Part shown: positions 1 to 64,000 of the stretch, in pieces | Layout: every line of letters begins with the position of its first letter | Numbering within the stretch: the stretch's first letter is position 1 | Assembly (NCBI RefSeq): GCF_001482385.1 | Contig: NZ_CP013611.1 | Span: 62,001-126,000, forward strand | Length of the DNA stretch: 64,000 nucleotides | From: Pseudoalteromonas rubra | GTDB lineage: Bacteria > Pseudomonadota > Gammaproteobacteria > Enterobacterales > Alteromonadaceae | Direction of reading: 5' to 3' | Program-made: the position numbers and the translations under genes | The notes under the pieces: generated by a model | What the model was told of the DNA's origin: nothing | Databases searched by the model: none | What the model saw: only the letters and a program-made list of their open reading frames with translations

Positions 1-882
1 CGGCAGATGGCGACTAATATTGTAATGCTGGTCTTTGTGGGTGTCATGTTGGCACTGATGTTTGGCATTTTACCGGTGCTGTGGGCGCAAACCAGTAACC
101 TGGTACAAGAAGCTCCGACTATGATTGAAGAGGGCAAATATTATCTGCTTCATTTACCGGACAACTACCCAAATTTAATATCGACTGAGCAGGTCCAAAA
201 CCTCGTAGGTGCGGTGGAAACTAAGTTATTTGTATTTGGTCAACAGGTGGTCTCTGCTTCCCTGACTTCCATAAAAGATGTTGTGGCATGGCTTATCTAT
301 TTAGTGCTGGTACCTTTGTTGGTGTTTTTCATGTTGAAAGATAAAACCCAGCTCACAGCGGGTTTGTTGCAGTTGGTGCCAAAAGAAAGACGTCTGATCA
401 ATCAGGTGTGGGAAGAAATGGACCACCAGATCATGAACTACATCCGGGGTAAAGTTATTGAGATTGTGATTGTCGGGTTATCCAGTTTTGTTGCCTTCAC
501 AGTGTTAGAACTGCGTTATGCCGCCTTGCTTGGCACCCTGGTGGGTCTCTCGGTGTTGATCCCCTTCATTGGTGCCGCAGTGGTGACTTTGCCTGTGGCG
601 GCCGTGGCGTTATTTCAGTTTGGCGTTGCGCCAGAGTTCTGGACTGTGCTGGTGGTCTATGGCGTGATCCAGGCGTTGGATGGCAACGTGTTGGTGCCGT
701 TGCTGTTTTCTGAAGCGGTTGACCTGAACCCGGTGTACATTATCGTCGCAGTCTTGTTTTTTGGTGGTTTGTGGGGGTTTTGGGGGGTCTTTTTTGCCAT
801 TCCGCTGGCCTCTTTAGTCAAAGCCTTGCTCAATGCCTGGTCAACACAGCAACAGGAATACCTCGCATCTGAGGCTAAATAA
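1..882 (+). CDS. AI-2E/PerM-family permease, 5'-truncated
   Basis: The reading frame is already open at base 1 and continues to a TAA at 880-882, so 293 residues of a family that usually has about 350 are visible; the true start lies outside the window. The protein is very hydrophobic, with helices near the start, around residues 95-115, a run of helices from about 155 to 215, and more near the C-terminus. The hydrophilic segment after the third helix and the conserved C-terminal helical block (about residues 160-280) are typical of the UPF0118/AI-2E transporter group, which includes PerM. Members are inner-membrane proteins proposed to export small molecules or Na+; the substrate cannot be read here. 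The gene lies on the same strand as the cysteine desulfurase fusion, with a gap of about 170 bases. Confidence 0.85.
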   Translation, partial: RQMATNIVMLVFVGVMLALMFGILPVLWAQTSNLVQEAPTMIEEGKYYLLHLPDNYPNLISTEQVQNLVGAVETKLFVFGQQVVSASLTSIKDVVAWLIYLVLVPLLVFFMLKDKTQLTAGLLQLVPKERRLINQVWEEMDHQIMNYIRGKVIEIVIVGLSSFVAFTVLELRYAALLGTLVGLSVLIPFIGAAVVTLPVAAVALFQFGVAPEFWTVLVVYGVIQALDGNVLVPLLFSEAVDLNPVYIIVAVLFFGGLWGFWGVFFAIPLASLVKALLNAWSTQQQEYLASEAK

Positions 883-1011
883 TCTATAACAGGTGGCGCG
901 CCTGCGTCACCTCGTCTTTTAATGTCTCCCCAAATGTTATCTTGTACCATTTTGGAATAACGATCTTCATTTATACAGCAAATGATTATTATGCTTGTTC
1001 GGCCTTTTGTG

Positions 1012-1033
1012 TAGAATGGAATAAGATATTCTA
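1012..1033. repeat. Inverted repeat TAGAAT-N10-ATTCTA upstream of the desulfurase fusion
   Basis: The arms TAGAAT (1012-1017) and ATTCTA (1028-1033) are perfect complements. They lie just before the Shine-Dalgarno sequence of the next gene and overlap the space between a possible -35 (TTGTGT, 1007-1012) and -10 (TATATT, 1032-1037). That is a usual position for a repressor operator. The binding protein is not known and the promoter match is modest. Confidence 0.35.
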
Positions 1034-1055
1034 TATTGTTATAAAGGAGCGCCGT

Positions 1056-3299
1056 GTGATCCAGTCTGAACAAGACCAACTAATCTACCTCGATGCCAAT
1101 GCAACTACGCCGGTATTACCCGAGATTGCCAAAGTCGTGGTGCATACCATGCAAGTGTGTTTCGGTAACCCTTCGAGTGCCCATATAACGGGCGTGCAGG
1201 CCAAGCACTTGATGGAAGAGGCCCGAAATAAAGGTCGAGAGGTGATTGGAGCGACCAGCGGAGAGCTGCTTTTTACCTCTGGTGCAACAGAAGGGATCCA
1301 AACGGCCATCGTCTCAGCTTTGAGTGATTATGTACAACGCGCCGATAAGGCTTACGAAAAACCAGTTCTGATGTACGGCGCAACGGAACATAAGGCAGTG
1401 CCGAATACCTTAAAGCACTGGAATCGGTTATTGGGACTGGATGCACAGATCCTGGAAATACCCGTAGACTCGAAAGGGATACTGGATCTGGACTTTATTG
1501 CAGAGCATGTCGAACAGGCTGTGATGGTCTGCACTATGGCGGCAAATAATGAAACGGGTATTAAGCAAGATTTACTCAGGCTTGAGCAAGTGATCCGTGA
1601 AGGCAACGTCAAAACAGCCTGGATGGTCGACTGTGTTCAGGCTTTGGGTAAGTTGCCGTTGCAACTGTCACAGACCACGATAGATTATGCGCCGTTTTCT
1701 GGTCACAAACTCTACGCACCAAAAGGCATCGGCTTTTTGTATATTCGCAGTGGCAGTCCATACACGCCTTTTATTGCAGGCGGAGGTCAGGAATCGGGGA
1801 TGCGTTCCGGTACGGAGAATATTCCGGGGATTGCCGCGCTCAGTACGCTCTTTGATATGCTGCTGGATAAAGAAAACTCGCCTTTTAATCCGGTAGAGCA
1901 GCTTGAAAAACACCGTAGCATGTTAGCTGAAGCCATTGAAACGACTTTTAAGCAGGTCACTTTTCATCATGATTTTGCGCTGTCTGTACCAACAACGCTT
2001 AACTTCTCGGTGGATCACCTGACTAACAAAGAGGTTATTGATTTGCTGGATGCTGCGGGGATCCGTGTCAGCGGAGGATCTGCCTGTAGTTCAGGCTCAA
2101 GCCGCAGTTTTGTATTGGATGCAATGAATGTCCCGGACTGGCAAAGTGAAAATGCCATTCGGCTGTCGTTTGGCCCGGCCGATAGTGAAGCACAGATCCG
2201 CCAGGCATGTGAGGCATTAAAGCGTCTTCAGCCGATCCTGGAGAACAATTGTCTGGTGGTCTCAGACAGTACGGCACCGGAGCAGGAAGCCTGCGCAGTG
2301 GGTTTAACTCAGCTACGCCATCAGGGAGCCTGTTGCTGGCTATATGTCACACCTGATAAACAGGCTGTTATTGTGGACCCCGTACCTGAGTTAGTTCCTC
2401 GTTTACAACGATTGCTGGATAAGCAGGGCCTGGCTTGTAGGGCATTGTTGAAAACGCATCTGAGTGAGCAAGCAAGCGATGCTGTGAATTTGTTGTCTCA
2501 TAACCTGATTGAAGACAAGGTGTTGGATGACTTTGGCTGGCCTGTTGAAGGCACGATCGGTTTGTTGCAAGACTCCCTGATACAGCTGCCGGGTGCTGAA
2601 AGAGAACCGGAAAATCGCTGCTATCTATTGATGCAGGGCGACGATGTATCTGTCTGTTTTGCGGGAAAGCTGTTACTGCCTCAGGGGCTTGGTGACAGCC
2701 AGGGAGAGACAGCATGTGCCGCTTCGATGGCTGAAACGCTGTTGCGGCTCAATGAAATACTGGATGACAATAGTTTGATCTGTAGTGCACTGGATTATCA
2801 ACAATGCTTTGCGATTAACTGGCATGCACAAGTACAGGCTAGCCCGTTACTGGGCCGCCTGCTTAATGGTGCCTGTTCAACCGATGAGTTTGTTGAGCAA
2901 AAAGTCAGCATAGACAGTGACTCCAGCACATTCAGAGAGCGCTTCCTAGGGGCGCTGATGGACTCGGCTGTGCCTGCGGTGAAAGCACTGAACAGAACTG
3001 CCGCAGAAGAGTGGTTGCAATGTCATGAGGGCATGATCATTGATTGCCGGGAACCGTATGAGTCCGATGTCTCACGCCGAGGGATCACTGAGTTGTTCGG
3101 TAACCTGGCGGTTGGCCGGGTGCTGAATATTCCACTAAGCAGAATGACGGACGTATTGCGAAATGGGGCGCTTGACTCATCGCAGCATTACCTGTTGGTG
3201 TGTCGTACCGGTAATCGTTCGATGCAGGCTGGTAATACACTGGCTATGCTTGGGTTTGATCGGGTCGCGAACCTGGCAGGTGGACTGGCGTTAAATTAG
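1056..3299 (+). CDS. Cysteine desulfurase / degenerate metallo-beta-lactamase / rhodanese fusion protein
   Basis: The chosen start is GTG 1056, six bases after AAGGAG (1044-1049); a longer frame from 942 has no ribosome site. The 747-residue product has three parts. Residues 1-390 are a class-V PLP aminotransferase of the NifS/IscS type: the SGHK motif puts the PLP lysine at Lys218, and the SACSSG loop puts the sulfur-carrying cysteine at Cys344. Residues about 400-610 resemble a persulfide-dioxygenase (ETHE1/Blh) metallo-beta-lactamase fold, but the HxHxDH metal site is reduced to THLSEQ, so it should be catalytically dead. Residues about 640-747 are a rhodanese with a CRTGNR active loop (Cys716). 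The design suggests sulfur is taken from cysteine and passed to a fused carrier, probably in the cytosol. It is not in an isc or suf operon. The individual domain calls are firm; the combined role is inferred. Confidence 0.88.
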   Translation: MIQSEQDQLIYLDANATTPVLPEIAKVVVHTMQVCFGNPSSAHITGVQAKHLMEEARNKGREVIGATSGELLFTSGATEGIQTAIVSALSDYVQRADKAYEKPVLMYGATEHKAVPNTLKHWNRLLGLDAQILEIPVDSKGILDLDFIAEHVEQAVMVCTMAANNETGIKQDLLRLEQVIREGNVKTAWMVDCVQALGKLPLQLSQTTIDYAPFSGHKLYAPKGIGFLYIRSGSPYTPFIAGGGQESGMRSGTENIPGIAALSTLFDMLLDKENSPFNPVEQLEKHRSMLAEAIETTFKQVTFHHDFALSVPTTLNFSVDHLTNKEVIDLLDAAGIRVSGGSACSSGSSRSFVLDAMNVPDWQSENAIRLSFGPADSEAQIRQACEALKRLQPILENNCLVVSDSTAPEQEACAVGLTQLRHQGACCWLYVTPDKQAVIVDPVPELVPRLQRLLDKQGLACRALLKTHLSEQASDAVNLLSHNLIEDKVLDDFGWPVEGTIGLLQDSLIQLPGAEREPENRCYLLMQGDDVSVCFAGKLLLPQGLGDSQGETACAASMAETLLRLNEILDDNSLICSALDYQQCFAINWHAQVQASPLLGRLLNGACSTDEFVEQKVSIDSDSSTFRERFLGALMDSAVPAVKALNRTAAEEWLQCHEGMIIDCREPYESDVSRRGITELFGNLAVGRVLNIPLSRMTDVLRNGALDSSQHYLLVCRTGNRSMQAGNTLAMLGFDRVANLAGGLALN

Positions 3300-3307
3300 C
3301 ACGCTGA

Positions 3308-3328
3308 AGCCCCGGTCATGCCGGGGCT
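3308..3328. terminator. Bidirectional hairpin between convergent genes
   Basis: An 8-bp perfect stem AGCCCCGG/CCGGGGCT with a 5-base loop lies between the stop of the desulfurase fusion (3299) and the stop of the LacI-type gene (3335). T-rich sequence follows on the plus side (GTCTTTATT) but the tract is weak on both sides. Confidence 0.65.
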
Positions 3329-3334
3329 AAGTCT

Positions 3335-4372
3335 TTATTGTGGCGCCGGGCCTGTACTTTCTCGTACTACCATATTAGGCGTAAAAGTCGTGGTGATGTC
3401 TTTGTCCTGATTTCGACTGCCACGGGTTTTAGAGAAAAGCAGCCTTGCAGCATGCTCGGAAATCACATCATTGGCCTGATGTGCCGTGGTAAGTTTTGGC
3501 CAGGTCTGACGCGAGAACGGGGAGTCCTCGAACCCGGAAATAGAAAGCTGCGCCGGGATCTCAATGTTCATTAGACGAGCCGCAAATAACGCACCAGCTG
3601 CCACTTCATCGTTACCGCCTAAGATCGCGGTGATCTTTTTCGGGTTACCATCTTTAAGTAGTGCCTTAGCACCCTTAACACCAGATTCGAACGAATAAGT
3701 GCCCTTGTGTATGAAGTCTTCATTAAAGGCAATCTGATGATCTGACAGCGCTTGCTTATAGCCTGCCAAGCGTTCTGTGGTCGATTTGTGTTCTTCATCA
3801 CCGCAGACAAACGCAATGTGTTTATGTCCCAGCGAAAGCAGGTGCTCTGTAATTTCGTAAGCGGCCGCAAAATCGTCTACATAGATACAGTTTTTCGATT
3901 TTTCTTCTTCGTCTTCATTGTGACCCGATAAGAGTCGTACATAGCTGACGCCGAGCTCATCCAGCATATCAATGATGGGCTGTTGTTCTGATAGCGGGGG
4001 TGTCAGAACGAGGCCCGCAAGTCGAGAGCGCTTAATCATAGTTGCGATTTCAGCTTGCATATCTTTTTGCTGTGCATTGCAAGGGTGGATCACCAGCTCA
4101 TAGCCTTCTTCTTTACAGCGCGAAAGTACCCCGTTTTGCATATCTATGATGTAGTAGGCATTTGGGTTGTCATAAACCAATCCTATGGCAAACGATGACG
4201 TGCCTGCCAGGTTACGTGCGGCAGTATTGGGTTGATAATTGAGCTCTTTTACGGCTTGCATTACCTGGTCATAGGTTTTTTTGCGTACCGATGGTTCCTT
4301 GTTAATCACGCGCGATACGGTTTTCATCGACACGCCTGCATGTTTTGCTACATCGTTGATGGTTACTTTCAT
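3335..4372 (-). CDS. LacI/GalR-family transcriptional regulator
   Basis: The 345-residue protein has the classic LacI layout. Residues 1-25 form a helix-turn-helix (ATINDVAKHAGVS-like, then TVSRVIN), a hinge helix follows near 48-60 (PNTAARNLA), and residues 62-340 form a periplasmic-binding-protein-like effector domain. The gene is divergent from pgi with a 389-base gap holding an ACCGGT-centred palindrome of the kind bound by this family. This suggests control of sugar metabolism, perhaps its own gene and pgi. The exact effector and ortholog group cannot be told from the sequence. Family assignment is very sure; regulation of pgi is inference. Confidence 0.93.
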   Translation of the reverse strand: MKVTINDVAKHAGVSMKTVSRVINKEPSVRKKTYDQVMQAVKELNYQPNTAARNLAGTSSFAIGLVYDNPNAYYIIDMQNGVLSRCKEEGYELVIHPCNAQQKDMQAEIATMIKRSRLAGLVLTPPLSEQQPIIDMLDELGVSYVRLLSGHNEDEEEKSKNCIYVDDFAAAYEITEHLLSLGHKHIAFVCGDEEHKSTTERLAGYKQALSDHQIAFNEDFIHKGTYSFESGVKGAKALLKDGNPKKITAILGGNDEVAAGALFAARLMNIEIPAQLSISGFEDSPFSRQTWPKLTTAHQANDVISEHAARLLFSKTRGSRNQDKDITTTFTPNMVVRESTGPAPQ

Positions 4373-4761
4373 CTTGTTTTTCTTCTGTGAGAGAAGGTGG
4401 TACTATATTGTGTACAAGTGCTTAACCATGCACTTTATAGCGCGATCATTGCGCATTCCTGATGACTAGCACTCAGGTTTTCACTCGGTATAGTCCGTGC
4501 CTTGATTTCATAAAATGATCATTTGTTGTTTCTAGTCTATCCAATTTGCTCTTAAATTAGCAGCAAAAATTCTACCAAATAAATTAATGATACCGGTGTC
4601 AAAAAGTCAAAATTGGGGTATTATGCGCAATGTAAAATTGAGAATTAGCTATTTGACAGCGTTGTCATTTTAACTTATGTTTAACGCAATACACCGTTTA
4701 ACACTTGTGATAAATACAATTTTTATTGTTTTAAAAACGCATCGTCACTAGGGGAATTAAT
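4373..4761. promoter_or_regulatory. Divergent regulatory region between the LacI-type gene and pgi
   Basis: This 389-base AT-rich gap carries no convincing gene. It holds a perfect 12-base palindrome AAATGATCATTT (4513-4524) and an imperfect ACCGGT palindrome (4588-4601). The pgi Shine-Dalgarno AGGGG is at 4750-4754. It must contain the promoters of both divergent genes, though I could not fix their -35/-10 boxes with confidence. Confidence 0.6.
4588..4601. promoter_or_regulatory. Candidate LacI-family operator
   Basis: TGATACCGGTGTCA is a 14-base palindrome with a single mismatched pair (T at position 4 against G at position 11). A central CG inside a roughly 14-20 base palindrome is the established operator style of LacI/GalR proteins. 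It sits 174 bases before pgi and 216 bases before the divergent LacI-type gene, so it could serve either or both. Confidence 0.5.
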
Positions 4762-6402
4762 ATGAGTTGCCGTACACAACTATCGAGTTGGCAGGCTTTA
4801 ACAACAGCATCAGAACAACTGAAGACACAACATTTAAAATCTTTGTTTGAGCAAGATGCAACGAGATTTGACCTGTTTTCTCGTCAGATCCCGGGCTTGT
4901 TGTTTGACTTTTCTAAGCAACTCATCGACAAAGACACATTCGGACAGTTGATTAATCTGGCTGAACAATGTGATTTGGCTCAGTGGCGCGACAAGTTGTT
5001 TGCTGGTGAAAAGATAAATATCACCGAAGACCGAGCGGTGTTGCATGTTGCTTTGCGTAACCGTGGTAATACGCCGATTTATGTTGATGGCGAAAACGTC
5101 ATGGACCAGGTCAATGCAGAGCTTGAAAAGCTTAAAGTATTCAGTCATAAAGTGCGCAGTGGCGACTGGCTGGGCTATACGGGCAAAGCAGTTAAAGATG
5201 TTGTCGCCATTGGTGTAGGGGGGTCTAACCTTGGCCCACAGATGGTGACTGAGGCACTGAGCTCTTATGCAGACGACACCCTCAATGTACATTATGTTTC
5301 TAATGTTGATGGTGTTCAGCTAGCGCATGTATTAGACAAGGTATCTCCAGAAACTACCCTGTTTGTGATTTCGTCAAAAACCTTTACTACCTCAGAAACC
5401 ATGACAAACGCACGCTCGTCTGTCGCCTGGTTCCTCGAGTCTGCTCAAAACGAAGCCGAAATCGCTAAACACTTTGTTGCTGTAAGTACTAATCTTGAGA
5501 AAACGCGTGCCTTTGGTATCGCAGACGAAAATGTATTTACCATGTGGGACTGGGTAGGCGGACGCTTCTCTTTGTGGAGCGCAATTGGCTTACCTATTGC
5601 CCTGTATTTGGGTTATGACAAGTTCGAAGCCATTTTAGAAGGTGCTTACGAGATTGATGAGCACTTTAAAAATGCTTCATTTGAGCAGAATATTCCGTTG
5701 ATCATGGCGCTGCTGAGTGTTTGGAACACCAGTTTCCTGGGTTATCAGTCGCAAGCCATTTTGCCTTACGATCAGGCACTGCATATGCTTCCGGCTTACC
5801 TGCAACAGGGTGAAATGGAAAGTAACGGTAAGCATGTTACCTTTGCGGGTCAAACGGTTCCGTATACCACTGTACCGCTTATTTGGGGCATGACGGGCAT
5901 TAACGGCCAGCACGCATTTTATCAGTGTTTGCACCAGGGGAATGTCATTGTTCCTGCCGATTTTATTGCGTCTGTTAAACCGCAGCGCGATGTGGCCAAA
6001 CATCACGACATTTTGTTGTCTAACTTTTTCGCCCAAACAGAAGCCCTGATGGCTGGGGTAAATGAGCAACAGGTGCGCAGTGATTTAGCTGCGAAAGGCA
6101 AGTCAGAAGCAGAAATTGAGCGTTTGCTGCCACATAAAATTCATGAAGGTAACAGACCAACGACGTCAATGATTTTGGACGAAGTTGATGCCAAAGCGGT
6201 TGGCCGTCTTATCGCCTTGTATGAGCATAAAATCTTTTGTCAGGGTATTATCCTTGAGGTTTGTTCATTTGATCAGTGGGGTGTTGAGCTGGGCAAAGGG
6301 CTGGCAAGCGCCATTGAATCAGAACTTACGCAGGATAACGTTGAACACGCACACGATAGCTCTACAGCCGGGTTAATCGCGTATTACAAACAAAACAGAT
6401 AA
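4762..6402 (+). CDS. pgi: Glucose-6-phosphate isomerase
   Basis: This 546-residue enzyme interconverts glucose 6-phosphate and fructose 6-phosphate in the cytosol; E. coli Pgi has 549 residues. The phosphate-binding SSKTFTT segment is near residues 203-212, the GGRFSLWS signature near 266, a catalytic Glu in MESNGK near 353, His in GQHAFYQ near 384, and the C-terminal KGLA lysine near 512. The start is ATG with AGGGG eight bases upstream. The next genes on this strand are zwf and pgl, so the product feeds the oxidative pentose phosphate / Entner-Doudoroff entry, but the 470-base gap and a hairpin suggest separate transcription. The divergent LacI-type gene is a candidate regulator. Confidence 0.98.
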   Translation: MSCRTQLSSWQALTTASEQLKTQHLKSLFEQDATRFDLFSRQIPGLLFDFSKQLIDKDTFGQLINLAEQCDLAQWRDKLFAGEKINITEDRAVLHVALRNRGNTPIYVDGENVMDQVNAELEKLKVFSHKVRSGDWLGYTGKAVKDVVAIGVGGSNLGPQMVTEALSSYADDTLNVHYVSNVDGVQLAHVLDKVSPETTLFVISSKTFTTSETMTNARSSVAWFLESAQNEAEIAKHFVAVSTNLEKTRAFGIADENVFTMWDWVGGRFSLWSAIGLPIALYLGYDKFEAILEGAYEIDEHFKNASFEQNIPLIMALLSVWNTSFLGYQSQAILPYDQALHMLPAYLQQGEMESNGKHVTFAGQTVPYTTVPLIWGMTGINGQHAFYQCLHQGNVIVPADFIASVKPQRDVAKHHDILLSNFFAQTEALMAGVNEQQVRSDLAAKGKSEAEIERLLPHKIHEGNRPTTSMILDEVDAKAVGRLIALYEHKIFCQGIILEVCSFDQWGVELGKGLASAIESELTQDNVEHAHDSSTAGLIAYYKQNR

Positions 6403-6484
6403 TTGCCGATAAGCAAAGTGCTTGTCGGGTGCCTGGTTGCATCCTGGCACCGATGAAAAGAATACCTTTGAACGGGTAGCGCTG

Positions 6485-6544
6485 GAGTGCTTAGGGCCTG
6501 TATTTTTGTGAGAGGAATTACAGTGCCCCTAAGGCTCATTTTTT
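6485..6544 (+). terminator. Large imperfect hairpin with T tract after pgi
   Basis: Arms CTTAGGG (6490-6496) and CCCTAAG (6527-6533) are extended outward by GAG/CTC and inward by CTGTA (6498-6502) / TACAG (6519-6523), leaving a 16-base loop. A T-rich tail (ATTTTTTC) follows. It fits a long intrinsic terminator for pgi, or for a small RNA ending here. Confidence 0.5.
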
Positions 6545-6650
6545 CAAATTTATTTGCCTTGTCATAACCTGTAAGTGACAGGTGAGTAAACTGGCTATAA
6601 CAGAGCCAACAAGCAGTGGCGGAACAGACTCTTACTGGGGATGTATGGCG

Positions 6651-6665
6651 TAGTCGTAACGACTA
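6651..6665. repeat. Perfect palindrome TAGTCGT-A-ACGACTA upstream of zwf
   Basis: Two perfect 7-base arms surround a single A, 208 bases before the zwf start codon. The odd-centred dyad is a good shape for a dimeric repressor or activator site. No known consensus was recognised. Confidence 0.4.
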
Positions 6666-6872
6666 AGTACATACACAGATCAGACGGGCGAGCCATCACC
6701 ATCCCTTACCGCACTGCGGCACAGCACCATGGTATCATTGTGTGGTGCAAACGAATTCAATTCCAGCAAGAAAGTAGAGTTTGCTAGTCTGAATGCAGAT
6801 TGGAAAACGGTTTTAACTAACGAGCGTGTGATGCACTCAGGTGCGACGCGCCTAACCTTGTGAGACATAATT

Positions 6873-8345
6873 ATGCTTAATCCTTTTGATATCGTAATTT
6901 TTGGTGGGGGCGGCGACTTAGCGTTACGAAAGTTGTTACCTGCAATGTATCGTGCGTATCAAGAAGGTAATTTACCTGAAGGCTCACGCGTACTCCCTAC
7001 CGTCCGGGCACAAGAACAAAGAGAACAATACATTGCCACGGCAGAGCAGGCACTTAAGTCGCACCTTAGCGAAGGTGAGTTTAACGCAAAAGACTGGCAG
7101 GCTTTTGCCCAATTTTTGCTACCTGTCGTGGTGAATGTGACTGAGGCTGATGACAACTGGGACGTACTAAAAGACATTCTGGATGCTGATGGCGAAGAAA
7201 AATCACGCGTCTTTTACTTATCTTTACCGCCTGCTGTGTACGGTACTTGTTGTGAGTTACTATCGCAAAAGAACCTGATCACGGAAAATTCCCGTGTGGT
7301 AGTTGAAAAACCGATTGGCTATTGTGGTAAATCGGCTGAGGAAATTAACGGGAAAATTGCACAATTCTTCGAAGAAAATCAAATTTTCCGTATTGACCAC
7401 TACTTAGGCAAAGAAACCGTGCAGAACCTGATGGCACTGCGTTTTGCGAACGCTTTGTTTGAAAATCTGTGGGATGCCAAATCAATCGACAACATCCAAA
7501 TTAGTATCTCTGAAACGGTGGGCCTTGAGAGTCGTGCTGGCTTTTACGACAAGGCCGGTGCACTGCGCGATATGGTTCAGAATCACTTGTTGCAGTTACT
7601 ATGCCTGGTAGCGATGGAATCCCCGTCAAAACTCAATGCCAATAGTATTCGTGCTGAAAAGCTGAAAGTGCTTGAAGCGTTACGCCCATTGGTTGGTGAG
7701 GACGTGGATGACAATGTTGTTCGTGGCCAATACGTGCCGGGCGACCTGAACGGTAAACTGGTACCCGGTTACCTGGAAGAGCTCGGTGAAGGGTCAAGTA
7801 AGACAGAAACGTTTGTAGCCATTAAAGCGCATATCGATAACTGGCGCTGGGCTGGTGTGCCATTTTACCTGAGAACGGGTAAACGTATGAAAAAGCGCTG
7901 TGCAGAAATCGTGGTTGAATATAAGCCTGTTTCTCATAACGTATACGACCCGAGCGTTGGTCCAATTCAGCCAAACCGCCTTGAAATCCGATTACAACCA
8001 GAAGAAAGTATTCAGCTGACGCTGATGTCTAAACGTCTTGATAACCTTGAAATGCAGTTGCAACCAGTGACGCTGAACATTGAGCTGAGTCAACAGTACA
8101 GCAAAGGTTTCCACTCGGATGCGTACAAGCGCTTGATGCTGGATGCAGCGGCGAATAACCCGGCATTGTTCATCCATCGTGATGAAGTAAGACAAGCCTG
8201 GAAGTGGATCGACCCGATCGTTGCACGCTGGCAGGAAAAAGGCACACCTTCGCTTTACCGCGCGGGGTCATGGGGGCCGGAAGCTGCTGATGAGCTGCTG
8301 GAAGAAAATAATCACGCCTGGTTTAACGTAGGAGAAAAATCATAA
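6873..8345 (+). CDS. zwf: Glucose-6-phosphate 1-dehydrogenase
   Basis: The 490-residue enzyme oxidises glucose 6-phosphate to 6-phosphogluconolactone with NADP+, the first step of the oxidative pentose phosphate and Entner-Doudoroff routes. The N-terminal nucleotide loop reads FGGGGDLALRKL (canonical GxxGDLAxRKL), and the active-site signature RIDHYLGKE is at about residues 173-181, with His and Lys in place. Its TAA overlaps the ATG of pgl by one base (TAATG), so the two are translationally coupled and make consecutive pathway enzymes. Only a weak ribosome site (GTGAG) precedes the ATG. Confidence 0.98.
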   Translation: MLNPFDIVIFGGGGDLALRKLLPAMYRAYQEGNLPEGSRVLPTVRAQEQREQYIATAEQALKSHLSEGEFNAKDWQAFAQFLLPVVVNVTEADDNWDVLKDILDADGEEKSRVFYLSLPPAVYGTCCELLSQKNLITENSRVVVEKPIGYCGKSAEEINGKIAQFFEENQIFRIDHYLGKETVQNLMALRFANALFENLWDAKSIDNIQISISETVGLESRAGFYDKAGALRDMVQNHLLQLLCLVAMESPSKLNANSIRAEKLKVLEALRPLVGEDVDDNVVRGQYVPGDLNGKLVPGYLEELGEGSSKTETFVAIKAHIDNWRWAGVPFYLRTGKRMKKRCAEIVVEYKPVSHNVYDPSVGPIQPNRLEIRLQPEESIQLTLMSKRLDNLEMQLQPVTLNIELSQQYSKGFHSDAYKRLMLDAAANNPALFIHRDEVRQAWKWIDPIVARWQEKGTPSLYRAGSWGPEAADELLEENNHAWFNVGEKS

Positions 8346-9055
8346 TGGCACAACTGACCGAAGCGTTTTTTGATAGCAAAGAAGCGATGACCGCAAAGCT
8401 GGCTGAGTTGTTGAGTAGCACTGTAAGCCAGGCGATTGAAGTGGATGGTCGTGCCTCTATGCTGGTATCTGGTGGCTCGTCACCAGCACCTGCCTACAAG
8501 CACCTGTCTAATTTATCTCTGTCCTGGGATAACGTGACTGTGGCCATGGTTGATGAGCGTTGGGTTGACGCAGACCATGAAAAGTCTAATGAAGCGTTCA
8601 TTAATTCGACCTTATTGCAAAACGAAGCGAGTAAAGCCGCATTTGTGACGATGAAAAATGCTGAGGCAACAGCTATTGCAGGCCAGGCACAGTGCGAGCG
8701 TGCCTATGCTGAACTAAAAGCGCCATTTGACATTACCATTCTGGGCATGGGTCCTGATGGGCACACTGCATCTTTGTTCCCGCATGCCGAGGGACTGGAG
8801 CAGGCATTGCAAACCTCTGAGCTGGTGTGCGCTATCAATGCTAAGCAAAGTGAAGTGACGGGCAGCATTACAGAGCGTATGAGCCTGACCTTGTCTGGTA
8901 TTGTCAATACTAAGCACGCTGTCTTGCTGATCAGTGGAGATGCAAAGCGCGCTGTTTACGAAGAAGCCAAGCAGCCAGGCTCCGAACTCGATATCCCGCT
9001 GCGTGCTGTGTTAAATCACCCAGAGCTGAAGCTCAGTGTGTTCTGGTGCCCTTAA
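8345..9055 (+). CDS. pgl: 6-phosphogluconolactonase
   Basis: The 236-residue protein belongs to the DevB/NagB-like sugar-phosphate hydrolase family and hydrolyses the lactone made by Zwf. Family motifs include VSGGSSP (about 41-47), VDERWVD (about 75-81) and GMGPDGHTASLFP (about 136-148). It begins one base inside the zwf stop codon and is followed by a strong terminator, so zwf-pgl is a two-gene operon here. The edd-eda genes often linked to zwf-pgl in relatives do not follow. Confidence 0.97.
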   Translation: MAQLTEAFFDSKEAMTAKLAELLSSTVSQAIEVDGRASMLVSGGSSPAPAYKHLSNLSLSWDNVTVAMVDERWVDADHEKSNEAFINSTLLQNEASKAAFVTMKNAEATAIAGQAQCERAYAELKAPFDITILGMGPDGHTASLFPHAEGLEQALQTSELVCAINAKQSEVTGSITERMSLTLSGIVNTKHAVLLISGDAKRAVYEEAKQPGSELDIPLRAVLNHPELKLSVFWCP

Positions 9056-9080
9056 AAAGCACTCAGTAATACATGTATAA

Positions 9081-9107
9081 AAAGCACGCTCTGGAGCGTG
9101 CTTTTTT
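9081..9107 (+). terminator. Rho-independent terminator of zwf-pgl
   Basis: A perfect 10-bp stem AAAGCACGCT/AGCGTGCTTT with loop CTGG is followed by a run of T to 9107, 26 bases after the pgl stop codon. Confidence 0.92.
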
Positions 9108-9175
9108 AATGTCTGGATATCCATGAAGGCTAAATTACCTGAAAGCGGTTGCTCAGAAGAGGTGTTATGGATATG

Positions 9176-9200
9176 AAAAGAGAGGCGGTGTCGCCTCTCT
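9176..9200 (-). terminator. Rho-independent terminator of the sodium-dependent transporter gene
   Basis: On the minus strand, a perfect 9-bp stem AGAGAGGCG/CGCCTCTCT (plus-strand 9179-9187 and 9192-9200, loop GTGT) is followed by TTTTC. It lies 27 bases after the transporter stop codon at 9227. Confidence 0.85.
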
Positions 9201-9226
9201 GTAGGTCAATTTAGGATTGTTTTTTG

Positions 9227-10573
9227 TTACAGGGAATTGATAAACACCAGAGCGATAGCCAGCGGGCAGACAAACTTGATGTACCAGGGCCAAATGCGCC
9301 AAAACAGCGATGAAGCAACTTCTGGGTGGCCAGTCTTGATTTCTTTGAGTAGCTTCTGACGATGCCAGATCCAGCCTACAAAGATACAGCACAACATGCC
9401 AAGTAAGGGCTGACCAAACTGCGTGGTGAGTTTCACAACCAGACCAAATAGGGTCGAGAAGTTGAGAATAATCGTCACGCTCACTGTTGCGATGATCCCA
9501 CCAATGATCCAGGTCGCCTGCGTTCTGGCCAGAGCGAATTTTTCAACCGCGTAGGATACCGGTGCTTCGAGCATGGAAATGGAGCTGGTTAGTGCAGCGA
9601 TGCTCATCAGTGCAAAGAAGGCAAACCCGACAAACACACCTACGCTACCCATGCCTTCAAATAAGGCTGGCAAAACCTGGAAAACCAAAGTGTCTTCTGA
9701 TAACAACTGCCCGGTTGGTGAGAAGATCTCGACGCCCTGAGCTTGTGCTACGTACATCGCTGGAATGATCAGCAGGCCGGCAACAAAGGCAATGAACACA
9801 TCGATTAAGGTGACATATGCACCCAGTGACACGAGGTTTTCTTGCTTGCTGATATATGAGCCATAAATGATCATCACACTGGTACCCAGTGACAAAGAGA
9901 AGAAAGCCTGACCGAGTGCGCTAACCAATAGAGCTGGATCCAGCAAAGAGGAGAAATCAGGAACCAGATAGGCTTTTAAGCCAGTTGTAGCACCATCCTG
10001 AGTCAGTACATAGGCAATTAATGAGAACAGAATGAGCAGCAGCGCTGGCATTAGGCGCTTGGACCACTTTTCTATGCCATTTTCGACGCCTTTACTGATA
10101 ATGGAGATAGTCAGGGCGACAAAGGCAAGCGTGAAACTGAGATCTCTCAGCAGAGATTGCTCTGAAAGCCACTGTGCCGCGCCTGTTGCACCGACTGTGT
10201 TAGCTACGGGCTCAAAGGTGGCACTTAACATCCAACCTGCCACAATGGCGTAGAAACTCAAAATCAGTCCGGCACAAATTATGCCGCCAAAACCGACGAA
10301 AAACGCAAACTTTTTTTGCACCGGGTTATTACCCAGCTTTTGCAGTGAAGACACGGCATTAGCCTGACCGTGGCGACCGATAACCAGCTCAGCCATCAGT
10401 GCGGGATAAGCCAGACAGAACGCCAGGATCAAATACATTAATACAAAAGCGGCACCACCATTACTGGCGGTTTGAGTGGGGAAACCCCAAATGTTCCCCA
10501 GGCCTACAGCAGATCCCGCTGCAGCCATAATGAATCCGAAGCGAGAGCTGAACTCTCCGCGCACACTGCTCAT
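9227..10573 (-). CDS. Sodium-dependent transporter of the neurotransmitter:sodium symporter (NSS/SNF) family
   Basis: The 448-residue protein has about 11 membrane helices. The N-terminal signature GSAVGLGNIWGFP (about residues 19-31) is the unwound TM1 substrate/Na+ binding stretch of the LeuT fold. Family members co-transport amino acids or related amines with Na+ in the inner membrane; bacterial ones like this carry a wide range of amino acids and the substrate cannot be named. It stands alone between two terminators/promoter gaps and is not part of the zwf operon. An AGAGAAG ribosome site precedes the ATG. Confidence 0.95.
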   Translation of the reverse strand: MSSVRGEFSSRFGFIMAAAGSAVGLGNIWGFPTQTASNGGAAFVLMYLILAFCLAYPALMAELVIGRHGQANAVSSLQKLGNNPVQKKFAFFVGFGGIICAGLILSFYAIVAGWMLSATFEPVANTVGATGAAQWLSEQSLLRDLSFTLAFVALTISIISKGVENGIEKWSKRLMPALLLILFSLIAYVLTQDGATTGLKAYLVPDFSSLLDPALLVSALGQAFFSLSLGTSVMIIYGSYISKQENLVSLGAYVTLIDVFIAFVAGLLIIPAMYVAQAQGVEIFSPTGQLLSEDTLVFQVLPALFEGMGSVGVFVGFAFFALMSIAALTSSISMLEAPVSYAVEKFALARTQATWIIGGIIATVSVTIILNFSTLFGLVVKLTTQFGQPLLGMLCCIFVGWIWHRQKLLKEIKTGHPEVASSLFWRIWPWYIKFVCPLAIALVFINSL

Positions 10574-10761
10574 ATTCTTATACTTCTCTTTTTTAAAGAC
10601 GGCGGCAACAATCTACTGTAATTAAAAGGAAATAAAAAGGCCTAAATTGCATTGATCTAACACAAGTTTTTGCTTAAATCCTGAGCGTAATCCGAAAAAT
10701 CCAGTAGTGTATCCACCCGTAGTTAGTATCTAGCTGATTTATAGCACAAATCTAACGCTTG

Positions 10762-12072
10762 TCAGTCAGTCTTGACAGTATTTCTCGGAGCTTTACAGGA
10801 AAATGTTAATGTGAACTTTGCGCCACCGAGCAGATCAGATCTGCTAACACTCGCCTGTCCATGATGCCAGTCGACTACTTTTGCAACAATAGCCAGCCCT
10901 AAGCCGTAGCTTTTTCCCGCCCGGTTACGATGTCCTTGCTCCTGGAAAAAGGGGTTAAATACCTTGGCCCAGTTTTCTTCTTCGATGCCCGGGCCGTCAT
11001 CTTCGACCCGGATTTCAATTTGATGATCCAGCTGCTGAGCACTGACAATGATTTGCTTGTTAGCGAAGTCGCAAGCATTGCTCAACAAGTTGGAGATGGC
11101 CCTGGCCAACCAGTGGGGATCGGCAGCCAATTGTAAGCTTGCGGGAACTGAAACGCTGGCATTAATTTGCTTTTTGGCCAGTTTGGGGGCCATTTGTTCA
11201 ACCACATTACCAATATAGGTGTCCAGCTGGGTGGGGGTAAATTTGAGTAGGTGCGACTTTTGTTCTAAGGTGGCAAAAGACAAATAACTGGCCAGCATAT
11301 CTTCCATCTGATCAAGATCTTTTTCCATCCGGTGCATCAGGGCGTGCACCTGCTCAATATCGTCTTCTTCAAAGGCAGCATCAAAACCGAATCGCAAACA
11401 GGCAACCGGGGTACGAATGTCGTGAGACAAACTGGACGCCATCAGCTTGTTTTCGGCAAGTAGCTTTTCTATCTGATTAGCCATGCGGTTAAAGGTCAGC
11501 TCTAGATCTTTGATATAGGTAAAGTGATTCACCTCAATACGGGCGCTTAAGTCACCGCTGGCAAACTGTTTTGCTGCACTGACCAGTACCGCAAGTCGTC
11601 TGGCTAAGGGCGCGAGGATGACCCACATAAAAGTGCAAATTCCGGCATAAAAAGCCAGAGTTAAAAAGACATCTGAGTCATATTGTTCGGGTGGCTTTTC
11701 GAGCCTCAGCTCCAGGTAGTCGGGAGCCAATGAGGGCGCAGACTTAAGCAAGTAGTAGCCAATGTCATCTTCTAACAGCAGGCCTTCGGGCTGCATCATC
11801 TGGTTTTTTAATTCGACTGGTAACGCTAAGGAGTCTCCGGAGCTATAGGTGATGGGGAGGTCAAAATCTTTACTCACTTGTTCCATATAGGCGGCTCGCA
11901 GTGTCTCTGGGATGGAGGCACTTTGGTTGGTCACACCATAAAGCAGTTTGGCCTGCCAGGCGAAGGTATCTTCTGCGGGTTCAGCTTGCTGGCTCAGGGT
12001 ATCAAGCAGCCAGCCCAGTACCACAATTGAGATCAGAGCGCTCGCTAACAAATACAGGTAGAGCTTTCTCAT
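10762..12072 (-). CDS. Sensor histidine kinase, RstB-like
   Basis: The 436-residue membrane kinase has one helix near residues 5-25, a periplasmic sensor segment of about 115 residues, a second helix near 140-160, a HAMP linker near 160-210, the phospho-acceptor in SHDIRTP (His217), and a HATPase domain with N box (NLLSNACD), DDGPGI and GLGLAI motifs. The C-terminal half and general layout resemble E. coli RstB. The partner regulator lies 99 bases upstream on the same strand, so the pair is one operon. The start has GGAG upstream. The signal sensed is unknown. Confidence 0.93.
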   Translation of the reverse strand: MRKLYLYLLASALISIVVLGWLLDTLSQQAEPAEDTFAWQAKLLYGVTNQSASIPETLRAAYMEQVSKDFDLPITYSSGDSLALPVELKNQMMQPEGLLLEDDIGYYLLKSAPSLAPDYLELRLEKPPEQYDSDVFLTLAFYAGICTFMWVILAPLARRLAVLVSAAKQFASGDLSARIEVNHFTYIKDLELTFNRMANQIEKLLAENKLMASSLSHDIRTPVACLRFGFDAAFEEDDIEQVHALMHRMEKDLDQMEDMLASYLSFATLEQKSHLLKFTPTQLDTYIGNVVEQMAPKLAKKQINASVSVPASLQLAADPHWLARAISNLLSNACDFANKQIIVSAQQLDHQIEIRVEDDGPGIEEENWAKVFNPFFQEQGHRNRAGKSYGLGLAIVAKVVDWHHGQASVSRSDLLGGAKFTLTFSCKAPRNTVKTD

Positions 12073-12126
12073 CCTTTACTCCAAAGATAAATCCCACTAC
12101 ATAAGGTAGGCAAGGGACAGGGCTGG

Positions 12127-12150
12127 GGTCCGCACTGGAAAAGGCGGACC
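12127..12150 (-). repeat. Hairpin between the response regulator and kinase genes
   Basis: Arms GGTCCGC and GCGGACC form a perfect 7-bp stem with a 10-base loop in the 99-base intercistronic gap. No T tract follows on the minus strand, so it more probably adjusts kinase expression or mRNA stability than ends transcription. Confidence 0.45.
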
Positions 12151-12171
12151 TATAAATAGCTTAGAGTTGGC

Positions 12172-12879
12172 TTACCAGGCTGAAGGCACCAGCAGATAGC
12201 CTTTCCCCCAGATTGTTTTAATTTTTTCAGGGTTTTGAGGGTCATCGCCAAACTTTTTACGCAGTGCGGAAATAAGTACATCAACACTGCGATCCAGGCC
12301 GTCATATTCACGTCCTTTGGTGGCTTTAAACACTGCATCCCGGGAAACCACTTCTCCGGCGTTACTGGCCAGAAAATGGAGTAACAGATATTCAGCGCTG
12401 GAGACATTCACTTCCTGATCCGCGACGATTACCTTACGTGCCTGAGTATCTATACGGAGATTGCCCACATTGAGCATAACAGCATTGGTATCTGTGCTGG
12501 TGTCATTTTCCTGGGCAACACGCATATTGGCTTTGATCCGCGCCAGTAAAGCACGAGGGCGTACCGGCTTGATCACATAGTCACTGGCACCAACCTCCAG
12601 TCCAATCACCTCGTCCATCTCTTCATCTTTGGCTGTCAGCATGATGATGGGCTTGTTGTAAAACTGGCGCAACTCGCGACACACGCTGATACCATCCTGA
12701 CCCGGTAACATGATGTCCAGTAAAACCAAATCCGGTTCGTGTTGTTTGACCATACCGACAACCTGGTCGCCGCGATAACAACACTCAGTGGTATAGCCTT
12801 GATTATTCAGGTAGTCAGCAACCCACTGTGCGAGTGATTCGTCATCTTCAACCAACAAAATTGTGCCGTATTGCTCCAT
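12172..12879 (-). CDS. OmpR-family response regulator, RstA-like
   Basis: The 235-residue protein has a receiver domain with acidic pocket Glu11-Asp12-Asp13, phospho-acceptor Asp55 (LLDIMLPG) and Lys104 (IKP), followed by a winged-helix DNA-binding domain. The C-terminal block DGLDRSVDVLIS...LRKKFGD...KGYL closely resembles RstA of enterobacteria. It is the first gene of a two-gene operon with the kinase, behind a strong AAGGAG site. E. coli RstA responds to PhoQ/Mg2+ signalling; whether that holds here is unknown. Confidence 0.95.
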   Translation of the reverse strand: MEQYGTILLVEDDESLAQWVADYLNNQGYTTECCYRGDQVVGMVKQHEPDLVLLDIMLPGQDGISVCRELRQFYNKPIIMLTAKDEEMDEVIGLEVGASDYVIKPVRPRALLARIKANMRVAQENDTSTDTNAVMLNVGNLRIDTQARKVIVADQEVNVSSAEYLLLHFLASNAGEVVSRDAVFKATKGREYDGLDRSVDVLISALRKKFGDDPQNPEKIKTIWGKGYLLVPSAW

Positions 12880-13024
12880 TTGACTTCTCCTTTATTGCGC
12901 TTGCCTTGAATGCAGCTAGACAAGGCGTTCTCTATTTTGTTTGAATTATGTTCTTGCCTGCAATTATAAGTATGAATCACGTAAAAAGTGTAATTAAGTG
13001 TGTGTTCTTGTGTAAGAACCTCAG

Positions 13025-13831
13025 TTAAAGCAATACATTAAGCTTTTCTATCAGACCGCGACTCAAATGATGCATCATGTCACTGGTTAGTGCACTTACT
13101 TCTGTTTTATTACATGCGCCAGCCGTTTTTACCAAAGGCGAAATCTGTGATTCCACCTGATAGGGTGGGATGTTGATAGCCTGATTGTATCTCGCACGCC
13201 GGGCTTCTTCTTGATTTTGTTCGACAATGAAGGAAATCACCGCGTGTTCGTTTGCGACCTTCTCGGTTTCTGTGAAGGTATACTGCAGCGGGATACCCTG
13301 ATATCCCGCACTGTTAATCGATGATTTAGCAAACCAAATGACATCAGAAGATAACTTGTGAGTAAGCCGCATGCTTAAAGACGCGATGATATTACTACAC
13401 TGTTTACTTGGGTTCGTTTGGGCGAGTTGTGCAATGTAAGGGTGGGGATCTTCAGGCTTATTGAGTACATAAACCTTATCCTTGCCAAACGATAGATCCA
13501 TTTGCTGCACCACCAGATGGTAGTCACTGCTTTTTTGTGCAACGACTGTCAAGCCTTTGTCTTTTAGAAGTTGGATAATCTGCTTGCGCAATGTATCTGT
13601 AACGCTCACTTTACTGGTGTCTATATAAACTGTATTACCGCTCTTAACTGGGTGAGCGGGCAGCTGCACAGATTTAATCCGGGCAGATTCGAGTTCGGTG
13701 CTATATGACAGCTGGTAAACGGATTTAGTTAATAGCGGCTTCTTTGGCACGTCCAGTTTGGGGGCCATTGGGGGTGTTGCAATACACCCTGTGAGCCCGA
13801 CCAAGGCAATAATTGAAAGCAAACAGCGCAT
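13025..13831 (-). CDS. Predicted lipoprotein of unknown function
   Basis: The 268-residue product starts with a short signal and a lipobox LTGC (Cys16), so it should be lipid-anchored in the envelope. No domain was recognised. A region near residues 75-120 (predicted alternate strand/helix, KGLTVVAQKSSDYHLVVQQM) resembles the small alpha/beta folds found in several envelope lipoproteins such as PqiC/YajG-like proteins, but this is only an impression. It has two further cysteines near residues 143 and 241 that could form a disulfide. AGAGG precedes the ATG. It is divergent from the serine-hydrolase gene with a 123-base gap. Confidence 0.8.
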   Translation of the reverse strand: MRCLLSIIALVGLTGCIATPPMAPKLDVPKKPLLTKSVYQLSYSTELESARIKSVQLPAHPVKSGNTVYIDTSKVSVTDTLRKQIIQLLKDKGLTVVAQKSSDYHLVVQQMDLSFGKDKVYVLNKPEDPHPYIAQLAQTNPSKQCSNIIASLSMRLTHKLSSDVIWFAKSSINSAGYQGIPLQYTFTETEKVANEHAVISFIVEQNQEEARRARYNQAINIPPYQVESQISPLVKTAGACNKTEVSALTSDMMHHLSRGLIEKLNVLL

Positions 13832-13954
13832 GACTTATACCTCTAAACTTAGTTTTATAGATCAGCACTTAGCTGCATTAAAACACGACAAACTAATTGG
13901 CACTATCCTCCGGGCCACATTGACTAATTTCTATGACCAACAAGGATTGTCCGC

Positions 13955-15184
13955 GTGAGCAGTGCCAAACTTCATGATATTATGCGCAGTGTGTTAATGA
14001 ATCGGATCATTATGAAGTCACTGCATCACCTTATTATTATTGCTTTCGCACTGACGACTTGGGTCGTTCAGGCTAACCCAGACAGCGAACAGCTGCGCTG
14101 GGAGCAATTTGTGAACGCATATTCTAAGCAACTCAAACAAAAACTAAAAGAAAAATCGATACCGGGTGCTGCTTTGAGCATTGTTCATCAGCAGCATGGT
14201 GATCATATTGCAGGCATAGGGCAAACCAAAGTTAAAAAAGGGCGTAACGTCACGGCTAACACGCGTTTTCGGCTAGCGTCGGTGTCTAAGACTTTTGCCG
14301 GTTCCCTGACTGCTAAGTTGGCAGCTCAAGGGGTACTCAATCTAGAAGATACCGTTGCGGAGCATCTTCCTATTTTTAGTGAGAGTGCCTACGGAAAGGC
14401 TAAGTTATATCACTTGCTGAGCCACTCCAGCGGTCTGGTACCCAACGCCTATGATAATCTGATAGAGTCACGTATGGCGTATGACAAAATTTATCCACGC
14501 CTGGTTGATGTTAAACATATTTGTCGGCCGGGTATTTGTTATGGCTATCAGAATGTCATGTTTAGCCTGATCGGCAATGTGATTGCACAAACAACGCAGC
14601 TTAGCTACGAATCCTGGCTTGAGCACTTTTTCTTTGCTCCTTTGGGTATGAAAGATGCGGGCTTAGGTCATGCGCACATGACCAGAGATGATAATTTTGC
14701 CGCGCCTCATGTGCGGGGGACTAAACGTTGGCACACCGCCAGGCTGAAGCCTCACTACTATAAAGTGGCGCCAGCGGCCGGTGTGAATGCCAGTGCCGCA
14801 GATATGGGACAATGGTTAAAGGCACAACTGGGTATATACCCTTCGGTTTTATCGCTGGATGCGCTTACCATTCAGTCACGACCTTATACGCACACAAAGC
14901 GTGAGCTACGCAGGCGAGTGTGGCGTAATTATGTTGAGCAAGCACATTATGGGCTGGGCTGGCGTATCTACAGTTTTTCAGGTGAGTTAATGTATTACCA
15001 CAGTGGCTGGGTACAAGGATATAGAACGGATGTGGCAGTGTTGCCAGAATTGGGGATTGGCTTTAGCTTGCTGTTAAACGCTGAAAGTGGGGTCATCAAC
15101 GGCCTGAGTACAGAGTTCATTCGTCAGGCCATTGAATTTAGCAGAACTGCCAGGGAGCAAGCTGATGCTCAGGCAGCCAGCTAG
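13955..15184 (+). CDS. Secreted serine hydrolase, class C beta-lactamase / penicillin-binding-protein-like
   Basis: A GTG start at 13955 with AAGGA eight bases before is preferred; an ATG at 14012 would give a more usual signal peptide (hydrophobic residues about 24-38, then QANP). The catalytic set of the family is complete: SVSK at Ser109-Lys112, YQN at Tyr198-Asn200, and HSG (His349) in the place of KTG. Length (409) fits AmpC-related esterases, D-aminopeptidases and AmpH-type proteins. It probably acts on peptidoglycan peptides or esters in the periplasm; true beta-lactam resistance cannot be claimed. A monocistronic gene, with yhbY convergent just downstream. Confidence 0.9.
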   Translation: MSSAKLHDIMRSVLMNRIIMKSLHHLIIIAFALTTWVVQANPDSEQLRWEQFVNAYSKQLKQKLKEKSIPGAALSIVHQQHGDHIAGIGQTKVKKGRNVTANTRFRLASVSKTFAGSLTAKLAAQGVLNLEDTVAEHLPIFSESAYGKAKLYHLLSHSSGLVPNAYDNLIESRMAYDKIYPRLVDVKHICRPGICYGYQNVMFSLIGNVIAQTTQLSYESWLEHFFFAPLGMKDAGLGHAHMTRDDNFAAPHVRGTKRWHTARLKPHYYKVAPAAGVNASAADMGQWLKAQLGIYPSVLSLDALTIQSRPYTHTKRELRRRVWRNYVEQAHYGLGWRIYSFSGELMYYHSGWVQGYRTDVAVLPELGIGFSLLLNAESGVINGLSTEFIRQAIEFSRTAREQADAQAAS

Positions 15185-15187
15185 ATG

Positions 15188-15484
15188 CTACTGGCGAGGT
15201 AGCTGGATTTTTTTATCTTCGCTTTGGCGATACAAAACGACGATATGTCCGATAGTTTGAACCTTATGGGCACCGGTTTCACGGATAATGGCTTCAAAGA
15301 TAAGCTGTTTGGTCTCACGATCATTGGTCGGTACTTTGACCTTGATGAGCTCGTGGATGTCTAAACATTGCTCAATCTCTAACAGAACTCCCTCTGTCAG
15401 CCCGTTACCACCGAGCAAAACAACGGGTTTGAGGTCATGTGCTAACCCTTTTAGGTACTGCTTCTGTTTATTTGATAATGTCAT
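15188..15484 (-). CDS. yhbY: YhbY, CRM-domain ribosome-assembly factor
   Basis: The 98-residue protein is a single CRS1-YhbY domain: SNKQKQYLKGLAH at the start and the glycine-rich LLGGNGLTEG loop at about residues 23-32, which contacts RNA. E. coli YhbY binds pre-50S particles. It is divergent from rlmE, as in E. coli and many other gammaproteobacteria, with an 83-base shared promoter gap. The stop is only 4 bases from the convergent serine-hydrolase stop. Confidence 0.95.
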   Translation of the reverse strand: MTLSNKQKQYLKGLAHDLKPVVLLGGNGLTEGVLLEIEQCLDIHELIKVKVPTNDRETKQLIFEAIIRETGAHKVQTIGHIVVLYRQSEDKKIQLPRQ

Positions 15485-15567
15485 ATTGGTACAATTTACT
15501 AATTAAGGCTTGAATTACCGCTATTCTAACGCCATCTAAAGAATATTACTAATGAGTTGCAGTTAAT

Positions 15568-16197
15568 ATGGCAAATAAAAAGCACTCAGCGAGCTCCAAA
15601 CGCTGGTTAAAAGAACATGTTGAAGATCCTTATGTTCATGAGGCACAAAAGCGAGGCTATCGCTCACGTGCTGTGTTTAAGTTGGAAGAAATCCAACAGA
15701 AAGACAAATTGTTTAGAGCAGGCATGCATGTTGTCGACCTGGGCGCAGCGCCAGGAAGCTGGTCTCAATATCTGGCGGAACAGGTCGGTGAGAAGGGCGA
15801 AGTAATCGCGTGTGACATATTACCAATGGACTCTCTGCCAGGCGTAGCCTTTTTGCAAGGTGACTTTCGCGAAGAGGCTGTGCTCAATGCCTTAATGGAA
15901 CGAATTGGTGGCAAAAATATTGATGTGGTATGTTCAGACATGGCACCCAATATGAGTGGCAACAACGTGATAGATCAGGCTGGTAGTATGTATTTGGTCG
16001 AATTGGCATTTGATATGTGTCATCAGGTACTCAAACCGAATGGGGCTTTTGCTGTGAAGGTGTTTCAGGGTGAAGGCTTTGATCAGTTTGTGCAGGACGT
16101 GCGTAATGCCTTTAAAGTGGTTAAGATCCGCAAACCAAAAGCGTCCCGGCCGCGATCTCGAGAAGTATATATAGTGGCGACGGGCTACAAACTGTAG
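15568..16197 (+). CDS. rlmE: 23S rRNA 2'-O-ribose U2552 methyltransferase
   Basis: The 209-residue RrmJ/FtsJ enzyme methylates U2552 in the A loop of 23S rRNA using SAM. The catalytic K-D-K-E tetrad is visible: Lys38 in the RAVFKLEEI stretch, Asp in SDMAPN near 124, Lys in [11 protein letters not shown] near 164, and Glu near the C-terminus in SREVY. The SAM loop is DLGAAPGSW (57-65). The gene leads directly into ftsH with 59 bases between, the conserved rlmE-ftsH arrangement. Confidence 0.98.
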
Positions 16198-16256
16198 TAC
16201 AGTTGAAACGCTTTTAAGACGAATTTGAATTATTTTAGATACAAGAGGTTAACCCC

Positions 16257-18200
16257 TTGAGCGATATGGCGAAGAACTTAATACTCTGGTTGGTGATAGC
16301 AGTCGTGCTTATGACCGTATTTCAGAGCTTCAATGGTGGCGAACAAGCAGATCGCCAGACTAGTTATACTCAGTTTGTGAACGAAGTGCGTAGCGGTGTA
16401 GTCCGCGATGTCAACATCGACCGCACAGCTGGCACGATCACAGGGATCAAAAATAATGGTGAACGTTTCCAAACCATTATGCCGTTGTATGATGACGACC
16501 TGATCAATGATTTACTTAAAAATGATGTAAACGTCAAAGGGGTTGCGCCGGAAGAGCAGTCTTTCCTGGCTAACATCTTTATTTCCTGGTTCCCTATGCT
16601 GTTGTTAATTGGCGTGTGGATCTTCTTCATGCGTCAGATGCAAGGTGGCGGCGGTAAAGGCGCCATGTCATTTGGTAAGAGCAAAGCACGTCTGATGGGT
16701 GAAGATCAGGTTAAAACCACATTTGCCGACGTTGCAGGGTGCGATGAAGCAAAGGAAGACGTTACCGAGTTGGTAGACTTCCTGCGTGATCCATCTAAGT
16801 TCCAGAAGCTTGGCGGTAACATTCCTAAGGGAGTGTTGATGGTAGGTCCTCCTGGTACTGGTAAAACTTTGCTTGCTAAAGCGGTAGCAGGCGAAGCCAA
16901 AGTGCCATTTTTTACCATTTCAGGTTCTGATTTCGTAGAAATGTTTGTTGGTGTTGGTGCGTCACGCGTACGTGACATGTTCGACCAGGCAAAGAAAGCG
17001 GCACCGTGTATCATCTTTATCGATGAGATCGATGCTGTAGGTCGTAAACGTGGTGCGGGTATGGGTGGCGGTCACGATGAGCGTGAGCAAACTCTTAACC
17101 AAATGTTGGTTGAAATGGACGGCTTTGAAGGCAATGAAGGTATTATTGTTATTGCTGCGACGAACCGCCCAGATGTACTTGACCCGGCATTGCTTCGCCC
17201 AGGCCGTTTTGACCGCCAGGTAGTAGTAGGTTTACCAGACGTACGTGGTCGTGAGCAAATTCTGAATGTACACATGCGCAAAGTGCCGCTTGATGAAAAC
17301 GTTGAAGCGTCTTTAATTGCCCGCGGTACGCCAGGTTTCTCAGGTGCTGACTTGGCTAACCTGGTTAATGAAGCCGCACTGTTTGCTGCGCGTGGCAACA
17401 AACGTAAAGTGAGCATGGCTGAGTTTGACGCAGCCAAAGACAAAATCATGATGGGCGCTGAGCGTAAATCTATGGTGATGTCTGAGAAAGAAAAAGAAAT
17501 GACAGCATACCATGAGGCTGGTCACGCGATTGTAGGTCGATTGGTTCCAGAGCATGATCCTGTCTACAAAGTGTCTATCATTCCGCGAGGTCGTGCATTG
17601 GGTGTCACTATGTATTTGCCGGAGCAAGACAGAGTAAGTCACTCAAAAGAGCATTTAGAGTCTATGTTATCGAGCCTGTATGGTGGCCGAATTGCAGAAG
17701 CCATTATATATGGTGATGACAAAGTAACAACGGGTGCCAGCAACGACATTGAGCGAGCTACCGATATTGCACGCAAGATGGTAACGCAATGGGGTTTGAG
17801 TCCAAAGTTGGGTCCTCAGATGTACATGGAAGAGCAAGGCGAAATGTTTATGGGTGGCGGGTCGTCACGCATGGCTGGTGTGTCTGATGAGACTGCTAAG
17901 CTTATTGATGCTGAAATTAAGGATTTTGTTACCCGTAACTACGGCAGAGCGGAGCAAATTCTGAAAGACAATATGGATATTCTTCACGCGATGAAGGATG
18001 CATTGATGAAGTACGAAACAATTGATGCTGGTCAGATTGACGACTTAATGGAAAGAAAAGAGGTGCGTCCACCCAGAGATGCCCATGACCGTAAGCCAAC
18101 TGATAGTGGCAATACTGGTGCTTCTGCTGGTACTAGTAATGACGTTGAAAAGAACGAAAGTGCCCCAGCATCGGGTTCTGAGCTTGATGACAAGTTATAA
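16257..18200 (+). CDS. ftsH: ATP-dependent zinc metalloprotease FtsH
   Basis: This membrane-anchored AAA+ protease degrades unassembled or regulatory membrane and cytosolic proteins. Two N-terminal helices flank a short periplasmic region (about residues 6-25 and 100-120), then Walker A GPPGTGKT near 198, the second region of homology, and the zinc site HEAGH at 419-423. The TTG at 16257 has AGAGG eight bases upstream; an ATG three codons later (16266) corresponds to the E. coli start, so either may be used. With TTG the length is 647 residues (E. coli 644). A strong terminator follows, splitting it from folP. Confidence 0.98.
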
Positions 18201-18225
18201 TCTAAGTTAGAATTCAACAATTGAT

Positions 18226-18252
18226 AAACCCCGGCATTAGCCGGGGTTTTTT
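18226..18252 (+). terminator. Rho-independent terminator of rlmE-ftsH
   Basis: Perfect 10-bp stem AAACCCCGGC/GCCGGGGTTT with loop ATTA and six T at the end, 25 bases after the ftsH stop codon. Confidence 0.93.
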
Positions 18253-18591
18253 ATATTTTAAGGATGACCTTTTTACCAGTTCGTCTGACGAGCGGCTTGT
18301 ACTGGCTGAGATTCTGCTTATCTTACGTTCAGCTGACGAATCCATGAAACATAGGGAAGTGACAGTCCGTCTAAACAATTACTGTGGCTAGAGCAAAGTG
18401 TTTGTGTATACAGGTGATACTGAAAACTGGTGTCTCCCTGGCTTCTAATAGAGCCGAAACTCGACGAATTGGATTAAGTAAGCAGCCATTCATAAGGTGT
18501 CAGCTAAGCTCTTCCCAGCGAGCACTTACTATCTTAATGTGGCAGTTTTTTATAAAATATGCTTATATAAAAGCAATTCAACAGGCGTATT
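18253..18591 (+). other. Non-coding gap before folP
   Basis: No real gene is seen in these 339 bases; a 71-codon plus-strand frame (18384-18599) overlaps the folP start and has no recognisable content. The last 60 bases are AT-rich (TTTTTTATAAAATATG and TATATAAAAG at about 18545-18575) and are the likely folP promoter area. The gap shows that folP-glmM is transcribed separately from ftsH. Confidence 0.5.
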
Positions 18592-19437
18592 ATGCTTAAG
18601 CTTAAACTTCCTCGTGGTCGTACACTTGACCTTTCTACACCCCAAATAATGGGAATTGTTAATGTAACTCCTGATTCATTCTCAGACGGCGGCAAGTATT
18701 GTCAGGCTGACAGCGCTGTCAAGCACGGTTTAATACTGCTTGAGCAAGGTGCGAGTGTGCTCGATATTGGCGGTGAGTCGACACGCCCTGGTGCGCCTGA
18801 CGTCGCATTAGAACAAGAACTTGAACGTGTTATTCCTGTTATCGAAGGCATTCGAGCTCAGTCAGACTGCATTATTTCAGTCGACACCAGTAAAGCTGAG
18901 GTGATGTCCGCTGCGATTGAAGCTGGTGCGGATATGATCAACGATGTGCGTGCGTTGCAAGAGCCTGGCGCTCTTGACGTGGCTGCACGTTACGACGATG
19001 TTGCGGTGTGTTTGATGCACATGCAGGGGCAGCCGAGAACCATGCAGCTCAACCCCAGCTATGAGGAACTTTTTAAGGATATTAGCGCTTTTTTTCAGTC
19101 ACGTATGACTTGCTGTGTAGAGGCAGGCATAACGCCTGATCGCCTCATTCTAGATCCAGGCTTTGGTTTTGGCAAAACACTGGAACATAACTTTTCATTG
19201 TTAGGACACTTATCTTACTTTGCCGAACTGCAACGTCCTATTCTTGCCGGGTTATCCCGCAAATCTATGTTTGGCAAATTACTTAATCGGGATACAGATG
19301 AGCGCTTGGCTGCAAGCCTGAGTGGGGCATTATTATGTGCCCAACAGGGGGCGCAGATTATACGTGTTCATGATGTTAAAGAAACCAATGATGTGCTGCG
19401 GGTTTGGCACGCAGCAACCCATGGAGTAAATAAATGA
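18592..19437 (+). CDS. folP: Dihydropteroate synthase
   Basis: The 281-residue TIM-barrel enzyme joins p-aminobenzoate to dihydropterin pyrophosphate in folate synthesis and is the target of sulfonamides. Signature [14 protein letters not shown] lies near residues 19-32 and the second signature (GGESTRPGA) near 61-69; SRKSMFG is near 222. The stop overlaps the glmM start in an ATGA, so the two are coupled. ACAGG serves as a modest ribosome site. Confidence 0.98.
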
Positions 19438-20774
19438 CGACAAGAAAATATTTTGGTACCGACGGTGTACGTGGAATGGTTGGGGAGTTTCCAATCACAC
19501 CTGAGTTTGCACTTAAACTGGGCTGGGCAGCAGGTAAAGTGCTGTCTAAATCTGGCACCAAGAAAGTAATCATAGGTAAAGATACGCGTATTTCAGGCTA
19601 TCTACTGGAAACGTCTCTAGAGGCGGGGCTTATTGCCGCTGGCATTAATGTGGTATTGCTTGGGCCAATGCCAACACCTGCCGTTGCCTACTTGACGCAA
19701 ACATTCCGCGCTGAAGCGGGCATTGTGATCAGTGCCTCGCATAACCCATATCATGATAATGGAATTAAATTTTTCGGTGGTGATGGTAAAAAGCTGCCGG
19801 ATCAAGTTGAGCTAGAAATCGAAGCCATGCTTGACGAACCCATGACCTGTGTGGCTTCAGATAAGCTGGGTAAGGCACGACGTCTGGAAAACGCAGACGG
19901 TCGTTATATTGAGTTCTGTAAGGGACAATTCCCAAATGAACTCTCACTCGAGGGCCTTAAAATCGTTTTGGATTGCGCTAATGGTGCAACGTACCACATT
20001 GCGCCGGCAGTCATGCGTGAGTTAGGTGCAGAAGTGATCTGCACGGCATGTGAGCCAAATGGGGTTAATATCAATGAAAAGTGCGGTGCAACGCACGTTG
20101 ATGCTCTAAAACGCCATGTACTTGAGCACCAGGCCGATGTGGGGATCGCCTATGATGGTGATGGCGATCGCGTCATGATGGTGGACCACAACGGTCGTGT
20201 GTTTGATGGGGATGACATTGTATATATCATCGCGGCACAAGCTCAGCGCAGTGGACAGCTAAAAGGTGGTGTCGTCGGCACTGTGATGTCTAACATGGGT
20301 TTGGAAAATGCGCTGAAAGAGAAAGACATTCCGTTTGAGCGCAGTAAAGTGGGCGACCGTTATGTGTTGAGTAAACTTCAGGAGCATGGCTGGACAATTG
20401 GCGGTGAAAGTTCGGGCCACGTCTTGAACCTTGAACTTATCCCGACTGGCGATGGTATTGTGTCAAGTTTGCAGGTACTTGCTGCTATGGTTGCTCAAAA
20501 CCAGACGCTCAAAGATTTAGGCGCTGGATTTGTCAAATATCCGATGAAAATGATTAATGTGCGTTATGCCAAAGGCACAGATCCCGTATCAGCGGATGAG
20601 GTTCAACAAGCGGTGAGGGACGTTGAGTCCGAGTTGGGTGAAAAAGGCCGGGTCCTGTTAAGAAAGTCAGGTACCGAGCCCGTTGTTCGCGTTATGGTTG
20701 AAGCCGAACAGGAAAAGCAAGTTATTGACTTTGCCACCAAAATTGCTCAAGTCGTTGAATCTGTGAGCAACTAA
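19434..20774 (+). CDS. glmM: Phosphoglucosamine mutase
   Basis: The 446-residue enzyme converts glucosamine 6-phosphate to glucosamine 1-phosphate for UDP-GlcNAc, hence peptidoglycan and LPS. The phospho-serine is Ser102 in ISASHNP, the metal loop is DGDGDRV near 241-247, the sugar loop GGESSGH near 323-329 and the C-terminal phosphate site [14 protein letters not shown] near 410. It overlaps folP by 4 bases. An inverted repeat GGGTGAG/CTCACCC (20806-20812, 20825-20831) lies between it and tpiA. Confidence 0.98.
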
Positions 20775-20853
20775 ACCAAAATCCACAATTTTTTCTTGTA
20801 ACTTAGGGTGAGTGACGTTAGTATCTCACCCGCTTTCTGATGCGGAGTAATAC

Positions 20854-21597
20854 ATGGGACAGAGAAAGCCAATCGTCGCAGGCAACTGGAAAATGAACGG
20901 CTCTTTAGAGCTGATAAAAGAAATTGCAGCGGTGAGTGCTCAAATTGAAGAGCAGCAGTGTGAGGTATTAGTTTTTCCTCCTGCGGTGTTACTGTCTGAG
21001 GCAATATCAGCTGGTTTAAAATGTGGCACACAGACTGTGTCAGAATTTGACGCTGGTGCCTACACAGGTGAAGTACAAGCCTCTTTAGTGAAATCCCTTG
21101 GTGCACATTACACCTTAGTAGGACACTCTGAAAGACGTAGTATTTACGGTGAGTCCAACGAGGATGTCGCAAATAAATTTGCTCAAGCGCAGCAAAGTGG
21201 ATTGACGCCTATTCTGTGTATTGGTGAAACCCAAGAGCAAAGAACAGATGGCAAGACAGAAGAAGTTGTTAAACAACAGCTTGAATCTGTCATTGAAAAA
21301 TTAGGCGTAGCATCACTGGCAAATTCTGTGATAGCATACGAGCCTGTTTGGGCCATAGGTACCGGTTTAACAGCCACACCAGAACAAGCCCAGGCAACGC
21401 ATAAGTATATTCGCGACTTGTTACGTAGTTATGATGGACAGGTTGCAGATGCACTACGCATACTATATGGCGGTAGTGTTAATGAAAGTAATAGTGAATT
21501 ATTGTTCGCACAAGCAGATATTGACGGTGGCCTGATAGGCGGAGCGAGTCTCAAACCTGAAAGCTTTAGCGCTATCTGTGAAAGTGCAAAGGGATAA
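20854..21597 (+). CDS. tpiA: Triosephosphate isomerase
   Basis: The 247-residue TIM-barrel enzyme interconverts glyceraldehyde 3-phosphate and dihydroxyacetone phosphate. Substrate-binding Asn-Lys is in GNWKMNG (residues 10-16), the catalytic His in GHSERR near 95, and the catalytic Glu in YEPVWAIGTG near 167; the phosphate loop GGSV is near 209. It is followed by secG after only 4 bases, the same order as in many gammaproteobacteria of this group. Confidence 0.98.
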   Translation: MGQRKPIVAGNWKMNGSLELIKEIAAVSAQIEEQQCEVLVFPPAVLLSEAISAGLKCGTQTVSEFDAGAYTGEVQASLVKSLGAHYTLVGHSERRSIYGESNEDVANKFAQAQQSGLTPILCIGETQEQRTDGKTEEVVKQQLESVIEKLGVASLANSVIAYEPVWAIGTGLTATPEQAQATHKYIRDLLRSYDGQVADALRILYGGSVNESNSELLFAQADIDGGLIGGASLKPESFSAICESAKG

Positions 21598-21601
21598 GTA
21601 A

Positions 21602-21949
21602 ATGTACGAGATTCTTTTGGTTATATATTTGGTCGTCTCGCTGGCTTTGATCGGCATGATCTTAATTCAGCAAGGCAAAGGCGCCGACATGGGGTCATCC
21701 TTTGGTGCAGGCGCTTCTGCAACCGTGTTTGGTTCATCAGGTGCTGGCAACTTTATGACCAAAACGACGACAATTCTTGCGACGGTATTTTTCGTCCTGA
21801 GCATTGTATTAGGTAGCTTGACAGCCAGCCAAATTAAGCAGGCTGATCAGTGGGAAAATCTGGAGGCACCTGCTTCTACAGTAGTACCAGCTAGTCAAGA
21901 TGTACCAGCGTCAGAAGAGTCTCAAAACAACTCAGACGTCCCAAACTAA
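21602..21949 (+). CDS. secG: Preprotein translocase subunit SecG
   Basis: This 115-residue membrane protein is the small accessory subunit of SecYEG. Two helices (about residues 2-22 and 52-72) flank the conserved cytosolic loop GKGADMGSSFG...GASATVFGSSG. The C-terminal tail is low-complexity, rich in S, A, P and E. tRNA-Leu begins 11 bases after the stop, so the tRNAs probably come from the same transcript, the same secG-leuU linkage found in E. coli. Confidence 0.97.
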   Translation: MYEILLVIYLVVSLALIGMILIQQGKGADMGSSFGAGASATVFGSSGAGNFMTKTTTILATVFFVLSIVLGSLTASQIKQADQWENLEAPASTVVPASQDVPASEESQNNSDVPN

Positions 21950-21959
21950 AAACCTCTTA

Positions 21960-22045
21960 GCGAACGTGGTGGAATTGGTAGACACGCCATCTTGAGGGGG
22001 TGGTGAGCATAGCTCGTGGGGGTTCAAGTCCCCCCGTTCGCACCA
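21960..22045 (+). tRNA. tRNA-Leu (anticodon GAG)
   Basis: 86 bases with CCA encoded. Acceptor GCGAACG pairs with CGTTCGC; the anticodon stem CCATC/GGTGG encloses loop TTGAGGG, giving GAG; a variable arm and the GGTTCAAGTCC T arm follow, as in class II tRNA. It lies directly after secG. Confidence 0.97.
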
Positions 22046-22127
22046 ATCTCAGAGCCGGCAATGCACTGGCTCTCTCATATAACATGAGTTAAGTCGTACT
22101 TTAAACGACAATGCATTACACCGAATT

Positions 22128-22213
22128 GCGAATGTGGTGGAATTGGTAGACACGCCATCTTGAGGGGGTGGTGAGCATAGCTCGTGGGGGTTCAAGTCCC
22201 CCCATTCGCACCA
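22128..22213 (+). tRNA. tRNA-Leu (anticodon GAG), second copy
   Basis: Identical to the copy at 21960 except for the sixth base pair of the acceptor stem, which is T-A instead of C-G (GCGAATG/CATTCGC). The compensating pair change keeps the stem intact, so both copies should be functional. Confidence 0.97.
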
Positions 22214-22315
22214 ATCGGTTATCTAGAGTCCTTTCTTACTCCTAAAAATTCCCGAATTTAAACTACTTATGTGCGTTACCCCGCTTACATAGGTTACAAT
22301 AAAAGAAATTAGTTT

Positions 22316-24307
22316 GTGTTTCTTTTTATGCATTTTCCTGCTCATTTTATTTCCAAAGTATTCCATGGCGTTAGAGCAATCAACGTATGCCCGCAAGGGA
22401 TAAGAGTACTAAAGGCGGACGGTGAAAAGCTGATCGCCTGGACACAGCAACATCAGCCTCCCGTCATTTCGCTGGATTGGTTGGGTGCACGCCTTGTGTG
22501 TCATGAGCAGGACAGAGTGATGACTATTCGGGTCAAATATCACCCCGCTCCTCAAATGAAAACTCAGCTCGAAACCTTCTGGTTAAACACTCATAAAGCG
22601 CGCCTGATCTCCTCAGTAACGGCTTTGGAGCAGCTATTGCAACACAGGTATCTGTCTGTGCGTTATTGGGCTACAACTCGTTCTGTCATAACCGAGCTGG
22701 CAAAGTACTGGAGTGGCTGGCAAAGTGAGCCTGACATGGATGAGGAACTTGTCCAGGCTCAATATACGGTGACTGAAATGCATGGCTGGCATGAGGAAGA
22801 CCTGGCTCAATTCAGAGAAGCCTTTATTCAGGCCCAGTTACGTCGTTATGAGGGGTTTTTTGATACGGTGTGTGAGCACCCGTTGACTCAGGCACAACGT
22901 CGAGCGTGTGTGGTACAGGATGAGCGTCAGCTATTGCTTGCAGGGGCGGGAACCGGAAAAACCAGTGTTATGGTGGCCAAAGCAGCTTATCTGCTTCATT
23001 CACAACAAGCTCAGGCTGAGCAAATACTGATGCTTGCATACGGAAAGGAAGCGGCTGTTGAGATGCAGCAACGGTTGGCCCAAAGTAAGGTCACGGTGGA
23101 GTGCGCAACATTTCATAGCCTTGGGCTGGAAATCATTGCTCAGGTCGAAGGTAATAAACCGACTTTGTCTGCATTGTGTCAGAGTGACGCTGCCAGGGAG
23201 CAGTTTATTGCTGAGACCCTGGCGTCTTTATGTCAGGAGGCTCAGTATCAGCGTGACTTAATGGCGTTGCTGAAAAGCCAGTTTTCTGCAACTGACAGCA
23301 GCCAAAAGCTTGATCTAAAATCCCGTGCCGCAACCAAACTGATCCGTCAATTTTCAGAGGCGCTGAGCTTCTACAAACAGGCCTTATTTTTGGGTAAGAC
23401 ACAATCACTGAGTCACGAATTTGCGCTCTGGACGAGTTGTTTCCGGGCTGTGCTTACCGACTATCAGTTTTATTTACAAAAAGAGCAATGTATCGACTTT
23501 GATGACATGATCACGCGAGCCATCGAGTATGTGCGTAGTGGCAAGTTTCACAGTCCCTGGCATTACATTCTGGTTGATGAATTTCAGGATATTTCTCCGC
23601 TTCGGGCTGAGTTGCTCAAAGCGCTGTTGGCACGCAACAGTAAGAGCGATTTGTTTGCCGTCGGAGACGACTGGCAGGCGATATATCGTTTTAGTGGCGG
23701 GGATATTTCCATGACGACTCACTTTTCGGAGCACTTTGGTGAGGCAACGATCCAGCAGCTTGATATGACATTTCGTTATCCGCAACAACTGCTGGATATT
23801 GCCAGCGAATTTGTGTGTCAGAATCCGGCTCAATTGATTAAGCGGGTTAACTCGAGCCAAGTGGCCAGTTGCCCTGTGCTGATTGCGCGCCCTGAGGAAG
23901 AAGATGCGCTAAGTAAGGCAATCGATGGGTTTATGAGCTTGACGGCAGAGCCTTGCTCAGTCTTATTATTGGCACGCAACCACAAATTTTTACCATCCGC
24001 AGAAGTTTTGGCCAAACTTTCTCAACGATTTCCTCGTGCGCGTATAACGGCGCTGACTTTTCACGGTGCTAAAGGAAAAGAAGCTGATTTTAGCATTTTA
24101 TTGGGTTTACATAGTAACGGCGTGCCCGCCAGGCAGCAAAGTGCGGCCATCATAGAGGCATTGTTACCATCGCGGGAGTCGTATCCAGATGCAGAGGAGC
24201 GCCGATTGTTCTATGTTGCACTTACCCGTGCCCGACGACAAGTCTGTTTGCTGGTGCCTGATGATCCCAGCCCGTTTATTGACGAAACACTGGCATTAGT
24301 GAACTGA
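22316..24307 (+). CDS. helD: DNA helicase IV (UvrD/Rep-like superfamily 1)
   Basis: The 663-residue protein matches E. coli HelD (684) along its length. A unique N-terminal region of about 200 residues precedes Walker A (AGAGTGKTS, near 209-217), motif II DEFQDI near 423, motif III VGDDWQAIYRFSG near 449, and the C-terminal VALTRAR motif VI near 640. It unwinds DNA 3'-5' in ATP-dependent fashion and acts in recombination/repair. GTG 22316 gives 663 residues; ATG 22328 is an equally good start, as neither has a clear ribosome site. It is monocistronic. Confidence 0.95.
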   Translation: MFLFMHFPAHFISKVFHGVRAINVCPQGIRVLKADGEKLIAWTQQHQPPVISLDWLGARLVCHEQDRVMTIRVKYHPAPQMKTQLETFWLNTHKARLISSVTALEQLLQHRYLSVRYWATTRSVITELAKYWSGWQSEPDMDEELVQAQYTVTEMHGWHEEDLAQFREAFIQAQLRRYEGFFDTVCEHPLTQAQRRACVVQDERQLLLAGAGTGKTSVMVAKAAYLLHSQQAQAEQILMLAYGKEAAVEMQQRLAQSKVTVECATFHSLGLEIIAQVEGNKPTLSALCQSDAAREQFIAETLASLCQEAQYQRDLMALLKSQFSATDSSQKLDLKSRAATKLIRQFSEALSFYKQALFLGKTQSLSHEFALWTSCFRAVLTDYQFYLQKEQCIDFDDMITRAIEYVRSGKFHSPWHYILVDEFQDISPLRAELLKALLARNSKSDLFAVGDDWQAIYRFSGGDISMTTHFSEHFGEATIQQLDMTFRYPQQLLDIASEFVCQNPAQLIKRVNSSQVASCPVLIARPEEEDALSKAIDGFMSLTAEPCSVLLLARNHKFLPSAEVLAKLSQRFPRARITALTFHGAKGKEADFSILLGLHSNGVPARQQSAAIIEALLPSRESYPDAEERRLFYVALTRARRQVCLLVPDDPSPFIDETLALVN

Positions 24308-24419
24308 CCCCTTAACTGGTAATTCTCTTATCCTGACGACAAATAAATTTTGTTGTACTTTAGGGTCATTGCTTTTCATAATCCGCGCTTTGAATTTCAA
24401 GCGAGCAAAGAGCACCTCA

Positions 24420-25397
24420 ATGCGTGGATGGATTATATACAAAGACTCGGCAAACCTTTTAAAGCCAGAAACATACGAAATTAAACGCCTACTGGAAGTT
24501 GCCCAGGAGGAAAACATAGATCTGCAGGTGTTTTCTCCTGATCAGTTCGACTTGCTGGTATCCCGTGAAGACGACCAGAGTGTTTTGATCGATGGCGAAC
24601 CGGTATCGCTGCCCGATTTTGTGTTACCACGTATGGGCGCCGGAACAACCTATTTTGCGTTGGCGATTATTCGTCACCTCGAACGGCTTGGTGTACACTG
24701 TTTTAACAGCTCAGAAGCGACTGAAACGGTGAAGGATAAGCTGTTTGCACAGCAGATCCTGGCACAGCAAAACTTGCCGACGCCAAAAACCATGCTGGTG
24801 AAGTTTCCGGTTAATATTGATCTGGTTGAAAAGCAGATTGGATTCCCCGTAGTAGTAAAAACGCTGTCCGGTTCTCAGGGCAGTGGGGTCTTTTTATCAA
24901 AAACACGCAGTGAGTTTGACGACTTGATGCAATTGATTGAAGCGACTAGTCCGAAAGCAAACATTATTCTGCAAAAGTTTATTAAGTCGAGTCATGGTAG
25001 AGACTTACGTGTATTGACGATTGGTGGACGTGTGGTTGCCTGTATGGAACGAAACTCGGGCGGTGCGAATTTTAAAGCCAATGTGAGTGCGGGCGCAAAG
25101 GGCCTGTCACATCCGATCACCCCCGAAATTGAATGGCTGGCAACGCAAACGGCGAATATTCTTAATCTGGATATGGCAGGGATTGACCTGTTATTTGATG
25201 AAGAGCATTTTAAGATCTGTGAAGCCAATTCGAGCCCGGGTTTTGAAGGCTTAGAAGCTGCGGTTGATGTTGATGTGGCCCGGGAGATCCTGCACTTTAT
25301 CCGGATCCGTTTGGGGATTTTCGACAAGAAAAAGCCTAAAGCTTCTGAAGCCAAAAAGCCGGTTGCTAAGCTACAGTCTACGCCAACCAGCGCTTAA
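24420..25397 (+). CDS. RimK-family ATP-grasp ligase
   Basis: An ATG at 24420 is chosen because the family begins near MRGWIIYK; a longer frame from 24369 adds 17 atypical residues. The 325-residue protein has the ATP-grasp core: a pre-ATP-grasp region, Lys in FPVVVKTLSGSQGSGV near residues 140-155, the GRDLRVLTIGG loop near 195-205, and the C-terminal metal site (FKICEANSSPGFEG near 265-280). RimK adds glutamates to ribosomal protein S6; related enzymes make other amide or peptide bonds, so the substrate is not certain. The tail (about 300-325) is lysine/alanine-rich. It is a single gene. Confidence 0.87.
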   Translation: MRGWIIYKDSANLLKPETYEIKRLLEVAQEENIDLQVFSPDQFDLLVSREDDQSVLIDGEPVSLPDFVLPRMGAGTTYFALAIIRHLERLGVHCFNSSEATETVKDKLFAQQILAQQNLPTPKTMLVKFPVNIDLVEKQIGFPVVVKTLSGSQGSGVFLSKTRSEFDDLMQLIEATSPKANIILQKFIKSSHGRDLRVLTIGGRVVACMERNSGGANFKANVSAGAKGLSHPITPEIEWLATQTANILNLDMAGIDLLFDEEHFKICEANSSPGFEGLEAAVDVDVAREILHFIRIRLGIFDKKKPKASEAKKPVAKLQSTPTSA

Positions 25398-25450
25398 CTT
25401 TCGGAACGGTTTAGAGCCCAAGTGATACCAGCTGCCATTGCTGGCTGGTA

Positions 25451-25681
25451 TCATAGTTTATTGATTTCTTTAGCAACCTGGTAGCCATCATCGGTGATGA
25501 TCTGCTCAAGTGTTGCTACACGTGCTTTGAGTTGCTGAATCTCATCTTGCATGGCCTGTTTTTCTGCTTGGTTCATTCCGTCGAGCTTTTTCATTTCCAG
25601 CCGCTTAGTAAAGATATCTCGGATAACACCGAAACTGACTGCCACTAAAACAATTAGAAAAACCATGGTTGTACCGGACAT
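25451..25681 (-). CDS. Small membrane protein with coiled coil, PspB-like
   Basis: ATG 25681 is preferred over the GTG further up (25702), since AAGGA lies 9 bases before it. The 76-residue product has one N-terminal helix (about residues 5-22), then a charged amphipathic/coiled-coil segment ending in RVATLEQIITDDGYQ, which closely matches the end of phage-shock protein B. PspB is a membrane partner of PspC/PspA in envelope stress. No pspA, pspC or pspF is nearby, so this is a standalone PspB-like gene, and the role is inferred. Confidence 0.7.
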   Translation of the reverse strand: MSGTTMVFLIVLVAVSFGVIRDIFTKRLEMKKLDGMNQAEKQAMQDEIQQLKARVATLEQIITDDGYQVAKEINKL

Positions 25682-25812
25682 ACTTGTGATTCCTTTTTTC
25701 ACTTTGATAGTCCTAGCGTAGCAAATTATCGAACAGAGGTCTTGAGCGGTTCTGTTTCAAGATGTGATTTAGTCAGTGGGCGTAGTATTTCCCACTGAGC
25801 AAAAGAGAGGCC

Positions 25813-26469
25813 CTATTCGTAAGACAGGGGGTCACTGGCCTGGTTTAATGTAAAAGCTTCCAGACGCTCCTGACAGGCACCACACTTACCACAGGCCTTC
25901 TCTCGACCATTGTAGCAGGTCCAGGTTTTACTGTAGTCGAGCCCCATTTTCAGGCCGTCTGTGAGGATCTCAATTTTGCTGCTGTTCAGGTAAGGGCAAA
26001 CAATTTCTATTTCTTCATAGTTTGCGATGCGGCAGACGTCGTCCATTTTCTTTACAAACTCAGGGCGACAATCCGGATATATTGCATGATCGCCTGAATG
26101 GGCACCGTAAAAGACTTTACTGGCCTTGAGCGAAACCGCATAGCCAACCGCCAGAGACAGCAAGATCATGTTGCGGTTTGGTACCACAGTGCTCTTCATG
26201 CTTTCTTCTTCGTAATGGCCTTCTGGTACTTCAATGTCATCAGTCAGTGATGAACCACCGATCAGCTGGTTAATTGCGGAAATGTCCACGATTTTATGAG
26301 CCACACCGAGTTCGTCGCAGGCTTGACGGGCAACTTCGAGCTCTTTTACATGGCGCTGGCCATAATTAAAAGACAGCGCATAGACCTCATAGCCTGATTT
26401 AAGTGCCTTGTTCAGGACTGTATATGAATCCATGCCACCGGAATAAATAACAACGACTTTTTCGCTCAT
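25813..26469 (-). CDS. queC: 7-cyano-7-deazaguanine synthase
   Basis: ATG 26469 is chosen because it has GAGG seven bases before it; a longer frame to 26508 adds 13 residues without support. The 218-residue ATP-dependent enzyme makes preQ0 from CDG for queuosine. It shows the PP-loop SGGMDS (about 9-14) and a C-terminal four-cysteine zinc site ([17 protein letters not shown] near 186-202). It is divergent from queE, an enzyme of the same pathway, with a 230-base gap. Confidence 0.97.
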
Positions 26470-26699
26470 AGGTTTGCCTCGTTTGTGTGCTCGAATACTC
26501 ACTGACATTGCTCGCGATTTTAATAGAGGTTTATGTCAGGGCGCGATATACTACACGGCCGCTGAAAAAATGACAATCCGACGGGTCAGATAATGCCTGT
26601 TTTTCAGCGTTATGGCTTTTGCCAGGGTAAAATGTAAACGTTATTTAGTCGTCATGTGTCCGGTTTGAATCCGGGGTGTAAAGTGAGTTCGGAGCTGTT

Positions 26700-27365
26700 T
26701 TGTACAAGATAAATGAAGTGTTTGAAACCATCCAGGGTGAAGCCAGCCACACTGGTGTGCCTTCCATTTTTGTGCGCTTACAGGGGTGCCCTGTAGGCTG
26801 CGCTTGGTGTGATACCAAGCAGACCTGGGAGGTTGACCCCGTATATCTTGTAAGCTTGGACCAAACGGTAGAGAAAAAAGCGGATTCAGATTTTTGGGCC
26901 AATGCCACTCCTGAGCAACTACTGGCCTTGTTTGAAGCGCGTGGCTATACCGCAAAGCATGTGGTGATCACCGGGGGCGAGCCTTGTATGTATGATCTCA
27001 ACCCGTTATGCGACAAGCTTCATGCTGAGGGGTATCAAACTCAGGTAGAAACTAGCGGTACTTTTGAAATTCTGGTGCCAGCGCAAACCTGGGTCACGGT
27101 ATCTCCTAAAATCAATATGCGCGGCGGTTACAAAGTCCTGACAAGTGCGATGCAAAGAGCGGATGAGATTAAGCACCCGGTCGCAATGGAGAAGCATGTA
27201 GAAGAGCTGGAAGCCTTGTTCGAAGAGACCGGGGTTCAGCCTAAGCTGGTATATCTGCAACCTATCAGTCAAAAAGCGAAAGCGACTAAGCTGGCCATTG
27301 ATACCTGCAAGCAGAAAAACTGGCGCTTGTCTGTGCAGGTCCATAAATACATTGGCATCAGTTAA
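26700..27365 (+). CDS. queE: 7-carboxy-7-deazaguanine synthase (radical SAM)
   Basis: The start is a TTG at 26700 with GGAG six bases before; it yields the family-typical MYKINEVFETIQGE N-terminus, so the unusual start is supported. The 221-residue protein carries the cluster motif CPVGCAWC (CxxxCxxC) near residues 30-37 and GGEPCMY near 92-98. It turns 6-carboxytetrahydropterin into CDG, the step before QueC. Stop codons of queE and the convergent AraC-type gene overlap in TTAA. Confidence 0.96.
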   Translation: MYKINEVFETIQGEASHTGVPSIFVRLQGCPVGCAWCDTKQTWEVDPVYLVSLDQTVEKKADSDFWANATPEQLLALFEARGYTAKHVVITGGEPCMYDLNPLCDKLHAEGYQTQVETSGTFEILVPAQTWVTVSPKINMRGGYKVLTSAMQRADEIKHPVAMEKHVEELEALFEETGVQPKLVYLQPISQKAKATKLAIDTCKQKNWRLSVQVHKYIGIS

Positions 27366-28342
27366 TCGGGCGTGGTCTTAGCCAGCGGTTTGACTTTTAA
27401 CCAGATCTCCAACGCAATCATGCGTTTTGAAGGGTCTTTGTCATGGTTGTTGTCAACCGGTCGATCGTAATGCTCAATGAGTGGGGCGTCGTCCGGCTCA
27501 AACCCGCTGTTCGGTAACCAGGCTGCGTAGAGGGCCAGCTGAAAAGGCAGCAGGTTACTCACTAAGTCATGGTAGCGAAAAACCGCATACTGACCCGCAG
27601 CTAACGTACTTAGTCTGAAAGGGCTTTTGACTTTGTCTTTTAATCCCGCGGGGATCACCAGTGCACCGTCATATCTGGCTTTATCCAGCGGGGTAAAGAG
27701 GGGGTTGTCATGACCAAATCCGAGTTTAGTGATGCTGTGTGAGTCCAGGCCATGCACCTGGGCCCACTGATTTAGTTGCTCCCAGCATTGCCAGATCCCG
27801 TCAAGGTGATAGCCTTGCGGTGCTCTGAGTGCACACAAGTCCATCTCATTAATCTTCATAATCCGGCTGGCCTTGGGTGTTATGTCAGGTTGCTTGGCAG
27901 ACACCTTTTCGGCTTGCAGTCGCATCAGTAATTCAATGTTCATCTTTTGTACTTCAAGGCGCTCTGCCAATTGCTTTTTCAGCCGCTCTGTTTTTCTGAC
28001 GCTGATTGGCGTAATGCAATAGTGTTCTTTAAAAGAGCGCGTGAAGTTAGCGCTACTTGAATAGCCGCAGTCCAGCGCAATGTCAGTTACGCTTTTTTCG
28101 GGGTGAAAGAACAGTAAAGAAGCAGCGCGTTCCAGCCTTACCCGATTACTGTATTGGGTCAGGGATTCCCCCATCAGGGCAGAAAAAATGCGCTGTAAGT
28201 GGCACTTAGAAAAGTGGCTGAGCAACGCGGCTTTTTCAAGACTTATAGGCTGATCTGGGTGGCTGTGAATATAAGCAACCACAGGTTTCAGACGCTGATA
28301 ATATAAGTCCCGATGTTTTTCCTGCTGATCAGTTTTTTGCAC
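27362..28342 (-). CDS. AraC-family regulator with C-terminal GyrI-like effector domain
   Basis: The 326-residue protein has an N-terminal pair of helix-turn-helix motifs (about residues 15-115; the second includes DIALDCGYSSSANFTRSFKEHYC), a linker rich in Leu/Gln/Lys near 120-160, and a C-terminal domain of about 160 residues like GyrI/Rob/SoxS-associated small-molecule binding domains (short LxLE-free version). The start overlaps the end of the MATE gene by 14 bases, so it is co-transcribed with an efflux pump. It is likely to sense a substrate and control the pump; this is inference. The usual AraC order is reversed (DNA-binding domain first), as in the Rob and BmrR/GyrI group. Confidence 0.9.
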   Translation of the reverse strand: MQKTDQQEKHRDLYYQRLKPVVAYIHSHPDQPISLEKAALLSHFSKCHLQRIFSALMGESLTQYSNRVRLERAASLLFFHPEKSVTDIALDCGYSSSANFTRSFKEHYCITPISVRKTERLKKQLAERLEVQKMNIELLMRLQAEKVSAKQPDITPKASRIMKINEMDLCALRAPQGYHLDGIWQCWEQLNQWAQVHGLDSHSITKLGFGHDNPLFTPLDKARYDGALVIPAGLKDKVKSPFRLSTLAAGQYAVFRYHDLVSNLLPFQLALYAAWLPNSGFEPDDAPLIEHYDRPVDNNHDKDPSKRMIALEIWLKVKPLAKTTPD

Positions 28343-29708
28343 TGATAATCTCCAATTTGTTTGAGGTTGTTTTTTGGTAGTGAAACCAACACAGGCTACA
28401 GGTCGTCAGCGCGGTGATGACGTCGGCGCTGACTATCGCAATAAAGACCCCGTTCAGGTCAAACCACAATGGCAGTACAAAAAGCAACGGCGTAAACACA
28501 AATATGATCCTGAATGCACTATAAAAACTAGCCCGGAGAGGGTCGCCAATAGACTGATAGAAGCCGCTGGCAACCAGCATTAAGGCGACGAGTGGCAGTC
28601 CCCACAGTGCGGAGTGTATCATTTCCTGACCCTGATATATCAGTAATGGCTGGCTGGTAAACCAGGCCATGATATTTGGGGCAAACAAAACAAGCTGGAT
28701 TGTTACGAGTGTGGCATACAGCATCATTGAGATGAGCGCGATTTCAATTGACTTACGCACTCGTTCGGTGTTTTGTGCTGCAAGGTTGTAGGCACATAAG
28801 GTTTGAAAGGTGACTAGCATAGCAACCATGGGCAGAGTCGCAAAGGTGAGCACCCGACTTAGCATACCGTAAGTGATCACCCAGGTTTCTCCGGCGGTTT
28901 GCATGAGCTGAAAATTCATGATGGCCGTTTGCCAGCCCAGGCAGAGATGCGTGATCAGTACAGGTGTCCCTGTCAACACAATAGGTAACCAGGCCTTATG
29001 ATCAACTGCAAAATCAATGGGGGTAAATCTGCCTGGTTCTAGTAGCAGGTATAAAGCCAATAGCAAGGCGATAGCCTGCGATATCACCGTGGCGACAGCC
29101 GCGCCGGTAACACCCCACTCAAATACAGCAATAAACGCGTAATCCAGCACAATATTGAGCCCGGAGGCCGTTAACATTATCAGCATGAGCTTATGCGGTT
29201 GGCCTTCTGCACGAAAAATGTCTCCCAGTACAGGCAATATTATCGCAACAAAACTGCATAGCATAATGGGGTGAAGGTAGGCGTAAGCGTCGGCTTTGAA
29301 TACCGGGTCGACGCTGAGCCAATTTAGTATCTCAAGAGGGTATAGCCAGCCTAATATCAGGAGAGTTACGCTCAGTAGCATGGCCATTTGTAAGGTGTGA
29401 CCAATTATGAGCCCGGCTTTGGCTCTTTGTTTGGCGCCTAGCAGCCGGGTAACCATGGTTGCCATGCCGGCAGAGAGCATCGCGGCCAGCGCGGCGATCC
29501 CCATTTGCACAGGGAACACCATGGCAACCGCGCCCAGTGCCTGTTCGCCAACAAAATGGCTGATGAACAGGCCATCAATCAGGTTGTACAGGCCGATGAC
29601 CAGCATACCGATACATATTGGAAAAAAATGTTTCAAAAACAAGATGGCGACCGGCTCGGTCGCGAGGTGCTCTGAACCACTGGACGAGCGATTTGGATCA
29701 ACAGACAT
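28329..29708 (-). CDS. MATE-family multidrug/toxin efflux transporter
   Basis: The 459-residue membrane protein has 12 predicted helices in two related halves; the family motif of helix 1 (PICIGMLVIGLYNLIDGLF) is near residues 31-48, and the corresponding second-half motif starts near 240. MATE pumps export cationic drugs in exchange for Na+ or H+. It overlaps an AraC/GyrI-type regulator downstream, forming a two-gene operon. A weak ribosome site precedes the ATG. Confidence 0.94.
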   Translation of the reverse strand: MSVDPNRSSSGSEHLATEPVAILFLKHFFPICIGMLVIGLYNLIDGLFISHFVGEQALGAVAMVFPVQMGIAALAAMLSAGMATMVTRLLGAKQRAKAGLIIGHTLQMAMLLSVTLLILGWLYPLEILNWLSVDPVFKADAYAYLHPIMLCSFVAIILPVLGDIFRAEGQPHKLMLIMLTASGLNIVLDYAFIAVFEWGVTGAAVATVISQAIALLLALYLLLEPGRFTPIDFAVDHKAWLPIVLTGTPVLITHLCLGWQTAIMNFQLMQTAGETWVITYGMLSRVLTFATLPMVAMLVTFQTLCAYNLAAQNTERVRKSIEIALISMMLYATLVTIQLVLFAPNIMAWFTSQPLLIYQGQEMIHSALWGLPLVALMLVASGFYQSIGDPLRASFYSAFRIIFVFTPLLFVLPLWFDLNGVFIAIVSADVITALTTCSLCWFHYQKTTSNKLEIISAKN

Positions 29709-29807
29709 CCATCATTACCAGATATTGAATTAATGTCTGGCTAGTCTATTGCGCTCATTCTATGAAAAATATTCAAATCTTGCGCACTTGAGCAAAGTAA
29801 GTATCAG

Positions 29808-30710
29808 TTAATAACACTCTGAACTGCCCATTTCGATGATGCGATCGGTCTCACCACTGTTTTTAAACAGATAAAGGCCTTTATTGAGGTCATTCAGGAC
29901 GCCACGCCAGTTGGGCTTGGCTTTACTGAGTGCAAAATACAGATTATTGTACCTCAAAGCAGGCTCCACATTTTCCAGCCCCCTTAATAAGGTAACCTTT
30001 TCAGATTTAGCCAAATCTGAATAACTTACGGTAAAGCGCAGCACTTTGGGATCGCCAATAATCAGGTCAACACGTTTGCCTATCAGCAGCTTAACCAGTT
30101 GTAAATCATCGACGGCTTCGACAATGATGAATTCATTGTTGTCCATCATGGCGTCAAACTCGGGGGTGTTCTGATAGCCCCGCACCACACCTATGGTAGC
30201 GCCTTTGAGTGCATTGAGGTTGCCCTCAAAGTTGTCTGACTCTCCGCGGCGTTTTAGCAGGGTAATTTCACCGCCCGGGTATGCATTAGACAGTGCCAGT
30301 AATTCACGGCGTGCTTTACCGGGGTAGTTATCAGAGGGGGAGGCATCTTCGATAAAGTACTCAGGAAAGAGAACGTCTGCCCGGCCGGACTCAACGGCTT
30401 TGACAGCACGGGCCCAGGGCAGGAATTCGACATAAACAGGGTAGCCTTGATCCGCCAGCAAGGAGATTGTAAATTGAAACACCCAACCTTTATTGCACAA
30501 CTGGTCGCCAATATAGGGAGGCCAATCCAGTGTTACCAGATGCAATAACGGCTTATCACCGCTTTTATTGTACAGGTACCCATTTTTATATTGCTCACCC
30601 TGAACCATCAGGTACGTGCCTTGTTTAAAGTAGCCGACATTCAGGCTCGCAAAGGCAGTCACAGAGACGCTGCACAATAACAGCAACAATAGCCGGGTGA
30701 GTATTTTCAT
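29808..30710 (-). CDS. Periplasmic solute-binding protein, family 3
   Basis: ATG 30710 is chosen over the GTG at 30731 because a GGAAACAGG site precedes it and it gives a clean signal peptide (residues 1-21, cut near AFA-S). The 300-residue product is a type-II periplasmic binding protein of the HisJ/ArtJ group: it shows LDWPPYI, a predicted ligand pocket (YVEFLPWARAVKAVESGRADVLFP) and GVVRGYQNTPEFD. No ABC permease or ATPase is adjacent, so it may act as an orphan sensor or with distant components. Ligand unknown. Confidence 0.85.
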   Translation of the reverse strand: MKILTRLLLLLLCSVSVTAFASLNVGYFKQGTYLMVQGEQYKNGYLYNKSGDKPLLHLVTLDWPPYIGDQLCNKGWVFQFTISLLADQGYPVYVEFLPWARAVKAVESGRADVLFPEYFIEDASPSDNYPGKARRELLALSNAYPGGEITLLKRRGESDNFEGNLNALKGATIGVVRGYQNTPEFDAMMDNNEFIIVEAVDDLQLVKLLIGKRVDLIIGDPKVLRFTVSYSDLAKSEKVTLLRGLENVEPALRYNNLYFALSKAKPNWRGVLNDLNKGLYLFKNSGETDRIIEMGSSECY

Positions 30711-30837
30711 AACCTGTTTCCTGGTGCGCACAATTGAGATAAAAGCGTTTAGAAATAAAACGATGAGTCTGCTTTTAGGCTACATCGATTATTTATTAAG
30801 TCTAGACATTATCACGCTAAAGGGAAGGGAAGAAGAC

Positions 30838-30868
30838 AATAAGGCCAGCATTTAGCTGGCCTTATTAT
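30838..30868 (-). terminator. Terminator of cysK
   Basis: A perfect 12-bp stem AATAAGGCCAGC/GCTGGCCTTATT (30838-30849 and 30855-30866) with loop ATTTA lies 37 bases downstream of the cysK stop. On the minus strand a T-rich tail (TTATTGTCTTCTT) follows; it is also a possible terminator for nothing on the plus strand. Confidence 0.85.
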
Positions 30869-30902
30869 AGACAATTAGTCTAACGAGCGTGAGGGATTCG
30901 GA

Positions 30903-31871
30903 TTACTGAACCAACTCCTGATCGGTGAACTCATCAGCAAACAATGGGCTCGACAAGTAACGCTCTGTTGCACTTGGTAGAATAACGACGATGTTCTTGT
31001 CTGCATTTTCAGGCTTCTCTGCCAGACGCTTAGCAGCAACCACAGCAGCACCAGAAGAAATACCGACTAAGATACCTTCGTCTTTCATTAGCTGGTGTGC
31101 CATTGCAATTGCATCTTCGTTTGATACTTGCTCTGTGCCATCAAGCAGCTCAAGATCCAGGTTGCCAGGAATGAAACCTGCGCCGATGCCCTGAATTTTG
31201 TGCGGGCCAGGCTTCAACTCTTCACCAGCCAGAGCTTGAGAAATAACGGCTGAATCAACCGGCTCTACCGCAATTGATTTAACGTCTAGGCCTTTTTCTT
31301 TCTTCAGAAAGCGAGTTACACCAGAAATTGTGCCACCTGTACCAACACCGGCTACGAAGTAATCGATTGCACCGTCCATCGCTTCGAAAATTTCAGGACC
31401 TGTGGTCTCTTCATGGATTTTCGGGTTAGCCGGGTTCTCGAACTGTTGTAGCAGTACGTATTTTTCGGGGTCGCCAGCCAGGATTTCATTGGCTTTCTCG
31501 ATGGCGCCTTTCATACCTTTGGCACCTTCAGTTAGCACCAGGTTTGCACCTAGTGCTTTTAGTAGTTTACGGCGCTCAAGACTCATGGTGTTTGGCATGG
31601 TCAGGGTTAGCTTGTAACCACGGGATGCTGCAACGAAAGCCAGTGCAATACCTGTGTTGCCAGAAGTAGGCTCAATCAGCTCTTTGCCTTCGCTTAGCAA
31701 ACCGGCTTTCTCGGCTTCCCAAATCATAGAGGCACCGATGCGGCACTTTACGCTGAAACTCGGGTTACGAGATTCAATTTTGGCAAAGACATTGCCACCA
31801 GTTACGCGGTTAAGTTTAACAATCGGGGTGTTGCCAATTGCCAGGCTGTTATCTGCAAAAACGTTCGACAT
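30903..31871 (-). CDS. cysK: Cysteine synthase A
   Basis: The 322-residue PLP enzyme joins sulfide to O-acetylserine. The PLP lysine Lys42 sits in NPSFSVKCR, the substrate/phosphate loop TSGNTG is near residues 69-74, and the asparagine-serine and GTGGT loops near 175-185 are intact. Length matches E. coli CysK (323). GAAGGG precedes the ATG. It is monocistronic, with a strong terminator. Confidence 0.97.
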
Positions 31872-32073
31872 AATTTTCCCTTCAATGAGCTAAGGATATT
31901 TAATATTAGTCACACTTTACTGGGGATGGAGCAAAACAAAAGGAAAGAATGGCTATAAGATATATTAAAAAGGCTTATGCCCTGATGGAATAAAAAAATA
32001 AATATGTATAATAAAAGGTCAGTAAAGGCCCGGGCAGAATAGATGTGTCTGATCAGGCCTTTCCGTGTCAGGC

Positions 32074-34383
32074 TTACAGCAACCAGGCGTAACTAAACTT
32101 GGCAAAAAACGTCTTGTTGTCTTTGCTGATTTTACTCAAATCGTCATCCTGATATCCATTGTCAGAATATCCGGCAAAAAACACGGTCTGTGGATTCAGC
32201 TTATAAGCGTAAAGCAATTGGGTGCTCAGGCGTTTATAGTGACTGTCTACATCATCAATGTAGTTGGCCTGATTACGGCGAATATCCGTTTTAATGAAGG
32301 CCAGCCTCAGATAACTGTTAATGTTAAACTGATAGGTGAAGCGCACGTCGCTCAGGTTCGCTGTAAACACTTCCATACCTTCAGCGGTGAGCTTTTGATA
32401 CGTATGACGAAGTCGGATCTCAAAGTGCTGACCAAGGTAGAAGTCCAGCAAAGGGCGTATGTAACGCTCGTCCGCCATGCGATTATTGGCTAAATCAACG
32501 CGGTTACCTCTGCGTAAGGTGAGCCCACTGAATACGCCTGGTGCGGGTTTACTCTCCAGGTAAATCCATTGCGTGTTTTCGGTAAATAAATCCGTGTTGC
32601 CATCAATAGCCAGACTGGTTTCGTCATGGCGTAACCCGGTACGCTTACGATGGTCGAAACCAAAATCAATGATACTTTGCAATGGTCCGCTGATAGCAAT
32701 ATTACTCTGGACTTCTTTTTCCAATAATTCACCGTTTTCATTGTGGCTGATATCCCAGTCAGTATACCAGCGTGTGCGGTTCCACCAGGTGTTTTCGTCA
32801 CCATACCAACGGTATTCAAACCCAGTAACAAACTTATTGAAGTCTACTTGCGACAAGAACCCCATGTCGGCACGCAGGGCGGCATCATAGTTGCGATAGC
32901 TGGCAAAGGCTTTCCAATGCTTGCGGTTATGACGATAGTCCAGCATATAACCCAGGCCTTGATTATCATCTTCAAGCTGAGTGCGCAGTACGCTTTCGTC
33001 TATTTCACAGTCTTCCAGTGTTTCGTCATCACAAAGCTCTTTGACCATAGCCGGATCATAGTCTGTTTTTGACGTTAAGATCTGTGCTTTGAACGTATCG
33101 TTCGCAGTGGGCTCGTATTTACCGTCCAGGCTGAACAGCTGATTCTTGTAATCATTACTTTGCCGGGTTGTGGTTAATGCGCCTACAGAGAGTGTCTCGT
33201 CGGCATCATAGCGGTAGCGCAGTGCAGCATTTTCACTTTTTTGTTCTAATGAAACGACATTGGACCCCAGGTTCCCAGGCACCATCACATTGGTAAATTC
33301 ATCGTTAGTGACAAAAGCGGCATAGGTGTGGCCTTGCTTGCTACCGGTCAGTTTGGCACCGTAATCCGGCGCAGCAATGTTACGGGTGTGCAATAAATTG
33401 ATGTGTGTGGAAAAGTAGTCTGCATTGTCGAGGAAGAAGGCCCGTTTTTCCGGGAAGAACAAGCTAAAGCTGTTATTTACACTGAGTTGACCATTGTCGG
33501 CTTCTACTTGAGAAAAGTCCGGGTTGAGCGTCGCATTTAGTGTTGTGTCTGGGGTGATTGCCCATTTGACATCCAGCCCGGGTTCATAGTTGGTGTCGTT
33601 TTCCCAATCCGGGATTGTGCTGCCATCAATGTCTCTGGTTTGCTGGCGGCTGACGACCGTCGAGGGGATCACGGCAAGGTTGCTGCTTTGCTGCGCGCCA
33701 GAAAATCCGGTGTATGCTGGCATCTGGCAAACCCAGCATTGATTTTCATGGGCGATTTGCATGCTGGAAATGCGCAGCCTTTCGCTACGTGGGTAAAAGC
33801 GCAGAAACTCCATGGCCATGGTTTTGGTGTCCTGGCTGTTATCAAAATTGAGTACACGTAAGGGGATCTCTACTTCAACCACATACCCAGATTCATTGAT
33901 TTGTCCGGCAGAGTCCCAGATGCCATTCCAGGAATCGTCCTCGCTGCCACTGAGTACATTCTCTATCGAATCTTGTTGAACACCCAATGGGTTGATGAAA
34001 AATTGATAAGCACTGCGACCTGTGTTGAAGGAGTCTATTTTTATGCCGACCAGGTCATCGTTCCAGTTGCGGTCCCGGTCGCGGAAAAACGCTCTGATCT
34101 GGCTGGGGTCTGGATCTTTGGCATCAAATGCCAGAAATAACGACTGACCATTTTCGAACACCCGTACACTGGTGTGCACCGGGCTTGGCGTATTTTCATA
34201 AGGCCAGGTGACATTATCGATGGTAATTACTTTGGCCTGTTGCCATATAGTCTCGTCTAGTTTCCCGTCAATAGATACGCTGGCATTGAGATAAGGAATA
34301 GCAGGCTCTGCTGCACAGGTGGAGGCACTGAACCATAAAGAGGGAACAGCGAAGCACAGTGAACTTAAAACTTTATTTAACAT
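32074..34383 (-). CDS. DUF5916 outer-membrane protein with N-terminal CBM9-like domain
   Basis: The start is taken at ATG 34383, giving a clean signal peptide (residues 1-25, cut near CAA-EP); a GTG at 34404 would add 7 residues and neither has a strong ribosome site. The 769-residue protein has a carbohydrate-binding-module-9-like beta domain (about 28-220; KLDETIWQQA and NPLGVQQDS are typical), then a DUF5916 region ending in alternating beta strands and a terminal aromatic (SYAWLL), as in outer-membrane barrels. In relatives such proteins are linked to polysaccharide or TonB-type uptake, but here no such genes are adjacent. Function unknown. Confidence 0.85.
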   Translation of the reverse strand: MLNKVLSSLCFAVPSLWFSASTCAAEPAIPYLNASVSIDGKLDETIWQQAKVITIDNVTWPYENTPSPVHTSVRVFENGQSLFLAFDAKDPDPSQIRAFFRDRDRNWNDDLVGIKIDSFNTGRSAYQFFINPLGVQQDSIENVLSGSEDDSWNGIWDSAGQINESGYVVEVEIPLRVLNFDNSQDTKTMAMEFLRFYPRSERLRISSMQIAHENQCWVCQMPAYTGFSGAQQSSNLAVIPSTVVSRQQTRDIDGSTIPDWENDTNYEPGLDVKWAITPDTTLNATLNPDFSQVEADNGQLSVNNSFSLFFPEKRAFFLDNADYFSTHINLLHTRNIAAPDYGAKLTGSKQGHTYAAFVTNDEFTNVMVPGNLGSNVVSLEQKSENAALRYRYDADETLSVGALTTTRQSNDYKNQLFSLDGKYEPTANDTFKAQILTSKTDYDPAMVKELCDDETLEDCEIDESVLRTQLEDDNQGLGYMLDYRHNRKHWKAFASYRNYDAALRADMGFLSQVDFNKFVTGFEYRWYGDENTWWNRTRWYTDWDISHNENGELLEKEVQSNIAISGPLQSIIDFGFDHRKRTGLRHDETSLAIDGNTDLFTENTQWIYLESKPAPGVFSGLTLRRGNRVDLANNRMADERYIRPLLDFYLGQHFEIRLRHTYQKLTAEGMEVFTANLSDVRFTYQFNINSYLRLAFIKTDIRRNQANYIDDVDSHYKRLSTQLLYAYKLNPQTVFFAGYSDNGYQDDDLSKISKDNKTFFAKFSYAWLL

Positions 34384-34598
34384 TATTAAAGGGGTCGATA
34401 GCACAACTTTGATGGCACATTAAATAACAGAGATACGGTGTAAACAATTGTTTATCGTTTAATAGCGAACTAGCGGGGTTAAGTGGTATTTTATTTCTAT
34501 TTTGTGAACAGTCAGTCAACTCGTATCGCACAACTATGTACCTGCATTGTCATTCCATGGTAAAAAGGCGCATCTGTTTTTTTACTCGGGCGTGTTGT

Positions 34599-35765
34599 AT
34601 GTCTCTTATTTTGAAACTTGTCGCTGGTATTTTCGCCGGTGTTCTGGCGGGCTTTTATCTGCCTATGCTGATGGTCGAACTGCTTTACACTGTAAAAGTG
34701 ATTATTGGTCAGCTTATCTCCTTTACTATTCCGCTTATTATTTTGTTCTATATCGCATCAGGCATTGCCGGTTTGCCTAAGGCATCAGGGCATTTACTTG
34801 GGAAAACGGTTGGTTTTGCCTACGGCTCAACTGTGATTGCAGGTACTTTGGCGGTGGTGCTGGTCAGTATGGTTATGCCTATGTTTGATGGCAGTGTGGC
34901 CTATCAGGCCGCAGAAGCAACGAAAGTAGAGAGCCTTATCAAGCTTGAAGTCCCCCCTCTGATGGGCGTGATGACCGCACTGGCTACTGCTTTTGTGTTT
35001 GGTATTGGGATCAGCCAGCTTCACCTGACACAGCTGAAGCAGGTTGTGGATCAGGGGCGCGATGTCATTGATGCTTTACTTGCTAAAGTGATTATCCCGG
35101 CTTTGCCATTTTATATCGCCGGCGTGTTCGCTGAGATGGCGGTTGCGGGCACGGTAGCGGATACCCTGAGTACGTTTGGCGTGGTGTTGCTGGCTGCAGT
35201 TGCCATGCATTGGTTGTGGTTGGCATTTTTATATATCACCTCAGGCGTGTTGTTAAAACGCAACCCGGTGGAGTTGATTAGAAATATGCTGCCGGCTTAT
35301 TTTACCGCAATCGGTACTATGTCCAGCGCCGCGACGATCCCGGTTTCCCTGCGAGCCAGTAAATCCAATAAGGTGAAAGAGGAAGTCGCTAACTTCACTG
35401 TACCTTTATGTGCAACTATCCATCTGTCTGGATCTACAATTACCATTGTTACCTGTACTATGGCTGTGATGTTGCTTTCACCAACGATGGCTTTACCCTC
35501 GCTGGCTGAGATGCTGCCTTTCATCTTTATGCTGGGTATCGTTATGATTGCCGCACCAGGTGCGCCGGGCGGGGCGGTTATGTCTGCTCTGGGATTACTC
35601 AGTACCATGCTGGGCTTCGATGAAAGTGCGGTTGCGCTGATGATCGCTTTGTATCTGGCACAGGATAGTTTTGGTACCGCTTGTAACGTAACGGGTGATG
35701 GTGTGATTGCATTGTGGGTAGACCGTTTTTCGGAGCGGGATCTAAAATTACACGGCAATTCTTAG
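34599..35765 (+). CDS. Dicarboxylate/amino-acid:cation symporter (DAACS/SDF family)
   Basis: A start at ATG 34599 gives MSLILKLVAG, normal for the family; the frame up to 34536 has no family-like residues. The 388-residue protein has about eight helices and two re-entrant loops. Family motifs: the serine-rich loop GTMSSAATIPVSL near residues 247-259, GAPGG near 324, and the QDSFGTACNVTGDG helix near 350-363, which holds substrate and Na+ ligands. It takes up C4-dicarboxylates or acidic/neutral amino acids with Na+ or H+. It is shorter than GltP/DctA (about 430). Single gene. Confidence 0.92.
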   Translation: MSLILKLVAGIFAGVLAGFYLPMLMVELLYTVKVIIGQLISFTIPLIILFYIASGIAGLPKASGHLLGKTVGFAYGSTVIAGTLAVVLVSMVMPMFDGSVAYQAAEATKVESLIKLEVPPLMGVMTALATAFVFGIGISQLHLTQLKQVVDQGRDVIDALLAKVIIPALPFYIAGVFAEMAVAGTVADTLSTFGVVLLAAVAMHWLWLAFLYITSGVLLKRNPVELIRNMLPAYFTAIGTMSSAATIPVSLRASKSNKVKEEVANFTVPLCATIHLSGSTITIVTCTMAVMLLSPTMALPSLAEMLPFIFMLGIVMIAAPGAPGGAVMSALGLLSTMLGFDESAVALMIALYLAQDSFGTACNVTGDGVIALWVDRFSERDLKLHGNS

Positions 35766-35815
35766 TCTTACTGTCATACTAAAGGCTGTTTTTACCCTAA
35801 TTGGAAACTGGAATT

Positions 35816-35860
35816 GATTATGCTTTGCAATTTTCTGTGTTACTCTTGCAGAGCATAATC
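35816..35860 (+). repeat. 15-bp stem-loop upstream of uvrY
   Basis: Arms GATTATGCTTTGCAA (35816-35830) and TTGCAGAGCATAATC (35846-35860) pair over all 15 positions with one T-G wobble, leaving a 15-base loop. A second hairpin GCACAC/GTGTGC (35861-35877) follows immediately. No T tract follows, so it is not a clear terminator. It lies about 112 bases before uvrY and 50 bases after the symporter stop. Confidence 0.6.
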
Positions 35861-35971
35861 GCACACCATCTGTGTGCAATAATGGATGTATAATGCATTC
35901 ATTATCAGACGATTATATAAATGACATTTGGCAGTTATTGCCATTACCAAGGCTAGTGTGAGGGTGACCCG

Positions 35972-36622
35972 TTGATTAACGTACTTTTAGTTGATGATCA
36001 TGAACTTGTCAGAACCGGTATAAAGCGCATTCTGGATGACGTGCGCGGGTTTAAAGTGGTCGGAGAGGCTAAAACGGGTGAAGAGGCGGTCAGTTACTGT
36101 CGCCAAAGTGAACCTGATATCGTGTTAATGGATATGAATATGCCAGGTATCGGCGGTCTGGAAGCAACAAAGAAAATTTGTCGCTACTGCCCGGACGTTA
36201 AAGTGATTGTACTGACCGTGCATTGTGAAGATCCGTTTCCCAGCAAGGTCATGCAGATTGGTGCACATGGTTATTTAACCAAAAGTGCAGGCCCGGATGA
36301 GATGATCAATGCGATCCGAGCTGTCAATGCAGGCCAGCGTTATATCGCGCCCGAAATTGCTCAGCAAATCGCGCTGGCGCAATTCAGTGGCAAGGTAGAT
36401 GAAAATCCGTTCCAGTCTCTGTCTGATCGCGAACTTCAAATAATGCTGATGATCACCAAAGGTGAAAAAGCGCAGGACATTGCGGACAGGCTTAACCTAA
36501 GCTCTAAAACAGTGAATAGCTATCGCTATCGTATGTTCGAAAAGCTGAATGTCAGTGGCGATGTTGAGCTAACACACCTGGCCATTCGCCATAAAATGAT
36601 TGATATAGACAGCTCTCACTAA
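35972..36622 (+). CDS. uvrY: Response regulator UvrY (GacA/SirA family)
   Basis: The 216-residue protein matches E. coli UvrY well, including the start MINVLLVDDHELVR from a TTG codon with GAGGGTG upstream. The phospho-acceptor is Asp54 (VLMDMNMPG), the partner Lys is in LTKS near residue 104, and a LuxR-type helix-turn-helix runs from about 150 to 205 (SLSDRELQIML...TVNSYRYRMFEKL). With BarA it normally activates CsrB-type small RNA genes. It precedes uvrC by 39 bases, a very conserved pairing. Confidence 0.97.
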   Translation: MINVLLVDDHELVRTGIKRILDDVRGFKVVGEAKTGEEAVSYCRQSEPDIVLMDMNMPGIGGLEATKKICRYCPDVKVIVLTVHCEDPFPSKVMQIGAHGYLTKSAGPDEMINAIRAVNAGQRYIAPEIAQQIALAQFSGKVDENPFQSLSDRELQIMLMITKGEKAQDIADRLNLSSKTVNSYRYRMFEKLNVSGDVELTHLAIRHKMIDIDSSH

Positions 36623-36660
36623 GTGAGTCAGTTGTTCTAAGTAAGAGACAAGTCTCAACC

Positions 36661-38484
36661 ATGGCAGTGTTTGATAGTCAGGCGTTTCTCAGAACGCTGA
36701 CCACGGAACCTGGTGTGTATCGTATGTATGACGAAGACCACCAGGTTATTTATGTCGGTAAAGCTAAAAACCTCAAAAAGCGCGTCAGCAGCTACTTTCG
36801 CAGCAATATTCCAGATGCCAAGACCCGGGTCCTTGTGAGTAATATTCGTCATATCGAAGTGACCTTGACGAATACAGAGACCGAAGCGTTATTACTGGAA
36901 AATAACCTGATCAAAAAATATCAGCCCAGGTACAATATTCTCCTGCGTGATGACAAATCATATCCTTATATTTTACTGACCGATCATCGTCACCCCAGGC
37001 TAGCCTTTCATCGTGGTTCCAGAAAGAAAAAAGGCGAGTACTTTGGCCCATTTCCCAGCAGTGCCGCAGTATCCGAAAGCTTGCGTCTGATGCAGAAGAT
37101 TTTTCCCGTCAGACAATGTGAAGATGCTTACTACCGGGCGCGCAGTCGTCCTTGTTTACAACATCAACTAAAGCGGTGTTCCGCACCTTGCGTAGCAAAA
37201 GTCAGCGATGATGACTACGCTGAGCAGGTTGATATGGTGCGCCAGTTTCTTAGCGGTAAGTCACACCAGGTGATTGCCACTTTGGTCGGTAAAATGGAGC
37301 AGGCGAGCATGGCACTCAACTTTGAAGCGGCGGCTAAGTATCGGGATCAAATTGCATTGCTACGGCAAATGCAGGAGCAGCAGTCCGTGGCCGGTAATTT
37401 TGCCGAAATGGATGTGATAGGTTTTGCAGAACTAAATGGCTTGTGTGCGGTTCATATGCTCATGATCCGGGAGCACAAAGTGTTGGGGTCCAAAACGTTT
37501 TTCCCTAAAATACCAAAAGACTCAGGCCGTGAGGAAATTCTGACCAGTTTTGTCGGCCAGTATTACGTGTCTACGGGTAGTCATGGTCGGATTGCCAAAG
37601 ATATAGTGCTGCCCTTTGAGATTGCTGAGTTAGACGATTTGGCAGCAGCGCTCACCCAGGTTGCCGAACGTAAAGTACAATTACGGGTAAACGTTCGAGC
37701 AGAGCGGGCACAATATCTGGAGCTGGCCAATAAGAATGCGCTCAATAGCATTATGGTCAAGCAAAATGCACAGGATTCTATCGACAAACGGTATGCCAGA
37801 TTAAAAGCTGCGCTTGGCCTGTCTGATATCAATCGTATGGAATGTTTTGATATCAGTCATACCATGGGCGAAAACACCGTGGCATCCTGTGTGGTATTTG
37901 ACGGTCAGGGGCCTAATAATCGTGAATATCGTCGCTATAATGTGACCGGAATTACGCCGGGAGACGACTATGCGGCCATGGCGTTTGCACTGAATAAGCG
38001 CTACGGCAAAGTCACTGATCCCGATAAAGTGCCTGATATTATTTTCATTGATGGTGGTAAAGGCCAGTTATCCAGAGCAGAATCTTTCTTTGAATCCTGG
38101 ACGCTGGATAAGTTACCTATGCTGATTGGTGTGGCGAAGGGCACTAGCCGTAAGCCTGGTTTGGAAACTTTGCTCATTGATGGTGGGCGTAAAACCATTA
38201 ATCTGGAAAGCGACTCACCAGCATTGCATCTGATCCAGCATATCCGCGACGAATCTCATCGTTTTGCCATTGCGGGGCACAGAAGCAAGCGCCAGAAACA
38301 ACGTACTCAATCGGTTCTGGAAGAAATAGAAGGCGTTGGCCTGAAGCGACGCCAGGCACTACTCAAATACCTTGGAGGAATGCAAGGCGTAAAAGCCGCC
38401 AATATACAACAACTAAAACAAGTGCCCGGGATCAGCCCTCAGCTGGCTGAAAAGATATTTAACCATTTGCATGACAAAGCTTAA
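36661..38484 (+). CDS. uvrC: Excinuclease ABC subunit C
   Basis: The 607-residue nuclease cuts on both sides of a UvrB-bound DNA lesion. Domains in order: GIY-YIG endonuclease (PGVYRMYDEDHQVIYVG near residues 17-35), a cysteine-rich region (CEDAYYRARSRPCLQHQ), a UVR coiled coil (about 200-235), an RNase-H-like nuclease (MECFDISH near 395), and two C-terminal helix-hairpin-helix motifs (VGLKRRQALLKYLGG and VPGISPQLAEKI). It follows uvrY and leads to pgsA in the usual order. Confidence 0.98.
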   Translation: MAVFDSQAFLRTLTTEPGVYRMYDEDHQVIYVGKAKNLKKRVSSYFRSNIPDAKTRVLVSNIRHIEVTLTNTETEALLLENNLIKKYQPRYNILLRDDKSYPYILLTDHRHPRLAFHRGSRKKKGEYFGPFPSSAAVSESLRLMQKIFPVRQCEDAYYRARSRPCLQHQLKRCSAPCVAKVSDDDYAEQVDMVRQFLSGKSHQVIATLVGKMEQASMALNFEAAAKYRDQIALLRQMQEQQSVAGNFAEMDVIGFAELNGLCAVHMLMIREHKVLGSKTFFPKIPKDSGREEILTSFVGQYYVSTGSHGRIAKDIVLPFEIAELDDLAAALTQVAERKVQLRVNVRAERAQYLELANKNALNSIMVKQNAQDSIDKRYARLKAALGLSDINRMECFDISHTMGENTVASCVVFDGQGPNNREYRRYNVTGITPGDDYAAMAFALNKRYGKVTDPDKVPDIIFIDGGKGQLSRAESFFESWTLDKLPMLIGVAKGTSRKPGLETLLIDGGRKTINLESDSPALHLIQHIRDESHRFAIAGHRSKRQKQRTQSVLEEIEGVGLKRRQALLKYLGGMQGVKAANIQQLKQVPGISPQLAEKIFNHLHDKA

Positions 38485-38527
38485 GCGTTCATGCGAACAT
38501 AGTAAAAAAGAGTCTCTCTTAGTAGTT

Positions 38528-39073
38528 ATGTGGAACATTCCAAACACGCTCACAACATTTAGGTTGTTACTTATTCCTGTTTTCGCAGTGGTCTTTTACT
38601 TGCCTTATTCATGGGCGTTTTTTGCTGCCGCTTTTATCTTCTGGCTGGCATCAGTGACTGACATTCTCGATGGCTATCTGGCACGCAAGCTGGAACAATC
38701 AACGCCATTTGGCGCTTTTCTGGATCCTGTGGCTGACAAAGTGATGGTCAGTGTGGCACTGGTCGTATTAGCAACGCATTATCAGAACATGTTTATGACG
38801 GTAGCCACCATTGTCATTATTAGTCGTGAAATTGTAATCTCTGCTTTGAGAGAATGGATGGCAGAGCAGGGCAAGCGCGGTCATGTGGCTGTATCTTCTT
38901 TAGGTAAGTTTAAAACGGCAGCACAAATGTTGGCCATTATTGGTCTTATCTGGCAGTTTGCTCCCTGGATGGTGACATTGAGTTATGCATTGTTAGCCAT
39001 TGCAACTTTGCTAACTGTGGTGTCTATGGTGCAATATTTCTACGCTGCCCGTACGGAATTGATTAAATCTTAG
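38528..39073 (+). CDS. pgsA: CDP-diacylglycerol-glycerol-3-phosphate 3-phosphatidyltransferase
   Basis: The ATG at 38528 gives MWNIPNTLTTFRL, the usual N-terminus; 19 extra residues upstream in the frame are not family-like. The 181-residue membrane enzyme makes phosphatidylglycerol phosphate. The CDP-alcohol signature D48-G-x2-A-R-x8-G-x3-D66-x3-D70 is complete, with about five hydrophobic helices. It is the last protein gene before the tRNA array and is probably in the uvrY-uvrC-pgsA operon. Confidence 0.97.
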   Translation: MWNIPNTLTTFRLLLIPVFAVVFYLPYSWAFFAAAFIFWLASVTDILDGYLARKLEQSTPFGAFLDPVADKVMVSVALVVLATHYQNMFMTVATIVIISREIVISALREWMAEQGKRGHVAVSSLGKFKTAAQMLAIIGLIWQFAPWMVTLSYALLAIATLLTVVSMVQYFYAARTELIKS

Positions 39074-39144
39074 TTTAGGTTGGCTGAATACAAAGCGTTT
39101 TAGATAAAAAATAAGCAAACGATTAAAAAGCTTCATTTTTTATG

Positions 39145-39172
39145 TTGACGCCTCCCGGAACTTCTGTAGAAT
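39145..39172 (+). promoter_or_regulatory. Sigma70 promoter of the tRNA array
   Basis: TTGACG (39145-39150), 16 bases, then TAGAAT (39167-39172), followed by the GC-rich discriminator GCGTCCG typical of stringently controlled stable-RNA promoters. It lies about 85 bases before the first tRNA-Gly. Confidence 0.82.
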
Positions 39173-39257
39173 GCGTCCGTGTTGAGAGGCAATAGCCTAA
39201 CAAAAAGAGAAGTTCAAAACGCTTTAATTTATTGAAAGTATTGAACTTGTATGGAAC

Positions 39258-39333
39258 GCGAGTATAGCTCAGCTGGTAGAGCGCAACCTTGCCAAGGTTG
39301 AGGTCACGAGTTCGAACCTCGTTACTCGCTCCA
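39258..39333 (+). tRNA. tRNA-Gly (anticodon GCC), copy 1
   Basis: 76 bases with encoded CCA. Acceptor GCGAGTA/TACTCGC, D loop AGCTCAGCTGGTAGAGC, anticodon loop TTGCCAA giving GCC, T arm GTTCGAAC. First gene of the array. Confidence 0.98.
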
Positions 39334-39364
39334 AATTCTCTTTTCTGACTTAGTCAGTTAGTGT

Positions 39365-39438
39365 GGCGGAATGGCAGAGTGGCCATGCAGCGGATTGCAA
39401 ATCCGTCTACCTCGGTTCGACTCCGGGTTCCGCCTCCA
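39365..39438 (+). tRNA. tRNA-Cys (anticodon GCA), copy 1
   Basis: 74 bases with encoded CCA. Acceptor GGCGGAA/TTCCGCC, anticodon loop TTGCAAA giving GCA between GGA/TCC arms, and T arm GGTTCGACTCC. Confidence 0.97.
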
Positions 39439-39475
39439 TTTTCTCAACAAACTCCACATGCGAAAGCAGCCCGAT

Positions 39476-39562
39476 GCCCGGGTGGTGGAATTGGTAGACA
39501 CAAGGGATTTAAAATCCCTCGCTGGTAACAGCGTGCCGGTTCAAGTCCGGCCCCGGGCACCA
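39476..39562 (+). tRNA. tRNA-Leu (anticodon TAA), copy 1
   Basis: 87 bases with encoded CCA; class II with a long variable arm. Acceptor GCCCGGG/CCCGGGC, anticodon loop TTTAAAA giving TAA, T arm GGTTCAAGTCC. Confidence 0.97.
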
Positions 39563-39651
39563 TTGTTTAGAGTGCTTTAACTCAAATAGTTAAATAGGAA
39601 AATGCACACTGCATAATCCATTATTACTAATAAGTTAAAAGCTACAGGAAC

Positions 39652-39727
39652 GCGAGTATAGCTCAGCTGGTAGAGCGCAACCTTGCCAAGGTTGAGGTCA
39701 CGAGTTCGAACCTCGTTACTCGCTCCA
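39652..39727 (+). tRNA. tRNA-Gly (anticodon GCC), copy 2
   Basis: Identical over its 76 bases to copy 1 at 39258, including the encoded CCA and the GCC anticodon. Confidence 0.98.
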
Positions 39728-39759
39728 ATTTAAACAATGAATGCTCTAGCAAACCCGAT

Positions 39760-39846
39760 GCCCGGGTGGTGGAATTGGTAGACACAAGGGATTTAAAATC
39801 CCTCGCTGGTAACAGCGTGCCGGTTCAAGTCCGGCCCCGGGCACCA
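39760..39846 (+). tRNA. tRNA-Leu (anticodon TAA), copy 2
   Basis: Identical over its 87 bases to copy 1 at 39476. The preceding GCAAACCCGAT leader is similar to that of copy 1, suggesting a duplication unit. Confidence 0.97.
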
Positions 39847-39937
39847 TTGTTACTCACAGCTTAGTCGCTTGATATGACAGTAAGATTAAGTTAAAGTGGC
39901 GATGATAAAATGCTAAGTATTAGTTCAAATCTAATCA

Positions 39938-40057
39938 AAAAAGCAACATGGAACGCGAGTATAGCTCAGCTGGATGAATGAAAAAGACGCAACCTTGTAT
40001 CTTACATTTACCGACTAAGTTAAAAAGCAACATGGAACGCGAGTATAGCTCAGCTGG
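39938..40057 (+). repeat. 36-base direct repeat covering a tRNA-Gly 5' end
   Basis: The 36 bases at 39938-39973 and at 40022-40057 are identical, offset by 84. They begin AAAAAGCAACATGG and run to the D loop of tRNA-Gly. The first copy ends in the truncated gene and the second in the intact one, so an unequal exchange or replication slip probably made the remnant. Confidence 0.85.
39955..39996 (+). pseudogene. Truncated tRNA-Gly remnant
   Basis: Bases 39955-39973 equal the first 19 bases of tRNA-Gly; then 15 unrelated bases (ATGAATGAAAAAGAC) replace the end of the D arm, and GCAACCTTG (39988-39996) matches the anticodon region before identity ends. The T arm, 3' acceptor and CCA are missing, so it cannot fold as a tRNA. 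Confidence 0.85.
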
Positions 40058-40114
40058 TAGAGCGCAACCTTGCCAAGGTTGAGGTCACGAGTTCGAACCT
40101 CGTTACTCGCTCCA
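40039..40114 (+). tRNA. tRNA-Gly (anticodon GCC), copy 3
   Basis: Full 76-base copy identical to the other tRNA-Gly genes, with encoded CCA. Confidence 0.98.
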
Positions 40115-40147
40115 ATCTTTCTGATACATTAAGTATCAATACAATGC

Positions 40148-40221
40148 GGCGGAATGGCAGAGTGGCCATGCAGCGGATTGCAAATCCGTCTACCTCGGTT
40201 CGACTCCGGGTTCCGCCTCCA
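40148..40221 (+). tRNA. tRNA-Cys (anticodon GCA), copy 2
   Basis: Identical over its 74 bases to the copy at 39365. Last tRNA of the array; 24 bases separate it from the end of the convergent LPP20-type gene. Confidence 0.97.
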
Positions 40222-40244
40222 TTTCCTTATTAAATCTTCTTAGT

Positions 40245-41333
40245 TTATTTTTCCAATAACCAGACATAAATCACCGGCACATCATTTTTGTACTGAATTT
40301 TCAGGTCAATCAACTCACCGCTGACATGTTCGTTGATGGTAAACTCGCTGCTTTCGAGCAGGTAGTGCCCTTTGTGTTGTGTTACTGCAACTTGCGTCTC
40401 TATCGTGATCCCTTTGTTCTTTGCAAGCTCGATCAGCGCATCCTGAATGGCGAGCCTGATGGCTGTGCTGAGCAGGTTATCTGAGGTCATAGTGCCATCT
40501 TCACCAAAGGCCCCCAATACAAGCTTGCCCTGTTGCGTCATGTCATTAATATCTGGCAGCACTGGCGCATTGAGCACAGCCTGGTCTACGGGCTTATACT
40601 GGCCTATCAGCGTTGAACCATATTGACAGCTTTGATGTAAAGCCAGGCGTGTGGGCGTGCCCCGGGCATCGACTTCACCGTTGCGATTGTAGTTCACCTC
40701 ATGGTGTACGTTTCCTTGATAGCTGATAGCCCGCTGTTTTAGATATTCTTTGGCATTGACCTGGGCCTGCATCAGAAAGCTCGCGACGGTCGTTGCGTTG
40801 CGTTCGCTAATCTGGAGCTGCTCATGCGGCGACGCGGTATAGTAACTGACACCCAGGACCTGGCTGTGCGTATCATTGTCGCATAGCCAGGCAAGCTGAC
40901 ACTGCACAAAATCACATTGGCGAACAGCACAGGTAGCACTGGTTTTCAGTGGCTCGAAGCTGACGTAACTGTATTGTGTATCTTCGGTGTTAAAGGGCGT
41001 AGAATAATAGACTGTGTGGCCTGAGGATAAAGCTTGCATGGGTTGATCATGTGTGACGTTTTGCACATCACGGCGTTGCAATTGAATATTGTAGTAGGCT
41101 GCGAGTTTCTTCAGTGCCCGGGTGCGACTGGCCAGCTCCGAACCATTGGGGGTAGCACTGAGTGGGGCTGCGGTGCCGACAAAGCCAAGTTGATTGGCTT
41201 GTTTTGGAGACTGAACCCAGCAGGGCAATGTGCTTTCTTTCGGGGCTTGGGGGAGCTGAGAGCGCATTTTACAGCCACTGAGTACCAGGGTTCCAAGCAG
41301 CAGGCTACAAAGCAGAGGTGAGTGAACAGTCAT
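40245..41333 (-). CDS. LPP20-family lipoprotein
   Basis: The 362-residue protein has a signal peptide with lipobox LSGC (Cys21). The first 150 residues hold a typical LPP20-type start: a Trp-Val near CWVQSP, a GFVGTA stretch, and a helical ARxxALKKLAAYYNIQ segment; a related half follows from about 190. The gene is the last of the operon led by the HlyD-type adaptor, starting only 18 bases after the histidine kinase. Such proteins are often outer-membrane lipoproteins. It may be cargo or an accessory of the exporter; that is inference. GGACAAGGA precedes the ATG. Confidence 0.82.
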   Translation of the reverse strand: MTVHSPLLCSLLLGTLVLSGCKMRSQLPQAPKESTLPCWVQSPKQANQLGFVGTAAPLSATPNGSELASRTRALKKLAAYYNIQLQRRDVQNVTHDQPMQALSSGHTVYYSTPFNTEDTQYSYVSFEPLKTSATCAVRQCDFVQCQLAWLCDNDTHSQVLGVSYYTASPHEQLQISERNATTVASFLMQAQVNAKEYLKQRAISYQGNVHHEVNYNRNGEVDARGTPTRLALHQSCQYGSTLIGQYKPVDQAVLNAPVLPDINDMTQQGKLVLGAFGEDGTMTSDNLLSTAIRLAIQDALIELAKNKGITIETQVAVTQHKGHYLLESSEFTINEHVSGELIDLKIQYKNDVPVIYVWLLEK

Positions 41334-41351
41334 TCCTTGTCCTATATTGGG

Positions 41352-42686
41352 TTAGTGGGGGTTTTCCCTTAAAGGTAAATCGAATTCTACCATCAGGCCA
41401 CCCTTTTCTCGGTTGCGTAACCTTAATTGACCCTGATGAGCCGTGATGATGTCATGACACAGGCTTAAACCCAGCCCGGTTCCTTGTGCTTTGGTTGAGT
41501 AAAAAGGTTGCAGTGCCTGATGTAAATTACCTGACAGGATCCCAGAGCCTCGATCGACAACGGCAAACCTCAGGCGTGTTTGGGATTGCACCACTCTTAC
41601 AGCGATCTCAGCCTTGTCACTCCCTGATTCATGGGCATTTTTGAGCAAATTCAGTAAAACCTGTTCAACTTGCGCAACGTCGAAGTAGCCGGTGTCCACA
41701 GGAACCGTTCCCAGCAAAGTAAAAGGGTACAGAGCCTGCAGACGTTCGAGTAGCGGTGTAATCGCATGGGCTGCGCAGCTGGGCGCTGGCAAGCGCGCAT
41801 ATTCAGCATAACGCTGGATAAACTCGCTGAGGTTATGAGCGCGTTGTGACACGGTATCCAGCATGTCTGGCAGCAGCTCAAGGTGCTTTTGCTGGCTCAA
41901 CATGGTTTGTGCCGAGCCCGTCAGCGACTGGATCGGGGCCAGCGAGTTATTCAATTCATGGCTTATCAGACGAATGGCATTTTTCCATAACATGATCTCT
42001 TCGCGGTTTTGTTCTGCAGAGACGTTTTTGCAAATGACCAGACTATGTGGCTGGTAATTCAGCGTGACAGGTTCAACTCCAAGGTAATAGGTATGTTTTT
42101 GTTCCTGTTGCTCAAAACTCAACATGCCTGTATAACCGCTATTGAGCGCCTGAGCCAGCGCTGTCGGTAAGTTATCACAAGCGATTTCCAGTGAGCTGCC
42201 TGTGAGCGCGCCTGGTTGTTTGTGCAACAACTGGCGAGCAGCGGCATTGTGATAAACAATGTGACGCTGTTTATCAAGTAACAAGGTTGCCATAGGGGAG
42301 GCCTGAACTATGCTGTCCAGTACCAGTTCTTTTTGATTCAGCTTTTGTTTTTGTTGCTTGAGGTTTGTGGTGAGCTGGTTATATAAGTCGATCAGCCTAG
42401 CCAAATCAGGATCCGGAGTCGGTGAAATGCGCAGTGACAGATCGCCATCCTTGATACTTTTGATCCCATCTTCCAGCGTGGCCAGTATGCGCTGTCGACG
42501 TCTGGTATAATGGCCCAGCAGCAAAAACAACATCATCAATGACACCAATAGGATCACTGAGCAGGCAAAGAGCACCGGAACCTGATGGTGCAGCGCAATG
42601 GCCAGTGCAAGCAGTGCACACGTAAGCACACAACCACTGCTGAGCAATATTCTGCCTGAAAAAGACCAATGTGAGGACGTGCTCAT
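41352..42686 (-). CDS. Sensor histidine kinase, NtrY-like, of the sigma54 two-component pair
   Basis: The 444-residue protein starts with two closely spaced membrane helices (about 12-30 and 34-56) and almost no periplasmic loop, then a HAMP-like helix, a PAS domain (about 115-215), the phospho-acceptor in SHELNNSLAP near residue 240, and a HATPase domain with NLLKNAHES, DRGSGI and GTGLGLSL. The short loop suggests sensing within the membrane or via the PAS domain. The start overlaps the stop of the regulator gene in ATGA, so the pair is translationally coupled. Confidence 0.93.
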   Translation of the reverse strand: MSTSSHWSFSGRILLSSGCVLTCALLALAIALHHQVPVLFACSVILLVSLMMLFLLLGHYTRRRQRILATLEDGIKSIKDGDLSLRISPTPDPDLARLIDLYNQLTTNLKQQKQKLNQKELVLDSIVQASPMATLLLDKQRHIVYHNAAARQLLHKQPGALTGSSLEIACDNLPTALAQALNSGYTGMLSFEQQEQKHTYYLGVEPVTLNYQPHSLVICKNVSAEQNREEIMLWKNAIRLISHELNNSLAPIQSLTGSAQTMLSQQKHLELLPDMLDTVSQRAHNLSEFIQRYAEYARLPAPSCAAHAITPLLERLQALYPFTLLGTVPVDTGYFDVAQVEQVLLNLLKNAHESGSDKAEIAVRVVQSQTRLRFAVVDRGSGILSGNLHQALQPFYSTKAQGTGLGLSLCHDIITAHQGQLRLRNREKGGLMVEFDLPLRENPH

Positions 42687-44014
42687 CGCTTGATCCCGAA
42701 CTTGTCCATGCGGCGGTACATGGCCTGACGACTCAATCCCAGGCTTTTTGCCGCATGGGTGACGTTACCCTGATGTTTGTCCAGTGCCTGGGTAATATCT
42801 TCGATACTAAATTCGTGATTGACCATGGTTGAGGCTGAGGTGCTCAGTCCCAGATCTGCGGCCTCAATCTGTTGTCCACTGGCAAGCAGCTCAGCCCGAC
42901 CTATGACATTTTGCAGCTCGCGAACGTTGCCCGGCCAGCTGTAGCGCTTGAGCAAACGTTGGGCACCTTCACTAAGTACTTTATCTGTGGCTAAAAAGTG
43001 TTGGGCAAGTGGAATTATGTCGTCAGGGCGCTCTGCCAGTGGTGGCAAGCGAAGCTCAATCATATTGAGCCGATAGTATAAATCTTGCCTGAATGTGCCT
43101 CGCGCTATGGCTTCATTGAGGTTGGCATTGGTTGCGCTGATCACTCTGACTTTAACTCGCTGGGTTTTACTGCTGCCAACGGCTTCGAACTCGCCGGTTT
43201 GTAGCACCCTCAATAGTTTTTGCTGGCCTGTCAGTGGCAGATTGCCAATTTCATCGAGGAACAGGGTGCCCCCATCGGCGGCAGCAAACCGGCCTTCACG
43301 ACTTTTCGTGGCCCCGGTGTACGCGCCACTGACGACACCAAACAGCTCAGCTTCAATCAGATCAGCAGGCAGTGCACCAGCATTGACGCGAATAAAGGGC
43401 TTATCCCGGTAGGCGCTATTGGCAACCAGGAGTTCTGCAATTTTCTCTTTACCTGCACCGTTGGGCCCGGTGATTAACACTTGCGCGTCGGAGTAAGCTA
43501 CCTGTGTTGCCGTTTCAAGCAGTGACAGCATAGCCTGATCGGCAAAGATCAGACCGCTGAGATCATAGTGTGCGCTCAGCTTATCTCGTTTGAGCTTGAA
43601 CTGTTTGTTGCTGCGCGTCTGGGATTGTTGTAGCTGATACATCTCCAGCAGGTTATTGACCGAACTGAGCAATTTATCATCCTGCCAGGGCTTGGCAATA
43701 TAATCTGCGGCACCGTGCTTAATTAACTCTACGGCCATTTCCAGCTGAGCCCAGGCGGTCAGCAGGATAATGGGCAGGTCCGGGTTGAGTGCTCGGATCT
43801 GGTGGTACAGGGCCTTACCCTCTTCGCCGGAGGTGGTGTCACTGGTAAAGTTCATATCCTGGATCACTAAGTCGTAATCCTGGGATTGCAGCATTGCCAG
43901 CCCTTGTTCAGGCGAGCTGGCACCTTCGCAGTCGATGTCATTTATTAAAAAAAGAATCTTAAGCGCTTTTATGACATCTGTATTGTCATCAATGACGAGA
44001 ATTTTATGTTGCAT
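42683..44014 (-). CDS. Sigma54-dependent response regulator (NtrC-type)
   Basis: The 443-residue enhancer-binding protein has a receiver domain with phospho-acceptor Asp (VIQDMNF, near residue 53) and Lys in KPW near 111, an AAA+ domain from about 150 with Walker A GPNGAGKE and the sigma54-contact loop GAYTGA (Tyr for the usual Phe), the Walker B FLDEIGNLP, and a Fis-type helix-turn-helix at 400-440. It lies 52 bases after the second permease gene and is translated with the kinase. A likely target is the sigma54 promoter in front of the operon (48687-48702). Confidence 0.95.
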   Translation of the reverse strand: MQHKILVIDDNTDVIKALKILFLINDIDCEGASSPEQGLAMLQSQDYDLVIQDMNFTSDTTSGEEGKALYHQIRALNPDLPIILLTAWAQLEMAVELIKHGAADYIAKPWQDDKLLSSVNNLLEMYQLQQSQTRSNKQFKLKRDKLSAHYDLSGLIFADQAMLSLLETATQVAYSDAQVLITGPNGAGKEKIAELLVANSAYRDKPFIRVNAGALPADLIEAELFGVVSGAYTGATKSREGRFAAADGGTLFLDEIGNLPLTGQQKLLRVLQTGEFEAVGSSKTQRVKVRVISATNANLNEAIARGTFRQDLYYRLNMIELRLPPLAERPDDIIPLAQHFLATDKVLSEGAQRLLKRYSWPGNVRELQNVIGRAELLASGQQIEAADLGLSTSASTMVNHEFSIEDITQALDKHQGNVTHAAKSLGLSRQAMYRRMDKFGIKR

Positions 44015-44066
44015 CGTGTTTTTATCGTTATTGTTGTAAATATGAAAGGGCTTCTCAGCCCTTATT

Positions 44067-45287
44067 TTAATTGGTTTTAGTAACCCTGGCCGGGGCTATA
44101 TTAGCTGCTTTACGAACAGGAATATAGACCGCAACGGCGCTGAGTAGCCAAACTGAGAGCGCAACCACCAGGGCGAGCCAGGGTTCAACCAGGCCTTGTG
44201 CGCGTAAATGGGTGACAAAATAATTGTTTAACCACAGGGCCGCGAAACTACCCAACAGAATTCCCGCCAGTGCCAGCAGGGCGTTTTCCATCAGCAGTGC
44301 CTTGAGCACAGTATGCTGACTGGCACCCAGTGCACGCAGGATCCCAATGTCTTTTTTACGGATAGAGACCGAAAAGGAAACCAATCCAATAATGCCAAAT
44401 CCGGTCACGGTAATGGCGATAACACTGATCCCTATCATAATGAATGCAAATGTACTACGGCCATCCCACAGGCGTTTTTTCGCTCTGGCGGCAAACTCAA
44501 CCCGCTCTACGATCCGTCCGTGTTGCAGATACAATTGATCTTCAACCTCCTGAAGAATGGCTTCGCTGGTGCCTTTTTTGACTCTCAGTAAGTAATTTAC
44601 ATCTGCGCTACCAAAGTGCGCCTGAGGCACGATGGTAGAGTGGTACCAGTGTTGTTCATAAACCGCATTTTCTCCCAGCATCTTATTAGCATACACGCCG
44701 ATCACTTGGTAGGGGCGACGGGCACGTTGTAAGTAGATGGTCTGACCCAGTGCACTTTGCTCGCCAAATAGCGTCTTGGCGAGGGCTTCGCTGATCAACA
44801 CGACACTCGCGTAGCGATTTTGTGAGGTTCCAGCATAAACAAACTCATTGGGGTAGAAGTCGCGTCCTTGTGTAATGTTTAATCCCAGCGTAGCTACCCC
44901 CTGTGAGGTTACGTCAAATTGGGCGTTTTCAAAGCCTGCATCATCTTCCTGGATGGTTTTATATACCAGGTTACTGCCTGCGACAGTCGCCAGTACCAGT
45001 TCATTGCTGGCGTAGGTCGCTTGAGTCACGTCAGGCAACGCGCTGAGGTTAGTTAAATCCCGTTGTATCAGGGCCGATTTATCCACCTGATTGTCGAATA
45101 CCTTAGTGTAAACGTTGAGTATCTCCACTTCGTCCAGGTGGGAGGGGATCAACCAGTTTTTGAGCGTCCCATAGCTGATAAAACTGGCGTTGCCGACTAT
45201 GGTCACCGCAATGGCAATTTGGATCAGGATCATCAAGGAAATATTGCGGTGTTTAAAGATGATTTTGAGTATATGTTTGAGTGACAT
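44067..45287 (-). CDS. ABC exporter permease, MacB/FtsX type (second)
   Basis: The 406-residue protein has one helix near residues 18-38, a large periplasmic MacB_PCD domain (about 40-270), and three helices in a C-terminal FtsX domain (about 285-400) with the conserved RKKDIGILRALGAS motif. Such permeases do not carry substrate through a channel but drive periplasmic movements (mechanotransmission). AGAGGATAAAAC is upstream of the ATG, only 4 bases after the first permease gene. The pair probably forms a heterodimer with the ATPase at 46663-47358. Confidence 0.93.
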   Translation of the reverse strand: MSLKHILKIIFKHRNISLMILIQIAIAVTIVGNASFISYGTLKNWLIPSHLDEVEILNVYTKVFDNQVDKSALIQRDLTNLSALPDVTQATYASNELVLATVAGSNLVYKTIQEDDAGFENAQFDVTSQGVATLGLNITQGRDFYPNEFVYAGTSQNRYASVVLISEALAKTLFGEQSALGQTIYLQRARRPYQVIGVYANKMLGENAVYEQHWYHSTIVPQAHFGSADVNYLLRVKKGTSEAILQEVEDQLYLQHGRIVERVEFAARAKKRLWDGRSTFAFIMIGISVIAITVTGFGIIGLVSFSVSIRKKDIGILRALGASQHTVLKALLMENALLALAGILLGSFAALWLNNYFVTHLRAQGLVEPWLALVVALSVWLLSAVAVYIPVRKAANIAPARVTKTN

Positions 45288-45291
45288 AGTT

Positions 45292-46653
45292 TTATCCTCT
45301 TAACTGTGCTGCGGGCGCGGTGCGGCTGGCTTTCACTATGGGGTAAAGCCCGGTGGTAAATATCGCCACAAAAATACCCACGGCAGCTTGCAGCGCAAAG
45401 GGTATGTCCATGCTGTACATACGGCGTACCTGCTCGGCGTCGGCCAGATAATCGGCCTGATATAAGGCTAAATGGAACATCGCAATTAAGCCAAACTGTG
45501 CCATCAGCAACCCCAAAACAATGGCGGCACTGCTGAGCATACTGAGTTCCAGCAATTGGATTTTAAGGATATAGCGTTTGTTTGCGCCCAGGGCCCTGTA
45601 CAGAGACACTAGTTTTGCCCGGCTCTGGTTTTTTGCCAGTAGAATGCCAATGGTGTTGATCAAACAGATAGCGAATAGCAGGTAGGCGAACTTAAGATAA
45701 ATTTGCTCCCAGTACAGATCGTCACTCATTTTGTCATTGAGGCTGGCCAGTTGCGTTAGGTAATAGGGGTCGGCGTGACTGAATCGACCCAGGGAGGCCT
45801 GTTGTTGTGCATAATTACGTGCCCATAAGGTCAGCTCTGCATGACTATTCTCGAGTTGTATGGGGTCTAGCATTGCCCAGCCATGCAGATACCCACATTC
45901 GGCGTTTTTAAGCCCCAGTACATCTTCGCGACGATACCGTGTTCGTGCGCCTTCTTCTTGAGTCCGGCATGGCATATAGCCAGTGCGAGGCAGGTTGTTG
46001 GCATGCGCGTAACCTAGAGGTACAACCGCCATATCATTGACCCGGCCCCGAAAACGCATATTCTGAAAGCGACGCAGGTAGGCTGAAATGTCCATGACGC
46101 CAACCACCTCTAGCTGACGGTTGTTGATCACCACCTGTTTGCCGACCGAGTTTTCTCCGCCAAATAATAGATCGTTGGCTTTTTTGTCTAACACTATCAC
46201 AGCGTCATCTTGCATCCCTTCGCGCCAGGGGGCGCCATAAATAAATGGCACCTGGAGCAATTCAAAGTAATTCGCATCAGCGGCAGAAGCTTCCGTGGTA
46301 ACTGGTCTGACACTTTTATCTGGCAGATCAAGCACAAACGAAGTAGTGTAATTAAGAGATAAACGGATCATTGGGTTTGCTTGAAAGGCCTCGGAAACGG
46401 CTTCTGCGTCCCGATAGGTCAGCGGCGGCGAGCGAAACGCCGAGCGCCTGTCAAACTCCGGGTCCATAAAGTTAAGGCTGACGTGATATACCCGATCGGC
46501 TCTTTGGTCGATAGGGGAGTGGCCGCTGCGTGTGACTATGGTACCCATAGTTAACAGCAGGGTGATCCCGATAGCCAGATTGAGTACCATCAGCAAGGTC
46601 AGTTTGCGTTTTTGTTTCAGGCCGCGCCAGGCCAGTTGCATCAAATCCTTCAT
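45292..46653 (-). CDS. ABC exporter permease, MacB/FtsX type (first)
   Basis: ATG 46653 has AGGTGA six bases before and is preferred over the GTG at 46662 that touches the ATPase stop codon. The 453-residue protein has one helix near 20-40, a large periplasmic domain to about 320, and three C-terminal helices with the SLYRALGANKRYIL motif typical of the FtsX domain. It is co-expressed with the ATPase, the second permease and the adaptor. Differs clearly from the second permease in its periplasmic domain, so the complex is likely asymmetric. Confidence 0.92.
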   Translation of the reverse strand: MKDLMQLAWRGLKQKRKLTLLMVLNLAIGITLLLTMGTIVTRSGHSPIDQRADRVYHVSLNFMDPEFDRRSAFRSPPLTYRDAEAVSEAFQANPMIRLSLNYTTSFVLDLPDKSVRPVTTEASAADANYFELLQVPFIYGAPWREGMQDDAVIVLDKKANDLLFGGENSVGKQVVINNRQLEVVGVMDISAYLRRFQNMRFRGRVNDMAVVPLGYAHANNLPRTGYMPCRTQEEGARTRYRREDVLGLKNAECGYLHGWAMLDPIQLENSHAELTLWARNYAQQQASLGRFSHADPYYLTQLASLNDKMSDDLYWEQIYLKFAYLLFAICLINTIGILLAKNQSRAKLVSLYRALGANKRYILKIQLLELSMLSSAAIVLGLLMAQFGLIAMFHLALYQADYLADAEQVRRMYSMDIPFALQAAVGIFVAIFTTGLYPIVKASRTAPAAQLRG

Positions 46654-46662
46654 CGCAGTCAC

Positions 46663-47358
46663 CTAAGAGATCAGTTCGACCAGTTCATTCTTATTTATAT
46701 CGCGCAATTGACCGTCGAGAATTTGGATATTGCGATGTGCCCGCTGTGCCAGCTCATGATCATGGGTAACCATCAGCAACGTGGTGCCCTGACGGTTTAT
46801 CTCCTCCAGCAGATCCATGACTTGTCTGGCCATCATAGTGTCCAGATTACCGGTTGGCTCGTCGGCGAGTAAAAATCGCGGTTTACCGGCAAGCGCCCGG
46901 GCAATCGCAACTCGCTGCTGCTGACCACCACTGAGTTGGGCAGGAAAGTGGCTGGCACGGCCACCCAGACCCACCAACTCCAGACTTTCCTCGATGCGTT
47001 GTTTGCGGGCTTTGGCTGACAGACCCCGGAAAATCAGAGGAACCTCGATGTTGTCATAGAGGTTGAGGTCGCCAATCAGGTTAAACCCCTGGAAAATAAA
47101 GCCAATTTTTTCATTACGAAGCTTAGAAAGTTGCTTGTCACCCAGGGTACTGACATCTTCGCCATCCAGTTCATATGTTCCTTGCTCGAAGCTTTCGAGT
47201 AACCCGGTGATATTCAGAAAGGTGGTTTTACCTGAGCCAGAGGGGCCCGTGACGGCAATAAATTCACCTTCTTCAACGTTGAAGTTAACGTCTGACAGGG
47301 CGTGTGTTTCGACCAGCTCGGTACGGTAGATTTTACTGATGTTTTTCATACGTAACAT
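46663..47358 (-). CDS. ABC exporter ATPase, LolD/MacB type
   Basis: The 231-residue ATPase has Walker A GPSGSGKT (38-45), the signature LSGGQQQR near 143, Walker [12 protein letters not shown] near 163-173, and the switch His in VTHD near 200. The sequence closely matches LolD/MacB-type ATPases that power FtsX-type permeases. The adaptor gene lies 18 bases upstream and the permease begins after its stop codon. AAGGAAC precedes the ATG. Confidence 0.96.
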   Translation of the reverse strand: MLRMKNISKIYRTELVETHALSDVNFNVEEGEFIAVTGPSGSGKTTFLNITGLLESFEQGTYELDGEDVSTLGDKQLSKLRNEKIGFIFQGFNLIGDLNLYDNIEVPLIFRGLSAKARKQRIEESLELVGLGGRASHFPAQLSGGQQQRVAIARALAGKPRFLLADEPTGNLDTMMARQVMDLLEEINRQGTTLLMVTHDHELAQRAHRNIQILDGQLRDINKNELVELIS

Positions 47359-47376
47359 GGGATGTTCCTTTTATTA

Positions 47377-48645
47377 TTATTCGCTGAGGATCACGTGCTG
47401 TGATTGCCCGAAAGCAGCCAGACTTGAGATGATGATTGTATCACCAGGTTGCAGCCCCTGGGTAATTTCCACTTCTCTGACACTTTTGACACCCAGTGAA
47501 ATAGGGGTTCTGAACGCGGAGTTTTGTTCAATTTTGTAGGCCGTGCGGGATGCACCGGTTTCCACAAAGGCACCGCGTTCTACTTTTAGTACGTTTTGCT
47601 TTTGGGCAATGATGATCTGTGCATTCACTCTTTGGTTCTGACGTAAATTGCCAGGTTGCTCGCTAAAGCGGATACGGCCGCGCACCTGGCCTTGCTCAAC
47701 TTCAGGAGAAATGGCGACTAAGGTTGCGCTGTATTGTTCGTTGTTGATTTGTACGTTGGCATGCAAACCTATTCCCAGCTCATCCGCCAGGTTTTCCGGA
47801 ATGTAGGCCTCTACTTCCAGCTCATTGAGGTTAACCAGCGACATTAACGGTGTATCTCGTTGCACATGTTGCTTTTGCTGTACATTCAGCGTGCCGACAA
47901 TACCGGATAAAGGCGAGTGCAGTGTCAGCGCCTCAACCTGACGACGCAGTTCTTCGGTAAGGTGACGCTGACGGGTCAGGTTCAGCTCGCTACTTTTTAG
48001 TTCAAAACTCAGGCGCTCCTGCGCCAGTTGCAGACTCGCGATGGCGTGGCGCTCGTTAAGTTCAGCACGCTTCAGGGCCACCTGGGTCTGTTCCAGCTCT
48101 TCTTTTGAAATGATCTGTTTTTTAATACTGGTGTTGGCACGGGCCATTTCACTTTGCGCGGCTTCCAACTCGACTTTGGCCAGTTCCATTTGCTGTGTAT
48201 TGTCCAGTTGCTGTTGTTTTATCGCTATTTTCTGACGGCTTACTTCTATCTCCAGACGTGCCAGCGTCGCCTCCTCCTGAAGGAGTTGGTTACGAAGCTC
48301 CGGGCTGTCAATGGCCAGCAGGGCCTGACCTGCTTCAATTTCGTCGCCCGCTTTGACAAACAAAGTGACTGTACCGGCTGCAATGGCATACAGGGAAGGA
48401 CTGTCTGCGGCCATAGTGCGGCCTTCAACGCGTAGATCCTGGACCATGTCGCCTCGCACAACGGTGGCAGTACGCAGTGTTTGTAAGGACACCACCTGAT
48501 CGGCACTGAGTAGCTGGTCAAAACTGCTGTATGAAGCGGTGGCGGCACCGATTAGTCCGACGGCGGCGGCTGCACCTAACCACCAGCGCGGTAATCTGCG
48601 CGTTTGTGGGATTGCTTTATCTTGTTGTTTGGTATCTCGGATCAT
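47377..48645 (-). CDS. HlyD/MacA-type periplasmic adaptor subunit
   Basis: The 422-residue protein has an N-terminal membrane helix (about residues 22-42), a biotinyl-lipoyl half (AIAAGTVTLFVKAGDEIEAGQALLAIDS near 88-115), a long coiled-coil hairpin (about 118-235), a second lipoyl half near 245-260, and a beta-barrel domain. This is the adaptor of MacAB-type tripartite pumps and would link the ABC permeases to a TolC-type channel. It is first in the seven-gene operon. AAGGAG lies 11 bases before the ATG. No outer-membrane channel gene is in the window. Confidence 0.93.
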   Translation of the reverse strand: MIRDTKQQDKAIPQTRRLPRWWLGAAAAVGLIGAATASYSSFDQLLSADQVVSLQTLRTATVVRGDMVQDLRVEGRTMAADSPSLYAIAAGTVTLFVKAGDEIEAGQALLAIDSPELRNQLLQEEATLARLEIEVSRQKIAIKQQQLDNTQQMELAKVELEAAQSEMARANTSIKKQIISKEELEQTQVALKRAELNERHAIASLQLAQERLSFELKSSELNLTRQRHLTEELRRQVEALTLHSPLSGIVGTLNVQQKQHVQRDTPLMSLVNLNELEVEAYIPENLADELGIGLHANVQINNEQYSATLVAISPEVEQGQVRGRIRFSEQPGNLRQNQRVNAQIIIAQKQNVLKVERGAFVETGASRTAYKIEQNSAFRTPISLGVKSVREVEITQGLQPGDTIIISSLAAFGQSQHVILSE

Positions 48646-48686
48646 GCCAGGTACGGCTCCTTGTTTACTCGATTACAAGTACTTAT

Positions 48687-48702
48687 TACAAAATCGATGC
48701 CA
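48687..48702 (-). promoter_or_regulatory. Candidate sigma54 (-24/-12) promoter of the exporter operon
   Basis: On the minus strand TGGCATCGATTTTGTA fits the consensus TGGCAC-N5-TTGCA with GG at the -24 position, the right 10-base spacing and TTG at -12; only the second base of the GC pair is T. It would give a transcript starting about 30 bases before the HlyD-type start codon. It fits the sigma54-dependent regulator encoded in the same operon. Confidence 0.62.
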
Positions 48703-48763
48703 GGTTTTAAGTTGTTGAAATTATGTGTTTATTTGTTGTTTGTGTTGAGCGCTGTAACAACAG

Positions 48764-48811
48764 CGGACGGACAGCGGACAGTACGCGGACAGTGGGCGAG
48801 TGTCCGGACAG
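48764..48811. promoter_or_regulatory. CGGACA repeats, candidate enhancer site of the exporter operon
   Basis: CGGACA occurs at 48768, 48775, 48786 and 48805, with a CGGACG at 48764; the last copy is part of the palindrome TGTCCGGACA (48801-48810). The block lies about 90-135 bases upstream of the predicted start of the sigma54 promoter, a proper distance for an NtrC-type enhancer, and also 110-160 bases before the divergent ATPase gene. Confidence 0.6.
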
Positions 48812-48861
48812 TATGTCACAGATGGGGAAATTGGTATGTCAGAATACACTGGCTTTGCCGA

Positions 48862-48889
48862 TTTGTTCCTGTACCATGATGACTATACT
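48862..48889 (+). promoter_or_regulatory. Candidate promoter of the YbbAP/AttH operon
   Basis: TTTGTT (48862-48867), 16 bases, then TATACT (48884-48889), about 30 bases before the ATG at 48924. It is a moderate sigma70 match. No -24/-12 element was seen on this side. Confidence 0.4.
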
Positions 48890-48923
48890 AAGTTGCTGTT
48901 AAGTAAGTGGTAATGGAGGTGCG

Positions 48924-49580
48924 ATGATCCAGTTAGATGAGATAACGTTCAGGCGTCGCGATGGCGCTGGATATCGGAATGTGCTGGACGGCCTGAGCTG
49001 GTCGGTATCGGGGGCTGAGCAGGTCGCGCTCACTGGCGACAGTGGCTCTGGCAAAACGACCTTACTTAACATACTGGCCGGGTTGCTTAGTCCAGACTCT
49101 GGCACCGTTCGTATCAACGGGCAGGCAATACATACTTTTAATGCTAAACAGTTGGCCTTGTATCGTCGTACGATTGGCATGATCTTTCAGCATTACCAGT
49201 TACTTAGCCCGCTTAACGTGGCCGATAACATGGCCTTTCAGGCCCGTCTCAACGGCCGCGCCGTAAGTCACAAAGAAATTACCATAATGGCAGAACGTCT
49301 GGGACTGGGTGACAAGCTCGATGTCTATCCTGCGCAGTTAAGCGGAGGGGAGCAGCAACGTGTCGGGATCGCACGGGCCTTACTTAATCGGCCCAGCGTA
49401 TTGCTTGCTGACGAGCCTACAGGGAATCTGGACAGCATGCGCAGTCAGGAAGTACTGGAACTGCTGATGAGCTTATGTCAGGAGCAAAAGGTAAATTTGA
49501 TCATGGTTACCCACAGCCGGGTCCTGGCTGCGCAGTTACCCCGTCAGGTGGCGTTACGTGACGGACGTTTACATGAGTGA
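48924..49580 (+). CDS. ABC transporter ATPase, YbbA/LolD type
   Basis: The 218-residue ATPase has Walker [10 protein letters not shown] near residues 39-47, signature LSGGEQQR near 137, Walker [12 protein letters not shown] near 157-167 and switch His near 194. It belongs to the group that drives FtsX-type permeases. GGAGG lies close before the ATG, and the stop overlaps the ATG of the permease by 8 bases. It starts an operon divergent from the MacAB-like exporter. Confidence 0.95.
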
Positions 49581-51987
49581 ACTGAGACTAATCCTGCTAA
49601 TTTATGCTCAGTATTATCGGCGCCACAAGGGACTGCTGGTGTTGTTTCTGATAGGTCTGAGCCTCGGCAGCGCCTTGCTCAGTGCCACACTGGGTTTAAA
49701 CCAGGAAGCCTCAAAGCGCTATCAAACCAGTACAGCGTTGTTAGCGCAGCCTGTAAGCCACTTTATTCGCCCGCCATTGGGGAAAACAGGTTTACCTTTT
49801 TCAATCTGGCAACGGCTTTCAGCGGCTGGGTTTGAGCAGGTTCACCCCGTACTGGAGGGGCGCCTCAGAAGTGACGATGATAAGCAGGTCGCCATTCGGG
49901 GTATCAATTTACTACAGTGGCAAACGGCAGGTGCTGCAAGGCCGTTATCAGGGGACGCAGGTCAGCCTCACAGCGACGCTTACTTGTTCGATACGCTGTT
50001 TATTTCACCTGAACTGACGGCCAGATTACAACTTGGAGCGTCTGCATTGCGTTTTGACGGAGAAAACTATCCGGTCAGCCTATTGGAGGGGGCTGGTCAC
50101 TATGCACTGATGGACATCAGTCTGGCAGATCGATTATTGAAGGCGCAGGGGCAGATCAGCTATTTTGAAGTGACGGGTCTGAATGCGCTTCAGCGACAGC
50201 AGCTGGTGGACATGCTTGGCAGTGCCGCACGACTGGAGTCTGCCAAGGTACAAACCTTCGATGCCCTGTCGGGGGCCTTTTTCTTTAACCTACAGGCACT
50301 GGCCTTACTGGGCTATGTGGTGGGTGCATTTTTAAGCCTCAATGCCATCAAACTTGCTTATCAAAGCCGCTTGTCCTTGCAACAGCAAATGGCCACGCTT
50401 GGTTGCCAGCGGAGTCAGTTACTTAAGGCGCTGTGTCTGGAAGTTGCGATATTGAGTGTGCTGGCAGCGACATTGGGTAATCTGCTTGGGGTGCTGATGG
50501 CCAATGCCATGATGGGTGACATCAGCACGGTATTGAGCAGTTTTTATCAGCTGGATCGGGCTCTGACAGTGCGCTTTGATGCCGTACTTGTGCTTATCGG
50601 CAGTGTGCTGAACTTGGTGATACTGGCTGGCTTTGTGGCGTTGCAAACGCGCCTGATGCAGCAATTGGCTAAGTGGCTGACGCTGGCGCTACTATCTTTG
50701 GCCTGTGTCGGAGGGTTGTTATTATTGCATCTGGCACAGACCAAATGGCAAGCCTTGCTACTGTGTGTTTGTGTTTTACTGGTGTTTTTCGCATTGACAC
50801 CGCCACTGGTGCGTCTGGTGTTTCAGGTGCGCTGGCCGACCAGGGCTCCGTTGCTCGGCTGGCTCAGGGCCGATAGTCTGACCCAATTGCCAGCGCTGCT
50901 GAGTTCGGTGTTAGCCATTTTGATGGCAGTGGGCGCAGCTATTGGCATGCAGGTGATGGTGGGGAGTTTCAGCAGTGCACTGGATGCCCACTTACAAACC
51001 CGCCTGAATGCCGATCTGTATGTCAGGCCGGATAATCCGACCGCACAGATGCGTCAGGCTTTGGCAGATATGCAAGCAGTTAAGCAGGTGGGGATTTACT
51101 GGTCGGCACAAAGTGAAGTGCAAATGGCCAATGAGACGGTGCCTGTGACATTGATGAGTTTCGGCGAAGACTATCGTTATCATCAGCATCTGACCTTGCT
51201 GAACAGGCAGCCTCTGGAGGCTGTTCACCTTAATCGGAGCAATGATAGTATCACCTGTCTTGTCAATGAGCCGGGTATGCGTCGCTATGGTCTTATCGTT
51301 GGCAGTAAGCTTGATGTGCAGCAGGGGCAACACGCTTTTCACTGTCAGATCACGGGTGTATTTTATGATTACGGTGAGCCTGGCGTGAGCCTGGTAGTCA
51401 GTAACTCAGTCATCACACAGCAGGCATTTTTGTATGAAGCGGTCGGCTTTATGTTGACATTTCATGAAGGGGTTGACTCAGAACAACTGGCAGATGTCAT
51501 TAGCCAGCGCTGGTCACTGGCCGGACATCAGTTGATCCACAATCAGGTGTTTAAGCGCTTTGCAAAGCAACTATTTAGTCAAACTTTTCTGGTAACCCAT
51601 GCATTGAATATCTGCATTATGTTGATTGCGCTATTTGGCGTTTGGGTGAGCTTTTTAACGCTCGGACGACAGCAGTTGCAGCCAATGGCCGTATTACAAA
51701 CGTTAGGGGTGACTCAGGGCCAATTATTGGTGCTGAAACTATCTCAGGCCGGGCTTATTCTCGGTCTGACCTTGTTACTGGCAGTGCCGCTGGGGATCCT
51801 GTTGGGCTGGGTATTGCTAACCTATGTGATGCCCATCGCTTTTGGCTGGAGCATGGCAATGGTACTTAGCTGGCGCGATATCTGGGGGTTCTGTGCTGTG
51901 GTGCTGTTGTTGGCTTTGGTGGTCAGTGCTATTCCTTTATTAAAACTGATCAGGCGCAATGTGGCTGATAATGTCGCACAGTTATAA
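49573..51987 (+). CDS. ABC transporter permease, YbbP-like, FtsX type with duplicated domain
   Basis: The 804-residue protein has the exact length of E. coli YbbP and a similar layout: a first helix near 15-35, a periplasmic domain to about 240, three helices (about 240-360), a middle section with four or five helices (about 375-500), a second periplasmic domain (about 500-670), and three helices at the C-terminus. YbbAP-like systems are thought to move lipids or lipoproteins from the inner membrane. It overlaps the ATPase gene and is followed by an AttH-like lipoprotein gene. The start at ATG 49573 is chosen for GGACG upstream. Confidence 0.92.
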   Translation: MSELRLILLIYAQYYRRHKGLLVLFLIGLSLGSALLSATLGLNQEASKRYQTSTALLAQPVSHFIRPPLGKTGLPFSIWQRLSAAGFEQVHPVLEGRLRSDDDKQVAIRGINLLQWQTAGAARPLSGDAGQPHSDAYLFDTLFISPELTARLQLGASALRFDGENYPVSLLEGAGHYALMDISLADRLLKAQGQISYFEVTGLNALQRQQLVDMLGSAARLESAKVQTFDALSGAFFFNLQALALLGYVVGAFLSLNAIKLAYQSRLSLQQQMATLGCQRSQLLKALCLEVAILSVLAATLGNLLGVLMANAMMGDISTVLSSFYQLDRALTVRFDAVLVLIGSVLNLVILAGFVALQTRLMQQLAKWLTLALLSLACVGGLLLLHLAQTKWQALLLCVCVLLVFFALTPPLVRLVFQVRWPTRAPLLGWLRADSLTQLPALLSSVLAILMAVGAAIGMQVMVGSFSSALDAHLQTRLNADLYVRPDNPTAQMRQALADMQAVKQVGIYWSAQSEVQMANETVPVTLMSFGEDYRYHQHLTLLNRQPLEAVHLNRSNDSITCLVNEPGMRRYGLIVGSKLDVQQGQHAFHCQITGVFYDYGEPGVSLVVSNSVITQQAFLYEAVGFMLTFHEGVDSEQLADVISQRWSLAGHQLIHNQVFKRFAKQLFSQTFLVTHALNICIMLIALFGVWVSFLTLGRQQLQPMAVLQTLGVTQGQLLVLKLSQAGLILGLTLLLAVPLGILLGWVLLTYVMPIAFGWSMAMVLSWRDIWGFCAVVLLLALVVSAIPLLKLIRRNVADNVAQL

Positions 51988-51997
51988 GGAGCTCATT

Positions 51998-53074
51998 ATG
52001 CACAGCATCAGATTGCATAGTCTTTTAATCCTGTTCATGGTAACAGGGTGTCAGCCTGCTGCGCCTGAAACTGACAATAACAATGCGGCGATGGCGGTGC
52101 TCGGTCAGACGCTGGGCACCCCAGTGGATGCCACCCATACACTGACATTTCCACGCGACCACGGTGCGCATCCAGAACAGGGGGTGGAGTGGTGGTATGT
52201 GACGGGCAATCTAACAGCGCGCGATGGCAGCCAATTTGGTATGCAGTGGACTTTGTTTCGTATTATTGACCCGGGTTTTTCAACTTTTCAGTCCTCTCCC
52301 TGGTGGGATGGACAGCTTTATTTTGCGCATTTTGCTTTGCAGGATGGCCAGACACATCAGGCGTTTGAGCGTTACGGCAGAGCCGGGCAGGTTGACGTAC
52401 AGGCAAGTCCTTTTATCGCCCGGTTAGGTGATTGGCAGTTGGCCAGCCAAGAGACGTCGTTTTTACCTTTACGATTGCAAAGTCGGGAGGCCGATTTTGG
52501 TCTGGATATTACGCTGGCAAACAGCCCTCTGGTATTGCATGGCAAACAGGGGTACAGTCAGAAAACCCAGCAAGGCCATGCCTCCTTCTACTACAGTTAC
52601 CCCTTTTTACAAGTAGCAGGCACGCTGACCTATGCAGGCAGATCATATGATGTCTCAGGTCAGGCCTGGTTAGACAGAGAATGGTCATCAGGTCTGATTG
52701 ATAGTCAGCACAGTGGCTGGGACTGGTTTAGTTTACAAGGGGAGGATCCGGGGCAAGGTGCACTGATGGCATTTTGTACCCGAGATGAAACGCAAGCCTA
52801 TGCCTATTGCAGTGCCTCAGAGATATCGCCATCTGGCAAGGTTACGGCCTACCCGTATGAAGAGGTTACTTTAACGGTGCTTAACAGGGCGCAAACCCGC
52901 AATGTAACGCATCCGATAAGCTGGCAATTACAGATACCTGGTAAAGAGGCGGTGATCATTGATGTCCTGCAGGCAGATTCTTTCAACACTTTAAGCGTCC
53001 CTTACTGGGAGGGGAGAATACGCAGTCGGGGTGGGTTTGTCGCAACGGGTTATGGTGAATTGTTTGGCTATTGA
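51998..53074 (+). CDS. AttH-like lipocalin-domain lipoprotein (CrtC-related)
   Basis: ATG 51998 is preceded by AAGGAG eight bases upstream and gives a signal with lipobox VTGC. The 358-residue protein belongs to the AttH / carotenoid 1,2-hydratase-like family: HPEQGVEWWYVTGN near residues 58-71, DREWSSG near 226, and DWFSLQ. The family forms two lipocalin-like barrels. In Agrobacterium an AttH gene lies with ABC genes attEFG, and the gene order here is similar. It could bind a lipid or other hydrophobic molecule at the membrane. It overlaps the frame of the permease end by none but starts within 11 bases of its stop. Confidence 0.88.
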   Translation: MHSIRLHSLLILFMVTGCQPAAPETDNNNAAMAVLGQTLGTPVDATHTLTFPRDHGAHPEQGVEWWYVTGNLTARDGSQFGMQWTLFRIIDPGFSTFQSSPWWDGQLYFAHFALQDGQTHQAFERYGRAGQVDVQASPFIARLGDWQLASQETSFLPLRLQSREADFGLDITLANSPLVLHGKQGYSQKTQQGHASFYYSYPFLQVAGTLTYAGRSYDVSGQAWLDREWSSGLIDSQHSGWDWFSLQGEDPGQGALMAFCTRDETQAYAYCSASEISPSGKVTAYPYEEVTLTVLNRAQTRNVTHPISWQLQIPGKEAVIIDVLQADSFNTLSVPYWEGRIRSRGGFVATGYGELFGY

Positions 53075-53135
53075 ACGATACGTCCTCACCGTGGCCTGGG
53101 CGCATACAAGTTGAGTAGGTTGGCAATCTTGTACT

Positions 53136-53189
53136 CAGGGCTGTGATGATAAAGACATACATGTTCAGCATTTCATTCACACAGCCCTG
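53136..53189. repeat. Inverted repeat between convergent genes
   Basis: Arms CAGGGCTGTG (53136-53145) and CACAGCCCTG (53180-53189) are a perfect 10-bp match separated by 34 bases. It lies between the AttH-like and decarboxylase-like genes. No T tract is present, so it may be a weak bidirectional terminator or an operator. Confidence 0.35.
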
Positions 53190-53244
53190 CCACGCCAGTG
53201 CATATAATCTGTAATTGATTATGTGTTCTGGCGGGGGTCAGAGG

Positions 53245-54177
53245 TTATTCCCGGTCGTACAAGGGCATGGCAACGCCAGTGACGTTAGGGAACTCCAGGA
53301 CAGCAATAGGGGTAAAGTCACTTTCAGCGAGGAAAAAAGTCGTCAGGCTGGCACGAGAGTGAATTGTGAACTCACCCACAAATGGCATCATCCAGCCACT
53401 GTCGCTCGATAACACGCCGCTTAATTGAGGCACTTTGCTGAAATCGGGTAGCAGATAGTCAGGCAGTACATTGTCGCCCACAGAATGGAGTGGCAGGTTG
53501 ACCCCAATCTGACGCGTGTAGGAGACATCCAGCATCGCCTGTTCGGTGTGTCGGTTGGCCAGAGTTAACTCATGCTGGCCTGGCGTAATATTAATCGACA
53601 CATCCGCAGCTTGCTTGGGGTACCCCCAGATCTCACGACCCGCCTTAATAGCAATGGGATTGTCGAGCATCAAGTGTTGATTGTACAGCGCATAGTTATG
53701 TGGTTTTCCAGCCGCTTGTTGCTCTGCGTTTGCTGTTGCCAACGCAGCGAGCACTTTACCAGTGAAATCCAGTTGTGCACTGGCAAGGGTCATATCTCCT
53801 GGGCAGGGTAAATCCGGATCAGTGCTGCCGCGGCGTTTAACATAAAAGCTTGATATCGTCTCGTTATACGCACCCGCAGGGCTGGTGGTGATTTTTTGTG
53901 TATACAGTGCACCTATGCCTTTTGAGGCGCTTCCTTCACAATGCAGCCTGACAGGCTCCCATTGCCAGTTCCATAAAAAGAACTTTGCAACATTGGCATC
54001 AATTAAGCCGACGACAGCACTGGTAGCTTCGCCTTTAACGTGAAAAGGCATGCTAACAGGGGTGCCATCAGACAGATAAGTGGTACTGGTCACCGGGTAG
54101 GTTTCACTGAGATCAGCGCCATAGCTGGTGTTGCTCATTGCCAGCATGGCACTGAGCAGAAGGGGTTTTATGTTCAT
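53245..54177 (-). CDS. Exported acetoacetate-decarboxylase-like protein
   Basis: The 310-residue protein has a signal peptide (cut near SYG-AD), so it is exported, while known acetoacetate decarboxylases are cytosolic. The central stretch GREIWGYPKQ (about 187-196) matches the active-site block around Lys115 in the Clostridium enzyme, with the first Lys kept and the second (normally Lys116) replaced by Gln. The usual neighbouring segment (YNQHLMLDNPIAIKAGREIWG) is intact. Substrate is unknown; the family includes aldolases and other Schiff-base enzymes. AAGGA lies before the ATG. No sigma54 link is seen. Confidence 0.85.
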   Translation of the reverse strand: MNIKPLLLSAMLAMSNTSYGADLSETYPVTSTTYLSDGTPVSMPFHVKGEATSAVVGLIDANVAKFFLWNWQWEPVRLHCEGSASKGIGALYTQKITTSPAGAYNETISSFYVKRRGSTDPDLPCPGDMTLASAQLDFTGKVLAALATANAEQQAAGKPHNYALYNQHLMLDNPIAIKAGREIWGYPKQAADVSINITPGQHELTLANRHTEQAMLDVSYTRQIGVNLPLHSVGDNVLPDYLLPDFSKVPQLSGVLSSDSGWMMPFVGEFTIHSRASLTTFFLAESDFTPIAVLEFPNVTGVAMPLYDRE

Positions 54178-54476
54178 TTATGATCCTTGTTTAGTTAGGG
54201 TTTTCCTTGCATGGAAATAGCCAATGCGGATTAGTTTAATTGTTAGGGCGCAAAAGCGGGACTAGGCTAACACGCTTTGGTGAAAAGTAAATGGAAGAGG
54301 GAAGCCAGAGGGTGGCACTGTGCAAAAAGTATAAGAGTGTAAATCAGCTATTCTCTCTTTTTTCGCAATATTGTACACTGCGCGACCATTTAAATGGGCT
54401 GGCCGAGCATAACGATCTGTTGTGTAGTTAGTTGCGTAATCAGGCTCGCTCCTGAGTCAATATAAAGAAGGTAGTT

Positions 54477-54848
54477 ATGATCCCTTTCGTGGTGTTGATC
54501 ACCGTGCTGGTGTGTTTTGTCGGCTATGGCCTTTGGCCGCTAGCCACTTCTGTGTTGGGGTACCTGATATCTGAGCAGGCGTCGGAAGCCATGATTCTGA
54601 TGTTGTTCTGGTTAACTATGGTGTTTATCCAGTTTGTGGCGATGTGGTACATCGCAAAGAAAAAGCCTATCGGACGTAAGTTCTTTTTTTATACCGTGTG
54701 GATTTGTGTCTTTGTGCAGGGCGCCGACTTGCTGCTTGCAGCCGAGGACGAGATGCCCCTATGGGCGCTGGCGGATGTGTTTATCTATCCTGCGTTAGCG
54801 ATGTGGGTGTTGTACGCCAGTGACGCAAAACAGTATTTTGAACAGTAA
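54477..54848 (+). CDS. Small membrane protein, DUF-type, unknown function
   Basis: The 123-residue product is predicted to have four helices (about 4-24, 36-58, 68-84 and 92-112), with a basic AKKKP loop between helices two and three. GAAGG lies before the ATG. It is followed by a zinc-ribbon membrane protein gene 23 bases later, so the two are likely one operon. I do not recognise the family. The 299 bases before it contain no other gene; a TCAGG/CCTGA hairpin lies about 40 bases upstream. Confidence 0.75.
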   Translation: MIPFVVLITVLVCFVGYGLWPLATSVLGYLISEQASEAMILMLFWLTMVFIQFVAMWYIAKKKPIGRKFFFYTVWICVFVQGADLLLAAEDEMPLWALADVFIYPALAMWVLYASDAKQYFEQ

Positions 54849-54871
54849 AACCTAATACACAGAGTAATAGT

Positions 54872-55177
54872 ATGAGTAAATGTGGTAAATGTGGTAAATG
54901 TGACAGCGATATTTCTTTTATGTCGGTATTGAATACCCCGAATCCATTCAAGTTAAAATGTGGTAGCTGCAAAGCACCGATTGCGTTGAGTCTGGTGAGT
55001 GCGGGGCCTGTTGCGGGTATCCTGCTGGCAGTGATCAGTGCCATTTTGTGGCACTTCTACGGGTCAGAAGGTTACTGGGTCAAGGTCGTTTTACCGACCG
55101 TCCTGGCAGCAGAAGGCCTTTACTTTGCGGCCATACGTTTAGGGTTGGTGAAAGTCAAACCAGAAAAAGTAGAGTAA
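54872..55177 (+). CDS. Zinc-ribbon membrane protein of unknown function
   Basis: The 101-residue product starts with CGKCGKC, then a second CxxC pair (CGSC near 34-37), giving a likely zinc ribbon on the cytosolic side. Two hydrophobic helices follow (about 42-62 and 72-92). Its ribosome site is weak. It is paired with the 123-residue membrane protein upstream. I do not know a function for the pair. Confidence 0.78.
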   Translation: MSKCGKCGKCDSDISFMSVLNTPNPFKLKCGSCKAPIALSLVSAGPVAGILLAVISAILWHFYGSEGYWVKVVLPTVLAAEGLYFAAIRLGLVKVKPEKVE

Positions 55178-55178
55178 A

Positions 55179-55209
55179 CAACGGGAGCCAGTGGCTCCCG
55201 TTTCATTTT
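55179..55209. terminator. Terminator between the zinc-ribbon gene and feoB
   Basis: A perfect 10-bp stem AACGGGAGCC/GGCTCCCGTT with loop AGT is followed by TTCATTTTT on the plus strand. On the minus strand GTTGTTT follows, so it may act on both the zinc-ribbon gene and the convergent feoB. Confidence 0.82.
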
Positions 55210-55213
55210 TACC

Positions 55214-57298
55214 TTAGCTTAATTCAATCTTATAAGTCGGAACAGCATGAAGATGTTTGCTCAGGCGTCCGAGTATCAGCCACCAGGCAAACAAGGCCGC
55301 TAGCATCAGGACTATCCACATCATTGCCGACGCCCCGGCCGTGTCAAGTTGCCCGATTTGATAGACCAGTGTCGCCAGAATATAGGCAATGGAGGTTGTC
55401 CAGCCAATGACAACCCACATCCACACACTGCCCGATTCACGCTTAATGGCTCCCAATACCGCCACGCACGGGGTATAAAGTAAGATCAGTATCAGATAGG
55501 CAAACGCACCGAGCTGGCCATCGAATTGAGCAGCCATAGCACTGAGTAACTCGTTCCCTGCGTCGCCGCCCTCTTCAACGGCACTCAGACCCAGTGGATC
55601 GCCCAGGTTGTTGAGTAAGTCAACAGAATTGTTCCATAAGGTCATGACCGCTTCATTTGTAGCATCTTTGAGAGACCACTCACCGGTGCGTTCCTGCGCG
55701 CCCACATATAAGGCATCCATGGTGCCCACAATAGCCTCTTTGGCGAACAGGCCAGTGACTATCCCAACCGTTGCTGGCCAGTTATCTTCTGCGATACCCA
55801 GCGGTGCGAACACAGGTGTCACAACCTGCGCGGCTCTAGACAGTAAAGACGCCTCGCTGTTTTCATGACCAAAGCTGCCATCTGTGCCGATGGAATTGAT
55901 CATGCTCAGCAGAGTAACCACAAATACGATGGTTTTCCCGGCACGGGTAATAAAGCTACGCAAACGCTGCCAGGTGGTCATAACCAGGTTACGCCAGACG
56001 GGCAGATGATAGGCTGGCATTTCAACAAAAGAGGGGACTTTTTCTTGTTTAAACACGCGTTTTCTGAACAGGTAACCTGTACCCACAGCCACCAGAATGC
56101 CAAACACATACAAGGCAAATACGATGTTGGCACCGTTCATCGGGAAAAATGCCGCAGCAAATAAGGCGTACACGGTTAATCGTGCGCCACAAGACATAAA
56201 GGGCGCCATGATCACTGTGAGCAGGCGATCCGACTCGCGGCTCATGGTGCGGGCACTCATGACCGCTGGGACGTTACAGCCGAAGCCTACGATCAGAGGG
56301 ACGAACGCGTTGCCGGGCAATCCGATGGAGGACATCAGACGGTCGATCACAAAGGCGGCACGTGACAGATAACCACTGTCTTCAAGAATCGACAAACAAA
56401 AATACAAGACGGCGATAACAGGGATAAAGGTCGCAACCAGCTGTAAGCCTGCGCCAAAGCCGTCCCCTAACAGGACGCCCAACCACTGAGGGGCACCAAT
56501 GTTGGCCAGCAGCAGCTTAGTCCCGTCAATAAAAATAGCGCCTACAAGAATGTCGAAAAAATCAATAAAGACGGCGCCGAAGTTGACCGCTATCGTGAAC
56601 ATCAGGTACATCATAAAAAGGAAAATCGGCACCCCAAGCCAGCGGTTTAGCACCAGTTTATCAAGCGAGGTGGTGAAGTCAGAGCGTGTTTGCGACATGA
56701 TACTGACGCCATTGCTGAGCGTTTTGACGTTTTGGAAGCGCCTAACAGTGTCTTCAATGCTGGGATCAGGTTTAGGTGCTTGTTGATTGCGCTTTTGCGG
56801 GGGCTTGCCTGTGCAGTGTTCACTCAGTGCATCTGTCAGATGAATGAGCCCCTGACCGGTCGAGCCGACCATGGCGATGACAGGTACACCAAGACGCTGT
56901 GCTAACAGGTCCAGATCCAGCTCCTTGCCTTGCTGATGTGCCACATCGGTCATGTTTGCAACCACGATAAGGGGAGTACTCGTTTCCTGCATTTGTGTCG
57001 TCAGAACCAGATTACGTTCGAGGTTAGCGCTGTCGATCACGTTGATGATCAGGTCGGCATCCTGAGCAAGAATATAGTCAATGGCAATTTGTTCGTCCTG
57101 ACCCGGGTCAATTTGGGTCATGCTGTACAGGCCTGGTAAATCAATCAACTCAACTTGCTGATTGTGTAAACTTAGCTCGCCACTTTTGCGCTCTACAGTG
57201 ACGCCGGGCCAGTTGCCGACTTTTTGTCTGGCACCCGTAAGGCGGTTAAACAGGGTGGTTTTACCACAGTTGGGGTTGCCAACGAGGGCGATTCTCAC
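55214..57298 (-). CDS. feoB: Ferrous iron transporter FeoB
   Basis: The 694-residue protein takes up Fe2+ across the inner membrane. The N-terminal G domain has G1 GNPNCGKTT (residues 7-15), G3 DLPGLY near 54 and G4 NMTD near 114, then a GDI-like helical linker, and a membrane region with about 8-10 helices and two Gate motifs (including GCNVPAVMSAR near 342). It starts at GTG with AAGGAG nine bases before. It is shorter than E. coli FeoB (773), like many others. No feoC follows; the feoA gene is 19 bases upstream. Confidence 0.97.
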   Translation of the reverse strand: MRIALVGNPNCGKTTLFNRLTGARQKVGNWPGVTVERKSGELSLHNQQVELIDLPGLYSMTQIDPGQDEQIAIDYILAQDADLIINVIDSANLERNLVLTTQMQETSTPLIVVANMTDVAHQQGKELDLDLLAQRLGVPVIAMVGSTGQGLIHLTDALSEHCTGKPPQKRNQQAPKPDPSIEDTVRRFQNVKTLSNGVSIMSQTRSDFTTSLDKLVLNRWLGVPIFLFMMYLMFTIAVNFGAVFIDFFDILVGAIFIDGTKLLLANIGAPQWLGVLLGDGFGAGLQLVATFIPVIAVLYFCLSILEDSGYLSRAAFVIDRLMSSIGLPGNAFVPLIVGFGCNVPAVMSARTMSRESDRLLTVIMAPFMSCGARLTVYALFAAAFFPMNGANIVFALYVFGILVAVGTGYLFRKRVFKQEKVPSFVEMPAYHLPVWRNLVMTTWQRLRSFITRAGKTIVFVVTLLSMINSIGTDGSFGHENSEASLLSRAAQVVTPVFAPLGIAEDNWPATVGIVTGLFAKEAIVGTMDALYVGAQERTGEWSLKDATNEAVMTLWNNSVDLLNNLGDPLGLSAVEEGGDAGNELLSAMAAQFDGQLGAFAYLILILLYTPCVAVLGAIKRESGSVWMWVVIGWTTSIAYILATLVYQIGQLDTAGASAMMWIVLMLAALFAWWLILGRLSKHLHAVPTYKIELS

Positions 57299-57317
57299 GT
57301 TATCTTACTCCTTGAAA

Positions 57318-57542
57318 TTAGCGGCTTAGCTGGATAAAACGCGCATCAGCTTTACGGATACTGATATAGGTATTGCCAACTTGGGTCTGAATGGGGCAGC
57401 CCAGCGGCGCGACATTTAAGACGGTGATCACCTCTCCGGGGATCAGGCCCAGTGCCATTATGCGGCTGATCAGGGCTGCATCTGGATGATTAATGCCTGC
57501 GATAATCGCTGAATCGTTTGGTTGTAAATCTGCAAGTGTCAT
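57318..57542 (-). CDS. feoA: Ferrous iron transport protein FeoA
   Basis: This 74-residue SH3-like protein supports FeoB. Conserved GLIPGEVITVLNVAPLGCPIQ is near residues 32-52. It is first of a two-gene operon; its ribosome site is weak. The 268 bases upstream are AT-rich, but no clear Fur or FNR site was found. Confidence 0.93.
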   Translation of the reverse strand: MTLADLQPNDSAIIAGINHPDAALISRIMALGLIPGEVITVLNVAPLGCPIQTQVGNTYISIRKADARFIQLSR

Positions 57543-57811
57543 AGGGCGTAATACAAACCTAGATAGGAATTATTTATTATTAGCTTGGCATGGTACCGCA
57601 ACTTAAATGTCATAAACAAGCGAGTGCGGCAAAAGATATGCGTAATTTATTAGGTTGATAAATCTATATATTTTATATGGTTACGTGTATTAAGTGAATG
57701 TCACCAGAGTGTTGAAGGGCACTTCATACTCTTTGCACATTGTTTGCCATCTGTTTGCACATTGTCTCGCTTTGCTGATGATCACTGGCCTAACAGAAAC
57801 GGAGACAGGCA

Positions 57812-58526
57812 TTGGGATTAAAGAGCACAATAAAACAACCCGGCACACTGAATATACTGACTGCGATTATCACTGCCACGCTGCTTGGTGCATGCAGCTC
57901 TGGAGGTTCAGAGACGACCACGGGCACCAGTCAGAGTACTCAATCAAGCGTGGTTGATGAGACAAACACCAGCCAGTCAAATGCACATGCTGATACGGCT
58001 TCGGATAATTCGGACTCAGACACAGACAACGCCGACGGCGACACGGACTCGACGGCAGGTGAGGGTGATGCAGCGCCTGATCCTGGGGATGAAGATGAGG
58101 ATGACGATGAGGGGATTCGGATACAGAACCTGACGATGATGAGGGCGACAGTGAGGAAACACCGGATAATCCGGACCAAACCGATACGCTAACGATGGTC
58201 TCAACCTGACAATTGACATCGCCAACTATGTGCTGAATTCGCCCGCGGTGGTGGAAAATGCACAACAGCTGCTGACAGGTCATGCCCATTTGTTCATCAA
58301 TGGTGAGAAAAAAATGCGTGTATATGGTCAATACGTCCACTTGCCTGCCAGCTGGTTTAAGGCCGGTGTCAACCAGGTTGCGGTTTCTTTAAACAGCCAT
58401 CAACATGAGAACTGGACCTGGCAAGGCAATACCGTGATGGGGTCGGTGTTTGTCGACCTGGCTGAGCCTCAGCTGGTATTGCATCAATTTTCTTCGCAGC
58501 CGTTGCTCAGCCACCATCACCATTGA
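57812..58526 (+). pseudogene. His-rich lipoprotein gene with two frameshifts
   Basis: A TTG start with GGAGACAGG upstream begins a lipoprotein signal (lipobox LGAC) followed by a long, acidic Asp/Ser/Thr-rich linker. Two shifts break the frame: near the G run at 58111-58114 (a lost G restores the acidic linker), and between 58170 and 58207 (before a TGA at 58207). With two single-base repairs the gene would code for about 238 residues, ending in a domain with GHAHLFING, RVYGQYVHLP, GVNQVAVSLN and a terminal HHHH. This resembles DUF4399-type metal/His-rich periplasmic domains. The lesions may be real or base-calling errors in low-complexity DNA. Confidence 0.72.
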
Positions 58527-58532
58527 TACCCA

Positions 58533-58560
58533 ACGTTGGCCACACAACTGTGGTCAGCGT
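58533..58560. terminator. Hairpin between the frameshifted lipoprotein gene and the SNF2 gene
   Basis: A 12-pair stem with two wobble pairs (ACGTTGGCCACA against TGTGGTCAGCGT, loop CAAC) lies between convergent stop codons and touches the SNF2 stop. No real T tract is present, so a bidirectional terminator role is likely but unproven. Confidence 0.45.
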
Positions 58561-61500
58561 TTAAAAGGTTTCTTTGAGTAAGTTAAGCATGTCCTCAACC
58601 GACAGCTTGCTGGCCTGTTCGTTGCCAGCCAGCAATTGGTCAGCCAGATCTCGCTTGTGTTGGTGCAGTGCGACGATTTTTTCTTCTATGGTGTTCTTGG
58701 CTATAAGGCGATAAATGGTCACCGGACGCTGCTGGCCCATTCGATGGGCCCGATCTGATGCCTGTGCTTCAACCGCCGGATTCCACCAGGGATCCATATG
58801 GATCACATAGTCTGCTGCGGTGAGATTCAAACCTGACCCACCGGCTTTGAGGCTGATCAAAAACACTTCGCCATTACCATGCTGAAAGGCATTGACGCGT
58901 TCCTGACGTTGTGCAGCCGGAGTACTGCCATCCAGGTACTGATATGGCACGTTACTTTGCTCTAGGAGATTTTTAATAATCTGTAGGTGACCCACGAATT
59001 GGCTAAAAATCAGTGCTTTATGATTGTTTTGCCGTAATTCATTAAGCAGCTCACTGAGCGCTTCCAGCTTGCTGCTTGGCAAAGTGCTTTCAGCCATGAC
59101 CAATTGTGGGTGGCAGCAGGCCTGGCGTAACTTGGTGAGTTCTGCCAGCATTTTGATGCGTTGCTCTGCCGCCGAGCTGGTGCTGGAAGATTCCATGATC
59201 TGGTCAATGGCATGCTGTCGCAGCGCTTCATAAAAAGTCATTTCGTCCTCACTAAGCGAAACGGTGAGGTTAATTTCCGTTTTCTCTGGCAGTTCTGTGA
59301 GAACCTGGCTTTTCAGGCGACGCAGAATAAAGGGTTTCACCAATTGTTTGAGGCTTTGACGTGCTTTATGTGCCGCCAACTTGTCTTGCTCGGCATTTTC
59401 CATTGGCTGAGCAAAGCGCGTATTAAAGCGCTTCAGGTTGCCCAGTAAGCCCGGGTTGACGAAACGGAACAGCGACCACAGTTCGGTCAGATTGTTTTCT
59501 ATTGGCGTACCTGTTGTGATCATTTTAAACTCGCCTTTCAGTGCACAAGCGGCCACGGTGCGTTTAGCCAGCGGGTTTTTAAGCGCTTGCGCTTCATCGG
59601 CGATAATGGTGTGCCAGTGTTTTGCTTTAAGCAGCTCAGCCTGGCGTTGCAGCAGGCCATAACTGATCACCACACAATCAAACGGGCCAGCCTGAGTTAG
59701 TAGCTGCTCGCGCTCTTGCGCACTACTGTGATCGCTGAACAAGGTCATGTTTAATGCCGGTGCAAATTTGCTCGCTTCCTGTTGCCAGTTAAAACACACA
59801 GAGGTCGGTGCGATGATAAGCGCAGGCCCTTCACTGGCACGTGCTAAGATCACAGCCAGCGCCTGTAGTGTTTTACCCAATCCCATGTCATCAGCCAGGC
59901 AAGCGCCGCCGCCCCAGTGGGCTAGTCGCATTGCCCAGTCAAACCCCGCCAACTGATAATCGCGCAATTGCGCCTGTAAGGTCGCAGGCACAGTGAGTGT
60001 CAGCGCATTGGCCTGGTACATTTTTTTGCTTTGCTCTTCCCAGGCGGGCAGGGTTTTCATACGCATGCCTGTTGTCGCTTCTGCGACCTGACCACTGGCA
60101 AGCGGATGAAACTGGCCCTGATCAGTTACGGTATCAAGCTGAGCGAGTTGATTGCGTAAGTCTTGGGACAGTGCCAGGATTTGTTCACCGTCGAGGCTGA
60201 CAAAGCGGCCATGGCTGGTGGCCATCAGGCTCAGCAACTTTTTCAACTCTACGACTTGTGTATCATCGATCTGAAGTTCACCCGTGACGTCAAACCACTG
60301 ATTTTGCTTACTCATCGCCAGGGCCAGATGTTGGGGTTCAAGGGTTTTGCTGAGGCGGAACTTCTTTCCGCGTTGCCAGCGCAGCCTTAAGGTGAAGCCC
60401 GGTATATCGGATGCAACACACCTTTCAATTTGCTCAAGCGCCTCGAGCGCCATTTCCAGGTCGTCCAGTTGCAAACGATTATCAGACATCGCCAGAAATG
60501 CCGGACAGTGTTCATCCAGTAACTCCAGCCAGCGTTGTTCCTGTGCTAAATCACGTTGGGTGGCCACCCGTTTATGCTCAATTTCTGTCGTCAGGTTGGT
60601 GCTGCCAATGCCCGGGTGCAACATGGGACCTTTATCGCCAAAGGGCATACTCACACAGTGAAACTCCAGGCCACCCTGATAGGGCGTGATGTTAATCACC
60701 AGTTCGTTGGCAGGTTTGACTGTGGTCAATCCGGTTTCAACGCCGTCCAGGTCGGATTGTATGTTCAGTAATGGCGCGATGGCAGTGATACTCTCAAGCA
60801 GTTTGGGCTTGGCGGCTCTGGGCACAATAAGACCACTTTCCCCGATGATCTCTGCAACCTGCAGATGCTGACGAGCGAACAGGGTAAACCCATAGCGATA
60901 GTCCTGAAGCGGGAAAAAGGCGTATTCATTCTGCCTTGCACGCTCTTCGAGTTGCAAGCGATAGTCTATGCCTTGTGGCAGGTTGGGTATCGACATCATC
61001 AGCTCATCGCCGTTGTCACGGATCTGAAGCTCGGCCGGGTATTCTGTCAGTTCTATTTCGCGACTGAAATCTTCGCCCAGATAGAGATTATGGGCACCAG
61101 ATGCGGCACTCAGGGCGTTTGCTCCTTCCAGTTCAAAGGTGCGTCCACCATAATAGCCATGGTTTTCATACACCCGAATAGCTGCAATAATTTCTTTATC
61201 TTTATCGCTTAGGTAATCAAAGCTCTCGCGCTCATCGACCAGACGCTTCAGGGCCACATTACGGCCTTTACTCCAACCTTGCTTCCCCAGTTTTTGCTCT
61301 CTGGGCTTGAGTGAGAGTTCAAACCGAGATTGCTCAAGTTGCCAGACAAGCCGGTGGGTTTGCGACGATTTATCTGCGCTGGATGGTGGCGTGGACGCCA
61401 GGCTTTGCAGTTTTTCCAGTGCCAGCTCCCAGTCACTTTTTTGTTCTACCAGTTTGGCAAAATTAACGACCAGACGTTGTGGCAGTGGAGGCACAGGCGC

Positions 61501-62796
61501 CTGATGGAGCACCAGCAGATCGGCCCCCATACAGGCAAACAAAGGTTGCTGTATTGCACTGAAGGTATTGCAGGCCTCACTGAGACGCGTAAGTTGTTGG
61601 GCCTGTAACTTCCCCCCGGTCCAGTGCGTAGCCAGAGCAGTCAGTATTTGTAGCAGTGCATAGTCATAAGGCTTCGCTTCACCAAATGCTTCATACTCTT
61701 GATATTGATTAACGAATGTTTGACCACTACTAAGGCATTCTGCAAGATATTCAACCAGGCTCAAAAGGACATAATTTAACCCAGGCGCTTTTTTGTCAGC
61801 GGACTCTGCCTGCACCAGTTGACGCACCGATTTAAACAGCTGAGGCTGTCCCTTACTGGCCTGCACCAGCGTCGTCAATTTATGAAACAAGCCGGGCAGG
61901 CCAGCCAGATATTGCTGCTTACGCCGGGCAAGTTTGTTTTTAGCGACCATTGCCTGTTCAAATAATGCGTAAGCGCTTTGTTGTTCGCCGGAGCACATTG
62001 CAACCATGGCACGTAACTGAAGTGCATAGCAGCTGCTATCATTGCCCAACATGGCGACACTCTGATCCAGTTGCGCCCGATAAAGATATTGTTCGGCCAG
62101 CAAACAATGGAGCGTTTGATTATCTGTCTGACGTTCGCAAAGCTGTTTAATAAGCTGAAATGCTGCAAAATTGTTCTGACAGTCACTTTTTAAGCTGTGG
62201 ATTAACGTCGAGCATGCCTGATACAGCAATTGCGATGGCAGTTCAGAAAGATGTTCAATGTCTGCCGGAAAGAACAGAGTATTGACCAGTACCTGATTGG
62301 TGTGGTGGTCAAGGTGTTGTGGATTTTTATGAAATGACAGTAAAGCGGTGGCTTTATCGTATTGACCCAAGATAAGCAAATCACGGATAAAGCGTTGCTC
62401 ATCAGAGAAATCGCGCTCCCACTCATATAAATTGACCACAGGCACGACTTGTTCGGCGCAATTAAGTGTGCTGATAAAGCGATCCTGGCGAAGTGCATTG
62501 TGGCACAGTGAAATCTCGATCAGTGGCTGAACCCGGAGGCCTTTTTGGTTACTGATTAATAGCCCGGCTTCGACCAGTGCAGTTCTCTGTTCGGCCAGCA
62601 TACCCTGACTGAGTGCGGGAATGTCGTGGATCTGGGCTTCAACCAGCAATTTCAGTAAGCGTTTTAACCTACTTATCGCAACCGGCTTACCAATCAGCGC
62701 CAGTACTTCCAGCATGATTTGTTGTTCAATGGGCAACTGTGCGTAGCGTGTCAGGAGTTCGGTGATGTGTGTCTGGCTGAAAGGAGTAAAGTGCAT
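58561..62796 (-). CDS. SNF2-family DEAD/DEAH helicase with large N-terminal extension
   Basis: The 1411-residue protein has its C-terminal third as an SNF2/Swi2 ATPase: Walker A DDMGLGKT near residue 968, DEAQ near 1063, TGTPIENN near 1088, and the C-terminal lobe with GGSGLNLTAADYVIHMDPWWNP and QASDRAHRMGQ near 1335-1375. The roughly 900-residue N-terminal part contains a winged-helix-like start and helical repeats followed by a beta-rich region (about 560-720) and a SNF2-associated HSA-like segment. Related marine bacterial proteins are annotated only as helicases. DNA remodelling or RNA polymerase recycling is possible; RapA similarity is limited to the motor. Monocistronic. Confidence 0.9.
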   Translation of the reverse strand: MHFTPFSQTHITELLTRYAQLPIEQQIMLEVLALIGKPVAISRLKRLLKLLVEAQIHDIPALSQGMLAEQRTALVEAGLLISNQKGLRVQPLIEISLCHNALRQDRFISTLNCAEQVVPVVNLYEWERDFSDEQRFIRDLLILGQYDKATALLSFHKNPQHLDHHTNQVLVNTLFFPADIEHLSELPSQLLYQACSTLIHSLKSDCQNNFAAFQLIKQLCERQTDNQTLHCLLAEQYLYRAQLDQSVAMLGNDSSCYALQLRAMVAMCSGEQQSAYALFEQAMVAKNKLARRKQQYLAGLPGLFHKLTTLVQASKGQPQLFKSVRQLVQAESADKKAPGLNYVLLSLVEYLAECLSSGQTFVNQYQEYEAFGEAKPYDYALLQILTALATHWTGGKLQAQQLTRLSEACNTFSAIQQPLFACMGADLLVLHQAPVPPLPQRLVVNFAKLVEQKSDWELALEKLQSLASTPPSSADKSSQTHRLVWQLEQSRFELSLKPREQKLGKQGWSKGRNVALKRLVDERESFDYLSDKDKEIIAAIRVYENHGYYGGRTFELEGANALSAASGAHNLYLGEDFSREIELTEYPAELQIRDNGDELMMSIPNLPQGIDYRLQLEERARQNEYAFFPLQDYRYGFTLFARQHLQVAEIIGESGLIVPRAAKPKLLESITAIAPLLNIQSDLDGVETGLTTVKPANELVINITPYQGGLEFHCVSMPFGDKGPMLHPGIGSTNLTTEIEHKRVATQRDLAQEQRWLELLDEHCPAFLAMSDNRLQLDDLEMALEALEQIERCVASDIPGFTLRLRWQRGKKFRLSKTLEPQHLALAMSKQNQWFDVTGELQIDDTQVVELKKLLSLMATSHGRFVSLDGEQILALSQDLRNQLAQLDTVTDQGQFHPLASGQVAEATTGMRMKTLPAWEEQSKKMYQANALTLTVPATLQAQLRDYQLAGFDWAMRLAHWGGGACLADDMGLGKTLQALAVILARASEGPALIIAPTSVCFNWQQEASKFAPALNMTLFSDHSSAQEREQLLTQAGPFDCVVISYGLLQRQAELLKAKHWHTIIADEAQALKNPLAKRTVAACALKGEFKMITTGTPIENNLTELWSLFRFVNPGLLGNLKRFNTRFAQPMENAEQDKLAAHKARQSLKQLVKPFILRRLKSQVLTELPEKTEINLTVSLSEDEMTFYEALRQHAIDQIMESSSTSSAAEQRIKMLAELTKLRQACCHPQLVMAESTLPSSKLEALSELLNELRQNNHKALIFSQFVGHLQIIKNLLEQSNVPYQYLDGSTPAAQRQERVNAFQHGNGEVFLISLKAGGSGLNLTAADYVIHMDPWWNPAVEAQASDRAHRMGQQRPVTIYRLIAKNTIEEKIVALHQHKRDLADQLLAGNEQASKLSVEDMLNLLKETF

Positions 62797-62883
62797 GCTG
62801 ATAGACCGTTTCGGGCCTTGCTCCGCGAGTTATTATTCATTGCGGAGCAAAGTAGCAGAAGCGAGGTGTGTGCTCAAGTTAAA

Positions 62884-63387
62884 CTATTCTGTTGGCAGGG
62901 TGTAATACAGTTGTGGGCCGGTATTACCCGGCTCAGACGGGCAGCATACAAAGCCGGCTTTTTCCAGCACTCTAATAGAAGCCGGGTTGTCTGCTGCAAC
63001 GCCCGCATTAAGTGTTACATTGGGCTGAACTGTGCGCAGATGCACCACTAAACCCTGTAGCAGCTCACTGGCATAACCTCGTCCCTAGTGCGCTTCGCCT
63101 ATCAGGTAGCCAAGCTGAACTATATTTTCGGTGACATACAGCATAACCAGGCCCAGAATATGTGTCTGTTTGTCTTGTACCAGTAGCAGCTCACAGTGCG
63201 TCAGTTTGTCCGTCATCCAGTCGGTTAGTTGGGCAGCATTGTGCGGACATTGTTGCCAGTCATCGGGCAAAAAATGTAGTGTGCCTGGTGTCAGCAAGTT
63301 GAGTAGCTGATGTGAGTGTGCTGCACTGAGTGTCGGTGTTGCAGGTATTATTGCTAATCTTGCCGTACTGAACTTATGCTTTGTCAT
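62884..63387 (-). pseudogene. GNAT N-acetyltransferase broken by an amber codon
   Basis: The frame reads through to TAG 62884-62886 (168 codons) except for one TAG at 63085-63087. On the two sides, the residues GEAH and GRGYASELL meet where the family usually has GEAHWGRGYA, so a single TGG-to-TAG change explains it. The C-terminal half has intact acetyl-CoA-site residues (NPASIRVLEKAGF). The start overlaps the DUF1360-like gene by 14 bases, with GGAG before the ATG. As read, only a 100-residue fragment would be made. Confidence 0.82.
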
Positions 63388-63802
63388 GGGTGTGCTCCGG
63401 TGATGACTTTGCCTGTGTTTCAGACAAGCCAGTTTTAAATGACATGGTTAATTCGTGACCCTTGATGGCCGGTAATGCAAGCGCCTTTAGTGCCAGACTG
63501 CTAACCATGATCAACAGGGCCGTGACCAGGGCATCGAGACTCATACTGAGCACCGTGCCGGTCGCGCCAAATGTTGCTGTCAGAGACGACAGTTCAGGTA
63601 AAGTATAGATACCAGTAAGCTGCTGCAGTAGCAGGGCTATCCAGAACCCAAAGCAATATGGACAGCGCCATGCCGTGTATAGATAGCCCAAGGGGGCAGG
63701 TAAACGTGCCACTAAAGTCTTAAACCAGGTGCCCCAGTCGGGTAATTTTTCCCATAAAAGCACGTGGATCGACAGCCCCATTAAAACGAGTGAAAAAGTC
63801 AT
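63374..63802 (-). CDS. DUF1360-like membrane protein
   Basis: The 142-residue protein has predicted helices near 5-15, 50-68 and 78-108, and the motif WRCPYCFGFW (about 45-54), which is the hallmark of the DUF1360/sporulation-linked YycN-type small membrane proteins. AGGAG lies before the ATG. The last 14 bases are shared with the start of the broken GNAT gene, so they are an operon. Function unknown. Confidence 0.78.
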   Translation of the reverse strand: MTFSLVLMGLSIHVLLWEKLPDWGTWFKTLVARLPAPLGYLYTAWRCPYCFGFWIALLLQQLTGIYTLPELSSLTATFGATGTVLSMSLDALVTALLIMVSSLALKALALPAIKGHELTMSFKTGLSETQAKSSPEHTHDKA

Positions 63803-63924
63803 AGGTCTCTCCTATAAATCGGTGTATTGTTTTGTCGATGTCTATTATTCTCAATAAAGCCGTGCCACGTTATTGTCTGTTTTTTGAATTAATCGGCTTA
63901 TTTTAAGATTGTGAGTGAAATAAA

Positions 63925-64000
63925 ATGACCAATCATGTTGCCGCCTGTGGCCAGATGAAAGTAGCGACACTGGAACAGGAGCCTCACGGCACGCACAGCG
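63925..64000 (+). CDS. Start of an unidentified gene, cut by the window edge
   Basis: An ATG opens a frame of 25 codons that continues past the last base. The N-terminus (MTNHVAACGQMKVATLEQEP) does not resemble a known family. No strong ribosome site is seen, only GTGAG about 10 bases upstream. It is divergent from the DUF1360-like gene. Confidence 0.35.
   Translation, partial: MTNHVAACGQMKVATLEQEPHGTHS

What the first reader, a model, noticed from the sequence alone, without database searches (positions are those of the whole stretch)
40245..48902. Seven-gene exporter operon with its own sigma54 circuit
An HlyD-type adaptor, an ATPase, two different FtsX-type permeases, an NtrC-type regulator (GAYTGA), a histidine kinase with almost no periplasmic domain and an LPP20-type lipoprotein are arranged as one operon. 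The promoter region has a -24/-12 element (48687-48702) and a tract of four CGGACA repeats at the right distance for an NtrC-type enhancer. MacAB-type pumps under a dedicated sigma54 two-component system with a lipoprotein partner are not a standard arrangement known to me. I infer a signal-driven export system for a peptide, lipoprotein or lipid.
Basis: partly seen in the sequence, partly recalled or inferred. Interest (0 to 1): 0.75.

Follow-up and report, generated by a model that had tools for sequence, protein, structure and literature searches.

The report
Sigma54-controlled exporter and peptidase circuit
A marine bacterium carries a membrane pump whose own sensor and regulator appear to switch on both the pump and a distant peptide-cutting enzyme through the same short DNA sites, which looks like a defence against harmful peptides built from different parts than the known ones.

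Summary
In Pseudoalteromonas (P. rubra-like) the operon encodes a HlyD-type adaptor, ATPase, two MacB/FtsX-type permeases, NtrC-type regulator (RR), histidine kinase (HK) and lipoprotein. Its TGTCCG (=CGGACA) repeats and -24/-12 element are conserved: at least two half-sites precede the adaptor gene in 58 of 58 exporters linked to this RR subfamily, in several genera, and in 0 of 11 unlinked exporters. All 58 RRs share an SRQ recognition-helix start. The HKs have almost no periplasmic domain. New here: the same operator plus a -24/-12-like element lies upstream of an unlinked S41 peptidase in 9 of 9 close orthologues and 0 of 20 distant homologues. A genus-wide scan for the operator core found 43 sites: 34 exporter promoters, 8 S41 promoters, 1 stray copy.

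Best reading: an autoregulated two-component/exporter/peptidase module, analogous to Gram-positive BceRS-BceAB and NSR-NsrFP-NsrRK but sigma54-driven. The circuit is well supported comparatively; the peptide-defence role is inferred. The lipoprotein is an optional, lineage-specific addition and "LPP20" is unproven. No expression or binding data exist.

The parts
47377..48645 (-). HLYD: HlyD/MacA-type periplasmic adaptor, 422 aa
   Evidence: Pfam HlyD_3, HlyD_D23; NCBIfam RND_mfp above cut-off
46663..47358 (-). ATP: MacB/LolD/FtsE-type ABC ATPase, 231 aa; GPSGSGKT, LSGGQ and LLADEPT present
   Evidence: Pfam ABC_tran; best NCBIfam DarD 266.7 bits, below its cut-off of 375; motifs
45292..46662 (-). 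PERM1: MacB-type permease, 456 aa, resembles the N-terminal half of ADOP duplicated permeases
   Evidence: Pfam MacB_PCD + FtsX; TIGR03434 profile positions 6-400, 100 bits, below cut-off
44067..45287 (-). PERM2: MacB-type permease, 406 aa, resembles the C-terminal half of ADOP duplicated permeases
   Evidence: Pfam FtsX + MacB_PCD; TIGR03434 profile positions 413-799, 157 bits, below cut-off
42683..44014 (-). RR: NtrC-type response regulator, GAYTGA, recognition helix SRQAMYRR
   Evidence: Pfam Response_reg, Sigma54_activat, HTH_8; motifs
41352..42686 (-). HK: histidine kinase with two hydrophobic cores about 11 residues apart, PAS, HELNN, HATPase_c
   Evidence: topology; motifs
40245..41333 (-). 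LPO: lipoprotein (lipobox LSGC, Cys21); family seen in Pseudoalteromonas; optional component
   Evidence: no Pfam/NCBIfam family; 27 of 108 genus genomes, one of them a fragment; N-terminal domain weakly FlgT-N/Lpp20-like
48687..48702 (-). -24/-12 (sigma54-type) element TGGCATCGATTTTGTA
   Evidence: counterpart in orthologues
48768..48810 (-). operator tract: TGTCCG half-sites (CGGACA on + strand), including the palindrome TGTCCGGACA at 48801-48810

Best explanation
The operon is an autoregulated stress-response module. A histidine kinase that lacks a periplasmic sensor domain sits beside a MacB-type exporter (adaptor + ATPase + two split permeases with periplasmic core domains) and most likely reads the state of that exporter rather than a ligand of its own (inferred). 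When a membrane-active or envelope-targeting peptide engages the exporter (inferred), the kinase phosphorylates the NtrC-type regulator, which binds TGTCCG half-sites (strong comparative evidence, not shown biochemically) and, through sigma54 at a -24/-12 element about 50-120 bp away, raises transcription of the exporter operon itself and, in the P. rubra group and one further genome, of an unlinked S41-family peptidase with an N-terminal hydrophobic segment (shared operator shown). Exporter and peptidase together clear the peptide (inferred). It works like BceRS-BceAB and NSR-NsrFP-NsrRK but uses a tripartite-pump adaptor and a sigma54 activator. The lipoprotein is an addition to the operon in two lineages; its role is unknown, perhaps an outer-membrane accessory.
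For: Operator: at least 2 half-sites in 300 bp upstream of the adaptor gene in 58 of 58 RR-linked loci (mean 4.33, range 2-7; background about 0.08 per 300 bp) and none in 11 of 11 unlinked exporters; TGTCCG is the best of all hexamers over 19 representatives (19 of 19 with two or more copies). A -24/-12-like site scores p<0.05 against 200 first-order Markov sequences in 51 of 58 linked and 0 of 11 unlinked, with half-sites upstream of it in 58 of 58. Recognition helix begins SRQ in 58 of 58 linked RRs but in none of five other sigma54-type RRs of the same genome. One rpoN match in the genome. S41 peptidase: PF03572 E 2.7e-16; operator + -24/-12-like site in 9 of 9 orthologues of at least 58% identity, all in exporter-bearing genomes, and two or more half-sites in 0 of 20 homologues of 45% or less. 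Genus scan of the operator core: 43 places in 35 of 108 genomes, all accounted for; reversed-pattern control 0 in 108. HK: at most 19 residues between hydrophobic cores in 56 of 58. Bce/Nsr parallels read in passages of PMC5985334, PMC7951975, PMC5786555. Lysobacter operons carry a DUF885 gene between PERM2 and RR.
Against: No expression, binding or phenotype data; the substrate is unknown. The S41 protein did not match the streptococcal NSR in the PDB sequence search at E 0.01; the only two hits were tail-specific proteases. Only 9 of the 36 exporter-bearing genomes showed an operator at an S41 gene, and 5 of the 20 operator-free S41 homologues lie in exporter-bearing genomes (G025, G029, G030, G031, G032), so the peptidase is not universal. 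In the own genome a long divergent frame covers the S41 operator, though it is open for 108 codons or fewer in the 8 other orthologues. The -12 box in most Pseudoalteromonas exporter promoters is TTGT/TTGA rather than TTGC; 7 of 58 linked promoters, five of them L038-type paralogues, did not reach p<0.05. The HK has a PAS fold, so the input could be cytoplasmic. The Shewanella HK (L140) has a roughly 90-residue insert. The 58 loci are related to each other, and the 11 unlinked ones fall into few families, so counts are not independent.
Confidence: 0.55

Rival explanations
1. The module exports a self-made product (peptide, siderophore-like or signalling molecule); the co-regulated S41 peptidase trims the exported precursor, and the kinase senses product or export load.
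For: The ATPase is closest to the darobactin exporter DarD model, though below cut-off; S41 peptidases can act as processing enzymes (recalled); MacB homologues export protein-like signals and siderophores (passages of PMC5985334).
Against: None of the neighbours read looks biosynthetic: uvrC- and pgsA-like genes (named by recall), tRNAs, a YbbAP/CrtC-like operon, ADC, FeoB and SNF2 proteins; no cluster-finding tool was run. In the P. luteoviolacea-type loci the window's flanking genes were not found in the stretch. The only recurrent trans site found is at an S41 gene, not a precursor.
Confidence: 0.25
2. An envelope-maintenance system: the exporter extracts lipids, lipoproteins or misfolded periplasmic material, and the S41 peptidase is an envelope protease of the same stress response; the lipoprotein is a cargo or partner.
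For: Related type VII transporters LolCDE and YbbAP handle lipoproteins or hydrophobic compounds (PMC5985334 passages; PMC12646458 title and abstract start in a search listing); the lipoprotein ends the operon in 21 loci.
Against: The lipoprotein is absent from 12 of 36 exporter-bearing genomes and is operator-free where unlinked; an HlyD-type adaptor points to a pump across both membranes.
Confidence: 0.15
3. The kinase input is cytoplasmic, through its PAS domain, and independent of the exporter; the circuit responds to a metabolic or redox cue and the exporter/peptidase pair is only an output.
For: A PAS fold is detected in the HK; NtrB-type kinases can sense cytoplasmic signals (recalled).
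Against: Linkage to an exporter and the near absence of a periplasmic domain across genera fit exporter-coupled sensing at least as well; the loci were, however, collected through exporter or RR searches, so linkage is partly by choice.
Confidence: 0.2

Closest known systems
BceRS-BceAB and GraRS-VraFG (Gram-positive peptide sensing/detoxification modules)
   Same: FtsX/MacB-related ABC transporter adjacent to a two-component system whose kinase has two TM helices and a very short external loop, the two working together (passages of PMC5985334, PMC7951975)
   Different: Here the regulator is an NtrC-type sigma54 activator, the permease is two separate MacB-type proteins, and a HlyD-type adaptor is present; the kinase has a PAS fold
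NSR-NsrFP-NsrRK of Streptococcus agalactiae
   Same: Bce-type transporter + two-component system + membrane-associated serine protease that inactivates a peptide antibiotic (passages of PMC5786555); the protease is S41 family (recalled)
   Different: Protease gene is unlinked here and joined by a shared operator; sigma54 control; no sequence match to NSR found in the PDB search
MacAB-TolC
   Same: HlyD/MacA-type adaptor, MacB_PCD/FtsX permease domains, ABC ATPase
   Different: ATPase and two unequal permeases are separate proteins; no outer-membrane channel gene in the operon (TolC-family matches lie elsewhere in the genome); E. coli/Salmonella macAB is under PhoPQ (PMC5985334 passage)
ADOP family duplicated permeases (TIGR03434)
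   Same: PERM1 and PERM2 align to the two halves of the profile
   Different: Split into two genes, both far below the family cut-off of 622.3 bits
Darobactin exporter DarC/DarD
   Same: Best-scoring named model for the ATPase; adaptor weakly similar
   Different: Both below curated cut-offs; no darobactin gene search was run

Membership tests
sigma54-dependent two-component regulation | RR with receiver, AAA+ with GAFTGA-type loop and Fis-type HTH | tested here: met
   GA[FY]TGA found in all 58 linked RRs
sigma54-dependent two-component regulation | -24 GG / -12 GC promoter element | tested here: inconclusive
   GG of -24 present; -12 reads TTGT/TTGA in most Pseudoalteromonas exporters, mostly TGC in other genera and CTGC or GTGC in 8 of 9 S41 promoters
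sigma54-dependent two-component regulation | loss of expression without rpoN or the RR | not testable with these tools
   needs mutants; one rpoN match is present
Bce-type sensing module | kinase with two TM helices and very short external loop, next to an FtsX-type ABC transporter | tested here: met
   19 residues or fewer between hydrophobic cores in 56 of 58; linkage
Bce-type sensing module | BceB-type permease with ten TM helices and one large extracellular domain | tested here: not met
   two separate MacB_PCD/FtsX proteins of 456 and 406 aa
Bce-type sensing module | transporter required for signalling; induction by peptide antibiotics | not testable with these tools
   needs genetics
MacAB tripartite pump | MacB: ATPase fused to the permease | tested here: not met
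   separate genes; MacB model NF007826 far below cut-off
MacAB tripartite pump | periplasmic adaptor of the HlyD/MacA kind | tested here: met
LPP20 lipoprotein family (PF02169) | match to the LPP20 profile | tested here: not met
   no Pfam hit for the window protein up to E 10; the three own-genome LPP20 matches are at other places
LPP20 lipoprotein family (PF02169) | Lpp20-like fold | tested here: inconclusive
S41 peptidase (unlinked target) | PF03572 domain above cut-off with conserved D-G-H and T-x-S-S motifs | tested here: met
   60 bits against 24; MADGHLS and TGPLTYSS conserved in 9 of 9; catalytic role of these residues recalled, not tested

The most novel reading that the evidence does not exclude
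A recurrent but, as far as my searches show, undescribed Gram-negative counterpart of Bce/Nsr peptide-resistance modules: a sensorless kinase reads the working state of a split MacB-type exporter and drives, via a sigma54 activator bound to TGTCCG repeats, both the exporter and a peptidase encoded elsewhere, so that flux sensing, export and degradation of a peptide form one circuit.
Probability: 0.35. Interest if true: 0.8.

Novelty: new variant of a known kind. Interest (0 to 1): 0.6.

Why it matters
It gives a concrete operator (TGTCCG repeats), a regulator subfamily (SRQ recognition helix) and two target types that can be tested at once, and it offers a route into how Gram-negative bacteria might sense membrane-active peptides through an exporter instead of a sensor domain. 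How the permease passes its signal to the kinase is not settled even in Gram-positive models (a PMC7951975 passage says the mechanistic basis is not completely defined). The operator rule also lets further members of the circuit be found in other genomes by a simple search.

Tried and rejected
LPP20 as a membership claim: rejected on sequence, left open on fold.

A trans-operator on the unlinked lipoprotein gene: looked for in 6 loci (L094-L099; L099 is a fragment), none found.

Other trans targets in the own genome: besides the window, the paralogous exporter and the S41 gene, 4 direct-pair and 2 inverted-pair places remained, all inside long reading frames; judged chance. By the same mechanical test the S41 site also falls within the longest form of a divergent frame (L234:4888-6366, no Pfam family); I keep it as a promoter because that frame is short in the 8 other orthologues (108 codons or fewer) while the operator and a -24/-12-like site are kept in 9 of 9.

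A darobactin-type or MacB-proper identity: below curated cut-offs.

S41 homologues near exporters: tblastn of the S41 protein (E 1e-3) against the exporter loci listed gave no hit.

Literature: ten searches listed no paper, by title and abstract start, on a MacB-type exporter with its own sigma54 two-component system; none of the 15 papers listed (of 136) held the string TGTCCG. This covers an open-licence library only, and capped listings at that. Of three papers I read passages only.

Caveats on counts: 'linked' means an RR match over 350 bits on the same strand within 15 kb downstream. L148 is counted as unlinked because its contig ends inside PERM1; it has four half-sites at -443 to -404 and may belong with the linked class. 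In one search, before the distance limit was widened, L206 was wrongly scored unlinked (12 unlinked, one with 7 sites); one search supersedes it. Four upstream pairs are over 90% identical. The -24/-12 consensus and weights are recalled. Of 34 S41 matches, 29 were tested (one fragment and four without a locus were not); for partial matches the start was placed by alignment. The core sites were assigned by position; the G070 exporter and the stray G044 copy were read. In one search two HKs (L147, L154) were read in a wrong frame; one search replaces it. In one search the L227 row is a scoring artefact (second core taken in the PAS region), and L140 is a real insertion.
Full report
WHAT IS THERE. 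The window lies on contig C1 of a 5.9-Mb Pseudoalteromonas genome in 3 contigs (positions 62001-126000); the closest named protein for the lipoprotein is from P. rubra, 93% identical. Seven genes run on the minus strand from 48645 to 40245 with gaps or overlaps of 18, 0, 4, 52, -4 and 18 bp. Pfam assigns adaptor, ATPase, two MacB_PCD/FtsX permeases, NtrC-type RR and PAS/HATPase kinase. PERM1 and PERM2 align to the N- and C-terminal halves of the ADOP duplicated-permease model, well below its cut-off, so the pair looks like a split, unequal MacB-type dimer. The lipoprotein has a lipobox-like LSGC but no family.

THE ARRANGEMENT IS RECURRENT. tblastn of the operon proteins on loci from named genomes shows adaptor-ATPase-permease-permease-RR-HK in Pseudoalteromonas, Shewanella, Ferrimonas, Lysobacter, Stenotrophomonas and a Cellvibrionales bin. 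In a class-wide draw, 8 of 369 genomes (6 of 272 genera, own genome included) hold an RR this close, E at most 1e-125, and the 7 others carry the exporter next to it. In the genus, 36 of 108 genomes have a PERM1 orthologue at E 1e-60. The own genome holds a second exporter with a 56%-identical RR (L038) and further loci with an ATPase and adaptor-like gene beside a more distant sigma54-type RR and HK (L039, L042, L043, L045).

THE OPERATOR. Upstream regions of the 21 P. rubra/P. luteoviolacea-group operons have diverged, yet TGTCCGCGTACTGTCCG[CG]TGTCCGTCC is exact in 21 of 21. Over the loci at hand, the 300 bp before the adaptor gene hold at least two TGTCCG half-sites in 58 of 58 RR-linked cases (mean 4.33) against about 0.08 expected from the rest of the loci, and none in 11 of 11 exporters without a linked RR (L148 among the 11 is cut off by its contig end). 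Ranking all hexamers without choosing a motif first puts TGTCCG on top (19 of 19 representatives). In other genera and in the paralogue the half-sites often form dyads such as TGTCCGCGGACA (L133, L140, L154) or TGTCCGTCCGGACGGACA (L165, L167, L177); in the window they are mostly direct repeats plus one TGTCCGGACA. A -24/-12-like element follows at a mean tract-to-element distance of 53-121 bp in 58 of 58 and scores p<0.05 against Markov sequences in 51 of 58, 0 of 11 in the unlinked set. All 58 linked RRs start their recognition helix with SRQ; five other sigma54-type RRs from the same genome do not. Three of those five sit with exporters whose promoters have a -24/-12-like site but no TGTCCG in 300 bp (L039, L042, L043); L045 has one half-site before its RR gene and none before its exporter, L044 none. 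Together this supports RR-TGTCCG recognition; binding itself is not shown.

THE SECOND TARGET. In the own genome, close half-site pairs occur at this promoter, the paralogous exporter promoter, one site on contig C2 and six places inside long reading frames. The C2 site carries ACTGTCCGCTGTCCGTCCG followed by TGGTATGTAAACTGCA; its two half-sites start 130 and 123 bp before a 476-aa protein with an N-terminal hydrophobic segment (by eye) and a Peptidase_S41 domain. In this genome a divergent 493-aa frame without a Pfam family would cover the operator if its first start codon were used; in the 8 other orthologues that frame is open for 108 codons or fewer. Nine orthologues of at least 58% identity, all in genomes with the exporter, have two or more half-sites and a -24/-12-like element there; 20 homologues of 45% identity or less have none (18) or one (2), five of these 20 being in exporter-bearing genomes. 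MADGHLS and TGPLTYSS are conserved in 9 of 9. A genus-wide exact scan for TGTCCGNTGTCCGTCC found 43 places in 35 of 108 genomes and none for the reversed control: 33 lie 2.1-2.25 kb before a PERM1 match and 8 lie 116-167 bp before an S41 match; of the other two, the one in G070 is the promoter of a decayed exporter operon and the one in G044 a copy of an exporter promoter fragment near a transposase-like gene. Three exporter genomes, G040-G042, have looser operators of two or three half-sites.

THE KINASE. A hydropathy script puts at most 19 residues between the two hydrophobic cores in 56 of 58 linked HKs; L140 (Shewanella) has a real Pro-rich insert of about 90 residues, and L227 was mis-scored, its relatives L218-L226 having 7-12. 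This is the layout described for intramembrane-sensing kinases such as BceS and GraS (passages of PMC7951975).

HOW IT MOST LIKELY WORKS. Shown by comparison: one operator, one RR subfamily, two target types, and autoregulation implied by the operator lying in front of the RR's own operon. Inferred: that the exporter is the sensor, that the signal is a peptide, that the S41 enzyme degrades it. The inference rests on known relatives: BceAB works with a two-component system to sense and remove peptide antibiotics (passages of PMC5985334), and the S. agalactiae Nsr system adds a membrane-associated serine protease that cuts nisin (passages of PMC5786555; its S41 membership is recalled). Lysobacter operons carry a DUF885 protein between PERM2 and RR (five loci by reading, three tested by Pfam); DUF885 proteins look like metallopeptidases (recalled), which would be a second peptidase link. 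Against it: no sequence match of the S41 protein to NSR in the PDB search, and only 9 of 36 exporter genomes show the S41 operator.

VERDICT. A real, conserved sigma54-type circuit with a newly found trans target. I file it as a new variant of a known kind: it works like Bce/Nsr modules but is not a member of them by architecture.

Noticed in passing
window 48924-53074 (+): Divergent neighbour operon: LolD/YbbA-like ATPase, an FtsX-type permease of about 800 aa (YbbP-like, name recalled) and a CrtC/lipocalin protein; adjacent in the P. rubra-type loci but not found in the P. luteoviolacea-type stretches.
   Followed up: partly
window 39258-40221: tRNA cluster with repeated Gly, Cys and Leu genes and what looks like a broken tRNA-Gly start at about 39951-39990.
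   Followed up: no
L131 (Dyella mobilis) and L206 (G280): Arrays of several PERM1/PERM2 pairs in tandem before the RR gene: six pairs in L131, four in L206.
   Followed up: no
L147, L157, L165 (also L167, L177): Lysobacter exporter operons hold a DUF885 protein between PERM2 and RR; a DUF885 gene also lies next to the unlinked lipoprotein gene in L098.
   Followed up: partly
L297 (G070:C57): A decayed exporter operon: operator and adaptor kept, PERM1 truncated and only the end of RR left.
   Followed up: partly
L296 (G044:C1:4143564): A stray copy of the exporter promoter fragment beside a gene resembling an IS110-type transposase (name recalled).
   Followed up: partly
L039, L042, L043, L045 (own genome): Further exporter-like loci beside a sigma54-type RR and an HK with short hydrophobic spacing; three of their promoters have a -24/-12-like site but no TGTCCG, so presumably another, unidentified operator.
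   Followed up: partly
L130 and L133, upstream of the paralogous exporter: Two similar small proteins of about 120-145 aa with signal-like N-termini in tandem near the paralogous exporter; no Pfam family for the L038 counterpart.
   Followed up: no
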